DNA of 64,000 nt, from the NCBI GenBank assembly GCA_000310025.1, contig FN648450.1, positions 35,291-99,290 on the forward strand, given 5' to 3'. A program made the translations under genes and the position numbers. Source of the stretch: Ectocarpus siliculosus (taxonomy: Eukaryota > Sar > Phaeophyceae > Ectocarpales > Ectocarpaceae). Under the pieces are notes generated by a model that saw only the letters and a list, made by a program, of their open reading frames with translations, was not told the origin of the DNA and ran no database searches. This document shows positions 1 to 64,000 of the stretch, one piece after another (position 1 is the first letter of the stretch; each line of letters opens with the position of its first letter).

Positions 1-412
1 TTTTTTAAAAAAAGCCTGGGGGGGGGGGGGGGCATACGCTTTTTTGGGCACTCTAAAACCAAGACGAATTGGGGAGGGCTTTTCAAAACTTGAAGCCGCT
101 GGCTTGACAGCTGCGGAGGCCGTCACACCACTTACCGAGCAACGATAACGCCAGGATAGGACAGCAGAACACTCCTACGCCCCTTGGCATGCTCTAGACA
201 TTCCCATCACGAAGAACAGCTCGGCGTCTGCTTCGTTCTAGTCAGCTCCTTTTGCGGCGAGATTTGGGGACTCCGCGCAGAATTTTCAGAGCGGTACAAG
301 CGGTGTACCAGCAACCTGCAGGCCCGCTCTCTCTTGTCGGTTGTCGCCTGGTGACACGTGAGCACACAACACACACTCCGCCCAGCAGCCGTAGGGATCC
401 TCAGCGCTTACA
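1..412. other. Left edge, no gene recognised
   Basis: The stretch starts with a T/A run and a G homopolymer of about 15 bases (around 18-32). I see no coding exon, element terminus or repeat here. It should contain the 5' flank of the THAP-type transposase gene that starts at 413, and possibly one end of that transposon, but I could not find a terminal inverted repeat. Confidence 0.4.
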
Positions 413-618
413 ATGGGGAAACATAGATGCATCTGCCAAACAAAATTTTGTGAGGAGGATGGTGGAGACGCGACGATACGGATGCCCAAAGACGCTGGCA
501 AGTTCAAGAGCTGGTGCAACGCGCTTTTTGGTCGAGACGACCTTCCAGTCCCCAGGAGCGACCCTAGGATTTCGGCCGCTCACTTCCCTCCTGGTAGCCT
601 AGCAGCCGATGTGAAGAG
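413..618 (+). pseudogene. First exon half of THAP-type transposase, split by copia insertion
   Basis: An ATG at 413 opens a frame that looks like a THAP zinc finger, the DNA-binding domain found at the N terminus of several eukaryotic transposases. Visible features are an early Cys cluster (CICQTKFC), a conserved-type Trp and the terminal block ISAAHFPPGSL. In a canonical THAP finger a Cys sits three residues before that His; here it is Ser, so one zinc ligand seems lost. The frame runs to 618, where the copia element begins. Skipping the element and one 5-bp target copy, the reading frame continues exactly into 5587-5962. The domain call is from pattern only; the in-frame junction is directly visible. 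Confidence 0.55.
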
Positions 619-823
619 TAACAGCACGACAACGGCTGTTGTATGCTGTGGCTCCGTATGTGACGGAGGCTTGGGTAGAGAAACACAGAGTGATTGTATT
701 ATCTTCACACCGACGCCCAAGCTGTCTTCACCTGACGGTTACAGACTTGGCGATGCCTTCACAATACCGCATAAACCCATGCAGTAGAATAGAGCCGTTC
801 TTGTACTACAAGCACTTCCAACA
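619..823 (-). repeat. 3' LTR of copia element
   Basis: This 205-bp copy matches 5377-5581 along its whole length with about two substitutions (T/C near 692 and near 752). In element sense it begins TGTTGG and ends CTGTTA, so the terminal dinucleotides are TG...TA rather than TG...CA. It lies downstream of the RNase H domain and is therefore the 3' LTR. Confidence 0.95.
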
Positions 824-840
824 TGTCCTCTCAAAAACTA
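824..840 (-). other. Putative polypurine tract of copia element
   Basis: Directly next to the 3' LTR, the sense strand reads TTTTTGAGAGGACA before the LTR start TGTTGG. A short purine-rich tract at this place is the expected plus-strand primer. It is short and interrupted, so the call rests mostly on position. Confidence 0.45.
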
Positions 841-1089
841 CGTCATTCCACAGTTCCGATGCATAAGACCTCTCGAAACGATATACATCCGTGTCCTCTC
901 GAAACAATGCTGTCTAAAGAACTTCTAACAACTCATTATCCGTATCTACTTGTTTCATTCAGCTGCTATCGTAACAGCGATGTGTTTCCTTCCTACAACA
1001 CAAACTCCCGAATTTATTTCAACACATATACACACACATACACCGTCCTACCCTCAAGACATAACGTCCGATTTGAAGAGGGGAGGTGT

Positions 1090-1434
1090 TTACACTCCTA
1101 GGAGCAAGAGGCGGTTCCATAGAAACTTCACCGCACCCAAACTCTTAGTAAGAATGTCAGCTTTCTGCGCGTCAGACTCAAGGTACTCCACTGCGACAAC
1201 CTTGTCTTCCATAAGCGACCTTACATGATGATACTTGATGTCTATGTGCTTCGTACGCGGCGTGATCTTGTTGTTTACACTAGTCGAGATCGCTCCAGTG
1301 TTGTCCTCGAACATCCTCGTCGCCTCCTCTTGCGTCTGGTTGATGGTGCTCAGAAGGTGACGGTAGTGGATGATCATCGTACATGCCTTGGACATCGCGA
1401 CATATTCTGCTTCCACCGAGGAGAGGGCCACCAC
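1090..1434 (-). pseudogene. copia RNase H domain fragment
   Basis: The fragment encodes the C-terminal RNase H part of the copia polyprotein, with the motif VALSSVEAEYVAMS typical of copia RNase H and a downstream DIKYHHVRS block. It is in the same frame as the RT fragment at 1447-2133, from which a single TGA (1447-1449) separates it. That stop falls just before the V-K-Q and ALSS residues, where an uninterrupted copia frame would be expected. Removing one stop codon would rejoin RT and RNase H, so this is a nonsense lesion and not a separate gene. Confidence 0.85.
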
Positions 1435-1446
1435 CGTTTGCTTAAC

Positions 1447-2372
1447 TCACCTCCAGTCCACCGGTCCACCTGCCAGAAACAAAACAACGCCTGTAGTCGA
1501 GCGACGGTCATCTCCATCGCCTGCAAAGTCGGAATCAACATATGCTGTCAGTAGGTTTCCTTGTTCAGCGTCTACCCTGTACGTTATCCCAATGGAGCTC
1601 GTTCCTTTCAGGTACCGGAGCAGTCGCTTCAGTTTGGCCATCGCCTTCGGGCCTGGTTTGGCCATGCTCCTGGTAAGCACCAACACCGTGTGGGCGATCT
1701 CCGGCCTCGATCCCCTGCACAGGTAAAGAACCGAACCCGTGGCTGATCTGAACATCGTGGTGTCCTCTGGCGACAGTGCTTCTTCCTCCACGACACTTAT
1801 CGTACCAACCTCAGCCGGAGTCTTCGTCGGATGCGAGTCGGCCATTCCAAACTTAGCTAGCACCGCCTTGATGTACACCTCCTGCGTCAAGCGAATCGTT
1901 CCTGCTTGAACGTTGCGATCAACGGCCATTCCTAGGATAAACCTCGCATCCCCGAGGTCCACCGTATCAAAGCGTTCCTTCAGCTGTTCGATGATCGTCG
2001 ACACTTGATTCTTTTCGGTTCCAGTGAACAGGATGTCATCCACGTAAACTAGGAGAAATACTTCGCCCGCGTTCAAGATGTACAGACACGGATCCGCCGT
2101 GCTTTGCACGAATCCGATCTCCAGCAAATACACGTGAAATGCCCCGTTCCATCCCTTCGGAGATAGACGTAAACCGTACAGCCATGCCTAGAGTTTCCAG
2201 ACCTGTTTAGCTTGTTGCGACGAGCACTCGAACCCCTTTGGACGTAGATGGGTTCCGCATCTTCGGGAATTCTGGCATGCAGGAAAGCCGTCTTGATGTC
2301 AGCTTGCTTGAGAACTAGACCGTGGCGAGCAGCAACAGCAATCAACAGATGCACAGATTCCATAGACGCCAC
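1447..2372 (-). pseudogene. copia reverse transcriptase domain, frameshifted
   Basis: RT palm motifs are clear: KQADIKTAFLH (first catalytic Asp, near 2290) and LLVYVDDILF (the catalytic Asp pair, near 2050). The two motifs are in different frames. The upstream frame (2372 to about 2240) ends after EPIYVQ, and the continuation lies in the frame of 2133-1447, with an in-frame TAG at 2188-2190. At the N-terminal side, the sequence jumps from the pre-RT segment (DWVDPPQGV) straight to ASMESVHLLIAVAA. The roughly 60-70 residues normally between them are missing, so the RT fingers are deleted. Confidence 0.9.
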
Positions 2373-4717
2373 TGGCGCAGTTGAACACCCTGGGGCGGGT
2401 CAACCCAGTCAAACACGTCATGCTCGTACAGCGACTGTCCTTCGTCGCTCATGCTTGCTTGCCAACGTTTTGAGTCTAGTCCGCTTATCGCTTCGTTATA
2501 GTTGGCTGGGTCGGACGGCATGTAGCCTACCTCACCGGGGCGACCCGTCCCGATGTTTCCGAGTTCGTCGCCGGTCAGCATAGCATGTTCGATCCGCTCG
2601 TACGCCTCCTCCGTCGTATGTAGATTCATCCTATCCGGTGCATTGGAGACCCTGCCGCTCCGACGTAGGTTCGAGTCCTCCATTTGGGGTCCCGATGGCG
2701 TTGGCGATACTTCTTCTTCTTCTGCTGTTTTGTTTTCTTCGTCGTTAGTGTCCACCGTGTCCGGTAAATAGATGGTGGTGGGAGTCATCTCTGAGAACGG
2801 GTCGTACCCGTACTCGGGTTTGACCACGTCGCGAGTCTCTTTCTCACGAAAGGACACCTCAGCGGAGTTGGTGATCTTGAGGGGCTCCGCCGGTTCCCAC
2901 AGCCGGTACGTCCTATTCTTGGTGTTGTACCCCACATGGTACATTTTCTTTGCCCTTGCTGACAGCTTGGTGTCTCGGAATGTCGCTTCTTCATGCTTAA
3001 AAGCTACCGAGCCCCATTCGTGGATGTGCGACATGTCACCTAGCGGTTTTCCCTCCCATACCTCAAGTGGGGCTTTTCCGCCCAGAACCTCCGTAGGTGT
3101 GCGATTCTTGAGGTAGATAGCTGTTTGGAATGCTTCGCCCCACAGATGACCTGGAAGGTGCGGTGCTCCCAGGAGTAGCTTGCGCGCCGTTCCGATGATG
3201 GTGCCAAATCCACGTTCGGCGATGGCGTTCCCCTGCGGGACGTAGGGAGGGCTAGTCTCGAGCTTAATTCCCATGGACTCACACAACGCTTGGAACCTGC
3301 CCTTGAACTCTCCTCCGCCATCGCAGTGCACCTTGCCGATGCAGGTCCCCAAAGGATCCGCTTCGTTCTGGATAAGCTCTTGGAGCGACTCCGCCACCCC
3401 ATCTTTCGTCTTCAGGAGAAAGCCAAACCTCATGCGAGAGAAGTCATCAGTAAACATAACGGCACTCTGGCAACCGCCGGACGACTTGACAGGGTGCGGC
3501 CCCCACACATCGGCGCTCAGAATCTCAAGCCGAGTCGTGGCTCGAGTGCGATTCGACGGGGGGTGGCTACTTTTCTTGCTGTCGCCAACCGCGCAAACCC
3601 CGCAGTCACCTGGTTCGATGTTCCGGTTGAACTTCACTCCGGTTGTCGCTTTGTCCGCCAGCTGCTGTAGAGCACGTGGATGGCAATGACCCATTCTTCG
3701 ATGCCACATATCAGCGTCGACCTTGGTGCGGTACACCTCGGCGGCGTCAAGATTGACGTCGTCGATGATGACGTTCACGACGTACATCCGCCGCACCGCC
3801 GTCGAGATGGGGAAAACATGGTTGCCATGGCGAAGAGCCGGCGGGGTCGACAGCAGATCGCACATCACCCCCTTCTCGGCTAAAGCTCCAACCGACAAGA
3901 TGTTAGGCCCTAGGTTGCGGACCAGCAGAACTTCCACCGCTACCGGTACCACCGTGTTCTGATCATTCCGAACTCCAAATTTTAGCGTGCCTTTCTTGGT
4001 TGCATTTGAGTTACCACAGGACCCGATGATACGCACGGCGCAGTCCACCGGATCACGAACATGTTTGGACAGGCGGGACTCCGTGCAGACCATGTGGCTA
4101 GAAGCGGCAGAATCGATGTATACAGTCGTGTCTACAACAGCGGAGGGATTCACCTGTTCCACTTGAAACACGTTGGTGTACGTGACATACTCTGTTCCAT
4201 CAGACGCCTTCTCCGCCTGAAGGTGAGTCTCTGCCACAAGCGCCGCCTGCACCGGCACATCACCAGCGGCGCACTCATCACACAGCACCGCAGCAAGCAC
4301 ATCCTGCACCTGCACAACTCCAGCAGCGCGCTCCTCTGGCTGCGCCGCACCAGGCACCTTCTGCACCTGCGGGTTGTCGGCGGCGCGGGTTTCCGGCAGC
4401 GCCGCAGCAGGTGCCTCCTGCACCCGCATGTAGTCAGCAGGCTCCGTCTGCACCTGCGAGTCATCCCCGATAACAATTGCGAAGTCCTCCAGCTCGCTGC
4501 TGGGTCCCTCGATCCGCGTAAACCACGCCTGCGTGGTCGACTCCTGCGTGACATGAGCAGCCTGTTCCTTGGCTTCTTCTGCCTCCTGCGAAAGGCGAAG
4601 CGGGCAGTTGTGCCACCCGTGCTCTTTGGAGTTGTGGCAGTACCTGCACAAGCCCTTCGAGTTTTGACCATTATCCCGGCCGCTTCCTCGACCGTTGCCA
4701 CCGGAAGCTTGGCTCAC
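2342..4717 (-). pseudogene. copia Gag C-terminus, protease and integrase
   Basis: This 791-codon frame is the longest intact piece of the polyprotein. It holds, in order, a zinc knuckle CRYC...H...C near residues 24-38 (spacing 2-5-4 instead of the usual 2-4-4), a proline/alanine-rich degenerate-repeat linker, the protease active site YIDSAASSHM, the integrase HHCC zinc-binding region (WHRRMGHCHP...CGVC), and the integrase core with its three acidic residues (LSADVWGP, MFTDDFSRMRF, and the E of GNAIAERGFG). The C-terminal GKAPLEVWEGKP region fits the GKGY-type integrase tail of copia elements. It stops at the RT deletion. Protease and integrase look catalytically intact by motif. Confidence 0.92.
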
Positions 4718-5335
4718 ACAGCAACGCAGTCTTCAATTCGCCGTAGTGACTGTCCGGAAGAGCGTCGTGCAAAGCGTTGAACAGACGCGAGTCGACGACA
4801 ACATCGCCGAGAGAACCCAACTCGGCAGAAATGCGGCGCAACTCCTGGATTGCGCGCGACGGATCAAAATATTCGTCGGCTGCTGTGACGGTGACGGATG
4901 CCAGTTGGGCGTGCAGCTGCTTCATCCGATACGGACCCGCCACCTTGTACTTCTTGTCTAGCGCCACAAAGGCAGCACGACCATCCCCATACTCAGCCTC
5001 TCCAATCGGCCCGTACCTCTGTACCACCTGTGATGCCGCGCGGGAGAACCCTCCTGCGCCGTCGGACGTCGACATAAGAAGCCGCGTGTACAGCTCGCCA
5101 TTTTTCTCTCTGCGAATTTCTCCATCGCAGTGGCATGCGCCGTCCGTGCATCCGGGGTTTCATCTCCCGTCAGATCTTCAGGCGGTTGTTCTTTTCCAGA
5201 CATTATCTTTCCGAGGCCAGCCTTATGCATCAAGACCCGTGTGAGAGTGACCCATCCAGGGAAGCTCGCATCATCACCATCAAAAGGGACAAACCCACGT
5301 TGCATTGGATTCGTGGTGGGAGCTGCGGACGCCAT
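4671..5335 (-). pseudogene. copia Gag N-terminal region, frameshifted
   Basis: The ATG at 5335 starts a copia-type Gag (GFVPFDGDDASFPGW, with the conserved-type F-D-G-x-x-F-x-x-W start). The frame switches near 5100 (after EKFAER) to the frame of 5075-4671, which carries the helical capsid-like part (GPYRMKQLHAQL, IQELRRISAELG). It switches back near 4715 just before the zinc knuckle. Two single-base indels would restore one frame. The sequence between the 5' LTR and this ATG (5336-5376) should hold the primer binding site. I see no canonical initiator-Met tRNA complement there; the first bases after the LTR in element sense are GGTCGTGAGCC. Confidence 0.85.
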
Positions 5336-5376
5336 GTGACTCGTGTCAGTTCCCCTACCGCGCGAGGCTCACGACC

Positions 5377-5581
5377 TAACAGCACGACAACGGCTGTTGT
5401 ATGCTGTGGCTCCGTATGTGACGGAGGCTTGGGTAGAGAAACACAGAGCGATTGTATTATCTTCACACCGACGCCCAAGCTGTCTTCACCTGACGGTTAC
5501 AGACTTGGCGACGCCTTCACAATACCGCATAAACCCATGCAGTAGAATAGAGCCGTTCTTGTACTACAAGCACTTCCAACA
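5377..5581 (-). repeat. 5' LTR of copia element
   Basis: This is a 205-bp direct repeat of 619-823. Promoter elements for the element would lie here, but I cannot place a TATA box with confidence. The downstream flank holds the second AAGAG target copy at 5582-5586. Confidence 0.95.
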
Positions 5582-5586
5582 AAGAG

Positions 5587-5962
5587 CAAACCCCTAACCG
5601 GCGAAGCGGTAGAGGTTAGCGTGAAGGAGGGAGCACTGCCAAGCCAAACGAGCGAGGAGATGCTCAAAGCTTCTCGTGGTGCCCTGGCAAGGAGTCTCAA
5701 GCTCGAAGCTTTGAACGACCGACATCGGAGAGCGCTGCTAGCTGGGGCTCAGAAGGAAGCACGACTCAAGGAGAAAAGTAGAGATTTGGGGCTTAGGATC
5801 TCCCTGCTAGAGTCGGAGCTAAAGGAGGCGGTGGATAAACATGAAGCACACGGCAGGTCATCACAGCCGGCGGACGTTGGGATCGGCCACAACATCCTCC
5901 GTGGAAAGACGCCAACAGAAGTTCGTTGCCTGGCGGGGGTGCCCACCCACGAGGCTCTCCTG
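5587..5962 (+). pseudogene. Second half of THAP-transposase exon 1 (coiled-coil region)
   Basis: It continues the 413-618 reading frame in phase after removal of the copia insert. The encoded segment is highly charged and helical (SLKLEALNDRHRRALLAG, EARLKEKSRDLGLRISLLES), consistent with the coiled coil that often follows a THAP finger. It ends in RGKTPTEVRCLAGVPTHEALL. A strong splice donor GTAAGT at 5963-5968 closes the exon in phase 0. As it stands the exon is cut off from its start codon by the copia element, although a downstream ATG at 5621 remains. Confidence 0.6.
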
Positions 5963-6744
5963 GTAAGTAAGGACTGCTGTACGCTAGTTTTGTACAGTTT
6001 GCGGGAAATTGTTTGTGGTGTTTCTTATTGACACCCCCGCCTCGCCTGCAGCCCCGATACAACGCATGCCCCATTTTTCACGTCATTGCATAGTCTAAAA
6101 ACTGGTATTTAGTTCGTACGTTGTCTACAACTAACTGCTGTTGTGGCAGCTGAGCTCGTGCGTTCAAGATATGTCGCTCGAAACCTACAGCAGTACACAG
6201 CTGGCATGTAGTTTATGTTGTACATATTACAGCAGACAACCCCACTAGGCTACCAGTATGATCGGGAATGGATTATTTGCTGCGCGTCCTACAGCAGTGC
6301 TGAAGATACGGTAGTGGTGGGCGCCCGTGTTTGTGTAATGCTTTGCCCGAGACAAGAGGAGTGCTGTCCTGGTTTTGCTGCTGTCCAGGTCTACAGCAAT
6401 AGGCTGGTAGGTGTTTGTCATCATCCCGTCTATCGGCTACGACAGCAGTAGTAAGAAAGGCAACACGAGTCCAGGTTGATGGTTGTCGCCAACGAGAATG
6501 GCATGCATTTTCGGTTAACCTCGTGTGTTTTCTGGCTAGGGCAAGTGGTGATTATCAGATCGAATCGAAGCATTGTGTTGTTCAGTTTTTCAAGTGGTGT
6601 CGGTAAGTAACCTGGCGCCAACTTTCCTACACAAACACCGGCGTTCACCGGGTGTACCGCCGTTATTGTTTTTGCCGCGAAAAGCCGTGTTAGCGCTTAA
6701 AGAAAAATAGGACCGGCTACCGCTAAATTATGACCAACGTATGA
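5963..6744 (+). other. Intron region of the transposase gene, rich in CTACAGCAGT-like motifs
   Basis: This lies between the donor at 5963 and the catalytic exon. Several near-identical short motifs of the type CTACAGCAGT occur (around 6185, 6290, 6392, 6438). A second possible small exon ends at a GTAAGT donor at 6603, but I could not find an acceptor and phase combination that joins it cleanly to both neighbours. The exact intron structure is unresolved. Confidence 0.4.
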
Positions 6745-7824
6745 TTGCATTCCCGCCGGCCATTGCTTTTAGTTTTATCGCCTCCGCTCAAGCCGTGGAC
6801 GTCTCTGCTCAAACATTTCGCTTTCGGCCGAATAGCGGCATTGCTCCGCCGCTGTGACCGCGTAGCCGCCCACAAAATCTTCACCGGCATAACCCGTGGC
6901 TATTTTCTCCCTTCCTCCCATCTCCCCGCACCTACCCTGCAGAAGCTGTACGAGTTCGCGAACGCCGACGGCGCTGCGGAGAACATGGTGTTTTTCGATC
7001 AGCGAGAACGGGCAGGCGTTTCAGCGGGTGGAAACAGCCAGCGAGTCAAGACTTTTCGTGGTGTCAACGGACTATTTTTTACGTTGATGGTGTTGCGCAC
7101 GGCGATGCCGCTGGTTGTGGCGTCGACTCTATTCGGTGTGCACGAGAGTACCGGGGGGAGGGCTTTCACGACGTGGCTGAGTTTCCTCTATCGCAGCCTC
7201 CGTCCTGTCATACGGTTGCCTTCGGCAAAAGAGGTCGTCGACCTTCTCCCCAAGAACTTCGACGACTTAGGTTATGAGAATTGCGCGTTGGTGTTGGATG
7301 CCACGGAGATAGAGATTCCCAAGTCGTGGCAAACAAACATGAATTTTGTGTCTTTTTCCACGTACAAGGGCAGGCACACGGCTAAAATCCTTGTAGCGAT
7401 AACCCCCGGGGGTGCCATTTGCTACATCGGACCCGCGTACCCAGGGAGGATGAGTGACGTTGAGGTTGTCCGCAAGTCTGGTCTCGTCGACGCTATGAGG
7501 GAAAACGGTCTATCTAACATGGGTTTCAAAGTGATGGCCGACAAGGGTTTCAACTCCATCTCGCCTTTGCTGATAAGGGAAGGTATTCACTATTGCGCGC
7601 CACCCTTCAAGGTTAGCGGCGAGACTCAGTTCACCAAAGCCGACATGCAGCAAAATTGGGAGGTAGCCAACTTGGGCATTCACGTAGAACGAGCAATTGG
7701 AGCAATGAAGAAGTGGAGTATCGTTGACTCGAAGTCCCATCACAAGCAACTCGATCACCTGGAGATGTGCTTTCATGTAGTGGCTGCTTTGGTAAACTTG
7801 ATGCAACAGCCGTTTCGGAGCTAG
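6745..7824 (+). CDS. HTH + DDE_Tnp_4 transposase, catalytic exon
   Basis: This is a DDE-type transposase core of the DDE_Tnp_4 family (PIF/Harbinger and IS4EU/ISL2EU relatives). N-terminal is a short IFTGITR motif, then a helix-turn-helix region (ASTLFGVHESTGGRAFTTWL) that matches the HTH usually fused to DDE_Tnp_4. All three catalytic acids are visible: Asp in LVLDATEIEI, Asp in VMADKGFN, and Glu in IHVERAIGAMKKW. The family blocks FSTYKGRHTAKILVAI and YPGRMSDVEVV are also present. The frame is open from a TTG at 6745, but the real exon starts at an acceptor somewhere at or after about 6700, possibly the TTTTAG at 6771-6772. The stop is at 7824. The catalytic part looks intact; the gene is disrupted only upstream. 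A THAP finger plus DDE_Tnp_4 suggests the IS4EU/ISL2EU group, but that is inference. Confidence 0.88.
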   Translation: MHSRRPLLLVLSPPLKPWTSLLKHFAFGRIAALLRRCDRVAAHKIFTGITRGYFLPSSHLPAPTLQKLYEFANADGAAENMVFFDQRERAGVSAGGNSQRVKTFRGVNGLFFTLMVLRTAMPLVVASTLFGVHESTGGRAFTTWLSFLYRSLRPVIRLPSAKEVVDLLPKNFDDLGYENCALVLDATEIEIPKSWQTNMNFVSFSTYKGRHTAKILVAITPGGAICYIGPAYPGRMSDVEVVRKSGLVDAMRENGLSNMGFKVMADKGFNSISPLLIREGIHYCAPPFKVSGETQFTKADMQQNWEVANLGIHVERAIGAMKKWSIVDSKSHHKQLDHLEMCFHVVAALVNLMQQPFRS

Positions 7825-8920
7825 GGATACCGGGGTGTACGGTGTGTGTGCGTGTGTCGCTGTATGCGCGCGGATGTGCTGCCCCGTCGCGTTGGCTCTC
7901 CCATCCTTGTTGCGCGTGTTGTGTGGTGTTATGGTAGAGTTCCTGTTGAAGCGCATGTTGTGTGGTGTTCTGTTGGTGTTGTGCCATTTGCGGTTTGAGG
8001 AAAATTCTATGTAGTACATGTAGTAGAAGTACATCCAAGAGTAGACGGAGATATTCGGCGGGTGGATGTGCTGGGCGAGTGAGCATACACGGTGATGTAC
8101 TTGCTAGATATACCTCAGGCTTAGTGCGGGATTGCCAGTGTTCGCTTGCGGGGAGCACCTCCTAAACGGTGTATATTTTGCAAGAGAGCATCCGAGCTAA
8201 TGGAACCATTGCAACAACCTCGCTGTGTAATCACGTTCTGAAACAATGGCCTTAAATCCCATCCTACCAGATTTGAGTTCAGGGCAGGTCGGCAGCAGTG
8301 ACTGCTTCGGGTTTGGCATGATACCTACTCTAGCTGTTTCTAATTCTCTGTTTTTAGATAGGATTCCGTAGACGGAAGGCAAGTGTGTCAGGGAAAAACA
8401 GGAAAATATCACTCTTAACCCTCCATCATATCGCACGAATCTTCTGCCGACACATGATGAACGTTAAAATGGGCACGAGGGCCGTGTTCAGGGGCGAATA
8501 CACGCAGCTCGTGCAGCGAGCTAAAAAAAGAGTCTATTGTAGCGAAGGCGGCAGGCAAAGCATGCACTCGCCAAAGAAAACCCATGTATTTTGCGAGAGC
8601 TGGTAGCTCTTTGTCCCCCGCTTCATCTTGCAACAAATTTATGGGGTGTATGGTCGCGACGGACGGATGACGCCGCGCCCAAAGCGAAAAGGTACTTTCA
8701 ACCCTACCGTGCGTAGACGTCCCACGTGGCACCCGTGCGTAGACCCCCCCCCATGACACCCAATAAAACGAACCTACCACAAAATAATGTTGCACTAACC
8801 TCTGAGGGTCGAGCCTGTAGACACGTTTACGTAGAAGTCACCAAAGAGAGGCCACATTGGAGTGCCGCTAACAAAACACTCTGCACGGAAAACACTCTGA
8901 ACGGAAAAGGAACCACAAAG
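7825..8920. other. Convergent intergenic region, no gene
   Basis: This lies between the 3' ends of the transposase (plus) and the SWIM gene (minus). It has GT-rich runs at 7835-7860 and no frame that looks coding. A minus-strand open frame at 8415-8795 has no recognisable features. Confidence 0.4.
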
Positions 8921-9581
8921 CTACAGGTCGCAATCTTCACGCACGAGCGGCGGAAGGTAATCCATGGCGACTGCTCTGTTATTCGGGCCCCTGGCACAAT
9001 CCACGAACGCCAGCAGCTTGTCCATTTTGAACCTACTGAAATCCTTGCCAGCATCGAAGTGGAGCTTCAGTTCATCCCACTTTCCTCCAGAGGGGTGCGG
9101 GTTGAAGTCTTGCATTCGATCGATCGCGGTTACTCCCTGTACTTTCGCCGGAACGTCGTCGTCAAAGCCTCGCCGAGGATCCCGCATTTTCCTGACCACA
9201 TTCGTGCCGTGCGATAGAGGTTCTCCATACAACGTACACTGCTCTCCCAACCTGCCCCCCTTACAGTTCTGCATGATCCAACTGCAAGCTCGACCGGTAC
9301 ATGTAGATGGGTTGAACGTAGCTAGTTCGTCCTCGGTCATCTGCAGCAGACGAGTCAAGAAGAGGACCATTGCAGTGTGGGAGCATCCCCCGCTCATGCC
9401 GGCAGGACACTCGCACAGAGCGGCGACCACACCAAGGGCGACGAGGGGCTGTCTCGGCCATTGCCCAGATTCTACCCCGTGCCCCTCCTCCTCCGCTGCT
9501 GAGGGATGAGCGCTCTCGTCCAACGCCTCCACCCGCAGTTGTATGCGGACCTCGTACGTTTTCGTATCCGAGAAGGAGGCA
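8921..9581 (-). CDS. SWIM zinc-finger exon (3' exon of SAP-SWIM gene)
   Basis: The exon probably opens at a CAG acceptor (AG at 9582-9583) and encodes about 220 residues to a stop at 8921. It starts with ASFSDTKTYEVRIQL, then a linker, then a SWIM zinc finger: LCECPAGMSGGCSHTAMVLF, matching C-x-C-P-A-G...C-x-H. SWIM fingers bind DNA or proteins. This exact context (T-Y-x-V segment, SWIM, then a T-x-x-x-C-x-W block, here CTGRACSWI) is familiar from accessory proteins of IS4EU/ISL2EU-type transposons. In those the SWIM is normally followed by a YqaJ-type nuclease. No such domain follows here; the frame ends after PPLVREDCDL. Confidence 0.7.
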
Positions 9582-10053
9582 CTGGCGCTGACCAGAAGCG
9601 AACGTGGACGTAAGGAAGATGGCGTGAGGTACAATCGTCGAGGCAAGGTCGTATTTGCGTCACAAGCATGAAAACAAATAAGCGGGTTTCTTACCGTTAA
9701 AGAGGACTGGCGGGTATTCATTTGTCAGGAGCATGGCATAACAATGTGGGCGTCTTACCGTAGAAGTGAACTAGTGGGTTGCGCCAAAAGAGCACCAACG
9801 AAGCTACCAGAGCATGAGGGATGCAGGAGGGGGTGGGGGTGGGGGCGGTTGTGGTGTGATCTTGAAGACTATGGCGCGAAATGCGTGTCGAATGTAGTTG
9901 GTAGCGGTAAGACTGCGTTCGGTGTGGGAGAAGCGCTTACAGGCCTGCCGAAAGGATACGACGCCACCAGCACGTGACAGCAACAACAATAGTAAGTACC
10001 TCTCGCGTGGTAACTTTCCGGTCGCACCATCCAGTGGCTACTTACCTCATTCA

Positions 10054-10452
10054 CAGATACATCAACCCGTTCTTGGCCGGGACGCCCCACAACCTGTTCA
10101 GGTTTCCCATATCCATAACCTTCTGCATCCCCCTGTACCAAACCCGCGAACCCTCGCCAGAGATGGGGTTGACTTGTCGGAGGAACTGCAGAATCACCGA
10201 CTTGGACATTTCGGGGAGGTGCTGCTGTAGATGTTCAAAGCCGCTTATCTGCGAACGGGGGCCGGGTAGTTCGGGCATGGCCATGCGCTCCTTGTCTTGG
10301 AAAGAGCTGAGATCTGGGACAGGATGGCGGAACGCTTGGTTGCTGTTGAGCAACCCGCACTTCTTGATCATCGCCACTACCTGCCCCGCCAGCTCGGCGA
10401 GGGGGCCCTTGAGGTACGCGCTGTGGCCGGCGTGGTCGAGGCACCTAAAAAC
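10054..10452 (-). CDS. Middle exon of SAP-SWIM gene
   Basis: A CAG acceptor (AG at 10453-10454) opens the exon in phase 0 with VFRCLDHAGHSAYLKG, which completes the SAP-like motif started in the upstream exon. The rest is a helical region ending in KVMDMGNLNRLWGVPAKNGL. The downstream boundary is uncertain. A strong GTAAGT donor lies just beyond (10046 downward), but the frame meets a TGA first. A weaker GTATCT donor before the stop would join in phase to the SWIM exon. Either the weak donor is used or the gene carries a nonsense mutation. Confidence 0.5.
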
Positions 10453-10747
10453 CTGCCACGAGTATAGGACAGGGACCACGTGAGGGGATTTTTTCTTCGC
10501 AACACGCTGTGCGTGTACGCATGACAAACGGTTAACAGTGGGGGTGCCGCGACACCTACGGGACGTCGTACACTCGTTCCTGTGATCAATGCGTGTCCTT
10601 CGAAAGCTCAACATATTTAAGCATAATCCAAGCTATAAACTACTTTGAAATTCCCGCGCGGCAGTTTGCGACGCCATTGTTCAACCCTTGAAATAAATAT
10701 CCCGTGTGCATACCAAACGTAGCCATGAAAGCAACTGCTGGACTCAC

Positions 10748-11131
10748 GCTGAGGAATTCGCGTAGCTGTGCGACTGTCCACTTGTTGAAGTCTTCTTCGG
10801 CACCGGGGAGACGACTAAACCCGTGCTTATGGTAGTTGTTGGTGTCGTGAGTCACCGCCTTGCGAGAGCGCTTGTTCCGGCCCGTACTCTGGTCCGGGGT
10901 CGGCGTCGGTCCCGGCGGCGGCGGCGGCGGCGTCTGGCTCCCGGCCCGTCGTGTAGCACGGCGAAACTCTTGTGCTATCCGGGTCTCCAGTAATGGCGGG
11001 GCCCACACCTGGCCCGTGGTAGGAGAAACTTCCCCCGATGCTATGCCAGAGGCGACAGAGGAAAACTCCAGGGTACCTGTGGTAATACAGCAGGAGCAAC
11101 CGTGGTACAGCAGTATTGTTTCATGTTCCAC
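10748..11131 (-). CDS. First recognised exon of SAP-SWIM gene
   Basis: The frame opens at 11131 with a poorly conserved N terminus, a proline-rich stretch (PPPPPPGPTPTP), then a basic patch (GRNKRSRKA), and DFNKWTVAQLREFLS, the first helix of a SAP DNA-binding motif. A GTGAGT donor (GT at 10747-10746) ends the exon in phase 0. The SAP helix-turn-helix is split by the intron at this point and continues at 10452. The true start codon is not certain. The gene is on the same strand as the nuclease gene that begins at 12634, with about 300 bp between them. Confidence 0.5.
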
Positions 11132-11434
11132 ACACAGACACCGGAAGCTAGCTCGCCTACAATACTATGTATGTTGTTATTGCGCAGAGTGCCCCACGGC
11201 AATTCTGGGCGCGCTTGAGAGTCGGCCAAAAAATGTTGCGTTCGTTCCGCTGCCACGACATGGGCAAAGTCCAGATTCGAACAATAGAGGCTGCACCGCA
11301 TGTGCACCAAAGACCTAAACACTCTGTCTGGAGACTACACATGCACGCACATAGACACGACGTCGACGATACGTTTAGCCATTACTGCGGAACGAGAAGG
11401 TACAGACACCGAACAACATGCCACTCCTAGGAAT
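11132..11434. other. Spacer between nuclease and SAP-SWIM genes
   Basis: About 300 bp between two minus-strand genes, with no coding signal. It would hold the terminator of the nuclease gene and the promoter of the SAP-SWIM gene. Confidence 0.35.
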
Positions 11435-12634
11435 TCATGTTACCCCCGAGATACTACACGTAGGTGGGGGATATTTGGAGTTAGAGGAGCAGGTGACACG
11501 TACATGATCCCCACGACTCTGACCTGTGTCTTTGGTGAAGGCCAGCGAAGACGCAGCACAGGAGAAATGTCGGAGGGTGTTCTTCAACGGGTCCCACACC
11601 ACCGCATTGTGGAACATGTTATGAGACCTCCTGAGCTTTTCCTCCGCCTCCTCCAGGGCCGCTGGTGTTTCCTCCTCCTTGGAGTCCTGCACGACGATCC
11701 TTGCCAAGTTGCCCACAAGCGCCTCAAAAGGCACAACGGCGGCTGTTCCCCGAGGATCTGGTTCGATCAATTCGAAGGCTACTTTGGCCGCCCTGACAGG
11801 GCCGATGTTCTTGAAATCGGCGAAGTCGTTTCCGGCGAGAGTGGCGAACAAACTCAGCCTACGGCGGGCGGCGGCTTCGGTAAGAGGAGAAGCGCGTAAG
11901 TTAGGCGTGTGCCTGCGGGGAAGCCCGTGCAGTTGCCGGAGAAAGTCGTAGCCTTCGGCGTCCATCCCGAAAGCCCACTCCGGAGGTTGGAATATCAACC
12001 TCGACCTGATGCACACCCCCGTGAGATTTCCCGCATCAGTCCCTCTGACGTCCCACAGCAACGATCGAACACCGAGGACGATCAAGTCCGAATCGTTCGC
12101 GAAAACATACACAGGACACCCCGTCTCTAGGTAGATGTCCTGGAAAATCACTATCTGTGGGTCGGCCTCCCTTGGAGCGATGTAAACCTCTCCTGCTATC
12201 TGGGGTCGCAAGAGCGTTGCAACCCTTGCGACAACGCGGGAGTCGAACACGCACGCACTGCTGGCCTTCTTGTTGATCTCCGTAAGTCGGCCCCCAGTTC
12301 TTTGGAGCTCGCGGGCCTCACTGGCTGCAGCCTCCCGCTTGGTTCTGCGAGCTTCGGAAGTGCTCTTCTTCGCCGACGGAGTGCTTCCATCGAGGACTAC
12401 GGTGACCTTGAAACCACGCGACTCGAACCGCGAGACCTCAGCAGCACACTCTTTGACAAGCGGGGTGACGTCGTCGTGCAGCAATAAATCGCGTGCCGCT
12501 GTCCTCCTTGTACAGCAGCGGTGAAGAAGAAAGCCGCCGTCCACTACGATGCGGTCATCGTGTTCCGCGTGCTGCAGGTTTACGCTCAGCGACCCCACAC
12601 TCTTCGCATATTTTGACAGCGACAAGATGCCCAT
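11435..12634 (-). CDS. XPG/Rad2-family (FEN1/EXO1-like) nuclease
   Basis: This is a structure-specific 5' nuclease of the XPG/FEN1 superfamily (PIN-like fold, two-metal catalysis). The ATG at 12634 gives the family-type start MGILSLSKYAKSVG, so I prefer it to the longer open frame reaching 12760. Catalytic acids can be followed in order: IVVDGGFLLHR, VTVVLDGSTPSAKK, the XPG-I block APREADPQIV, YVFANDSDLIVLG, and LAGNDFADFKNIGPVRAAK, which combines the last metal-binding Asp with the helix-hairpin-helix DNA-binding loop. The length (about 400 residues) is close to FEN1. No PCNA-interacting peptide is evident, and the C-terminal 30 residues look like run-on into an intron (possible donor at FTKDTG). 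It may be a host repair gene, but the neighbouring transposase and SWIM gene suggest a transposon-borne nuclease. Confidence 0.85.
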   Translation of the reverse strand: MGILSLSKYAKSVGSLSVNLQHAEHDDRIVVDGGFLLHRCCTRRTAARDLLLHDDVTPLVKECAAEVSRFESRGFKVTVVLDGSTPSAKKSTSEARRTKREAAASEARELQRTGGRLTEINKKASSACVFDSRVVARVATLLRPQIAGEVYIAPREADPQIVIFQDIYLETGCPVYVFANDSDLIVLGVRSLLWDVRGTDAGNLTGVCIRSRLIFQPPEWAFGMDAEGYDFLRQLHGLPRRHTPNLRASPLTEAAARRRLSLFATLAGNDFADFKNIGPVRAAKVAFELIEPDPRGTAAVVPFEALVGNLARIVVQDSKEEETPAALEEAEEKLRRSHNMFHNAVVWDPLKNTLRHFSCAASSLAFTKDTGQSRGDHVRVTCSSNSKYPPPTCSISGVT

Positions 12635-12931
12635 CGCAGAGCAGAGTGCCCGCGTGTCCTCCCAGAGAAGGTGAGGTCGCTTGTTTTGAATTTTGGATTT
12701 TGAACAGACCGTAGTGCGAACGAACAGGCCGAAAAATGGACGAATGGACCATCGGGCCACTCGACCCTGCGTTCCGCTCGTCGCTCTCTCGGTTTCTCTC
12801 CAGGTGCAGGTGTGCAGGTGGGTCTTGCCGCTGCTTTGTATAACCGGTCCACATACAGCCTCTGCTGATACGACTCCGGCGCAACCACCTCTGTGTTGAC
12901 ACGTGTTTCGCCCCGTCCTCCTCTAAGATGC

Positions 12932-13261
12932 TGCTGTTGTAGACAACTGCTGTTTTAGGCAATGTCTGCAACGGCAGTATTTTTGTATTTCGGTTTGGTG
13001 TGAAAAGAGGGAATCGTCCTCCACCCTGAATCGTCCTCCACCCTTCAACTTTCATGGAGGGCATGAAGATGCGCAGAGATCACCGTCGCATGTGGCCGGT
13101 GTTTTGCTCTGTATTTCTGGCATGTCACTCACCGAGGTGTGACTTCATTTAGTGCTTGCGATAAAAGCACGGCTACTTACTGTTGTGTAGCTTTCCTCAG
13201 ACGAACAAGAACCTGTGGCAACGTAGCAGTGTGTAAAATCCAGATTGTGGCTGCTGCTTCA
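12932..13261. repeat. Tandem duplication, copy 1
   Basis: The block begins GTTGTAGACAACTGCTGT and is repeated directly downstream at 13262-13545. Copy 1 contains about 40 extra bases with an internally doubled AATCGTCCTCCACC segment. No coding content is recognised. The block holds several CTGCTGT motifs. Confidence 0.85.
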
Positions 13262-13545
13262 GCTGTTGTAGACAACTGCTGTCTTACGCAATGTCTGCAA
13301 CGGCAGTATTTTTGTATTTTGGTTTGGCACCCTTCAACTTTCATGGAGCGCATGAAGATGCGCAGAGATCACCGTCGTCGCATGTGGCCGGTGTTTTGCT
13401 CTGTATTTCTGGCATGTCACTCACCGAGGTGTGACTTCATTTAGTGCTTGCGACAAAAGCACGGCTACTGCTCTGTAGCTTTCCTCAGAACGAACAGGAA
13501 CCTGTGGCAACGTAGTAGTGTGTAAAATTCAGATTGTCGCTGCTG
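13262..13545. repeat. Tandem duplication, copy 2
   Basis: Second copy of the 12932-13261 block, with a few substitutions and a deletion of the doubled AATCGTCCTCC segment. High similarity implies a recent local duplication. Confidence 0.85.
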
Positions 13546-13954
13546 TACTTCATAGGGTGTCTCGACTCCACGGAAAGATTGCTACGAGTCAACCACGAGA
13601 TTCCATCAATACTGCACGAACACAGATTTCCCGTTCCCGCGTAACCAGCTTCCTCGACGGCCGTGCTATACCGGTGGTCGCCATTAACGTAATCCTTCAA
13701 ACCGCCAACGACCAACACCGCCACCTGAGCGAACCTACTTGCTACTTTTGCTGTCCACGCGTTGTTGCCGAACACCACAAGGGGTCCCGCCACGCTTCTG
13801 ACCTATGACCCGCAAAGACGAAGTTCTTCGCGGCAGATTGTCAGCACCACTCCAAGGTCAATTACCATAGGGACACGGGTGGCCAGAGGGCAGGTTGTGG
13901 GTGGGTTGTGGGCATCCACAAGGTAGGGGCAGGTTGTAGAGGGGGGTTGGGCGG

Positions 13955-14222
13955 AGGCCCCAACCTTGGCCAAACGGCTTGGTTGTACAAGGACGGATGC
14001 GGAAGGTTGGGAGGCAGCCACAACGTTAGGCCACACCTCGTGGTTGTGCAAGCACCGGTCACACAGGTTGGAGGGCAGCCACAACCTTAGGCCATACCAC
14101 TTAGTTGTGCAAGCACCGATCACACAGGTTGGGGGGCAGCCACAACCTTAGGCCAGACCTCCTGGTTGTGAAAGCACCGATGTTACAGGTTGGGAGGCAG
14201 TCACAACCGAAGGGCAGACCTC
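13955..14222. repeat. 61-bp minisatellite, about 4 copies
   Basis: Unit starts GGTTGG(G/A)GGGCAGCC are at 14005, 14066, 14127 and 14188, an exact 61-bp spacing. The unit ends GCAAGCACCGATCACACA. Open frames on both strands here are by-products of the repetition. Confidence 0.9.
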
Positions 14223-17200
14223 CTGACTGCTGTAGATTGTGGTGTCGGTTCGACGGTCCGGGAAAACTGGCTTCAATGTACTACAATTTCTTTTTTTTTC
14301 AGGAAGGACAAAACGCAACAAATTCGTCTCCAAGGATACGTTGGCACAATGTGTACTAAATGAACGCATACACAATTCAATATGGGCTTTTGTGTGAGGG
14401 TGTGCGGGGATTCACGAGTGCTATGTGTGTACCAGCTAGAGGCGCAGGGTACAACAAGCTCTCAGACAGATATCGTTATGGATCGCCAGACAGATGGGAA
14501 GACGGGGTTGGGGGGCATCCGAACCATCGAGCCCCCAATTGTTTGCATGGCTGTGTTTGGCCCTGCATCGCCCTCGCGTGACGATCTAGCTAGCCTTGAC
14601 ACAGACGACCAGAGGCCGCAGCATGCCAAGACGAATAGCGACTAAACTGGTGTCATTCCTTTCGTAACCAAGGCAAACAGCTATGCTATCTCTAGATGCT
14701 CGAACTCGGGGCACAGCAACCACCGCGAGCTAAACCCGCCGCACGACACTGCTGCTGTAGAGCGGCAAGACGAGCTTCTACACGGCGCGCGTGGAGAAGA
14801 GAGAGCGACATTCCGGCAGCAGTTGCTGACTAGGTAAGCGATTCCCCTCCAGTTACATCTGGATGGTAGCAATAGAAGGATGAATTGAGGGAATATTGTG
14901 TGTTGTGTAGTTGTGTATCCCTGCGCATATGTCCCCGTTGGGAAGGGCGCGAAGTCTCCACGTGCTGTAGATGCAAGTACGCTCAGACACCAGCAGTTGG
15001 TCCTGCACACCCAACGGCTCTCGACCTACTGCGTGTATGCGGCTCTTCCTCACCATGTACAGAGCGGGGATTATGCCGGAGGCGTCAGTAAGGACCCAGC
15101 CTCATAAAAGAGCTTTTTGGAGGGCGGGTAGGCACTTTTCGTTATTTTCAACGGTTTTGTTTTTTGGGGGGGGGCGCTCGTTTTCTTCAACAGCACGTAC
15201 GAAACAGTAACAACACCGCCATATCTGCTGTATCTGACCTGTCCACACACATGCATAGCATCGACCGCGTCGACCGTCCACATGCTTCAACCAACTCCCA
15301 GCGCTCATGACACCCAATTGTTTTACATGGGTTGCTCGATTGACACAGGTCGTTCACACGCATGCAAAATAATCGTGTTCAAAGGAAGAATTGACGGTAA
15401 CCGTAGGTTGCACAAGATACCACACCCCCTTGACCAAGTGTCAACCTATCATGTTCCACGACGAAGACGATTCCGAAAATCAAACAATACTTTTTCGAAA
15501 AAACTCTCCACGAGACAGTTCCAATGCAGCCATTTCCGGCCTCGCCACTCGTTCTGGTGTGGAATAATCAGCCTTTGGAAATCGGTCCAGGGGGGCGTGG
15601 TATCTTATGCAACTGCTGTGCTGTGAGATCAGTCGATTCGATTCTCCTCTGCGCCATATTTTTTCTTCCCACCACCCTTTTTTTCTCTTTCTTTTTCATC
15701 CGGGATTTCGATGTACCCCTTTGAAAACATTATTGGCCGTAAAATACAGAATACCGAGTAAACTCCTGAGAAATATGGCGTGTCAGAGATCGGAAAGTTT
15801 TTTTCTTTCAATGTCAAGACAACAACAACAACAACTGAGAAAAGGCGGTCGCAGCGGGTCCCCCCATGCCGCGCCACTGATGCGAAACGAAGAGGTCACC
15901 AGTAGTATGCATAGCAGAGCGAAGGGATATGCATGTGCGTCTTCATATATTGCGTCTCACCCACTCTTCCCCCCCCCCCCACTTCTATCGAACTATGTAG
16001 GCGGATACCCCCCTGAGTGGGCTTGGTACCGTCATGTTCTCGAACGTTCTAGGGACAGCCAACCACGGCATTCCCGTGTCAGAGGAAGAGGCCATGCAGA
16101 GCGTGACCTTCAATCAGGTCCACCGATGCAAGCGCACCACCCCATAGCTCAGGTACGGTCGGGTTAAGTGAACTCTCCGGAGTAAATGCGAGATTTTATT
16201 CAGAAATGGTGCCCAGTGATTTGAAAAACAGAGTATGATAGAAAGTTCATGTCCGACCCGCGACACCTCTGTCCACCGAGAACCGATGAAGGTCTGCTAC
16301 GGCACCTGCTGTCAGAGTCGTGCATAACATCGTCGATCACTCAGGCATATCTCCACGCAAGGTTTGAGTAAATCGCTCCTATTTGAATTTGAACGGAGGG
16401 AACGATGGCATACCTTCTTTCGAGAGCTGTTCATTCGTTCATTTATGAGACTCAACCAAAGCGTACGCATACAATAGAAGGAAGGAACGGGGGGACCTGC
16501 AGGCAACTATTCCTCGCGATGCATTGCTTGTGGAAGGAGTAGAGAATTTTGACGCACGCGCACCAGTACTGCTGTTGGTTTGAGGGTCTCACAAGTTGTA
16601 GCGTTAGCCTATAGTGCAAGACAGAGGGACGTCGCAAGGTGAACCGATAGTGTGCAATTAGCGAACATCTCATGATGCCAAGCAACAGCGCCGGGGACGA
16701 AGAGTTATTGTCCTTGAAATGTTAACGCCGCTTCCCTGTGGTTATGACGCTTGAACTTATTAATCCCCATGCACGTTTTTACAGCGAGGATAGCTGATGT
16801 CCTGTTCGCGCTCCTGCTTGCTGTTTCCGGCGAAAATTCCAGGCCATCTACTGTCACCCTTGCTCTGGTGCATCCATCCATCCAGCCCCTTGCCCGCTCA
16901 GCACCACTCCCCCCCCCCTCACGGTATGGATTGGCATCGTTCGAAGGTGCTCGAGCAGCACATCCTCACGGATATCAAGACGAGGATGGGCACTACAGGC
17001 TACACTTCGGTAACAAGAGCGACCCCGACCACGACGGTATTGCCGTACCTTCCCCGTGTGCGAGGCTTTTTTCGAAAAGGCGTTTGCTGCGAAGGGCGGC
17101 GGCTGTGAAAAAACTTGGACGTCATCAGCGACATGTACGTTGCCTTTGTTGATATGTGAACTAAACTCTATGGGGCTGAGGGTTTTTGTTGTCTTTAGCG

Positions 17201-18619
17201 TTTTCTTCTATCCCTATCTACACTGGTGTACTGCCGGCAATTTGTCAGGCCGATAAGCGCTCATTGGACGTGCAAGCTCTGCCGAACGTCCAACACTCTC
17301 GTTTATTTTGCTCCCGACGCGTTTCCAGCCTTTTAAATCATTTTCCCACATTTTCAGCGTCCCCTGAAGTTGCTTCTAGGCAGTCGACGCGCTGGTGGTT
17401 TGTCGCAAGCTATTTATGTATGAACCCGTGACGTCAAACAAACTGACGTTCACATGGAACGCTATTTGTTCTTTGTTTCGTGTCTCTTGTCCTAGGAGAG
17501 CTTTATGCGGTTCGGCTTGGAATACGTTGGGCCGATCCTCTCCACCGAGAGTATTGATTGATCGTCAGGAACATGCTAAGCGCTACCTCAAGCCGTGCTT
17601 GTTCGCGGCCGAGGGGGCAGGAGGTGGAGGAGGTGACCCAGGGGCGGATGGGGGTGGAGGATAAACTAAAGATGGGGATGGGGATGTTCTTCGTCTCCGA
17701 GCGAGAAAAGCGATGGTCTTGATGACTACGCTGGCTACAAAACCTTGGCGGACACCTAAACCGTGTTGACAAGGTATGTCACGTGTCTTGTCCTTTCCAA
17801 AAATCGCGCCCCTTTTGCTGCCTCTTTCGCTCTGCCTGCGATGATGTTGGATGCTTGCGTGTTTCTTGTCGTGCATCAGTTATGCCCGCGGCTCCCTATA
17901 ATGTACACCCTTCCTCATCCCAGCGTGTCCGTTGGCGAGCCCTGATTTTTGAATGTAACTCGCCTCCCTTCAAAGTAGTTCTCCGGGGTGCGTAGCTTAT
18001 CCTCGTCTCTGACGTATTCTACGACCTGCGGTTATGCTGTCGGTTTGTGTCCCTCCCCCCCATGCCTGCTTGCAAATATTATTGTTGACAACGTACATCT
18101 GTCAGCTATACCAAGAACTATACTGCAGCAAAGGGGGAGAGCATGCCCTCCATTTCTCGAAAGCCCACTTTTACCCTCCTCTCACACTTCAATATTATTT
18201 CGCTGCTGATCGGTAACCTCCAGGTCGAGTCGCCGGGGCCTCCGCTGCAACATCGTTCAAAGCGTTTCCTCGGGTCCTCATGACGTTCACAACGGGTGGA
18301 AGCTTTGACGGAGGAGGCGGAGAAATATCCCGCTCGCCATGTCTCACAGCTTTTTTTTTTAATCATATGGTGCTATGATACGCTTTTTGCTCTCGCTGGT
18401 GCATGAGGGCGCCTGGCGCGGGATGAGAGCCAGGTGTTTTCTTACTGTGTCTGCAAGGGCGTTTGGAATCTGTCGCTGCAACCTCTTGGCTTCGTCCGCG
18501 CCCTGTTTTGTTTGTGCGAATTGTAGCTTTTTTGGGGGAGGGGAGAGGGGAGTTGTTTCGATGGTGTTGGGAAAGTAGAGAGGTCTATTTCTGCAGTCTC
18601 TGCATGGTTTTTGGAGGAC
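14223..18619. other. 4.4 kb with no recognised gene
   Basis: No convincing exon is found on either strand. There are G/C homopolymers (near 15166 and 15970), T-rich stretches near 15660-15700, and short open frames without family features. The frames at 15607-16167 and 16751-17152 have Pro/Ser-rich or random-looking composition. A CAG repeat-like AACAACAACAAC tract is near 15820. An unrecognised lineage-specific gene with small exons cannot be ruled out. Confidence 0.45.
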
Positions 18620-19345
18620 ACCGCTGTCACAGCTCAGGCAGTGACGTTTTTTCTTGACTAGAGTTGGTTGTATAATTTGGGACGGCCAGGGTGGGAGGGG
18701 GTTCTGTGTTTCGTGTCGGGAGAGACGGTCGTTTCTACCTGTGCGTTTGGACAGCACTGCTGCCGCTACGTGTAGCTGTTGCCTCCGGCTGAGTTGTGCT
18801 TCCTCACAACAAACAAATGTAGTTTGTTGCGGGGATTGTGGGTCGTCTCTATGATCGACGTCGCTGACGGTCATGGGCCAGGGCATGCTGTTGTTGTGGG
18901 GAGATATCCAATACACAGAACGGCGTTCGAAAGGGTATGTATGTATTGTTTAAATTTGAAGTGCACCTTTTATAGTTCTCGCTTACATGTCGTGCAACTT
19001 GGGATGTTGACGACCCTGGGTCGAGATGATAAGCCGCGGGCGGAGATGGGTTTATGCTAGAGCTGGCAACATGCGTATGATGCATGGGCACGGGATGTCG
19101 TTGTTTCAGGAGTTTGCTCGGGAATGTACCGACGATAAAATTGTAGTGATTCGAATACAGGGGGCGAAAAAACAAATAAAACATGAACAAAAAAAAGACG
19201 TATTGCAGGGGAATTGAACCCGCCACTACGGTGTTGAGCACTGCTGTTTGTTGTAGACCGGCAAGATGCGCAACCTCTATGAGAGGGTACGCATTGCAAT
19301 ACGCAACCTGCCCCCTACCGGCTTGTGCGCAACGCGCCAACTTGA
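18620..19345. repeat. Duplicated segment, left copy, ends at assembly gap
   Basis: This roughly 726-bp segment is repeated at 19446-20184 with only scattered substitutions and small indels. It ends exactly at the run of Ns, and the right copy begins exactly after the Ns. The minus-strand open frames of about 163 codons in both copies have no recognisable features and are probably not genes. Confidence 0.9.
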
Positions 19346-19445
19346 NNNNNNNNNNNNNNNNNNNNNNNNNNNNNNNNNNNNNNNNNNNNNNNNNNNNNNN
19401 NNNNNNNNNNNNNNNNNNNNNNNNNNNNNNNNNNNNNNNNNNNNN
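19346..19445. other. Assembly gap, 100 Ns
   Basis: Exactly 100 undetermined bases, the usual placeholder for a scaffold join of unknown size. The flanks are copies of one another. Confidence 0.99.
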
Positions 19446-20184
19446 ACCGCTGTCGCAGCTGGCTCCGTCTCAGGCAGTGACGTTTTTTCTTGACTAGAGT
19501 TGGTTGTATAACTTGGGACGGCCAGGGTGGGGGGGGGTTCTGTGTTTCGTGTCGGGAGAGACGGTCGTTTCTACCTGTGCGTTTGGACAACACTGCTGCC
19601 GCTACGTGTAGCTGTTGCCTCCGGCTGAGTTGTGCTTCCTCACAACAAACAAAGGTAGTTTATTGCGGGGATTGTGGGTCATCTCCATGATAGACGTCGC
19701 TGACGGTCATGGGCCAGGGCATGCTGTTGTTGTGGGGGGACATTCAATACACAGAACGACGTTCGAAAGGGTGTGTATGTATTGTTTAAATTTGAAGTGC
19801 ACCTTTTATGGTTCTCGCTTACATGTCGTGCAACTTGGGATGTTGACGACCCTGGGTCGAGATGATAAGCCGCGGGCGGAGATGTTATGCTAAAGCTGGC
19901 AACATGCGTATGATGCATGGGCACGGGATGTCGTTGTTTCAGGAGTTTGCTCGGGAATGTACCGACGATAAAATTGTAGTGATTCGAATACAGGGGGTGA
20001 AAAAACAAATAAAACATGAACAAAAAAAAGACGTATTGCAGGGGAATTGAACCCGCCACTACGGTGTTGAGCACTGCTGTTTGTTGTAGACCGGCCCCAT
20101 CTTGCGCAACCTCTATGAGAGGGTACGCATTGCAATACGCAACCTGCCCCCTACCGGCTTGTGCGCAACGCGCCAACTTGCAAG
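19446..20184. repeat. Duplicated segment, right copy
   Basis: Copy of 18620-19345, running from the first base after the gap to the start of the 73-bp minisatellite. Near the end, on the minus strand, it carries GGTTCAATTCC (20053-20043), a perfect match to the pol III B-box consensus. About 45 bp upstream is a rough A-box-like TTGCGCAAGATGG, and a T run lies downstream. The same B box is at 19220-19210 in the left copy. Confidence 0.85.
20043..20112 (-). promoter_or_regulatory. Possible tRNA-like pol III promoter (SINE head?)
   Basis: The B box GGTTCAATTCC is perfect. The A box is weak, the spacing is within the normal range, and a run of Ts follows on the same strand near 20033-20026. This could be the head of a tRNA-derived SINE. 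No cloverleaf can be drawn with confidence, so it is not called a tRNA. Confidence 0.25.
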
Positions 20185-20645
20185 AGAGGGTACACCTTGC
20201 ACGATTACCGGCAACCTGCCCCCCAACTGGCTTGTGCGAAGCGCGCCAACCTGCAAAAAAGGGTACACCTTGTCATACCATAGGCAACCTCCCCCCTAAC
20301 CGACTTGTGCATGGCGCGCCAACCTCCAAGAAAGGGTCCGCCTTGCGCTGCCATCGGCAGCCTGCCCGCTGTCCAGCTTGTAAGCAGTGCACCAACCACA
20401 AGAAATGGTACACCTTGCGCCGCCATCGACAGCTTGACCCCAATCCAGCTTGTTAGCAGCGCACCAACCACCAAGAAAGGGTACACCTTGTACTACCATC
20501 GGCAACCTGCCTCCTACCCGACTTGTAATAGCGCACCAACCACCAAGAAAGGGTACACCTTGCACTACCGTCGGCAACCGCCCCCTATCCGGCTTGCAAA
20601 CAACGCGCAACCTCCAAGAAATGTATACCTTGCACAACCTGGCCA
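20185..20645. repeat. 73-bp minisatellite, about 7 copies
   Basis: The block GGGTACACCTTG recurs at about 20188, 20261, 20334, 20406, 20479, 20551 and 20622 (72-73 bp apart). The unit also contains GCGCGCCAACC. It is a degenerate extension of the sequence at the end of the duplicated segment, so the array may have grown out of that end. Confidence 0.9.
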
Positions 20646-20662
20646 TCGTTGCATTGCAAGGA

Positions 20663-20965
20663 TTACCCAAGGTGGGGAGGTTGCAACTCGTGCCAAAATA
20701 AATCTCGATTCAGGTTGGCAAAAGTGCCCTTACAACCCGGTCTGTTGGCCACCCGTGGACCTCTACCGAACACGTTACCATTGAACGGGTTGTTGCTGCT
20801 ATGCCCCGCGAAGCCCTGCGGAAAGACTCCGACGGATCCACCCATGCCCTGGGAAGCCACGTAGTTCGCGCCGCCGCCAACCCCGCTCGGGTTCATGCCG
20901 TTAGCGGGCATGAACCCGGCAGCTCCAGCAAAGCCATTGGCAAAGGGGTTGCTGTTCGGGGTCTG
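20663..20965 (-). pseudogene. In-frame C-terminal extension beyond a stop codon
   Basis: Directly after the TAA at 20966-20968 the same frame stays open for about 100 codons. It is rich in Gly, Asn, Phe and Pro, with repeated NPF-type motifs (NSNPFANGF, NNPFNGNVFG). This looks like a genuine low-complexity C-terminal tail and not random sequence. The TAA could be a CAA (Gln) changed by one base, since the next codon is CAG. Either the gene was truncated recently, or the tail is a relic. Confidence 0.5.
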
Positions 20966-21098
20966 TTAAGCACCGGGAGCCTGGCCCTGCGACATGCGGG
21001 ATTGGGTGACGGCTGCAGCCACCGCAACCTGCATGATATCATTGTCGCGGGGTGTCAATCCTGCCCGCGACCCCGATGTTTCTTGGTTGTCGCTGCAA
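20966..21098 (-). CDS. Exon 4 of unknown multi-exon gene
   Basis: The acceptor CTCCGCAG (AG at 21100-21099) opens the exon with one base that completes the codon AG|T left by exon 3 (phase 2), so the join is clean. It encodes CSDNQETSGSRAGL, TPRDNDIMQVAVAAAVTQSR and ends APGA-stop. No family is recognised. Confidence 0.6.
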
Positions 21099-22018
21099 CT
21101 GCGGAGTACGGCGAACAAATCGGAACGCAAAACATAGAAGGAACGTGCTTCCGTGAGAACATGGGGAAACACAACCTGAGGCGACACAAACGTTAGCTTT
21201 CGGTGAACGGATCCAGAGTTGGCGAAAGTCAACTAACTGCTGTGAGGAGATTACGCACATTCGGTGAGAGCTTTCGTGGTTCCGCGGACTGCGCCTGGAT
21301 GGAGTCCTGCTGGCGGAAGGCGGCGTCTCTCCCATCCTATGGCTCCTCTGCGGGCCTCGCTTCCGGGTCTCCCCCGCTCTGTCTTCGTCCAAGGCAGACC
21401 TGATGCCGCTGAGCACGTTGCGGGGGATACCGGAGGGGGGTACAGATGGACTAAGATCTACAAGGTAGCAGCCTCAGTTGCTTGCCATCCATCTGCATGC
21501 ACTCTCTGGGCGGGGTTGGAGACTAAAAATGGTTTGTCGACACAATCGTGACGGTTTTTTTCTCTGGTATTTTCGAGCTTGACTCCAACCCTAAAACCAT
21601 CAGCTGAACCCCCTTTCCTTGACGAATCCGGCGACATTGCAAGTTTAGGAAAATACTGAGATGCGAACAGATCCGGATCGGATTTGTTTTGTTTCCGAAC
21701 GTTGCGGACTATTCAAGATCGAGACATGGAGAAAAAAAAAGGAAGACAGATCGAACTCTGTTTCCTGAGCTAATCTCCAACGCTGTCTTCCAGTTTCTTG
21801 CCAAATTTCATCTACAGTAATTGCCTCGTCTGATCCAAATGTACCGTCCAGCAACACAACCACGTCGGGTCACTTCAATATCCATCTCTTCACTTACACA
21901 CCCACGCCCACTCACGCATTTACGTCAGAAGGTGTGCTCTCCTCTCAGCTCTCCTCTCAACAGTGTAAAATTGGAGACTAGAACTTCAACAATTGACCCC
22001 CAAGACGTCAACACTCAC
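21099..22018 (-). other. Intron of unknown gene
   Basis: About 920 bp with donor GTGAGT (22018-22013) and acceptor CCGCAG (21104-21099). No other coding sequence was seen inside on either strand. Confidence 0.6.
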
Positions 22019-22353
22019 CTCTGTACCTGGGAGACCACCTGTTGGACGATGAAGTCACACGCTGTTCTGAAACCCGCCGTCACGTGCGTCTTCAAATTCC
22101 GGAGTTTTGCATCCTGGGCCTCGGCGTGCTTCTTCAACATCTCTTCCTGGGCCTTCGCAAACTCATCGAGCGAAGCTTTTAACACTCCACCCATGCCCGC
22201 CACATCCACCTGACCCATTTTTTTCACGTCCGAGTAAACCTTGGAGACGTCAGTCTGTACCTTGGCTATGTCATCCTTCGCGGATGTTGAACCCTCCTTG
22301 GCTCCCTCCTTAGCACCTGACTTGGCAGCTGCCTTCAATTCGGATACCGAAGG
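22019..22353 (-). CDS. Exon 3 of unknown gene (helical, Ala/Lys-rich)
   Basis: Acceptor CTCGCAG (AG at 22355-22354), then PSVSELKAAAKSGAKEGAKE and DIAKVQTDVSKVYSDVKKMG, ending TACDFIVQQVVSQVQ plus two bases. Strong heptad-like spacing suggests an amphipathic or coiled-coil helix. No family was recognised. The splice phases to exon 4 agree. Confidence 0.65.
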
Positions 22354-22949
22354 CTGCGAGGTGCGATTCGACGAACGGTCGCGGAGTCACGTCAGCAAAG
22401 CTTGCGTGGCAAGAAAGGTCCAAGTATCTACCCCCCACCCAATAACGACCTCAACACCGGCGAGCACATTTCACCCGACCTATCACCCCAAAGCCCGTTA
22501 AAGGGGCCCAAAGGACGTTAATATTTGGTGAGCACGTGCCAACCCATTTTGGTGTAGATTGTGTTCGAAAAATACGCAAGAGAACAAAATAAATGCACCC
22601 GAGACACAGTAGCCAGACGGAGGGCACCGGGAAAACGGAACCCGTTGATTCTCGCGCGCACGGGGCGGCAGTACAAGAGGCCGCTCAAAATGTTGGTTCC
22701 GGCTTAGACTACGGGTTGGATTTTTTCGAGAGACTGCATTGGCCTTCGGTTATTCTGCCCTCACAACAACCCGAACGTGCCAGCACACACGACGCCTCCT
22801 TATAGTGTTCTACAGTGACATCGTGAGCAATGTCGACTATTTAGCGCATCAGGAAAGCTTGTTTTTTTTCGTACATTGGATGAAATACGGTTTTCTTTGC
22901 CAGCGTCAGCATGAGGCTGGCAGTTGCTCCTCCTTAACCGCCTTGCAGT

Positions 22950-23085
22950 CTACACACAGCTTCACAAAATCGCATACGACTCCAGGGACTTCTTCTTCCC
23001 TCACCCCTCTAGAGCCTCGCGCAGGGGCAACGTCGGGCTTCTCCTGGAGTACCTTGGTAGCGGCTTCCACAGAGGTATCTAACGA
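22950..23085 (-). CDS. Probable exon 2 of unknown gene
   Basis: The acceptor GTGCAG (AG at 23087-23086) opens SLDTSVEAATKVLQEKPDVA in phase 0. Several phase-0 donors are possible downstream (GTGAGG, GTATGC, GTTAAG), so the end is approximate. The peptide is unrecognised. Confidence 0.4.
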
Positions 23086-23354
23086 CTGCACATCCGGTAA
23101 AAAACGAAAGATATGACGACGCACAGATGTCGTCAGTGAGAGATTAGCGTTCGTTATTGACGTAGCCCGGTACAACCTACTTCGTCAAAATATCATCCAC
23201 TTCCAGGTTGCAGTAGAAACACCACCACCACATTGATAGTCGTCCTGATGTCGACGTCTAGGACGTACCTACGCGACCAACAAGTTTATCGCCGTAGAGT
23301 TAGGGACAACCCAAAAATTCAAGTCCCAACGCATGGTCATTCTTAGTCATCACC

Positions 23355-23917
23355 TTGCATGCTGCCGTGACCTTCGGAGTAAGGAGGTGGGTGATAATAG
23401 CTTGCTCAGCAGCGGCACCCTTAGTCTTGGCGCGATCCGTCCAAGCGGTCGACTCCTTCGCGAGGGCGCTCGCGATCGCCCTCTTCGCCGCCCCGTCCGT
23501 CGCATGCGGAGCGAGCGCATCTACCAAGCTTTGCAGGAACTCCGGGGCAGTGAAGCAGTCCGAAATTCCCTGCTTCACCGCCTTGAACTGCATGACGGAC
23601 GTCTTCAACTTCTCCTGCTCCTCTGCCTCCTTCGCTAGCCTTGTCTTGCGGGTATTCGATGACGCCGGGGTCTTGTTAGCGGTTGTAAGCTTCCCCCTGT
23701 TTCCTATGGGCGTCGACCGGCCGCCAGACGCATCATCACCCGACGAAGCTCCTCGCACGTCCGCGTCGTTCCTGCTGCTGCTGCGGCGACGTCCCTTGGC
23801 TGCAATGGTGCAGCAGTATGGGGTCAGCCGTACAAGAGGCGCATGCGTGGTGTTGTTGATTTTGACACGCGTTGCGTGTATGTCGTACACACCACCCCTA
23901 CCCATTGTTGAACTCAT
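23355..23917 (-). CDS. Probable exon 1 of unknown gene
   Basis: An open frame from an ATG at 23917 encodes a basic Ser-rich segment (KGRRRSSSRNDADVRGASSG), a Lys/Glu helix (RLAKEAEEQEKLKTSVMQF) and an Ala-rich helical part up to a likely donor GTGATG after ACK. An alternative acceptor (ACCATTGCAG near 23806) could mean that the true first exon lies upstream, beyond the pogo element. The pogo insertion site (TA at 23955-23956) is only 38 bp upstream of this ATG, so the transposon sits in the 5' UTR, promoter or an intron. Confidence 0.5.
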
Positions 23918-23956
23918 GTATTTGTCGGGCCTGCTGACCCACGATATTTAGGCATA

Positions 23957-23983
23957 CAGTGGGGGTCCCTCTATAGTGCGGGT
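23957..23983 (+). repeat. Left terminal inverted repeat of pogo element
   Basis: The 27 bases are identical to the complement of 27913-27939. The repeat starts CAGTGGGGGTCCC and ends ATAGTGCGGGT. Confidence 0.97.
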
Positions 23984-24130
23984 TATATAGTGCGGGTGCC
24001 CGGTATAGTGCGGGTTTTTTTGCTTGGCACAACTTAGACCCCTCTATAGTGCGGGTGACGCACTATTAAGGGCACCCCTCTATAGTGCGCGGGTTTGGTT
24101 CCTCTCAAGAACCTCTATAGTGCGGGTTTT
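23984..24130 (+). repeat. Left subterminal ATAGTGCGGGT repeats
   Basis: Repeated ATAGTGCGGGT cores occur near 23988, 24003, 24043 and 24118, with one inverted GCACTATTAAGGG and one variant with an extra CG (GTGCGCGGGT). They are likely binding sites for the CENP-B-like DNA-binding domain. Confidence 0.8.
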
Positions 24131-24258
24131 GACGTCACGCCACGTCACCACCCGCCTAGATGCGGTCAAACCCACACATTTCCCGACACACACACCCCAG
24201 CAGCAGCATACTACCCCTACTAACCATAGGAACAGCAGCATACCCCTACTGGCACACG

Positions 24259-24738
24259 ATGCCATGTGCAGCAGGCGAACTTTGCCACCTTAGCAGCCTC
24301 ACACCAAAAGCCCCCGAAGGCCACCAATGTCGAGGAGGATGTGGTGGCAGGCTGCACGGAATATGCGGCGAGGTGGAGGAGGAAGGCGGGCGAGAGATCC
24401 ACCGCCTCTGTCCCGCGTGCTTTTCCGCCAAACAAGCCTCTTCGGCTGCCGCGGGCAAGCGGAAGGCGCAAGACGCGGGCTTTATGTCGAAACGCACCAA
24501 AGCGGGAGGAGGCAAAAAGGCGGACAGATCTGCGAAGCGCACGAGGTTGTCTCTGGAGCAGAAGATGGAGGTCCTGGACGCCCTGACCAAGAAGTGCTCT
24601 CAAGATACCGTAGCAGACAAGTTTAACTGCTCTGTGCGGACGGTCCAGAGCATCAAGAAGAACAGGGTCGCTCTCGAGGCCGAGGCCGCGATAGCCAAGG
24701 GAAGCCGCAAGTCCAATCGCCCCGGCGATTTTCCGGAG
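24259..24738 (+). CDS. Pogo transposase exon 1: Cys/His finger and CENP-B-type HTH
   Basis: The ATG at 24259 gives MPCAAGELCHLSS. Residues 3-54 form a Cys/His-rich finger (C3, C9, H22, C24, C28, H33, C36, C51, C54; core CRGGCGGRLHGICG), perhaps PHD-like, which is an unusual extension for pogo transposases. After a basic linker (SKRTKAGGGKKADRSAKR) comes the CENP-B N-terminal or psq-type helix-turn-helix: RLSLEQKMEVLDALTKK, then QDTVADKFNCSVRTVQSIKK. The exon ends GDFPE before a GTATGT donor at 24739, phase 0. Confidence 0.85.
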
Positions 24739-25280
24739 GTATGTATGTGCTGCTGTTTTTTTTTTTACTTCATAGACCACATGTTTTAAAATTTAAAAAT
24801 CTCCCTTCTCTCTGTCTTTGTCGCTCGTCCTCCTTTTTTTGTCGTGATGTCTCTCTCGTATGTATGAAAAACTGTGGGTGTTGTTCGAACAAGTGTGCAG
24901 AGACAATCGGAGGATTTTAGATGTTCAAAGATGCCGTTTTTTTGGACGCGTGTTGTAGAATACATGTGTTTTTAATGCCTTTATTGTGCGAGTCAAGCAT
25001 TGTTTCAGTCTCTGTGGTGATCCTTTGAGACTTCAGAAATATTTCGGCACGGTACCAACGAGTGTTTTTTCTGTGTTCGGCGAATTGGATGGTGTATTTT
25101 GTCAGAACACACTGCTGCACTGCTTAGAACCTGCTGCTGCTATACCTACAGTATGTCAACATCGAATTGTTATTTTTGAGTCTTGACGTTCGGTACCGAC
25201 TCCCACAAAAAATCGACGTGCGTTGCATTGGAATAACCCTTGATGTGCGGCTCATACTTCCCCCATAACGGCTGGTGCAG
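24739..25280 (+). other. Intron 1 of pogo transposase
   Basis: Donor GTATGT, acceptor GGTGCAG at 25274-25280. T-rich, non-coding, phase 0. Confidence 0.75.
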
Positions 25281-26256
25281 GTGGATGCCATCGTCTTGGA
25301 CCTCTTCGAAAAGGCGAGGGTTGGCAAGATCGCTGTCAGCCGTGACGTCATCCAAGCGTTCGGCCGCTCCCCGCCAAGGTCACGCTACTGTGTGCGGCGA
25401 CGACTTCAGCCGCCGTGAAGGCGAAGCTCGAGACGTTCATGGCGGGGCAGAAGTGGGCCAAAAACTTCGTGAAGCGCCAGAACCTCCAGAGTAAGGTTCT
25501 TCACGGCGAAGCTGGCAGCGTCAACCCCGAGCTGATCAAAGAGGGCATGAGCGAGATCCGAGAGGCGTGCAAGAAGTACTCGCCTTCCTGGATCTTCAAC
25601 GTCGACGAGACTGGCATCTTGTGGAAGTTGATGCCGAGGCGGACATACCTTTCGCGAAAGGAGAACCGGAAGACCGTGAGGGGTACGAAAGGCATGAAAT
25701 TCAAGGATCGCGTCTCTGCCTTCATGTGCGCCAATGCGGACGGTAGTGCCAAGGTAGACATGTCGATAATCGGCAAAGCGAAGAACCCGCGCTGCTTCAG
25801 GACCAGGGACTGCCCTCTCAAGTACTTCTCGCAGGCCAATGCGTGGTCGGACTCCGTGACGTTCCTCAAGTGGTGGAAACAGGTCTTTCTACCGTTCATC
25901 AGGCGCCACACTCACCTCCCTGTGCTTTTGCTCATGGCCGGCTGCGCGTCGCACGCGGAGCTGGTGGATGACCGGGGGCAGGTGACGGTGATGACATACC
26001 CGCCCAACTGCACTAGCGTACATCAGCCCATGGACATGGGCATCATCGCGGCGACCAAGGTGATCTACAGGAGGGAGCTGCTCAGCGTCAAGGTGTCCAC
26101 CATGCTCGTGGCTGAGACACTGCGCGCCCAGGCTAAGGAGCGCAAGATGACTAGCGGGACCATGGGACTGGCGGAGGGACACCACCCCCATGTGCTGGAC
26201 GCGGCGGATCTCCTCAAGCTTGCATGGGGACAGGTCACCCAGAAGACCATTGCCAG
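25281..26256 (+). pseudogene. Pogo transposase exon 2: Tc5-type HTH and DDE core, second Asp lost
   Basis: The exon opens with VDAIVLDLFEKARVGKIAVS, the second helix-turn-helix domain of pogo transposases. A one-base shift occurs in a run of four Cs at 25369-25372; one more C would restore the frame. Then follow KWAKNFVKRQNL and the DDE core. First Asp: WIFNVDETGIL. At the second catalytic site the sequence is LLLMAGCASH, where the family has Asp-Asn before the Cys/His segment; Ala (GCC) stands at the Asp position. Third Asp: PPNCTSVHQPMDMGII. The missing Asp should abolish transposition. The donor is GTGTGT at 26257, phase 2. Confidence 0.85.
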
Positions 26257-26496
26257 GTGTGTTCAAAACTTCAGCTTCACTCACACATGTACCCACCGCA
26301 TGATCTCCCGCGTTGCTGGATATCGCATGCACGAATTGTAGTTTGAACTGTATCCGAAATGATTTCCTGCTGTGCCTTTCGGCACTCGATATCTATTTCT
26401 TTTTAACCCTAATTTTGGACTGTTTAGCCCAACACTGATGCTTTGCACCGCCCTACCCTGCCTTTTTTTTCTTGTTCATGACCCCACACCACGTAG
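26257..26496 (+). other. Intron 2 of pogo transposase
   Basis: Donor GTGTGT, acceptor CACGTAG. The splice joins AG|G to give TIARCWVKAKTLP, the expected motif after the DDE core. Confidence 0.75.
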
Positions 26497-27097
26497 GTGC
26501 TGGGTCAAAGCCAAGACACTTCCCGAGGAGATGGAGGCTGCGCTCACGGCAGAACACGGCAAAGCAAGAACCGCTGGAGAGGACCCGGCTGTGGAGGGTC
26601 TCACGAAGACTCTCAACGCGATGAGCTCTCGCGTGCACGAAGCCCAGCAGCAGGGAACTTCCATCGGGGACACGGAGATCGTCGACTTGTTGGCGAACCT
26701 GGATATCACCCCAGGAAAGCCTGCAGCCGACACCTCAGTGCTGGCGGCTCAGACGTGGGCATCAATCGAGGACCAGGCGGATGTCGTGGAGGCGGTGCGG
26801 TTGGATCAGGCGGAAGACGTGGCGGCAGTCCTTAAGGGCTTGCCGGTGGAGGGCGACGAGTCTTCGGACAGCGAGAATGAGGAGGACGAAGAGGAAGGAA
26901 GCATGGGAGGCGGGCACAATGAGCCACCTCCTTACGCGGAACTTTCCCAACACTTCGCCCCCCTGGAACGCTACGCCGCAGGGTGCGCCTTGAACGAGGC
27001 CAGCTACTTGCTCAAGAGGGCAAGGATGTTGATGATCGAAGCGCATGCATCGAAGCCATCGCGCCAGGCTGATGTTAGGGAGTTTTTTGACGGGTAG
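26497..27097 (+). CDS. Pogo transposase exon 3: acidic C-terminal tail
   Basis: The exon begins CWVKAKTLPEEMEAAL and runs to TAG at 27095-27097. It contains an acidic run (DSENEEDEEEG) followed by a conserved-looking end segment PPPYAELSQHFAPLERYA and ASYLLKRARMLMIEAH. A clearly related C-terminal segment appears at 62639-62787, so this tail is a real conserved domain of the family. Confidence 0.85.
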
Positions 27098-27779
27098 AGC
27101 ACTGAGCCGTTTTGCCCCTCGCAGTTACTGCTGTAGTTTGCTGGTGGCGGGGTCTGCCGGGTGTCTTGAATGAGTCCATTGTTTGCGAGTTTCACTTTGG
27201 CGTTTTTTTTTTGTTCGTGCGTTCAAGCCGCCCAACCCAAAACGTAGATGGCGTTGTGTAGTGCGGGGAAGTAGGACTTTTGGGGGTCGTTGTTTCTACG
27301 TATTCTCTTTTTCTTGGAGTGCCTCCCTCTCTTTTTTTCTCCGTGGGTATCTGGATCGTGTTGAAAAGGTATTCCTTTCGTTAGTGAACGGACGTGTTTC
27401 CTACCATGGGTATCTATTTGGAATGTTCAGGTTTCATTTTGTAGCCTTGTGATAGTGTTTGTAATGTACAAGCGGAAATGTCAATGCAAAATGGAACAAG
27501 GAACGACAACATGGGTTGGGCACAGGCTTCCCTTGTACACTGAGCGCACAAGTCATGGACCAAAAATCCTGTCATCTCTGTACGTTTAGTATAGGATGTG
27601 ATTTTACCACCGTACAGGGTACATGCACTTGCTGTTCTCTGGTCACCCGCGAACGGACGCAGGCTTCAACCCGTAGAGTACATCTTATTCCATACCCCTC
27701 ACTTGTTAAATGCATTTCCGTACCTCCAGCATACAGTACCCCTCGCTGTTGGCTACGTCCTATGCTGAAACGCAGTGAT
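27098..27779 (+). other. 3' non-coding part of pogo element
   Basis: Follows the transposase stop, T-rich. No further gene recognised inside the element. Confidence 0.5.
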
Positions 27780-27939
27780 ATCGTGAATAGTGCGCCTACC
27801 CGCACTATTGAGGGTTCTGAAACCCTGAATAGTGCGCCTTCCCGCACTATTCAGGCCCGAAATCATATAGTGCGGGTGCCCGCTATAGTGCGGGTTTTTT
27901 TGCCTGCCCCATACCCGCACTATAGAGGGACCCCCACTG
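27780..27939 (+). repeat. Right subterminal repeats and right TIR of pogo element
   Basis: It carries paired AATAGTGCGCC...CCCGCACTATT palindromes near 27786-27808 and 27823-27852, then CATATAGTGCGGGTGCCCG and TATAGTGCGGGTTTTTTTGC in the same orientation as at the left end, then the inverted 27-bp TIR (27913-27939). Both a direct and an inverted copy of the end motif are therefore present. Confidence 0.9.
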
Positions 27940-27941
27940 TA

Positions 27942-28692
27942 CCGAAGACTGCTGTACAGGACTTACATCGCCACCCATAACTTTTTGGTCCGGGCCTCTT
28001 TCAGTTCCAACCTCGGCGAAAGTACTGAGCATGTCAAGTACGACTATATGCGATAAGTTAGACTAACCTCTACCGCTTGTGCCGGCACCCATGTGTGCGT
28101 TTCTACACCTTACGGTCCAGTTTGGGGCGATCACGGAGCCCCCTTTCCACCGCAGCAGAACGTATACATGGCAACACGTATTCGAGAATCTGACGCTTTC
28201 AGACGACCCTCCACATCCAGGGCTGCTAGTAGATATACATCCGACCAGGTTCCTCTCTCTGTAAGCTAAGCTAGGGCAAGAGCGCCGTCCGGAAAAATGC
28301 ACATGCACAAGAACCAATCTTGCCACCAGCAACGATTTCTTACTGGTTGCATCTGATTCATCACAGTCGGCAGTCAGCAGTGTTGTGAGTGTATGCAACG
28401 GGGTGTACCTGCTGTTTCATCCAGCACCTTGTCCTCGTCTCCCGGTGGCCCACCAAAGTAGCGGGTGCTGGTCTCTGCTGTGGCTGATTTTCGAACCAAA
28501 AGGGGGGTTTCCACCCGTTCTAAAGGCTAGATGTTTTGTTTTTCCGAACCGGAACATAGTATAGGTTGACCGGGTACCCTTAAAACAGGACGACCCAAAA
28601 CCAAATCGGGATTTGAAAAAAGGTGAATTGATTTAATCGAATCACGATTTGGGTGAACCGCAACCATAGTTGCGGGACCATGGTCTACTTGT
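27942..28692. other. No gene recognised
   Basis: Flank of the pogo element. A minus-strand open frame at 28063-28398 starts MHTLTTLLTADCDESDATSK but has no recognisable feature. Confidence 0.4.
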
Positions 28693-28892
28693 TATGGTAT
28701 TTGGAGGTAGACATGTGATCGTGGTTGATGATGGTTATTTAGCGCCGTCGGATGCTAAGACTTGACGTCATGCTAGATCAGAGGGCTTTTTGCCGAGACA
28801 TGTGCCCTTCTGTCAAGTGTGTGCGTGCTGATCGCGTGTGCGTGGGATATTGTGAGTTGGCTTGGAAATCGTTAATCAAGAGGAAGAGAACA
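28693..28892. repeat. Dispersed repeat, copy 1 (second copy at 57707-57915)
   Basis: The block from TTATGGTATTTGGAGGTAG to TGTGAGTTGGCTTGG is repeated about 29 kb downstream in the same orientation, with roughly 10 percent divergence and small indels. No coding content recognised. Confidence 0.85.
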
Positions 28893-29559
28893 ACGTCTTG
28901 GGGATGTAGGCTTGTGGGTGTTGACGACCCGTATCGGCTCTCGAAGAGGTGTTGTTGGTTGTCGTCAAAATAGGTAGTCCTAATTGACTCTTGAGTTGGT
29001 GCGTGCTCTCTCCGCAGTGTGTCGCGCAAGTAGAACGTGCGTATGCAGCAATGACCACCGATGTACATAAGCAGAGCACCCGATTGTGCAATCTTATAGT
29101 CACAGGTCAAAGACAAAAACTCAAGTGCTGCGTGTAAGCTTGTACGTGTTCTGTACGGCTGCAGAGCGGCGTGCCAACTCACTTGTTGTGCCGCTGGACC
29201 CTTTAGTACGAGAGGCTTGGCTCTGAGTACGCAGGAAGGTCCGAAGGAGAAGAATATGGTTTGGTGGAAATGTAGTTACTTGATCAGTGGAGACAAGAAA
29301 GAATGTAGAGAAACAGAGGGGTAGTGAACCCCGGAGAAGTAGAGAGGTTGGACACTACTTACAAAGTTACAATAAATTGTTGGAGACTTGCCGTGAGAAT
29401 CGAGGCCCGATTCGACGGATTCTCACTATCCTCCCAGAGTACATACAATTGTACTGAGAAAGTTGCTGGACAGCACCAAGCATACCTTGACGCCAGCACG
29501 TTGTTGATTTAATAGCGATCAGTCGATCGTGGTATGATCATGAGTGTGCATACAACAAG
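28893..29559. other. No gene recognised
   Basis: Unique-looking sequence between a dispersed repeat and the satellite. Nothing coding was identified. Confidence 0.4.
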
Positions 29560-32164
29560 TATTAAATGCCGGAACCACACACATCAATAGTGTGTGGCGG
29601 CCGTGGTGGCGGGCTTGCTTTCGCAACAGCGCTACTCACCACGGTTGTTGCCTGTGTGGCGATTCACGCATGAATAGAGAAAGTGTAAATGCCGGAACCA
29701 CACACATAAATAGTGTGTGGCGGCCTTGGTTGGTGGGCTTGTTTTCGCAACAGCGCTACTTGCCAGGGTTGTTGCCTGTGTGGCGATTCACGCATGAATA
29801 CAGAGATATGAATCCCGGAACCACACACATCAGTAGTGTGTGGCGGCCGTGGTTGGTGGCCTTGTTTTCGCAAGAGCGCTACTTACCAGGGTTGTTGCCT
29901 GTGGGCGATTCACGCATGAATACAGAGAGTACGAATGCCGGAACCACACACATCAATAGTGTGTGGCGGCCTTGGTTGGTGGGCTTGTTTTCCCAACAGC
30001 GCTGCTTACCAGGGTTGTTGCCTGTGTGGCGATTCTCGCATGAATACAGAGAGTACGAATGCCGGAACCACACACATCAATACTGTGTGGCGGCCATGGT
30101 GGTGGGCTTGTTTTCCCAACAGCGCTACTTACCACGGTTGTTGCCTGTGTGGCGATTCACGCATGAATACAGAGAGTACGAATGCCGGAACCACACACAT
30201 AAATAGTGTGCGGCGGCCTTGGTTGGTGGGCTTGTTTTTCGCAACAGCGCTACTTACCAGGGTTGTTGCCTGTGTGGCGATTCACGCATGAATACAGAGA
30301 GTATGCATGCCGGAACCACACACATCAATAGTGTGTGGCGGCCTTGGTTGGTGGGCTTGTTTTTCGCAACAGCGCTACTTACCACGGTTGTTGCCTGTGT
30401 GGCGATTCACGCATGAATACAGAGAGTATGAATGCCGGAACCACACACATAAATAGTGTGTGGCGGCCGTGGTTGGTGGGCTTGTTTTCGCAACAGCGCT
30501 ACTTACCAGGGTTGTTGCCTGTGTGGCGATTCACGCATGAATAGAGAGGGTATGAATGCCGGCACCACACACATCAATAGTGTGTGGCGGCCGTGGTTGG
30601 TGGGCTTGTGTTCGCAAGAGCGCTACCTACTAGGGTTGTTTCCTGTGAGTGATTCCCGCATAAATACCAAGAGAGTGTAAATACCGAAACCACACACAGG
30701 AAAAGTGTGTGGCGGCCTTGGTCGGTGGGCTTGTTTGTCAACAGCGCTACTTACCGGGGTTGTTGCCTGTGGGGCAATTCACGCATAAATACAGAAAGTG
30801 TAAATGCGGGAACCACACACATACATAGTGCGTGCGGCCGTGGTCGGTGGGCTACTTACCAGGGTTGTTGCCTGTGGGGCAAAATTCACGCATGAATACA
30901 GAGAGCGTGAATGCCGGAACCACAAACATGAAAAGTGTGCGGCGGCCGTCGTTGGTGGGCTTGTTTGTCAACAGCGCTACTTACCAGGGTTGTTGCCTGT
31001 GGGCAATTAACGCATGAATACAGAAGTTTGTGGATCCCGGAACCACACGCATGAGAAGTGTGTGGCGGCCGTGGTTGGTGGGCTTGTTTGTCAACAGCGC
31101 TACCTATTAGGGTTGTCGCCGGTGGGCGATTCACACATGAATATAGAGAGTGTAAATGCCGACACCACACACATGAATAGCGCGTGGCGGCCGGAGTTGG
31201 TGGGCTTGTCCTGTTTTTCAACAAGCGCTACCTACGAGAGTTGCCGCCGGGGGTGATTCACGCATGAATACAGAGAATGTAACTGCCGAAACCCACGCAT
31301 GTGTAGGGGTGGCGGTCGGAGTCAGTGGATTTATTTGTTTTCAACGAGTGCTACCTACGAGAGTTGTTGCCTGTGGGGCGATTCACGCACAGGTACAGAG
31401 AGTACTGCCAGAACCATACACATGAACAGTGTGTGGCGGCCATGATTGGTGTACTTGTTTTGTTTTCATCAAGCGCTAACTACGAGAGTTGTCGCCGGGG
31501 GCGATTCACGCACAGACATAGAGAGCGTAACAGCCGGAACCACACGCATGAGTAGAGAGTGGCGGCCGGAGTTGATGGACTTGTTTTCGCAACAGCGCTA
31601 CATACCTCCTCGAGTTGTCGCCTTGGGCGATTCACGCAGTCTGTTTATGCCAGAACCAAGCACACCAATCGTGTTTGATCGTGTTTGGCGGCCGTGGTTG
31701 GTGAGCTTGTCGTTTCTGAACATGGCTATCTACCAGGGTTGTCGCGTGGGGCGATTCGCGCACATCAGTTTCGCCGGAACGCAACACACCAATCGTGTTT
31801 GGCGGCCGTGGTTGGTGAGCTTGTCGTTTCTGAACATGGCTATCTACCAGGGTTGTCGCGTGGGGCGATTCGCGCACATCAGTTTCGCCGGAACGCAACA
31901 CATCAATCGTGTTTGGCGGCCGTGGTGGTGAGCTTTACGTTTGAGCGCTACTTAACCCCGGTTGTCGCATGGAGCGATTCACGCAGATTAGGTTATGCCG
32001 GGACCAAACACATCAATCGTGTTTGGCGGCCGTGGCTGGTGAGCTTCGTTTTGAACAGTCCCATCTGCCAGGGTTGTCGCATGGGGCGATTCACGCAGAT
32101 TTTTTTTTTATGCTGGTACCGATCGTGTGTGACGGCCGTGGTTGGTGAGTTTCTGCTACCTACC
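29560..32164. repeat. 123-bp satellite array, main block
   Basis: Unit starts CCGGAACCACACACAT are at 29569, 29692, 29815, 29938 and so on, 123 bp apart. The first ten or so units are very similar; they become steadily more diverged to the right. Each unit contains TGGCGGCC(T/G)TGGTTGGTGGGC, an AACAGCGCTACTTACCAGGG block and a GCGATTCACGCATGAATA block. Since 123 is a multiple of three, one frame stays open across several units, which creates long but meaningless reading frames. On the minus strand most units contain CTGGTAAGTAG, a perfect splice-donor-like sequence. Confidence 0.95.
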
Positions 32165-32845
32165 ACACCACGAAATAGACCGTGTACCAGGTAGGCTTCT
32201 ATTTCTGCTGCTACATAGACGAGTATATTGCCGTCGGTAAGGGTGACCGGTCGCTGGATTTCTCGCACTATTGCCAAAGACCGAGCCTATTGACAGATGA
32301 CTTGTGCAATCTATTGCAAATTGAAATGCCTGTCGAATGTCACGATAGACATCGTTGGCAACAACAGACTTCGAAGGCTTCCTTCCGATAGACATTGCGG
32401 GCAGTATTAGAAGAAGCCTTCGAACATGTTCTCGTGCAAGTGGATATCCTTTACGACCTTGAGGACAGATTGCTCGAGATGACGACTATCGATGTTGCGT
32501 TTCGATATATATCGGTAGCCCGCTCAAGAATCTACTGCAGTAAACGATGTATATCGATGACATGTCATGAACCCAGTGGCAATGGCTTCGGAGAAAACCG
32601 TTGAACGTCTGTTGCTATGCACAATTCATATCAATAGGCACCATCGAAATCTGTTACGGTTGACACCAGATATCGACAGAACCTTTTGAATAATTTGTTG
32701 TCCTTGACAAGGGAGGTTGAAAGGAACTTTCAATATCCACTGTTTTGGACAATGGATATCGGGACAAACCTCTCAAAATCTATGGTCCCCGACAAGGGAT
32801 GTCGATATTTGATGTTGTCACTCGTGGTCCATTGTAGCAACCTAC
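32165..32845. mobile_element. Foreign block inserted in the satellite (possible MITE)
   Basis: About 680 bp unlike the satellite interrupt one unit. Both edges touch ACCTACCA (about 32158-32165 and 32846-32853), which could be an 8-bp target duplication of hAT type or simply the unit sequence being resumed. ACCACGA occurs near both edges in opposite orientation. Internal short inverted repeats (for example TATCCACTG...CAATGGATA near 32735) suggest hairpins. No coding sequence. Confidence 0.45.
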
Positions 32846-34650
32846 CAGGGTTGTCGCATGAGGCGGTTCTTCCGATCAGTTTATGCCGGAACCAAACACA
32901 TCAATCGTGTTTGGCGGCCGTAGCTGGTGAGCTTCACTTTGTACAGTGTTTCCTACCAAGGTTGTGGCATGGGGAGGTTTTGCCAGGGTTGCCGCATGGG
33001 GCGATTCTCGCCGGTTTGTGTATGCCGGGACCAAACACACCAATCGTATTTGGCGGCGGTGGCTGGTGAACTTCATTTTGGAACAGTGCTACTTGTCAGG
33101 ATTGTCGCATCGGGCGATTCAGACACATTTGTTCATGCCGGAACCAAGCACATAAATCGTGTTTAACGACCGTGGTTGGTAGCTTCTTGTTTCTGAACAT
33201 GGATATCTACCAGGGTCGTCGCATTGGTCGATTCACGCAGATCAGTTTATGCCGGGACCAAACACATGACTCGTGTCTAGGGGCCGTGGTCGGTGAGCTT
33301 GACCGGAACAGTGCTACGTACGAGAATTGTCGCAGATTGACGCAGACTTGTGTATGCCGGCACCGGACGCATCAATCGTGTTTGACGGCCCAGGTCGGTG
33401 CTTCGTATTGACCAGTGCTAACTAGCAGGGGTTCCGCAGTGGGCGACTCAAGCAGATAATTTCTGCCGGGATCGTGATTGGCGACCGTGGTTGGTAGGCT
33501 TGTTGTTTTCGCAGCAGTACATACCAGAGTGTCGCATCGTGCGGTCTACGCAGCCCATTCTTTTGCGGGGACCACAAATACCACTTTTGCTTGGCGGTCA
33601 TGAAGTTTGCAGCATATCACAGATGTCGCTTTGCACGGTTCACGCAGCCATGAATGCATCACGAGGAATAAAATCTAAGTAGGCGACGGAACTAAACACG
33701 TCTACAATGTTTTGCAGATGGGGTGGGAGCGTTAGGGTTTCGAACCGATGCCAACTGCGATGGTCGCGCTTTGACGATTCACGCAGTCTTACCATCCATT
33801 CATATTGTGCTCGGTCAGTGTCTACCGGAACAAGACACATCAATCGTGGCTGGCGGTGGTGCGGTAGTTGTTGCAACGATGTTGCCTACCGAGGCCGTCG
33901 CATTCGTGTGATTCCTGCAGACATGTCGATCAGAACTTGGTTGCCAGGTATCTGCTTAGACCACCCAATCTAACGTGTCCCAGTCATATCATGGTGATTT
34001 CTGCGAGTGGTGATGGAGCTCCGGTTGCAACACGCTGTCTAATGCGGCCAGCGCATTTGCAAAACATCCGGCAATCATGGCAATCACAATATGTTGTCAA
34101 CATTGCCACTGCGAATCACATGAATTTGTGATTGGCGACCATGATTCGTAGGCTTGGTTTCGAACAGTGCTGACAGGGTTTTCGCAGTGGGCGATTCACG
34201 CGGATATATTACACCGACAACCAAACACATGAGTCGTGAATGGCGGCCGTGGGTGTGGGCGTGTTCCTAGCAACAACAGTGCTTCCCGCGGTTGTCGCAT
34301 TCGAGCGATTCTCACTATCCAGTAGAATCATGAACATGGTGTTGATTTGTCAGTATCCGCCAGGACAAAACAACCAACATTCGTTGTTGGTTCTGTGGTA
34401 GGGCCGCCTGTTTCATACAGTAGTGCCGTTCCTGCGGCCGCCGAGTTTGTGCGGTTACGCGGTTGGTCATGTATATCGTGCAGATGATGTGCAATCGGTA
34501 TGTGCCGGGGCGAAACACATCAATCGTGTTTTGGTGGCCTGGTTTGGGGGGGCTTATTTCAACAGCACTACCCACATTTACACAGTCGGCATTCGTGCGA
34601 TGTACGCACGAAATTTTTAAATTCCAATTTTTCCGCTATTCGCGTGGACG
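32846..34650. repeat. 123-bp satellite array, degenerate block
   Basis: Continues the satellite of 29560-32164 in the same orientation (for example GCCGGAACCAAACACATCAATCGTGTTTGGCGGCCG near 32883 split over two blocks), but units are strongly diverged, with variable length and gaps. The last recognisable units are near 34500-34650 (GAAACGCATCAA). The gradient from homogeneous left units to decayed right units suggests ongoing expansion at the left end. Confidence 0.85.
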
Positions 34651-36369
34651 AAACGCATCAACTCGGTTTCGTTTTGCTCTGTTGCTTGTTGTGAAAGGGA
34701 GCGCTTGCACACTCGCAGATGGCGATTGAATCGAGGTCACGCCTGGGCAGGGCGGCAGGACGCGGGCGGACCGGTGCGTGGGGATCGTGGCCGGCAACGC
34801 TAGGTGTTTCCTTTCAGAAGCCATGACGGCGGATATGTCCGCTGGGTGCCCCACGCCGCGACCACGCCGCGACCGTCTTCATGGGAGCCAGGGCTTACGC
34901 CCGCTCGGGGAGCAGCAAGGCGCACGTGCCGTGCACGGTCTTCTCCGTGGACCGCAGACCGCGGCCCAGGGGCGGCGGTGGAATCAAAAGGATGTTATTG
35001 AAGGGGTCGCCGAGAGCTGAGTGAATTAAAACACACGGCCGAATGAGGGCGGCCCGACGGCATGGCAACAAGGGCTGCAGCGAGATTTAAGGCACAAGCG
35101 AATTCAGACCTGATGGACGACCTCATCGGGTCCTCAATCCCGGAGCGGGGCAGCTGGTCGATGCGGCGGCGGAGTGTAGGAAGCCACCCGTATCACCGCC
35201 GGGTGCCGATTATTCCTGCCGTCGTCACGCCGGAGTGGTCGGGGTTCTCCTAGTGCATCGCATCAGGCGATCCAAGAATCGGATGAGGTTAACGACCCAT
35301 GATCGGGATATAGAGCAGACGGCGGAGCAGTTGCTCTGGTGGTGGCGTCGTTGTCATGTTGTGCAACGTTGCCCGATGACGCGCCGTTAACATCCTGTCT
35401 TAGTTAAAGGTTGTGCAGTGCAAGTTATGAAGTATGCCCAAGCCCGCGGAGCTTCGAGGCAAATAGTTACGAAATAGGGGTGAATCCCAGAAACTAACGC
35501 GCGCTGCACCATTTAGCTAAGGATTTGGGAATTTGCTGTATATGGCTGTTGGGGGCAACACATTGGAACGAGTATCCCGAAGGGCGAGAAGATGAAGTCA
35601 GAGGAATGTGTAGGAGCCGCCCACAGTAGAGGACTCGCAAGGGGTGTCCCGTTCGGTACGACAAAGCGAGTCGGGAGGCAATCGGGGGAAAGCACTGTGT
35701 GCGGTAGGTAGGCAGTAACAGGAGCTAATCCCACTGCACGAGCAGTGTCATGATGACCTCGATGTTGGCGAAGAAAATGGTAGGGTACCATGTTAGGGAC
35801 TTGGTCATCTGAGACTACTGTGTGCAGTAAGATTGGTTCCCTCCACCGCAGGAGAGGGCACCCTCAGTTGCTGTTTGGAGGGAAGAGAGAGACAGTCTTT
35901 ATTGGGAGAGAGGCAGAGGCACGATAGAAAGGCCACAGAAACGTGTCTGCGGGAAATGTGCTCTCTGCCAGTTTGGTATCTCTCTCTTCCCTCGGGCGGT
36001 AGAAAATATTAATAAATGCAATTCGAAAGAAAACAATAAAGTGGCGGGAATTTGGGCCCCACATGCCCCTCAGTGTTATCCTCATGCTTCGTGAATGGTC
36101 GCTGGTCTGCTGCAGGTGGTATCATGGAGGATAGGCGCCAATCGATGGGCGCTGACGACATTAGAAAACACCTTCGACAGGTCCGACCCAGCGGGTGTTA
36201 GCTCAAAGTGCGTCGCGTAGAGCATGTGCTGGCGCTGGGTTATAATACCATCGAAGCCTTCGGTGAGTCAATAAAACGAAAGCAGTGCTCAGGGAACAGA
36301 TTGCCGCCCAGGGCAAAGATGCCGAAGGTGACCGCGAGTCAAATGGCGGAGGAGGACCGCCGCCTACAG
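34651..36369. other. No gene recognised
   Basis: Some GC-rich open frames (34778-35020, 35062-35253) have arginine-rich random composition. The 35500-36100 part is non-coding. An AG-rich tract lies near 35880-35925. Confidence 0.4.
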
Positions 36370-36637
36370 GACGTTCGACAGGAAACCCGAGGAAGAGGAA
36401 GGGGGCGGGTGGCACAGCGACTCCAGAGTACAACTCTGGAGGGAGCAACACGAAAACAATTGCAAGCTGTTAGAGGAGGTCCGGATGGGAGGACTCAAGA
36501 CCGGCGACGTGTGTGTCTCTTGTCTAGAAGCACTCGATAGCCACCAGTTTCTGGTGGCACACAAACCAGCGAGGAAGGGGCCGAAGATTTGCGTCGAGGT
36601 CCGGAAAAAGTGGGAGGTTCAAAAGTCCAAGGGCTAA
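36370..36637 (+). CDS. Hypothetical exon or gene fragment
   Basis: An open frame without its own ATG ends at TAA 36635-36637. It reads DSRVQLWREQHENNCKLLEE, then MGGLKTGDVCVSCLEALDS and KICVEVRKKWEVQKSKG. Composition and absence of simple repeats make it look coding, and the acidic run EEEEGGG precedes it. I do not recognise a family. It may be the last exon of a plus-strand gene, or a transposon relic. Confidence 0.3.
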
Positions 36638-36918
36638 GTCGTAGCGCAGAAGGGAGCTACGAGTACGATTTGTTTCTTTGCACTTTCGGTGACGGACGAA
36701 GTGTTTGCGTCTCCCAAGGGATCAAGTAGGCGCCTGCCAGCAGGATACGTGACCGTAGATAAAGAGAGAAGTGGGGAGGTCGCCGCCCAAGTATCTCCAC
36801 TAGAGTAGTGACACAAAACGGGTTTGTTTGCGAGTGAGTTTCGTTTGTCGCAATCTTGGTTTTTGGTGTTTGTGTCCCGGGAGGAAATTGTGTTCAATCG
36901 GCTCGTGCCAGCGGCATA

Positions 36919-37486
36919 CCGTAAGTTACGGAGTTTTCCCCCTGGGGTAGAGTTTCCCCCCCCCCCCATCACCTTTCTTTTCGGCCTGGAAGCATTGAGT
37001 TCGTTGATTTAGCCCCGGGGTAGATCGTTTTCGACCCACAAAAATAATCCCCCCGGGTATGTCAATAATGCCCCCGGGTATGTCAATTTCTCCCCGGGGT
37101 TTCATTTTTCCCACGAGTCCCCCCCTGGGGGGATGTATTTCCCATCTTTTTTGAGTCGATTTTGTTGCATCGCAGAGCACAAAAAGCATGATGTGGGACA
37201 GAAAATTCACTCGCAGGTCTGCGCTTCGAGCGACATTTAGGTACCGTTTGTCACTTGGTCATAAACCTTATCCATCTCAGTTTCACCTCTCTCTGTGTTG
37301 TCCGGAACATAGGTGGTGTGTGGACCATAATTATTTTGCACAACGCCCCGGGGGGGGGGGTCGTCCCCCCGGGGTAGCTTTGGAAAAAAAAAGCGAACCC
37401 CCGCAGAACGTCAATTTCCCCCCTAGGGGGGTTGGTTTCAGAAAAAAAACGATCCCCTCCCCGAAGGAAAACTCCGTAACTTAGGG
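36919..37486. mobile_element. TA-flanked MITE (568 bp) with palindrome-rich interior
   Basis: The left end CCGTAAGTTACGGAGTTTTCC (36919-36939) and the complement of the right end (37466-37486) match at 20 of 21 positions. Both ends are flanked by TA (36917-36918 and 37487-37488). No ORF of note. The interior carries many CCCCGGG-type palindromes set in C-runs, spaced about 20-40 bp, in both halves. This fits a non-autonomous Tc1/mariner-type element. Confidence 0.75.
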
Positions 37487-37629
37487 TATCCGGTTTGTCG
37501 CGAGTATGACCGGGCCGTCCTAGAATGAATGTGGAAAGCACGTACGATAATTCGTGTTGAAAACCACATCGGCAGTTGGTGAGCTGTACAAATCTTAATC
37601 TTAGACCTCAAGCTTCAAGAACACATGCC

Positions 37630-37828
37630 TGAGGGCACGGTGTTACCACCCTCTTTGTGGCCCCATCGACAGGCGGATTGAGTGGATTGAAAATAGGCCT
37701 TTGGGCAGCGGGCACAGCTGTACCCCAAGGGTGGGATTCCTGGGTAATGGAGGAGGCGGTACATCGCGATGTGCGAAAAGATATCGAAAAACAAAAAAAG
37801 CGAAACAACAATGACCCCGAATCATACG
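37630..37828 (+). CDS. Possible exon, unknown protein
   Basis: An open frame reads GGLSGLKIGLWAAGTAVPQG, then WDSWVMEEAVHRDVRKDIEK and ends DPESYG at a GTAAGC donor (37829). A short Gly/Ala-rich, possibly membrane-spanning part is followed by a charged helix. The acceptor is not identified. Not recognised. Confidence 0.25.
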
Positions 37829-38157
37829 GGGTAAGCTGAAGACAACACTAGTGCACATGTATCGCAATATTATTTTCTTCACACCAAAATCCAGCCCGGT
37901 CTCCGCCCAACACCTTCTACTCTAACATCTGTAGTGGTCCCGGCGCGGACGCCTTCCGTGATCACAAGCCGAACCATAAAAACGGGTACACATCTCTAGA
38001 CAGTCCATCTAGACCACGGTCCTGGTACAAGTGCAAGGTATTATCGCCTCTGAAATTCCCGGGGACGCTCACCGTGGTCGCTACAGAACAGCCCTTAATG
38101 ACCCCATCCTCCATTTCCACCCCTACTGCCAAGACACGCTTTACGTTAAAAAGCAAG

Positions 38158-38547
38158 TCAAATGAAACCAGAGAAACCTGGAGCTGAGTGGCCCGTCCAA
38201 TCGGGTTCTACGTTGAACCACACTCGTGTCGAAGGTCGCCTTTCGCACGGTGTGCGGTACAGACAGCAGCAGTTGAGAACAAGTCGTGTCCCCAATGCTA
38301 ACAACTTATTTGACGGCCTAGGACTTGCACATGGCGCGCACAGTCTCCGCCGGGACCCCGTCAGTCCGTCTCCGGCGTAGACCTGTGCGGCAGCTCTCAT
38401 GCAGGCACCCGCGGTACACTGGTTGCCCATGCCTTTGCAAAGGAGATCCGCGGAGGCCCCGTAGTAGACCTGATGGCGGACCCTCTTGGCCAAACAATAT
38501 CCGGCGTCGCCGTCTCTTGACACTTTGCGGTCCAGAACTTTCTGCAC
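38158..38547 (-). CDS. Possible Cys-rich exon
   Basis: This minus-strand frame contains GDAGYCLAKRVRHQVYYG, then DLLCKGMGNQCTAGACM and AAAQVYAGDGLTGSRRR. Cys spacing and composition look protein-like in the first 80 codons; the remainder is less convincing. No family recognised. Confidence 0.25.
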   Translation of the reverse strand: MQKVLDRKVSRDGDAGYCLAKRVRHQVYYGASADLLCKGMGNQCTAGACMRAAAQVYAGDGLTGSRRRLCAPCASPRPSNKLLALGTRLVLNCCCLYRTPCERRPSTRVWFNVEPDWTGHSAPGFSGFI

Positions 38548-38845
38548 GGAAAGTTTGCACGGAAAAGATGGTGGACATCGGTCGGTGTGGTTATCTGTAT
38601 TCGGTTCTGCCAGGTGCTGCGTACTACCGCCTCGCGCGAGGTGTGCTACGATGGAATGTACCGTAGGCTACCATAAACAGCACATTTAGGCCTAATTATT
38701 TCATAGCGGCAGCAAGTGTGGCAGCTCCGAGAAAGGAGGCGCTGGATCCGCTACCTGTCGACAACCTACGAAAAAATGTCGTTTGGGGAATGCCTTCTCC
38801 TCGTGAGGGCTGTATGGAGCTTTACAAATCGATACGGGAGGGGGG

Positions 38846-38985
38846 GGGGGGGGCGTGTACTCATAGTCGTGCATGCCGTAGTCGTTAGACCGTTGACCTC
38901 GCATCCCTACAAACCCGGGACGGAGCACGCCGGGTTCTCACCGGACCAGGCTCTCACATCACCAAGCGCGAAGCGCCGTGAGGTA
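38846..38985 (+). repeat. Dispersed repeat (inverted partner at 54035-54165)
   Basis: It contains the blocks CTACAAACCCGGGACGGAGC and CTCTCACATCACCA. The complement of this segment is found at 54035-54165 with moderate divergence. A G run of about 14 bases opens the copy; a matching C run is at the far copy. Confidence 0.75.
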
Positions 38986-39315
38986 TTCGGCGAGTCGCAT
39001 GAAGGGTGCGCTGCATCCTGCTAAGGGTGTTCGGCATCTTGTGCTTACTTGCTTGCGTTCGGATGACAGCTGAGTATGACTTATTTTATTTTCTGGTGCT
39101 TTCACTTCCAGAGACAGTTGTAAGCACTGTGTAACTGCTTCGAGGATTCTTGACCATTTTAACACAACGTGATGCGATCATCCCCCTTGCGCGGAGTGAG
39201 GTTCTCCACCCCGCACAACATGATCTACTCGACCACCATAGATGGTTACCGCCAAAAAAAAACAGAGGAAAAAAAAAACGATAACAACCTGGTTGCCGAG
39301 TTCACGAATTGAATT

Positions 39316-39450
39316 GGCTTGTTTTACAACGTCGTTGCCAAGCGACGAAACCCCAATCCCGATGGCAAACACCAGGGTGGGCGGCTTGTTTTACAACGTC
39401 GTTGCCAAGCGACGAAAACCCAACCCCGATGGCAAACATCGGGGCGGGAG
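39316..39450. repeat. 67-bp tandem duplication
   Basis: Two copies of GGCTTGTTTTACAACGTCGT... start at 39316 and 39383. The second unit ends in CATCGGGGCGGG. Short open frames in both orientations are repeat artefacts. Confidence 0.85.
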
Positions 39451-39751
39451 CGCGGGGTGGTATATCATGTAACACCGGGGCGATGTGTAAATATCGAATT
39501 CTTTCGAAGCGGCAACAAGCTAGGCGGTGGTAATAGTGCACGCCCTGCATCCGCTACCTGTCGAGAACCTCCAAGTAATGGTCCTCCGAACAATGCCTCC
39601 TCCTCGCGATGATGTAGATTGTAGCTTTACAAATCGAGCCAGGGGCAGGGGGGTGGTATCTTATGTCACGTATGCTGTGCTCACCGAAAAAAAAAAGAGA
39701 TGGTCAAGCACTGGGATTTCAGTTCGACGTCCACGCGGTTTGCATTATCGT

Positions 39752-40168
39752 TCAAAGCATTTCGCCCAGGGACCCCTTGTAAGCCCCACGATTCGTTAGC
39801 CCAAAATAGTTACGGCAGGATGTACGGCATTCCCCCTCTTCTCTGCTACTGCCACAGCAGTAACCGCTGTGGCGTAGGTACTCGCCTGCAGGTTGACGCG
39901 ACTGACCACTTGAGCGTGGAATTGCCCGCACGTCCTGGCTCCTTCGGGGTCCTCCTGCCAAGTGACCAGCGGCTCCTGGTGCTGGGCCAGTGTCCTGTTG
40001 GGACCCAGTTTGCGGCTGCTGCTGCTGTTCCTGCTGCTGCTGCTGCTGTCCCTGCTGCTGCTGCGGAGGATGAATTCCCGCAGGGGCAGCCTCCTCTTGG
40101 TTGGGCGTCTGCATGGCCTCCGTTGACCTGCGGGCCCGTTTCGCTAGGGGGCTGGTTGAGCCTTCCAT
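39752..40168 (-). CDS. Gln-rich protein exon with nuclear-localisation-like motif
   Basis: The ATG at 40168 opens MEGSTSPLAKRARRSTEAMQ, where KRARR is a basic nuclear-localisation-like cluster. It is followed by a glutamine tract of about 15 Q with few interruptions, encoded by imperfect CAG repeats (CTG on the plus strand, about 40015-40060), and a Gly/Pro/Ser-rich part. It resembles the N terminus of a nuclear or transcription-related protein. The downstream part of the frame (after about residue 95) is probably intron read-through. Not recognised beyond composition. Confidence 0.35.
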   Translation of the reverse strand: MEGSTSPLAKRARRSTEAMQTPNQEEAAPAGIHPPQQQQGQQQQQQEQQQQPQTGSQQDTGPAPGAAGHLAGGPRRSQDVRAIPRSSGQSRQPAGEYLRHSGYCCGSSREEGECRTSCRNYFGLTNRGAYKGSLGEML

Positions 40169-40483
40169 CTGGCTAGATCCTGTGCTAGTGGGTCTTGTGC
40201 TCCCTACCGCGGCTGTCGGGGCTGTGCACTGCTGTGGATGGGGCCGTCCCCAGTTCGTATAGGTTTTGTGGGCTTATATGTCCCCCCCCCAAATATGCAC
40301 AATTTTCGACGGTTTCAGGCATTTTTTTGTTACGGTCCAGAGGCCTCTGTTTACCGGGCTTGTCTGGGTAGCCTGAAGTCCTAAGGATTCGACGGGTTCA
40401 ATAACTTTTCAGTCAATCAACAAGAGAGTTCTTTGGATCTTCCGGTCTTATAACCAAATCTGAGTGTGATTTCGTGATATGAT
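40169..40483. other. No gene recognised
   Basis: Possible promoter side of the Gln-rich exon. Nothing specific seen. Confidence 0.3.
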
Positions 40484-42450
40484 TTGTTCGTTGAGACCTA
40501 CCCTCACAGGAGGCGGAAGCTGATGCTCAAACTCGGGGAGGGGTCATGGTTTGAGATTCTCTACCGAACAATACTCCCTCGGGGCACCATGTCCTGGACA
40601 TGGCAAGAAAAGAATCTCCCCAACGAAACGAAAACTGCTGAAACTAATGATGGGTGGGTGGATCGGGGACCCCAATCAATAAAACAGTCGCGGTTCACGT
40701 TGTTCTGGGGGCCCCACCGACGAAAAACCACCGTCGCCGCTCTGAACCGCTGCTGCTGGAAGCTGTCACACAGCACTGCATGCAGCAAACACTAGGGGCC
40801 ATGCCCATTGCTTAACGGAAAGAGGCGGCGCCCGTCGCGTCACATGCAGCAGCCGGGTACACGGGTAGTCTCCTACTCAGGAAGAAGAAAAACGGTTGGT
40901 TGCCGTTGACGTTCGATATTGTTGGGACCCTAACGGCGAAATGCGACAGAGAGAGAGAGAGGTAGACTAAAGGAAGGGAGACTCGAGAAGACAAGGCATG
41001 AACTCTCGAGAAGACACCCACTCTGATCCCTCTGGTCCACCGCAGGCTTAAGGGCGCGGGGGGGATGGCTGTACTTCCTCTTAAAAAAAACAGGAAACGC
41101 CTGGAAACGCCTGCATATCTCGGTTTTCCAAAGTCTAACTCCAGTACGAAACTACCATAGTAAATTAACCGTCCGCAGCGGTCGCTTGTGTACAATGTTA
41201 GTAGCTGAGGTTGTACCCCTTGCGATACACTACAGACTAGCGGTCCGCGATTTTCCAAACGATCCTTCTATCATCGAGTTCGGTGAGCTACAAGCTAGAT
41301 TTTTGAAGCTGCTATGCGGTCCAATTTTGAAACGCTTCAAGCACCTTTGCCTAAGGGCTGGACATGCATATACATGACCCTAGGCATTCAAATCGACAAT
41401 GGCGACCAGCTGGATATGTGAGGGAAGAGCTGCGCTGAAGTTGGCGGCCCCATACACTCACATAGGCGGTGATTCGTGTTGACCGTGTGCTTGAAGCGTT
41501 TCAAAATTGGACCGCACAGCAGCTTCAAAAATCTAGCTTGTAGCTCACCAAACTCGATGATAGAAGGATCGTTTGGAAAATCGCGGACCGCTAGTCTGTA
41601 GTGCATCGCAAGGGGTACAACCTCAGCTACTAACATTGTACACAAGCGACCGCTGCGGGCGGTTAATTTACGATGGTAGTTTCGTACTGGAGTTAGACTT
41701 TGGAAAACCGAGATATGCAGGCGTTTCCTGGATTTTTCAGAGGAGGTACAGCGATCCCCCCCGCGCCCTTAAACACGTGTAACGAACGGCGACATCAGAT
41801 GTGCGCTCAGCAACAACAAACACAACAACAACAAAAATAGTCGTCGTTTCCGAACTGTGGAGATAAGTTGGTGGAGACTTTCTTTCTTTTCTGGTATGAA
41901 GCGGCACCAAGAGAACACGACTATCTGTGTAGACTAGAAGCACGACGGACGAACTATTATCTCAATGCACTTGTCGTCGCGATAGATGCGCACCGCTACC
42001 GCTACACGAACGAGCAGACTGTTGTTGAACCCGACTACGATACCCTTGCGACCATTGCAGCACATGCCGAGCATAACAGCAGCAACCGCAGCAGCAGCCG
42101 CACGTGTAAAACGGTTACCCAAGAACAATAATAAATGTGGGGCGCAGCACGCAGGACCCTCGCAGGACCCTCTTTCGCTGTTCCGCCGGCCGTTTCCATG
42201 GCGAAACAGGCAAGGAACAGTCAAGGCCGACCCTTGGAAGCCACAGGATGCGGAAGATGCTCAAACTCGGCGAGGGGTCATGACTTGCGATTCCTCACCG
42301 AACCACACTCGAGGCGCGACGAGATTTGCACTGTAGCTCGAGATCAACATCATTTTTGACCGGGTCGGGCAAGGGGTGGGGCATGCGAATGAAACTTCCA
42401 CGGATATCGAACGATGAGACTGAAGCTATAGCTTCAGAATATCGGCGAAA
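40484..42450 (+). repeat. Dispersed repeat family R1, copy 1 (carries a foldback insertion)
   Basis: It shares long blocks with 58060-59600, 59690-60420 and 62030-62345. One block runs from GCTCAAACTCGGGGAGGGGT through GGAAGCTGTCACACAGCACT and AGACTCGAGAAGACAAGGC to CACCGCAGGCT. Another runs from TAGAAGCACGACGGACGAAC to the terminal GAGACTGAAGCT. The family ends at an imperfect palindrome GAAGCTATAGCTTC. No protein-coding content recognised. Without the 717-bp insertion the copy would be about 1.25 kb. Confidence 0.8.
41052..41768. mobile_element. TTAA-flanked foldback element (717 bp)
   Basis: Two arms of about 295 bp (41052 to about 41345, and about 41487-41768) are inverted copies of each other around a loop of about 140 bp. 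Outer ends start GGGCGCGGGGGGGAT. TTAA flanks both sides (41048-41051 and 41769-41772). The related R1 copy at 58916-58919 shows the site without insert (GGCTTGAACACG), so the extent is confirmed by an empty site. TTAA targets are typical of piggyBac and Kolobok families. Each arm carries the same 50-60 codon open frame (MCTMLVAEVVPLA), one on each strand. Transcription across it would give a long hairpin RNA. Confidence 0.88.
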
Positions 42451-42949
42451 GAAACTGAATCCCTATCGGGCTTCAGAAAACGATAGATGTGAGCAAGATG
42501 GAATCGGAGCTTTTTTGCCGTCTTTGGGGGCGACTCGATTTGTATGTGTAGTGTGTGTACATGGTGTGTGTGTAAGCGAAAGATCAAATTCCTAAAGATC
42601 CAGCTGTCTGCGGCGCTCGGGTGGATGAGAAATATCAAAATCATATCGAAATTTGATGTTTGCAAACTCGGTATTGTTAGGTTAAGATAGTATAAAACCA
42701 AGTGTTCGATTTTTTTCCGCGTTTTTTTGTAATGAAATCCTGCTCGCAGCCGAGCTTGCACTGATTCGATCGCAACCGTACGGCGGTGTTATAGTGTGTA
42801 CGTGTGTACACACATGGACACTGACTGTAAAATGTAAAATACATCTGGTGGACATAGCTACATAACCAACCTGCCTCTTGCACGATGCAGTTTTGTATGC
42901 GCAACATCATAGGTAGACAAATGGCTACCCACCCATATCCAAACAAAGC
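42451..42949. other. No gene recognised
   Basis: AT-richer sequence with TG/GT runs near 42540-42575. No exon seen. Confidence 0.35.
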
Positions 42950-43625
42950 TCGGAGGGAAGACAATCGGCCCCTTCCGAGGATATAAAAAAAAAAAATCCT
43001 CCCGAGGGAACGATATACAGCATCCTCCAGAGCATTGCCTGAGAAACGTTACTCTGGGGGGTACATATCTCACGTATTCCTCGGAGGGTAGGCAATCGGT
43101 GTCCTCCGAGGATTTGAAAGCACGATTTCGTCGGAGGGAGCAGATTCGGCATCCTCCAGAACATTACATCAAGGAACGGGTTGCTCTAGAGGAAAAATGT
43201 CGAACAGTTCCTCGGAGGGCAACACTTAACAATCCTCCAGGGGGAATCTGAAATTTGAATCCGCTGGAGTTGACTGGATTACGATTTCCCCTCGGAGGAA
43301 GCCATTCTTGCTTCGTCGAGGCGTTGCAGTAGTCTAATTTCCTCCTGAGGAAAAAGCCCGAAAATATTCCTCCTGAGGTATCTGACTTGCATTCCTCCGG
43401 AAGGTGGAGGGTGTCCAAGTTCCTCCAGAGGTTACTGGACAATGATGATATCCTCCAGGAGAGGAATGAATGTGAACTTCTACAAAGATAGATGCAGATG
43501 TATCCGCTGGATGAAAGCACCTGAAACAATGCTCGCGGGGTACCGCCGTAACAATCGTCGGGAGGGTTCTTCCGGCGGGTTGTTCCTCCGGAGGGTGTTG
43601 GTTTCTAAATGTCCTCTGTTTGTTG
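42950..43625. repeat. Array of short CCTCNNGAGG palindromes
   Basis: About 18 occurrences of a short palindrome of the type TCCTC-CG/CA/CT-GAGGA (for example near 42997, 43075, 43101, 43209, 43291, 43341, 43369, 43422, 43452, 43587) are spaced roughly 20-60 bp apart with unrelated sequence between. Not a tandem repeat of a longer unit. No coding sequence. Purpose unknown. Confidence 0.6.
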
Positions 43626-46486
43626 GGCATGATGATGTCTGTTGCTCTGGGGAAGGAAACTATCAGCTGAAAAATATCACGGCTGCGGCTTTGGCTCCAT
43701 CACAGCATCAGCACAGAGCACAACACAAAACAAAAACAAAATCCGACGACGACAGAGGCCACGGGCTGCACGAGTCAGCAAGTAAACTTTCTAGAATACA
43801 TGCTGCGGTGCTGCTGCGAGACACAGCCCGAGGATGGTTCCTTGGCCGTGCCGCTCTACACAAAGAGGAAGCGTAGGCAGCAGGTGTGCGCGGAGGAAGG
43901 CGCCGTGGTGGGCACACAGCAAAATTGGCCAAAAGGCGGTCGGGGGAGTCGGGGCTCCAAAATGGGGTGTCGCGATTCAGACACGAGCCCCCTTCGGCCG
44001 TTGTGTTTTTGCTTCGGCCGTTGGCTGACCATGTGACACACACACCCCGGCACGCACATATGCACGATGGGCGATGAGGACCAGCCTCCGCAGACCGCTG
44101 CCACTGTACATCGACGTCCACACACCACAGCATCATGACCCGAGCAGAATGTGTGCCATCCTGCTTGGTTTTCACGAGCAAGGCTCTGACAACAATGGAC
44201 CTGGAAAGAGCCTTGGCAGGGACGAGACAGAGAGAAGACCACCTCCTCCTTACGATCCCGCGGCTTGTTCGAGGTAAGTGCCGCAATGTGAATGGCAGTA
44301 TAGTAGAGGGATGAAATAGGCCGAGAAGGCCCTGTGCGAGGCGTGTTTTGGTGATTCCGTGGGTGTCGTTGCTTGGGGCATGCTTCATTCTCCGCGGGGG
44401 AGGGTGTGTGGTTTGCTCCTGTTTTGAGACCGTACGACGAGGAGGGGCCCACGTGCTCAACATCACAGCTTTGTCACATGCACTATGCCCCTGCACTATG
44501 TATGCGTCTGGCCAAAGCTTACACACCAGCGCAGGTCTGAATTCATGCTAGCCAAACCATCGGGCGCGGTACCATGGGTAGGCCCACCTGGGCAAACCTG
44601 GGTACCCTGTGTGGGCGATTTTTTAATGGCAGCGCCTGGAATAAGAAGAATAAAAGGAAGAAAGTCTAGGCCTTTCTCTCGCAAAACACCTACAAGTAGT
44701 CTATATCTCGACGACCACGACGTCCAGTCACAAGTGGGTTGCTGCAGATGATGCAGAATGAGCCGGAGATGACCTAGATGTGTCTGCGCTCTGCTTGATT
44801 GTCCCCCTGCAAAACAGCAGCACTGTCAAAAAAAATCATGATGTGTCTATCTGCTGTATGTAGCATTTCAACACTAATAAAGCAGCAAGCACGGCATCGT
44901 CTCAACAGGAGGCCAGCGGCAGCCAAGTGCAGCAAGCAGCACCACAGCGGTGATTCGAGTAACCAACATGTCGAGGGAAGTGGTGCCGCCTTGAAATCTG
45001 CGCCTGTGATGATGTGTGCAGCGAAAGATCCCGCCTATTTCTCTGCTGCTGCTGTACACACGAACTCTCAAAGGCAAAAATCGAGCATCAGAACCATCTC
45101 TGTCTGATCTGCCTGATCTCTGTCTCACCCAGTCATTCTGCACCACACCAGACCATTATACACAAAAGAACAGCAGCAGTTGCTAGAGTGGAGTGTATAA
45201 TGGTGCCAATGCGTCAGTGCGCCAACCGTACTTTGCTTGTTTGCATCTGACCATCATGCATCATCGCCGCTTCTATCCTGGCCGCTACATCCTGACTAGC
45301 CTCTAATTGGCGGAGTAGCTGTGTGCTTGCGGCACAGCAGCAGCAGCAGCGAGGGGGTGTTGCTTCCATGTCCCACACACTCCTCCTGCTCTGTGTGCTA
45401 TGTGCTGGGTGCCGGGTGTGCTGTGTCTGCTGTGTGTTGCCAAGATCGCAGGTGATGTGTGCCCCTTTTCAAATGTGTCCCCCAACCGACTTAACCAAAA
45501 GTGTCAGCCATAATTCTAGTACAAAAAAATGTGTCCCGCTAGCGACGGCGGGGTTCCGACACTAAAATACCGCGTTCTGTTATCTACGCAGGACATTAAA
45601 AAAAATAGAAAGGCGTTTGCTTCGGAACTGCTGTCTCTCTCGATGCTCTATGCATAGCTCTGGGCAAGAAAGCTTATATAGCGCTGAAACTCGTCCAACA
45701 GCTTGTGCTGAAGAAGGTTGCCTCCGCAAGACGACTTGGTGGCTTGCTTCTGATTGCTTTTTCCGTTGAGGAGCATATATTCATGACGTCGAGGGATATT
45801 TGTTGTGCGTCACGCCCACAGCCGCCACCAACAGCAGTAGTACGTGCACAAAAGCAGTTTTCTCACAACCTGCTCCCCGTACGTAGACTACTACTGTAAC
45901 ATCAATATTTACATGGTCGAGGCAGCAGCAACAGTAGCTAAGCAGCAGCAGTAGCGAAGCCGGCGCAGGAAGCAAACAGGATATCTTTGTAGTCGTGCGA
46001 CTTGTTGTTTAGGAGACAGAAAGTAGTCAGTTGTTGGATTATGTAGTGGGATGCCGAACCCTCAAGCTCGCGCCTCATGGATCAACGGCGGATACATTTT
46101 GCGTCACTAAAATACGGGTGCTGAGAGTGCTGCTCCTGCACTTACTTCGGCGCCACCTGAAGTGGCGTGTGAAAGAAGCTGCTTGAACATCTTCCAACCA
46201 CCCCCCCCCCTTTTTCTTTGTTCGTCCTTCGAGTTTTCCGCAAGAAAGTTGTCTTGGCTTGCTCATAGCTGCACACACCTTTTTGAGTGTCAACCTGCAA
46301 ATAACATGCCCAACCACGATCGGGGTCAGTGCATCCACTGCGGCTCGCAGGAATCGAGCACTCACCCCCCCTGCAATATAATGCCAACTCCAATAACAAC
46401 TCCGTCACCGTCACCGTCACCGTCACCGCTATCAGGAAACCTCGGATGCGGTAAACCGCAGCAGCGGCAGCTTCAGCAGCCGGTAC
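43626..46486. other. No gene recognised
   Basis: Long open frames on the minus strand (43708-44526) have no domain features and appear to be chance. Several CAGCAGCAG tracts (44930-44945, 45338-45350, 45920-45955) and CTGCTG stretches occur. A GGTACC-rich short palindrome (TGGGTAGGCCCACCTGGGCA) is near 44577. Confidence 0.4.
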
Positions 46487-47127
46487 TTGTCCGCCTCGAG
46501 GGTGGGGAGGTCGAGCCTGTCCGCGACCACCGGCAGGGGCGGTAGCAGCGGCGGCGAAGGCGACCCGCCGTTTGACATGATGGAACTGGGAGCGAGCACG
46601 GGCGGGGCGGCGGCGCCCGCGCCGGCGGTGGCAGTGGACCCAGACACCGACGATAGACCACTACGAATCTCGCACCGGCGAAACAAAAGGTGGGAGTTTT
46701 TGGTTGGCGTTTTTGCTCCCCGGAAGTGGTCGCATCTGTCTGGCAAAAAATTGTTTGTACAGGGGAGCTGTTGAATCGGAGCTCTTTCAAGTGTTTGGTA
46801 TGTCTGCTTGCTCAGTTGGAGGACGAATGGTGCGTAACTGCTGATTGGAAGCGCTACTTCGCCGCGTGTCTTGGTTGGAGGGAGGGGAGGTTCCGCGTCC
46901 TTCGTTCTTTTTGCCCGTAAGGTTTTTATTTCCAGTTCCACGGAACACGTCCTGGTTTGACCTATGTAGCGTAGTTTTTGCAGGGGAGGTGTTGAATGGA
47001 TATACTTTGAAATACCATGTTTTCAGTGTTTCTGGTGTCTCCTATTACTCGTCAAGGCAATTGTGTCTTCTCTAACGTGTCGAGGTTCTTTCATTTGCTT
47101 TCCTGTGTTTTTTTTGTTCTAAAACAG

Positions 47128-47259
47128 GAGAAGCCGCAGCAGCAAAGGAGGGATTGCGGCAGGAGAAACAGGGGCGGCAACGGCAGCGGCAGCAGCAGAC
47201 GAGGCAGCGCCAACAGCGTGGAGGAGAGCTACACTCCTAGAGAGGACGGGGACGGGCAG
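47128..47259 (+). CDS. Probable exon of an unknown gene next to the recombinase element
   Basis: A T-rich tract and acceptor AAAACAG precede 44 in-frame codons: EKPQQQRRDCGRRNRGGNG, then SANSVEESYTPREDGDGQ, closed by a GTGAATG donor. Multiple of three, phase 0. The upstream open frame at 46487-46689 (EGDPPFDMMELGASTGG) ends at a GTGGGA donor but its phase does not match, so the link is unproven. If real, the tyrosine-recombinase element at 47273 was inserted in the following intron, only 13 bp after the exon. Confidence 0.35.
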
Positions 47260-47272
47260 GTGAATGTTGTCA

Positions 47273-47510
47273 TTTATTTTGTTTTCTTTCGAATTGCTTC
47301 ATTATTTCTTCGGTTTCTAGGCTACGTGTTGGGGAGAGAGACGCACGAAACGCTCATCGTCTCTCCGGCCGCGTTAGCTGCAAAGGCCGGCGTCAACTCT
47401 TACAAATCCATCTCTCTCCCCACAAATACTAGCCGGGGGACTACGACTGCAAACGCAGGAGTCCCAAAACTGACCAAGTCCTCAAATGGTACACACCATT
47501 CTACAACACC
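47273..47510 (-). repeat. Split direct repeat b2 (3' terminal)
   Basis: 238 bp, apparently identical to 47841-48078 without any gap. Outer end TTTATTTTGTTTTC on the plus strand marks the 3' end of the element. Identity implies recent activity. Confidence 0.92.
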
Positions 47511-47578
47511 TGACTAGATACCGAATATTCCCGAACTTATGCCCCCACCTTCGAAAGAAAAGGGATGGGAGGGCGGGA

Positions 47579-47840
47579 TTTTCTAAACTGCCGCCGCTAC
47601 TGCGTTAGGCGGCTGCTGCTGTCCTTCCGTTGCTTCACGCGCTCTGTAGCTGTCACACGTTACCCGACTTTGCTACAGCCCCTGCGTGGACTCGATCACG
47701 GAATGCACCCCCAACTATAGACTAATAATTCCAAACACCGTGACCCTGGGTTTCCGGTAGAAAGTGAAGCCAAATTCTAATTCGACTGTTACAAAATATA
47801 CACCAGTTTATTCTATCTGCTTCGACGAACAAACCTTCCT
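47579..47840 (-). repeat. Split direct repeat a2
   Basis: Matches 53067-53335 except for a 4-bp indel (TTAG), a 1-bp indel and a few substitutions. It directly abuts b1 at 47841, and the shared TTT makes the boundary ambiguous by three bases. Confidence 0.92.
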
Positions 47841-48078
47841 TTTATTTTGTTTTCTTTCGAATTGCTTCATTATTTCTTCGGTTTCTAGGCTACGTGTTGG
47901 GGAGAGAGACGCACGAAACGCTCATCGTCTCTCCGGCCGCGTTAGCTGCAAAGGCCGGCGTCAACTCTTACAAATCCATCTCTCTCCCCACAAATACTAG
48001 CCGGGGGACTACGACTGCAAACGCAGGAGTCCCAAAACTGACCAAGTCCTCAAATGGTACACACCATTCTACAACACC
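47841..48078 (-). repeat. Split direct repeat b1
   Basis: Identical to 47273-47510, located 42 bp beyond the stop of the recombinase gene. Confidence 0.92.
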
Positions 48079-48119
48079 CACATCGAGGTCAGTTTCTGGA
48101 CGACTACCGAATAAGTCAA

Positions 48120-49367
48120 CTATCCGTTTCCCCAGACGGTCCCCTCCCCCGGCTGTCTCGATACGATCCTACTGCCGTCTGTAAGTTTCCGTGACACTCG
48201 CCGCGAATCCTCTACATTGTTTCGCGCGTACGGCTTGTATGCATCCGACCTCCACTTCCCTTCTCTCTGAATCACTCGTTCTGCGATGTCTCCGCCCGAT
48301 GCAAGAGCCGTCGCGCCTCCAATTCGCAACGAGTGCAACGCGTACTCCTGGGGGTTACGCCCCGACTTCGTTACCACTTCTCTGACTGCACGGAGGGCAG
48401 CAGTATACCTCACTACTCTCACTGCTCTTCCACTACGGTACGAAGCCAACGGTGCGGAGTCAGGCAACGTCGCATGACACGATAACAGCTCCACCACAAG
48501 AGCCACCGCGCCGCCGCGTGCTCTCACACCTGACTGCGGTCCGGTGACTTCGTCTCGCGTACGAACCCGTATGTTTCCTTTCTGCTCTTGATCGGCCTTG
48601 TGCCCTCTAAACCTCATCTCGACACGGTCTGCTCTACGATAGTGACTAAAGATTAATTGCGTCTCGCCAGCAAACAATGCTACGTCCGCCCTCGTAAGAC
48701 AGTGTGCCTCATGCACCCTGCCCGCATCATTCGCGAACACCTCATCAGACCGTGTGATAAAGAGATAGGACAGGCACAGACACAGCCACATCACTCTGCC
48801 CCCTTCCCCCCAGTTCTGGCTTGCGCTTTCCCCGTCCAGCAGCATACGCCAAGACACAGGCAGGCGCACACGGCGTACCGTCTCCATAGCCACGTGGTTC
48901 CTCGCAATCCCCCTTAGCGCACATTTCAACATCGGAGACGACAAGTCTAGCTCGACAGAAGCTTCCAGCCTATGAAAATGTTGTACAGCCGTGAGTTTTC
49001 CGGATATTGTACTCGCTAGATTACTCTCAGCCTCGAAATACCAGGCTACCAAGTCTATCAACTCCCACACATGAAGGTCCCTGGCACGTTGCCCTAGGAA
49101 CTTGGGCTTCTCCGTCAGCCTCCGAAACGTGCACCAAGAGTTGAAGCCTGACGTGTAAGTCCTTCTAGACGAAGACGCAACTGAGTGCTCGACGAGCTGC
49201 ATGCCAAGACGTCGGTAACAAAGTCCCGTCCTGCCTGTCCCAGGTCCTGAACCTGCTGATAGCCCTGGAGCCAACCTCGGGTTGACCGGCGTGCTGCCGT
49301 TCGATTTAGCCGCAGGTGCGCTGCCATCCGAGGTAGGCCCCCCCGCCACGCGGGAGAGCCCGCACCC
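48120..49367 (-). CDS. Tyrosine recombinase (DIRS/Ngaro/PAT type)
   Basis: A site-specific recombinase that integrates and excises DNA through a covalent 3'-phosphotyrosine. The N-terminal half is a helical SAM-like DNA-binding domain (SSSRRTYTSGFNSWCTFRR, ISGKLTAVQHFHRLEA). Catalytic residues can be followed: first Arg in YLFITRSDEVF, H-x-x-R in YALHSLRIGGAT, Trp in REGKWRSDA, and the nucleophilic Tyr in YKPYARNN. The order R...HxxR...W...Y is complete, so it could be active. The reading frame is the same as that of the upstream gag-like ORF, with only the TAG at 49368-49370 between, and no ATG exists before GMQLVEH. Expression by stop-codon readthrough, or from a spliced mRNA, is therefore plausible. 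Stop at 48120. Confidence 0.9.
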   Translation of the reverse strand, partial: GCGLSRVAGGPTSDGSAPAAKSNGSTPVNPRLAPGLSAGSGPGTGRTGLCYRRLGMQLVEHSVASSSRRTYTSGFNSWCTFRRLTEKPKFLGQRARDLHVWELIDLVAWYFEAESNLASTISGKLTAVQHFHRLEASVELDLSSPMLKCALRGIARNHVAMETVRRVRLPVSWRMLLDGESASQNWGEGGRVMWLCLCLSYLFITRSDEVFANDAGRVHEAHCLTRADVALFAGETQLIFSHYRRADRVEMRFRGHKADQEQKGNIRVRTRDEVTGPQSGVRARGGAVALVVELLSCHATLPDSAPLASYRSGRAVRVVRYTAALRAVREVVTKSGRNPQEYALHSLRIGGATALASGGDIAERVIQREGKWRSDAYKPYARNNVEDSRRVSRKLTDGSRIVSRQPGEGTVWGNG

Positions 49368-50411
49368 CTATTTGTCTTTCCCGTGGGTGAAGAAGTCAGC
49401 GGCCTTGGGTCTCGCGCCGCCCTCGCCAGCGGCGTGCGCCTCTCCTCCGCGCCCTCCCCCGTTGCCGTGGCCAACGCCGCGCGCGCCGGTTGCCGGAGTT
49501 TCGGACGCTCCGCGCCTAGCGTGGGAAGGGTTCTGGGCGTGGATGTATGGGCAGTTACGATCATGGCAACCGGACCACGAGTTGAAGGCGAAGCAGTAAC
49601 CACGCGATCTTCCGGAAGTGGTCCCCCGGGCTCGCTTGGACGGCGATAGGAGCTGTTCTCCTGCCCGTATCTGAGGCTGGTAGAAGGCGGCGGCGCCGAC
49701 CCCGCCCATGGCGATGAAGCCAGTAATCCTCTTCCACTCGATGGTTACCACGGGCGGAAAATCCTCGATGACAGTCGGCGGCGCAGAGATCGTTGTCTTG
49801 AAACTGATGGCGCCGTCAACCCACCGCGATGCGAACAGGATTAGATCGTCGTGGATGAATCCCGCGAACCGGAGTTTGTTCGCGGGATTTCGCATCTCGC
49901 CGCGGTTTTCACGACAGTGCTCGGTGACCATCGCCAAGCCGACGTTGAGGGACTCCTCGAGGATGCCCACGCGCTGGAGACTCTCAGAATCGGCAATGCC
50001 TGTTTTGAGCAACGCCGATATGGTCGTGATGAGGATCGAGAGCGACTCTTCCAACGGAACCTCGGCGTTAGGCGTGTCAGATCCCGAACGGTAGTCTTCG
50101 ACCCGGAAGTTTGAGAGCGTGTCGAGCGATGCCGCCACTTTCTCTGTCACCAGGACGCCTTTGCGAAGCAAAAATTGCCACTCCATCTGCGACAGTTTTG
50201 AAACTGCCGGAGGCCGCCCCAGGATGAGCCACGCTTTTACCCGGCGGAGGTCCCCCCACGTCCGCGCTCTATCCTTTGCCGTAGCCTTAGCCGCCTCGGC
50301 GCTGGGTGTAGCGGGGGCCCGGTGTCGAAGGTGTCGCCGCCCGACCTCGCCCTGCTTGCCCAGCCGCTGCCCTGCCGCTCCGCGTGGAGGCCCGTGTCGG
50401 CATCTTGTCAC
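49368..50411 (-). CDS. Gag-like protein with C-terminal zinc finger
   Basis: 347 codons from ATG 50411 to TAG 49368. The central part is helical (EESLSILITTISALLKTG, RVGILEESLNVGLAMV), then FAGFIHDDLILFASRWVDG. Near the C terminus is a CCCH-type finger, YCFAFNSWSGCHDRNCPYIH (C-x8-C-x4-C-x3-H), followed by a Gly/Ala-rich tail. The finger in this position matches Gag-like proteins of DIRS-order retroelements. It would bind element RNA or DNA. No RT motifs (YxDD or YVDD) were seen in any frame between this gene and either repeat. Confidence 0.7.
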   Translation of the reverse strand: MTRCRHGPPRGAAGQRLGKQGEVGRRHLRHRAPATPSAEAAKATAKDRARTWGDLRRVKAWLILGRPPAVSKLSQMEWQFLLRKGVLVTEKVAASLDTLSNFRVEDYRSGSDTPNAEVPLEESLSILITTISALLKTGIADSESLQRVGILEESLNVGLAMVTEHCRENRGEMRNPANKLRFAGFIHDDLILFASRWVDGAISFKTTISAPPTVIEDFPPVVTIEWKRITGFIAMGGVGAAAFYQPQIRAGEQLLSPSKRARGTTSGRSRGYCFAFNSWSGCHDRNCPYIHAQNPSHARRGASETPATGARGVGHGNGGGRGGEAHAAGEGGARPKAADFFTHGKDK

Positions 50412-50789
50412 GGTTGGAGTCGTATAAGCAGCGAACCGGCGGCAGGCGGCGGGCGAGCGTCAGGGCGGCGTTGCGGGAACACTTATTTTCCTCTTCGTCG
50501 TGGGCATAGTCGATCGCGCGCCTGGATCTGCAGTTAGAATGGTCTACAAATCCTATCTTCGGGCGAAACTATCTGACGAGGGTTTTCGTCGGGCCCAGAA
50601 CGACGCGTTGTTATATCGCGAGCTCGCGTTAGTTCGTTCTCGACGCCTGTGGATTGAATGGAGTGATTATTGCTGCTGACGCTACGGTCACCGGACGTCA
50701 ACCAATCCCGAATATTTCTCTCTTTGGAACACTAGCGATGGTTTCTTTTTTTTATATATATATTTTTTCTTGGATTCGGTGAACCCCGG
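50412..50789 (-). other. Upstream region of gag-like gene
   Basis: About 380 bp between the gag-like start and the hairpin array, with a T-rich stretch at 50748-50770. Nothing coding. Confidence 0.4.
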
Positions 50790-51950
50790 TTCGCCATCGG
50801 CACGGGTGCGTCCACTCATTGGCGCGTCCCGTGCTGATACGTGTTTTTTTTATTTATTTTTCTTCGATGCGTTGGATACGGTGAACTCCACTTGCCAACA
50901 GCGCGGGTGCTTCCACTCATTGGCGCGTCCCTCGCTGAAACTGACAACACATATGCAGCACGGGTGCTTCCACTCATTGGCGCGTCCCGTGCTGATACGT
51001 GTTTTTTTTATTTATTTTTTTTCGATGCGTTGGATACGGTGAAACTCCACTTGCGAACAGCGCGGGTGCTTCCACTCATTGGCGCGTCCCTCGCTGAAAC
51101 TGACAACACATATGCAGCACGGGTGCTTCCACTCATTGGCGCGACCCGTACCGATACTTGTACGCAGCGCGGGTGCTTCCACTCGTTGGCGCGTCCCTTG
51201 CTGAAACTGACAACACATATGAGTACGGGTGCTTCCACTCATTGGCGCGTCCCGTACTGATACGTGTATGACTTCGTTTTCGATGCGTGGAGATCGGTTA
51301 ATTCTACTCGCCAACAGCACGGGCGCTTCCAGTCATTGGCGCGTCCCGTGCTGATACGTGTACGGCGTTTTGTTCTTTCTTTTTGAGATCGGTTAACTCT
51401 ACTCGCCAACAGCACTCATTGGCGCGTCCCTTGCTGAACTGACAACACATATGCAGCACGGGTGCTTCCACTCATTGGCGCGTCCCGTACTGATACGTGT
51501 ACGACTTCGTTTTCGATGCGTGGAGATCGGTTAATTCTACTCGCCAACAGCACGGGTGCGTCCAGTCATTGGCGCGTCCCGTGCTGATACGTGTACGGCG
51601 TTTTGTTCTTTCTTTTTGAGATCGGTTAACTCTACTCGCCAACAGCACGAGTGCTTCCACTCATTGGCGCGTCCCGTGCTGAGGCTGACATCACATATGC
51701 AGCACGGGTGCTTCCACTCATTGGCGCGTCCCGTACTGATGCATGATTTGTGGTATTTTTCTACCGCTGCGTTGAATTCGGTTAACTCTACTCGCCAACA
51801 GCGCGGGTGCTTCCACTCATTGGCGCATCCCGTGCTGATACATGTATGACTTCGTGTTTCGTTGCGTTGCGATCGGTTAACTTCCACTTGCCAACAGCAC
51901 GGACGAGTGCTTCCACTAGTGGCGCGTCCCGTGCTGGTGCGTGTCCGTGT
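50790..51950. repeat. Array of about 15 hairpin-forming repeats
   Basis: The core CACTCATTGGCGCG(T)CCC recurs about 15 times between 50815 and 51925. It is flanked by complementary arms such as CAGCACGGG...CCCGTGCTG that could pair into a 9-bp stem over a loop of about 20 bases. Units alternate short (50-57 bp) and long (95-103 bp), the long ones adding a T-rich segment. Several copies show paired changes (CACGGG/CCCGTG to TACGGG/CCCGTA; arm start AGCA/TGCT to AGCG/CGCT), which suggests that the stem matters. Confidence 0.85.
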
Positions 51951-53066
51951 TTTTTTTTTTTTTCTCATTGAGATCACTTCCGCATAGACAATCCTACGGC
52001 AGGTTGACGAGTTTTTGGCATGCATCAATTGCTGTCCGGGCGTTTTTGGAACGGTCGCTTAATCGTCGATGGATGTGACGTATTCTTATAAAAGGTTTGT
52101 GTCACGGCGGTCGTACATTGGACGTGATGCCCCTCGACACCGTGGTACACCCGGATGGACCGTTACCTGACGTTCCTCGCGGGTTCGAACCTCGCGTGCC
52201 ACTTTCACCTCCCCCACCCCTTTTTTTTTCTCATCTTCTCTTTCCTTATGCATACAGCACGCAGTTCGCTGTCTCGTTTTTATCTCGTCTTCTTTGTTAT
52301 TCAGTCTTTTTCTTTGAGTCTTTCTCTCGCATGCATGTGGTTTTTGCTTTTATCCGTTCCCGTGAATGCTGTTGAATGCACTTTCCGATTACGTATGCGG
52401 CCGCTTTATATGCCGTGGGACTTGTCGATACCATCAGTGGGGACTTGTCAATACCATCCGTGGAGACGATTGCTTACGTGAGTGAGCATATTATCGTCGA
52501 TTCCTTCAGCTATATGCCCCTCTGTGCGCGGCACAGACAAGATTGTACCGGCAAGTAGCCCTAGTAAGCCGGGGGAAACAGAAAACAAGGCACCTGCCTC
52601 ATGTGCATACTCGTGACAGCATCATGCCCTACTGCCGCGGGTCGATTGGTTATGTCCGATGCCGCAGGGTTCCTCCACCCCATGCAGTACAATGGCTGCT
52701 ATCGTGGCACGTACAGCAACCGCGACAAGTCAGCGTGCGACCATACAACAGGCCCCGCTCTTTCTTTTTGCCGTTGAATTTTTTTTCTTCAGCGAGAGTA
52801 CGTCTCGGTTGGGATGAACCGCATCCCATGTTTGGGAAGGGACCTATCTGAGCGGCGCGGCGAGCGAGACTGCGGTGGCTTGCCGCCGCTTATCTTACTG
52901 CACCCTCCCCCCTCGTGCTAAATGCACGCAGCGGTGAGGTCACAAGAGTAGCGGGACGCGAATAGGAACACGGCCGACACGATGGATGTTGGACACGAGT
53001 ACACACCTTATGGAGAGTCGCGTGCTGGTCGCTTCCCCAATGCTTGCGCCGTGTCCCGTCCCGCCC
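51951..53066. other. 5' leader of the recombinase element, no gene recognised
   Basis: Contains a plus-strand TATAAAAG at about 52087 and several T/C-rich stretches (52200-52330). Also a short tandem GTGGGGACTTGTC/ATACCATC duplication near 52415-52465. No RT or other domain found in six frames. Confidence 0.45.
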
Positions 53067-53335
53067 TTTTCCAAACTGCCGCCGCTACTGCGTTAGTTAG
53101 GCGGCTGCTGCTGTCCTTCCGTTGCTTCACGCGCTCTGTAGCTGTCACACGTTACCCGACTTTGCTACAGCCCCTGCGTGGACTCGATCACGGAATGACA
53201 CCCCCAACTATAGACTAATAATTCCAAACACCGTGACCCTGGGTTTCCGGTAGAAAGTGAAGCCAAATTCTAATTCGACTGTTACAAAATATACACCAGT
53301 TTATTCTATCTGCTTCGACGAACAAACCTTCCTTT
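53067..53335 (-). repeat. Split direct repeat a1 (5' terminal)
   Basis: 269 bp matching 47579-47843. The outer end CCTTT (53331-53335) is the 5' end of the element. The plus-strand flank GTTTCG follows. Confidence 0.92.
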
Positions 53336-56300
53336 GTTTCGTTGTTTTATGAGAGTGCATGTGATTTGTGATGACTTGTATGTAGGATGTTATTCTCTTG
53401 TGACTCTGAATGACGACGAGTATCATACCCTAGTGGCGAGGACCGGGAACGACACGTGATTGCACTTTCTGTCATCGGGGAAGTTTTGCAGCACTCAGTT
53501 CTCTGGTGGTGTGCGATGGAAAAAAAAAAAATGTTTTCTTTGGGGGAAAACGTTGTGTGTTGTACAGTAGCATCGGGTTAACCCACTAATCCGCTGCAAT
53601 ACGCACGTCAGTCTTGGCGCCTCCTTTTTTTGGCAGGAAGCACCTAAATTTCATGAGAGTGATTTCTCGTTACACGCGATCAACCATTTTTTACATTTTT
53701 TTATCCCGCCCCCCCCCCCGTCGGACGTCGTTGTTAGAATTGGATCATCACGCGATAGCGGTGGCGAGGAGAGTTGTAAACAAGGGAGCAGGAGAGAGAA
53801 GACTGCAGTGGGCAACCAATGCCGCGGGCAACCAATGAAGGGGAGGCTCGGAAGAGGGTCCAAAAAAGAGGTTGGGGGGGAGGTTGAGTGTGGGGTTGTT
53901 TTGTTGTTTTTTGACATTTGAAGGTTGAGGTGTAGGAATCCACAGGCAACCTTGCTGGTTGCTTCGTTATATGTCAGTTTTTGGGTTCAGACATTATGTA
54001 TGTGGTTACTTTATTGGTCCCCCTTGTTGTGTTTGGGGCGTGGTGATGTGAGAGCCTGGTCGGGGGAGAACCGGGGGTGTTCGGTCCGGGTTTTGTAGGG
54101 ATGTGAGGTAAATGGTTTAAGGATTAGGGAATGCAGGATTATGAGTACCCCCCCCCCCCTCCCCCTGTTGTGTTGCATTGGTGTGATGAGGTAACCGGTT
54201 CTCAAGCTGAATATCTGCTGCACCCGCTTTTCCCGCAAGAGATGCAGTAGGAGGTGGCCTGCAAAATTGTTCTGTATGGCCGATCGTGTTGCAAAGTAGT
54301 TGTACCGAGACCTTGGGGCTGTTGCGCGAACGCACATCGGTGAAGAATTGTGTCTTTCCGGTTCATCCCTCGTGCGATGTTGCGAGGGTGCGTTTCGGGC
54401 ATGGTTTTGAGTTGATTAAGAGTTGCTGGCGCATGCAAGGGGTGTCGGTTTCCTGAAGCCTTTTGGGCTCAGAGCTACGCCCGTAGGTGTCTAGTGATGT
54501 TTTCAGCAACGCCGTGTACGTTCCCATGCGCCTATTAGCAGTTCGGTTTTACAGCAGTTGACGGGGACAGTCTTTCGACTTGTCTATTTAGGAATGAATG
54601 CTGGCGGTCCGGCGGCCAACGAAATACCACTGTGATGTCGTTTTCATTGGCAGATTCTCTCGGGCACATTTGTAGACAGTCGTTTTTCTTCGTTTTTCAG
54701 TTATCCGTTGCGGGGATGTACCCCGCGCATTTGTTATCCACGCATGTTTATGTGTTGTTTCGTTACAATTGTTGATGGGGATAGTCTTTGACTTGGCGAC
54801 ATACTGTTGGGCGAGGTGATTCGCAACGAAGTGTAGCGCTTTGCCTTGGTGTAGAGCTTTCGTTATTGTTTTTTTGTTGATAAAAGGCACTGTAGTTCTC
54901 TTTGAGCACGTGCGTATATAGGCAGCCGTGTTTCGTCGGTGGTTCTCAAAAATTTCGTTATTGTTTTCCGTCACGAGGATGCACCTATTCCGCAGTAAGT
55001 CGTAAGATGTTCGTGATTTGGGAAAGATATTTGGAAGGTTGCCCTAAATCAACGTCGACGGCCGTAGTAATTGTTGATGCTTGAGCTTTTGTTTTTTTGT
55101 TCAGTCAAAACGTGCCGCCTCTTGGTTCCAAATCTTTGGAGCGGAAATTTGAGAAGTTATTGGCTCGTTTAAAACGGCCCTTACCTGGTGTGTGTTGCTT
55201 CTAAGCGATCAATTCGAATATATGCAACGGGCGTAAATTGTACACCCCCCTCAGAGGATATTATCAGAAAGCGACAAAATTGACGTGAACAACAGAACGT
55301 ACATTGTTCCCAGCAGTCTCCACTAGAAGAGACGCACCACATGCTCCAGCGGACATATTGTCCCCAACTCCCTCCCGGGGAAGTTCTCTGGCTATTCCTA
55401 CCAAATCAGAGCTTTTGCTTTTTTGGGCAATCCTCTGAGAGTTGCGGTTTCACCTATCCTCTGGAGGATTTTGACCCTAGCCATTTGTCTACCTGTGATC
55501 ACATCACAACGTGTGCCCGCTGTTGTTGTGCTCATGATGTTCAACTGCACACACCTGGCACCTGGTAAACACCACTACTTTTATGCCGCCGGACCATGCG
55601 CGCACGCACGTCTTGCGCACTGCTGTATGCTTCAGATAAGGGTTTGGGTGTGCCAGGGTACGTGTAGTTGCGTAACGCTCGCTCTTCTTGTAACCTGAGG
55701 CCTTCAGAACAGCCGTATCGATATCTCGAGTATCGATACTCGACACGTATCGAGCCATTTTCGGGATACACTGTATCGAACAAAATATTGGTATTTTGTG
55801 TTTTTTTTCTCGATACGATGGGCGTATTGTATTGTGATAGCAACTCGACGAGTATCGTCGCGTTGCCTGTCTGAAGCTTTCCAGTTTTTTAGCCGTTTAT
55901 AAAGTCGAGGGCGCACACCGCGACACGCTCGCCCACCGAGCACGAAAAAGAGTTCTATACACAGAGTAGATGACATAAGATATCACACCCCCTGAACAAT
56001 TTTAATTTTTCAAATCTCGATTACTCCACAGCAGAAATCGTGGCCGGGCGGCGTTGGCACCGATAGCTTTCCGAAACAATCCTTCCTATCGTTTGACATC
56101 CTCATCGTCGTGGACTAACATTATTACCTGTGAATATTGATGATGCGATATATTATGTCACCTACTACTGCCGGTACATGCCATGCATAAGAACAACGAG
56201 CACCCTCCATACTGCTGTATGTAGTAGTTGAATTGAAACCTCTCATTACCCATCCATCCATGAAGAAGTCGTTTTATACACAAATAGTTTAAAAAAAAAG

Positions 56301-57369
56301 TGCTGCAAAAACTATCCATGGACGAACCCAGCAGTGCCGTTGTTGTTGTCTTCACAACTAATTACAAAAAGCCGTTCGTTCTGTTCTCTCTACCCAGTAC
56401 CTTCTTGTACCTTCTTCGTCTGTTCGTACTATTATGTCTGACACAAAATAACTTGACGCGGTCGATTCCCGCCGTGGTCACAGGCTAACGTACCCAAAAA
56501 CGGTATACGAAAATAAAATGGACCCGAAGAAGGGTCCGCAAGTCAACGACAGACTAGTCTAGGACCCTCCGCTCGCTTCAATACGCTATGCGAGGTAGTA
56601 ACTATAGACTTGACAATGAAGCAAAAAATGAGCAAACGAATATTAGAGGCGACCTCACGCGCACCCGAAAAAACCGTCAATGTTCGACTGGCATATCTCA
56701 CTACCCCCATCCATGCGCGTTCACTTTTTTGTGGCGAGGGACTCCATACTTTCAAGAATCATCTCGTTGATCTGTTTTTTTCGTTTACATACATACATGT
56801 AGTGCGCACGTCACACCCGAATGAAAAGGAGACCACACCCAGAACGCGCTCTTCCGCACGCTGGGAAAGAATCCGGGACTAAATGAATGCGGACCCCAGA
56901 AGATGCGCTTTTCACAGTAGGTTTCCTCTCCGAAACGAAAGAACCGGACGGGAGAGAGAGGAAAAAAAGAGAAGAGGCGTAGGACGCGTTCGTTCCCCGT
57001 CATAGAAATTTCATAAGAGTCGTATTGTGGTAGTGGCAGGAACCTCTCTCTGCGATCAGGTCAGAAGACCACCAGTCCCCGGAGCTCTTCTGTTGCACCC
57101 ACCCATGGACGCAGCAGTAGTAGCGCATGTCCTGTAGTAGACAACTACTACTGCTGAAAATATTGGAGACCACGAATGAATCATGCCGACAGGTGGGTCG
57201 TGAGTGGGCGGGGGACCCTAAGAAACAGTCAGACTCAGCCATTTTACATCCTCACAGTTTCTTGCAAGCAAGAACGAAGGGCGATAACAAAAGAGAAACC
57301 GCCAGCAACAGCAAACAAAGAAGTAGAGGAGAGCAGAGCTAAAGAAACAAACGTGAAGAAACAAGACCC
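53336..57369. other. 4 kb without a recognised gene
   Basis: Contains the inverted partner (54035-54165) of the repeat at 38846, a few more CCTC..GAGG palindromes (55247, 55372, 55458), a nested ATCGATATCTCGAGTATCGATA-like palindromic stretch near 55718-55740, and many chance open frames. Nothing with domain features was found. Confidence 0.4.
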
Positions 57370-57475
57370 CCTTGCCGCTCTGACCCACTGGAAGCTTCCC
57401 ATGTACCGCAGCAAACAGCAGGGGCAGCACCCACTACCTCACATGCAGTAGCCGGATACATGCACGGACTGGTAC
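57370..57475 (+). repeat. R1-family fragment
   Basis: Diverged match to the GGAAGCT...CAGCAAACA...TCACATGCAGTAGCCGG block of R1 (compare 40755-40865). Confidence 0.5.
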
Positions 57476-57706
57476 GTAGTATAAGTTTAGTCTCTTTCTC
57501 CGGCAAGAACAACAAAGCCCGGGCGAACTTGAACTTGTAGTCACAAGAAATAGCGTCATGATGACGTCATCCATCCATTCTGCTTGCCATGGGAGATGCG
57601 CACCGTTACGCGAGGAAGGCGTTAACTCTTCGCATAGAATATGCTGCCGTAGACCCTATATTCCTCAAGCTCAACCACAGCTATATCCGATACATACATG
57701 GTAGTG

Positions 57707-57915
57707 TTATGGTATTTGGAGGTAGACATGTGATCGTGGTTAATCATGGTTATTTGGCGCCGTCGGATGCTAAGACGTGACGTCATGCTAGATCAGGGCT
57801 TTATGCCGAGACATGTGCCCTTCTGTTCAGTGTGTGCGTACAGGCGATCTATGATCGTGTGTGCATGGGATATTGTGAGTTGGCTTGGGAAGCGTAAATC
57901 AAGAGAAAGAGAACA
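57707..57915. repeat. Dispersed repeat, copy 2 (partner 28693-28892)
   Basis: Same orientation as the first copy. Carries an extra CAGGCGATCTATG segment relative to it. Confidence 0.85.
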
Positions 57916-58059
57916 ACGGAAAGCAACAACAATCTGCTACTGTGGTCGGACAAGAGAGTTCCACACAGCTCAAAGGTGATTGATTCTGAAGGAAGGGGTC
58001 AAATACCATTACAGCAGTAGCATAATATCCAGCTGTAGAAGAATCGAAAAAAAAACGTT

Positions 58060-59600
58060 TTCTTGGTGGCGAAGCGGACCCTCTTTATTGTGACACTCCA
58101 ACTGCTGTTCGTGGATGGCGACGACATGGCGACACAGACAGACAAAATCTTGGGTTTGACGTCGGTCTTACCCGCCGCAGGAGGTGGAAGCTATACTCAA
58201 AGTCGGGGAGGGGTCGTGATTTGCAATTCCCTACGGAACCGTGAGAATTGCACTGCCGTAGCCGAGGTTATTTGTCGGCAGGGAAACATACAAACAAAAT
58301 CTTCGGCGGACCGGACCCTCTCTTTTTCAACTGGCCAACTGTTGTTTGGATGGCGAGACAATTTCCGGTTTTCTTGTCCGTCACAGGAGGCCGAAGCTGA
58401 TGCTCAAACTCGGGGAGGGGTCATGGTTTGCGAGTCCCTACCGAACCATACTCGCTCGGGGCACCACGTCATGGACATGACAAGAAAAACATCCCCCCAA
58501 CGAAAACTGCTGAAATTCATGGATAGGTGGGTGAGTGGGGGACCCCAAAACAATGAAACAGTCGCGGGGTTCGAGTTGTTCTGGGTCTCTACCGGCGAAA
58601 CACACCGTCGACGCTCTGAACCGCTGGAAGCTGTCACACAGCACTGCATGTGCGGCGAACCGTAGGGGCCATGCGCATTGCTTGACGGAAAGAGGCGGCG
58701 CCCATTGCCTCCCAAGCAGCAGCCGGGTACACGGGTAGCCTCCTACTCAGCAAGACGCGAAACGATTGCCGTTGACGTTCGATGTTATTGGGGACCCTAA
58801 CGGCGAAAATGCAACAGAGAGAGAGAGGTAGACTAAAGGACGGGAGACTCGAGAAGACAAGGCATGAACTCTCGTCGAGAAGACGCTCACTATCATCCCT
58901 CTGTCCACCGCAGGCTTGAACACGTGTAACGAACGGCGACATCCGATGTATGTGCGCTCAGCAACAACAAACACGACAAAAGAAAAATAGTCGTCGTTTC
59001 AGAACTGCTGTGGAGATACGGTAAGTTGGTGGAGAGTTTCTTTCTTTTCTGGTATGAAGTGGCAACAAAGAAGAACACGACCATCTGTCTGTGTAGACTA
59101 GAAGCACGACGGACGAACTATTGTCTCAATGCGCTTGCCGTCGCGATAGATGCGCACCGCTACCGCTATACGAACGAGCAGACAGACTGTTGTCAAATCT
59201 GACTACGATAACCGTACGACCATTGCAGCACATTCCGACAATAACAGCAGAAACCGCAGCAGCAGCCGCATGTGTACAATGGTCACTCAAGAACAAACGT
59301 AAAAAAAAACAAAATGTGGCGCGCAGCACGCAGGACCCTTTTTCGCTGTTCAACCGGCCGTTTCCATGGCGAAACAGGCAAGGACCAGTCAAGGCCGACT
59401 CTTGCCGGCCACGGGAGGCGGAAGCCGCTCAAACTCGGGGACGGCTCATGACTTGCGATTCCACACCGAACCATACTCGAGGCGCCACGAGATTTGCACT
59501 GTAGCTCGACAACAGCATTTTAGACCGGGTCGGGCAGGGGTTGGGCATGCGAATGAAGCTTTCACGGATATTGAACGATGAGACTGAAGCTAACGCTTCA
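58060..59600 (+). repeat. R1 family, copy 2 (uninterrupted)
   Basis: Contains two consecutive copies of the roughly 160-bp module (GACCCTCT...GGCGA...CTCAAACTCGGGGAGGGGT) at 58068-58260 and 58310-58470, the central block with the empty TTGA site at 58916-58919, and a third module at 59325-59495, then the terminal GAGACTGAAGCTAACGCTTC. No coding content. Confidence 0.8.
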
Positions 59601-59689
59601 AAATTCCAAGCCTTGGACGTGTCGGTGGGCATGGTACAATGGGATGTGATGGTGTGTTGACAAGTGGAATGGACGGGGTGCGAGTAAAA

Positions 59690-60420
59690 TGTCCGGGGCC
59701 CAGTCATGAACATGGCAAGTAAACACCCCGCCCAACAAAAATTAATGATGGGCGGGTGGCTGGGGGACCCCAACAAACAAAGCATGAAAAATGAAAAAAG
59801 AAGATCAAAGACAAGTGAGCCAGGCGCGACAGGCTTGAGGGAGGAGGCAAAAAAAGCATAGAAAAACCACCGTGCGTGGTCTTCGTTCGCTCTGGGCCGC
59901 TGGAACATATCACATAGCACTGCATGTCCAGCATTAGGTAGGGCCCCAAGTCGTTTGCTTGACATAAAATAGGTAGCGCACATCGCCTCTCATGCAGCAG
60001 CCCGGTGCACGGGTAGTCTCTTACTCAGCAAGATGCAAAACCACTGCGGTTGACGTAGTTCGATATTGTTGGGACCCCACCGGCGAAAGGCGAATGAGAG
60101 ACAGGTAGACTGAAAGAAGAGGGCGGAGAGAAGACAAGGCATTCACGCTCGAGAAGACACTCACTCACTCTCTCTCGTCCCTTGGGCCCACCGCAGGCTG
60201 TCAGACATCTGTACCGAACGGCGGTATCCGAAGTGGGCTCAGCAACGACAAACACAACAACCACAAGTCGCCGAGATGGAACTAGACTAGAGTAGTGCGG
60301 ACTTGCATCCTTCTGTGACGAAGTGAGAACAAAAAACATGACTACACGGACGAACTAGTCCGTCCGCGATAGATGTGCACCACTGCACAGAGCAGCAGAC
60401 TGTTGGTTGTCATTCCTCAC
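59690..60420 (+). repeat. R1 family, copy 3 (partial, diverged)
   Basis: Carries the central R1 blocks (ACACCCCGCCCAACAAAAAT, CATATCACATAGCACTGCATG, AGAAGACAAGGCAT, CACCGCAGGCTGTCAGACA) with more divergence, and lacks the 3' module. Confidence 0.7.
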
Positions 60421-62029
60421 TTTCTGTTGAAATTAAGATTGTGCTGCCATCTACCTTATCGCTCAAGTTACGACTGACTACGCAGCAGACTCAAAAAGCA
60501 TCAACACCCTTATTCGATGTATGCCATCCCTTCTTCCCCTCGCTGCCTCGGCAAGGTTTTGCTTAGGCATGACCCAAAGCGAGGGGGGGGGTCTTTCTAG
60601 CGAGGAGGGCTAGACTCACCCTCAAGGGACCGATACCTTCTTGCTACGGCGCACCCGCCGCGAGGCGTGCGTAGTGGTGGAGTTGGGTCGGCACTGGTGC
60701 GTCAGGTACAAAGGTGCAGATGCGCGGGCCTCGAGGCCGTCGGTGCAGGCAGCAATGCCCATCTCATCTTTGTGCGCGGAGGCAGACGCCATCAGAAAGG
60801 TGGACGGGCACTATGTACACGGCCCTATGTTTGCTAGAGGGAGCTGTACTGTCTCAGTAACCTGGTTTTGCCATCAAATGAGGAGTGGACAGGTGGTGAC
60901 GAGCTGACTGGGCTGGTTGACCCTTCGGCGCGAGAATTTTCAGACCAAGAACCCTAAGCGCAACGAGGGAGAAAGCGAGGAACCAACTGGGAAGGACAGC
61001 AACGAGAGCGTGTACGAAGCGGAGCGGGTCGAGTTTGATCGTGCTAGGACTGGCCACAGCGACACCGGAGAAGCGGCGCCGGAGCAGCGGCACCGGAGCA
61101 GCAGCGGAACCGGAGCAGCCGGACGGCACATCGAACCGTGTCGCACGGACAAACATCTCTTGTGTTGTCAATTATTGTCCGTTTTTTTCCTGGATATAGG
61201 TGTTAGGTGTGTGTGATGACGTCACTGGTTTTGTAGAGAGACGCGGCAGAGATGGCGCGGATAACCCGGGTGCCTTAATTGTGTACCTGCATCGTGGAAG
61301 ACCCCTTCAATGTGGAACGATTCCTAGTCAGTGTCGATGTTTACACTGCTGTGTCTAACACAGATGATCTGGATAGATTCGGGCGATTTTCAAGTGCAAT
61401 GATGATGGCTTTGGTTGGTTGTTCTTCTTCATTGTATGTCCACGGACCCATTCTGACAGCACTTCAGACAGCAGTACGCTGTAGTCGACAAACATTCATT
61501 TTGGTGAAGTGCGGGACAAGGGGGGCGATGCCGCCTGCTGTAGTCGAATTGTAGTGTGTGGGCATGTAGGTCAGTTGTGAACACGCAAACCTGCTGCAGG
61601 GATTGTAGGTGTACCTCCTTGGGCTTGTGTACCCTTTTCTTGCTAATAGTGTGCGTGTTCTTTAGATCTTCTGATGGCTTTAGCATTTTTGTGACCACGG
61701 GCCGAGTCTTTGCTAGATTTTGGGATTAGCAACTGACACGAGTTTAATGTGAAGAAAAACAACAACAACAACAACAACCCATGCGTATGCCGCTTAGACT
61801 AATAATACGATGCATACCACCCATCCATCCATGCATATGCAGCAAGAGAGAAAAAAGGCCTGTTGTTGTCTGTCTCAACTGCTGTGCTGCTGTTGCTTTT
61901 CATGTATAACGACACAGCAGGCGACAAACTAAGCGACGCGCATCGCCTACTACGCGACGCGTGCACCCCAAAGCGACAGACACGATAGCCTTCAACCTTG
62001 TCTGAAGCAATTCAGCAACAGCAGCATCG
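60421..62029. other. No firm gene; one hydrophilic open frame
   Basis: The plus-strand frame at 60917-61150 reads KNPKRNEGESEEPTGKDSNE and VYEAERVEFDRARTGHSDTG, then a CGGAGCAGC microrepeat. Its composition is protein-like and could be an exon, but it has no recognisable family. Around 61745-61775 there is an AAC microsatellite. Confidence 0.3.
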
Positions 62030-62345
62030 TCACTCAGGAAAACAAAAAATAGATTGTGGCGCGCAGCACGCAGGACCCTCTTTCGCTGTTCAACCGGCCG
62101 TTTCCATGGCGAAACAGACGAGGAACAGTCAAGGCCGAGTCGTGTCGGCCACAGGAAGTGGAAGCTGCTGAAACTCGGGGAGGGGTGATGGTTTGCGATT
62201 GCCTACCGAACCATACTTGGGGCGCCACGAGGTTTACACTGTACCTCGAGATCGGCATTCGAGACAGGGTCGGGCAAGGGGTGGGCTATGCGAATAAAAG
62301 TTCCACCCACCCACCCACGGATATTGAAATATGAGACTGAAGCTA
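62030..62345 (+). repeat. R1 family, copy 4 (3' end module)
   Basis: Module with AGGACCCTCTTTCGCTGTTC through AGCTGCTGAAACTCGGGGAG, a CACCCACCCACCCA microrepeat and the terminal palindrome GAAGCTAAAGCTTC. It directly precedes the pogo-like relic, so R1 may be its 5' non-coding part. Confidence 0.75.
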
Positions 62346-62787
62346 AAGCTTCAGAATCGAACCCTTCTGCCCGACCAATATCCAACACTGGCAGCTACAC
62401 GACAGCCCCGCACGCGGCCCAACTTTGTCCAGAAGCTTGAGGTTTTGAATATTCTTGACCAGAAGGTAGCGCACGCAGAAATATCGCGCAGCAACAGATC
62501 GAAGCTTTGCCGAAGGATAGAACAACAAGCTCGTTGAGAAGTTCTCCAGTACATGGAGGGGCCTAATCCTTCCGACGACGAGTTAGAGCTAGAGCTAGAT
62601 TGCACAGCAGAAGTTGAGGTGCGTAGGGCAAGGGGGTGATGGCGCATCCTCCATACTCGGAGCTATCGGCGGATTTTGGCCAGCTTGAAGAGTTCGCTGA
62701 GTTGTGTGGCATGGGCCTGGCAGCACACTATCTTCGCAAGGCAAAAATGGCGTTCCTCGCGGCGAATATCAGAGAGATGTTGGGTTA
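62331..62787 (+). pseudogene. Shrunken pogo-type transposase relic (HTH plus C-terminal tail)
   Basis: The N-terminal part (62331-62535) reads RPNFVQKLEVLNILDQKVAH, matching the first helices of a CENP-B/pogo DNA-binding domain, and ends at a TGA. The same frame continues with an acidic run (PSDDELELELD). After a frame change, 62639-62787 reads AHPPYSELSADFGQLEEFAE, then MGLAAHYLRKAKMAFLAANI. This last part aligns with the C-terminal end of the complete pogo transposase at about 26925-27050 (PPPYAELSQHFAPLERYA). The whole DDE core is absent, so this is an internally deleted copy of another pogo lineage. Confidence 0.65.
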
Positions 62788-63733
62788 AGCATGATGGAAA
62801 AACGCGACAAATAGTACAAATGAGCTGCTCAAGCACGTGGTTAATTGCCATTGCGTTGTCACGAACTTGCCCCACGTTCGTTAGAGACGGGGACGATTTT
62901 CCAGTCTTCATGAATGGCATACAGCCCATCAGGGAAAACAAGCTTGGCGCTTTCGTGAATTGAAAAGCACTAATGCGCTTGCTGTGCTGTGATCCTTAGG
63001 GTCCACGACTGTACCACTACGCAGCAGACACAAGGTAAGGCAGCAACACGCTTACGATGTTGTACGATGCATATGCAGCAAGAAAAAAAACAAAACTAAG
63101 GCGGACCGTCGGTTGTTGTCTGTATCTTCAACCGTGCTGGCTAAAAATCCCAACCGTGCTGGCTAAAAATCCAATTTTCAGTTGGGGATCATGAAGTAAG
63201 AAATATGTGTCACGACACGACGACCATCCTGTATAGTGTAAATACATCATGATACACATGATAACACGATATTAGACTAATAGAGCACGGTCGTCTTCCT
63301 CCTTATACCTTATTTTCCCCCAAACCCTCACCGCCATCCGTCTCGTTGTGGCTGTCTGCCCCATTGGGGGGCGCGGGCGCAATACTTCACCCTAGTTAAT
63401 CTTACCGCCCGAAAAACGCCAACGCACCATGGGGGGGGTAACGCTCCCTCCGAATACCATAGCACAAAACAACCACCCGCAACGAATCGGACGATTTCGA
63501 TTTACGACCTGCTCGCACTGAAATGAACTGTTTCCAACGACTGCCGCAATCTCCAACAAGAAAGAAGGATCATGGGCAACCGTCGACAGACTGCGGTTGC
63601 CTACATTTTGGGTTCGTCTGGTTCCCATTGCAAGGCAGAGGGATTGGCCGTATCGGATACTTCAAAGCGTGCACATTTGCCTTCCCCTTTAGGCATACAG
63701 AGGAACATCACTTCTTCACCCCGTTCCCCAAAG
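62788..63733. other. No gene recognised
   Basis: Has a short direct duplication CCGTGCTGGCTAAAAATCC near 63133-63172. The rest is AT-richer. A plus-strand frame at 63523-63765 overlaps the fucosyltransferase tail in antisense and is probably chance. Confidence 0.4.
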
Positions 63734-64000
63734 CTAATGTGCACCACCGTCTGTTTTCACACTGAAGTTCGTCCCTCGATTGCCTGTATCAAGGCCACTG
63801 TTCATGGCCAACTCGCGTCGTCCGAAGTGCCATGTAGGTACATCCACACTATGAGTTGAGTAGCGCGGGAGCCCGTTGATCTCTCTCAAAAGATAAACCA
63901 ACCGACCAATGTTGGACGAGAACGTTCCGACGAAGACGTCGGCGTGAGACATCATGCGCAGCTCGGCATGCAGTACAACGTACAGCTCATATGTCTGAGT
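63734..64000 (-). CDS. GT23-type (FUT8-like) alpha-1,6-fucosyltransferase, 3' end
   Basis: A minus-strand frame is open from the right edge of the window to a stop at 63734. It contains AELRMMSHADVFVGTFSSNI, then GRLVYLLREINGLPR and STHSVDVPTWHFGRRE. The D-x-x-V-x-T-F-S-S block and the later H-S-x-D...F-G block match the C-terminal part of GT23 fucosyltransferases, where they contribute to the GDP-fucose binding site. The enzyme would act in the Golgi on N-glycans or polysaccharides. The 5' part lies outside the window. The last 25 residues after the F-G block may be read-through past a splice site. Plant or bacterial O-fucosyltransferases are less likely. Confidence 0.65.
   Translation of the reverse strand, partial: TQTYELYVVLHAELRMMSHADVFVGTFSSNIGRLVYLLREINGLPRYSTHSVDVPTWHFGRRELAMNSGLDTGNRGTNFSVKTDGGAH

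Follow-up and report, generated by a model that had tools for sequence, protein, structure and literature searches.

We analysed a 64,000-nucleotide stretch of Ectocarpus siliculosus contig FN648450.1 (the window), which contains a Ngaro-type element with the split direct repeats characteristic of Ngaro. A correction to an earlier note on this DNA concerns the reading direction: the element runs on the minus strand, from 53335 to 47273, in the order A1-ORFs-B1A2B2. Its features, in the direction of reading, are as follows.

53067..53335, minus strand: A1, the left terminal repeat and 5′ end of the element (repeat comparison)
50789..51964, minus strand: diverged tandem repeat array in the 5′ untranslated region (families D1-D5), present in most fetched copies too
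50321..50322, minus strand: gap in gag, where 344 nt of copy L024 and others are missing, not GT...AG (copy comparison)
49368..50459, minus strand: gag remnant, shortened and frame-shifted, open frame of 363 aa; long matches from relatives show 90-95% identity, and most of these relatives have frames of 461-565 aa
49253..49367, minus strand: leader of the former pol frame, 115 nt, in frame with gag across UAG (sequence comparison)
49252..49253, minus strand: junction left by the loss of reverse transcriptase (RT), ATCAGCAG/GTTCAGG, where L032 has 2056 nt, GT...AG; element position 4083 is window position 49253
48120..49252, minus strand: tyrosine recombinase (YR); profile match to Cre, E=1.5e-7; predicted fold matching Cre 1crx, E=4.2e-7
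47841..48078, minus strand: B1, the inner copy of the right repeat (repeat comparison)
47579..47842, minus strand: A2, the inner copy of the left repeat (repeat comparison); the B1/A2 junction resembles joined outer ends
47273..47510, minus strand: B2, the right terminal repeat and 3′ end, where ...ATAAA abuts host DNA

The repeat comparison bears out two direct-repeat pairs split around the ORFs with B1 and A2 abutting, and other genome copies carry the same repeats in the same order, so that these are not unrelated tandem duplications. The B copies (47273-47510 and 47841-48078) are identical at 238 of 238 positions, which supports the recent movement proposed earlier. Between the two A copies (53335-53067 and 47842-47579), the outer 137 bp show no difference and identity over 269 positions is 97.8%, the mismatches sitting inward. 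Among 14 copies, the outer parts of A1 and A2 are concerted in the three that are informative, and two shared inner A1 variants are absent from A2; some inner variants are concerted as well (four columns, all in L032). Within individual copies, homogenisation thus reaches the outer stretch of the A repeats but not the two shared inner variants. A search for further copies with the same ends, suggested by the earlier note as a check, found 100% matches to the 328-bp 3′ end at no fewer than 40 places, one of them being the window copy; 40 of the 396 candidates were scored. We fetched 20 of these 40 and, because they were chosen by a perfect 3′-end match, the fetched copies over-represent young copies of one subfamily. 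L010 and L020 are solo A2-B2 copies.

The YR open frame, leader included, spans 48120-49367 on the minus strand and contains the R-K-HxxR-Y set (R200, K251, H339, R342 and Y374, with codon starts at 48752, 48599, 48335, 48326 and 48230, respectively). Together with the Cre-like profile and predicted fold, this confirms the complete recombinase named in the earlier note. YR has no family from Pfam, PHROGs or NCBIfam, and Pfam Phage_integrase matched in 4 of 17 aligned relatives. The frame is open at full length in 16 of 18 copies, and a 17th is open from residue 9. Such retention is unsupported as a sign of selection, with pN/pS of 0.86 across 16 copies (the two gapped or shortened ones left out) and 0.85 for L016-L024. 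The latter pair, both RT-less, differ by 5 synonymous and 13 nonsynonymous changes, which looks near-neutral, and YR in cis may therefore not be needed. The corresponding counts are 14 and 8 for L024-L032, 8 and 18 for L016-L035, and 9 and 12 for L015-L035; the contrast between the RT-less pair and L024-L032 is weak (Fisher p=0.03, pair chosen afterwards).

The Gag-like ORF, named alongside the complete recombinase, proved not to be complete. The window copy is without 344 nt that L024 has, and because this length is not a multiple of three its gag frame is shifted relative to the 542-aa gag of the RT-bearing L032 and L034; the same 344-nt step separates the window copy from most other fetched copies. 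The remnant carries a Cys/His cluster, C-x8-C-x4-C-x3-H (by eye), and ends at a UAG codon (49370-49368). Gag has no family from Pfam or PHROGs, and NCBIfam gave one chance-level match.

We searched the window element and a set of RT-less copies for RT and RNase H (RH) with the RT segment of L032 and its encoded protein, and found no match below E=1, confirming the reported absence of RT; L032 (the query source) and L033 matched. Same-family relatives that bear RT reside in the same genome and are organised as gag-UAG-RT/RH-YR. The earlier note had asked whether full-length relatives carry RT between gag and recombinase, and these do; their YRs are 94-97% identical and their A and B repeats are of the same kind, in support of the Ngaro-type architecture. 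As RT/RH is absent here and present in these relatives, the window element is a non-autonomous derivative of a Ngaro-type element. By fold, a homologue of 69% identity matches Ty3 RT (E=1e-9), and a sequence search found no PDB relative of pol. Looking for a methyltransferase domain, whose absence separates Ngaro from PAT/DIRS1, with Pfam at weak sensitivity gave a sub-threshold RVT_1 match alone for the pol of L032 (E=0.018); when pol was aligned, four of the 10 members had RVT_1 (best E=2.7e-4) and a single one Peptidase_A17. C241, with a 1341-aa open frame beside a 96% YR, was considered as a hidden complete element and rejected, as the frame is an assembly gap of N.

The RT-less junction occurs at 104 places, compared with 7 places for the uninterrupted RT side and 0 for the pattern controls. 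The 104 do not each stand for a distinct element, as two on C257 are 57 nt from each other. RT-less copies now far outnumber RT-carrying ones in the same genome, at about 15 RT-less places to each RT-bearing one.

Comparison with the RT-bearing relatives shows that the missing segment starts with GT and ends with AG; in L032 it is the 2056-nt segment and contains RT and RNase H. The RT-less genomic copies are without this parental segment to the exact base, and gag pieces are also missing from them, not at GT...AG. The internal deletions other than that of RT comprise losses of 344, 511 and 84 nt and the long deletions of L012, L013 and L017, of which 0 of 6 are GT...AG. We reject the idea that a further round of splicing produced the differences in gag and the 5′ region, since none of those losses is GT...AG at any exact breakpoint found. 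No clear acceptor pyrimidine tract was seen by eye. In all three RT-bearing families read, GT and AG lie at matching positions in phase 1 (the donor of C315 placed by eye) and joining them brings the post-gag leader into the YR frame; GT and AG are thus kept in two distant families, C206 and C315.

The RT segment is missing at the same base in two subfamilies. In a tree of 17 rows, including seven young RT-less copies and with L042 kept (its left flank is rearranged), all four old RT-less copies that were read cluster with the RT-bearing C187 at 100% ultrafast bootstrap, and the AU test rejects a single loss (p=0.0005 with both flanks, p=0.0002 with the right flank). The right-flank signal linking C187 to the old copies is spread over 1.1 kb. 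For the C315 family, 53% identical in RT, the predicted junction was found once, in C183, between gag and YR matches, the structure of C183 being deduced from one pattern match (2 mismatches of 29) and two protein matches. The predicted spliced-type junction of the C206 family was sought in the genome and not found.

L024 is inserted in a Copia-like gene (named by eye), and 16 places align with its joined flanks across all 200 nt. Two of these places were read as empty sites and show no length change, so that this one insertion was made without target-site duplication. The insertion site of these elements is a short AAN.

The window element apparently descends from an RNA from which the RT gene had been removed like an intron. 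Repeated loss of the RT region at a single GT...AG site is best explained by an RNA step. We consider it highly probable that RT/RH is an optional intron, that YR is expressed from spliced RNA and that the RT-less elements are retrocopies of this RNA that use RT in trans. The wider proposition, that the whole RT/RNase H region is a conserved optional intron, giving gag-pol unspliced and gag-YR spliced, and repeatedly spawns RT-free satellites that overrun their parents, is in our judgement likely. In the parent element, unspliced genomic RNA would encode gag-UAG-RT/RH, with RT/RH presumably reached by stop-codon readthrough, and splicing would fuse the short leader after the UAG to YR in the same frame, which would allow YR to be produced as a fusion with gag (or with the leader). 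An alternative YR start is possible in L032, whose unspliced YR frame contains a Met at residue 33. The spliced RNA, with both ends kept, may occasionally be packaged and reverse transcribed by the RT of RT-bearing copies. A circle is the textbook product of reverse transcription in such elements, and YR would integrate it at a short AAN site without target duplication. RT-less lineages founded in this way could then spread via RT in trans.

An ordinary deletion derivative, formed by a DNA or template-jump deletion at GCAGGT and mobilised in trans with no splicing, seems unlikely to us. This 6-nt microhomology does flank the main-family segment, and the other gag and 5′ deletions, which are not splice-like, must arise in some such way. 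Yet the same base was used again in two subfamilies that do not unite in a single RT-less clade, despite 526 shared words of at least 6 nt nearby (148 of them at least 7 nt, and only 8 containing AGGT). Furthermore, the segment ends of C315 share only AGG (by eye), yet C183 joins at the matching site, and GT...AG is confined to the RT loss among the deletions compared. It is likewise improbable that RT was lost once and that template switches between RT-less and RT-bearing RNAs then carried the junction into the second subfamily. Co-packaging would permit switching, the left flank alone (225 nt) does not reject a single loss (AU p=0.055), and the first 75 nt to the right of the junction hold no old-type marker common to C187 and the old RT-less copies. 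However, old-type markers occur 9 nt to the left of the junction and, in all 4 of the old copies, 26 nt to its right. The young copies have neither, so that two very close switches would be needed if the donor resembled these four; nor can switching account for C183, whose family is ~53% identical in RT. Such switching would still leave room for splicing to have caused the first loss.

For the mode of movement, the earlier note had offered a borrowed RT or a DNA circle made by the element's own recombinase. The former is supported, as RT-bearing relatives with the same type of A and B repeats and 94-97% YR identity share the genome. The latter, Crypton-like movement in which YR would link the outer ends to cut out a circle and insert it elsewhere without any RNA step, is very improbable. 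The largely intact YR frames and the resemblance of B1/A2 to joined ends would fit it, but the repeated loss at splice-like sites and the homogenised outer A repeats indicate another route, RT is available in trans, and the YR differences between L016 and L024 are near-neutral, if in a weak contrast.

If RT/RH is an optional intron, splicing would set the choice between copying and integration enzyme, and RT-free satellites, which keep gag pieces, YR and the ends, would have a simple origin in splicing instead of random deletion. They would be a natural counterpart of the intron-loss test for retrotransposition. The repeated loss of a GT...AG segment is evidence from the genome that a split-repeat YR element passes through an RNA intermediate. 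Splicing would also be a concrete answer, checkable with RNA reads, to how a shifted Ngaro YR frame is expressed. Among the matches listed, which lie outside subscription papers and supplements (including the Ectocarpus TE notes), no report treats RT/RH as an intron or mentions retrocopies of spliced RNA for Ngaro or DIRS elements.

According to the accessible parts of the sources, Ngaro elements (DIRS order) number 15 families in Ectocarpus (PMC12477816) and also occur in Cafeteria (PMC8547959). The window element shares their A1-ORFs-B1A2B2 repeats and YR, and its relatives in this genome add gag and RT/RH; unlike them, the window copy and about a hundred other places are without RT/RH, and the relatives seem to express YR by splicing. 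The accessible text of a fungal Ngaro survey states that the YR frame may be the same as that of RT/RH or shifted, and nothing further (PMC3783388). DIRS1-like elements are described, in the portion available, as integrating by YR, with no duplication, at a circular junction of 3 bp such as AAA, AAT or AAG (PMC3266345), much like the short AAN site here, but have inverted terminal repeats and a methyltransferase domain. Cryptons have YR only, whereas a gag remnant and split repeats are present here. In Trypanosoma cruzi, SIRE is a non-autonomous short form of the split-repeat YR element VIPER (accessible text of PMC6681497) that keeps mainly the ends, as the solo A2-B2 copies do, whereas the window element keeps a gag remnant, leader and YR. 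In barley BARE, splicing yields a subgenomic RNA for one gene product and a parasitic subfamily uses parental particles (PMC3735527); this is an LTR element in which splicing serves Gag, and the accessible text reports no genomic copies of the spliced RNA. A further parallel is the SDARE of murine leukaemia virus (MLV), in which, as far as the accessible text describes, genomic RNA that has undergone alternative splicing is packaged and reverse transcribed and then integrates as a defective element dependent on its parent (PMC2925334). Here, the splicing is deduced from sequence and, in contrast with a retrovirus that has an integrase, the element is a split-repeat YR element in which the lost piece is RT itself, at 104 places to 7.

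By our reading, the window element (copy L016) derives from a Ngaro-type element and is itself RT-less. Its split direct repeats (A1, A2, B1 and B2) enclose a tyrosine recombinase (YR), and the window holds these features:

53335 to 47273, minus strand: whole Ngaro-type element, in the order A1, 5' region, gag remnant, YR, B1, A2, B2
50789-51964, 5' region of the element: diverged tandem repeat array, its length varying among copies
2342-4732, minus strand: long frame, Copia polyprotein-like by eye
6745-7824, plus strand: long frame, DNA transposase-like by eye
25346-26341, plus strand: second long frame, DNA transposase-like by eye
35270-35404, plus strand: another YR fragment, 76% identical over 41 aa to Ectocarpus protein P0013

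B1 and B2 are identical throughout their 238 bp, confirming what the earlier note had judged from their appearance, and in A1 and A2 the outer 137 bp match exactly, with differences further in. The complete YR that it described is indeed open. Across 17 aligned proteins R200, K251 and R342 are invariant, with H339 and Y374 present in at least 90%, and we take the R, K, HxxR and Y to be the catalytic residues of tyrosine recombinases. A profile search matched Cre (E=1.5e-7), and the predicted fold is also Cre-like (mean pLDDT 70). The Gag-like ORF proved incomplete: gag is a remnant, lacking 344 nt kept in the RT-less copy L024. Reverse transcriptase had been reported absent, and queries from relatives gave no RT or RNase H (RT/RH) match in the element below E=1. 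Because RT/RH fails in this copy, we file it as a derivative, not as a full Ngaro member.

The search for further copies with the same ends, proposed earlier, found perfect matches to the 3' end at no fewer than 40 places (40 of 396 candidates scored), with B1-A2-B2 present in 18 of the 20 copies fetched. Among these 18, A1 is whole or nearly so in 13 (including L012, where it was traced only to position 232 of 269), partial in two and not found in three. Sixteen of the 18 keep YR open from end to end; L013 has it open from residue 9, and in L012 it is shifted. The gag of the window copy differs from that of the bulk of copies; 511 nt absent from L024 are kept in the window copy and in the RT-bearing L032. 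The remaining two fetched copies, L010 and L020, are solo A2-B2 with clean ends, resembling solo LTRs, and they have outer A variants in common with L011 and L028.

Genome searches with YR and gag identified five places with a YR of 94-97% identity ~2.1-2.2 kb downstream of gag. All five (L032-L036) read gag, UAG, pol frame and then YR, open over 392-393 aa, so that a pol frame does stand where the earlier note had suggested looking for RT in relatives. Each copy deviates from the others in the frame or length of one or more of these three genes: gag is 542 aa in L032 and L034, 564 aa in L033 and broken in L035 and L036, while pol is 690 aa in L032, 768 aa in L033 and L036 and broken in L034 and L035. 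B1-A2-B2 is present in L033 and L034 and partial in L035 and L036; L032, the sole copy fetched far enough for A1 to be assessed, has A1, B1 and A2, with B2 not found. The pol frame carries a YVDD motif. Its RVT_1 match in L032 is sub-threshold (E=0.018), four of the ten proteins in the pol alignment reach RVT_1 at E 0.01, and P0057, a 69%-identical homologue, has a Ty3 RT-like fold. Among the 64 of 491 pol search candidates scored, at least seven same-family places lie at ≥92%, one more, partial, at 94%, and other families at 36-71%. A 1341-aa open frame beside a 96% YR (C241:79230-80315, L029) was rejected as an assembly gap filled with N.

Relative to L032, a 2056-nt segment bounded by ...AGCAG/GTGTGG and CTGGCAG/GTTCAG is missing from L024 and from the window copy alike. 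The resulting join (window 49252/49253) is base-exact in 11 of 11 RT-less copies shown without N, as well as in L040 and L041, and recurs in L042 with a local duplication adjoining. Genome-wide it occurs 104 times at up to two mismatches; the 100 occurrences listed comprise 80 of GGGCTATC and 20 of the older GGGCAATC, each with or without a further mismatch. The RT side in uninterrupted form was matched seven times, and the two pattern controls gave 0. These GT...AG bounds are probably those of an optional RT/RH intron, the RT-less elements being putative retrocopies of spliced RNA. At the exact breakpoints of six other internal losses (344, 511 and 84 nt; L012, L013 and L017) no GT...AG was found. 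Shared words near the segment number 526 of ≥6 nt and 148 of ≥7 nt, and eight contain AGGT. The 84-nt piece is an in-frame stretch of gag near its end, seen in L032 and, judging from the same step in the alignment, in L033-L036. It is absent from the young RT-less copies examined, L016, L024 and L037, and its loss there may mark descent from one founder.

Among RT-bearing families, two distant ones, C206 (68% RT identity) and C315 (53%), were also read at their pol ends. The segment ends are CAG/GTGTGG and TGGCAG/GC in C206, and CAAG/GTGGGA (donor placed by eye) and TGGCAG/GA in C315. The leader following UAG measures 115, 40 and 112 nt in the main family, C206 and C315, which is 1 modulo 3 in all three, and the predicted join continues into the YR frame in each. 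Unspliced, the YR frame opens just 34-49 nt upstream of the acceptor, with its first Met at residue 33 in the main family and at residues 62 (C206) and 57 (C315), the latter two within the conserved YR start. With the predicted joins as genome search patterns, that of C206 gave no match and that of C315 gave one, at C183:35900-35928 (2/29 mismatches). The C183 join sits 151 nt downstream of a gag match and, by pattern and protein matches, the YR match begins at the join in a frame of 422 aa, versus 398 aa in C315 and six further copies also with RT matches. In each of the three families the pol leader is preceded by a UAG stop with GG directly after it (TAGGGGTGC, window 49368-49370 and L032; TAGGGGCGC, C206, L045; TAGGGACAC, C315, L047), and such a context hints at readthrough. 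The gag end of C206 is itself in another frame.

In the tree, the old RT-less copies L031, L040, L041 and L042 cluster with RT-bearing C187 (100% ultrafast bootstrap), and the young RT-less clade stands apart from them, with other RT-bearing copies in between. Constraining all RT-less copies together was rejected with joined flanks (p=0.0005), as was a single RT-less group on the right flank alone (p=0.0002); on the 225-nt left flank it was not rejected (p=0.055). Markers near the join lie 9 nt to its left and 26 nt to its right. From the tree grouping and flank tests we infer two or more losses of RT at one and the same base, or else a transfer of the join via two close template switches.

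The earlier note had offered either a borrowed RT or a DNA circle made by the element's own recombinase. RT-bearing L032 and RT-less L024 are separated in YR by 14 synonymous and 8 nonsynonymous changes, the RT-less pair L016 and L024 by 5 and 13 (Fisher p=0.03, pairs chosen afterwards). Further pairs gave 8 and 18 (L016-L035), 9 and 12 (L015-L035) and 4 and 6 (L032-L034). Because these blur the contrast, the pairwise counts give no sign of strong selection on YR in the RT-less lineage, where YR may be open mainly through young age. Such counts speak weakly against self-sufficient movement by the recombinase, the second of the two options.

Comparison of the A repeats in the 14 copies having both bears on an RNA step. 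At positions 1-135, seven columns depart from the majority in both repeats of a copy (the copies being L016, L011 and L032) and three others vary in one repeat only. Further in, L032 alone accounts for four concerted columns, several more vary in just one repeat, and two A1 variants, each common to two copies, are missing from their A2. This pattern, from few informative copies, fits an outer end regenerated from the inner copy each cycle. L024 is inserted in a Copia-like gene (by eye), and its joined flanks match 16 places across all 200 nt (96-99%); the two read as empty sites are unchanged in length. In the 5' flank, A stands at -2 in 14 of 15 insertions and at -3 in 11 of 15, two of the 15 being solo copies.

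Under the optional-intron reading, unspliced RNA would yield gag and, via putative UAG readthrough, gag-RT/RH, and predicted splicing would yield an RNA for gag-leader-YR. Were the spliced RNA packaged in particles, its reverse transcription and integration would give RT-less loci, which would transcribe already joined RNA and could spread further with RT from elsewhere. The 5' flank A preference resembles the AAN circular junctions that PMC3266345 lists for DIRS1 elements. Of known cases, the SDARE of MLV (PMC2925334) comes nearest to the proposed spliced-RNA retrocopies.
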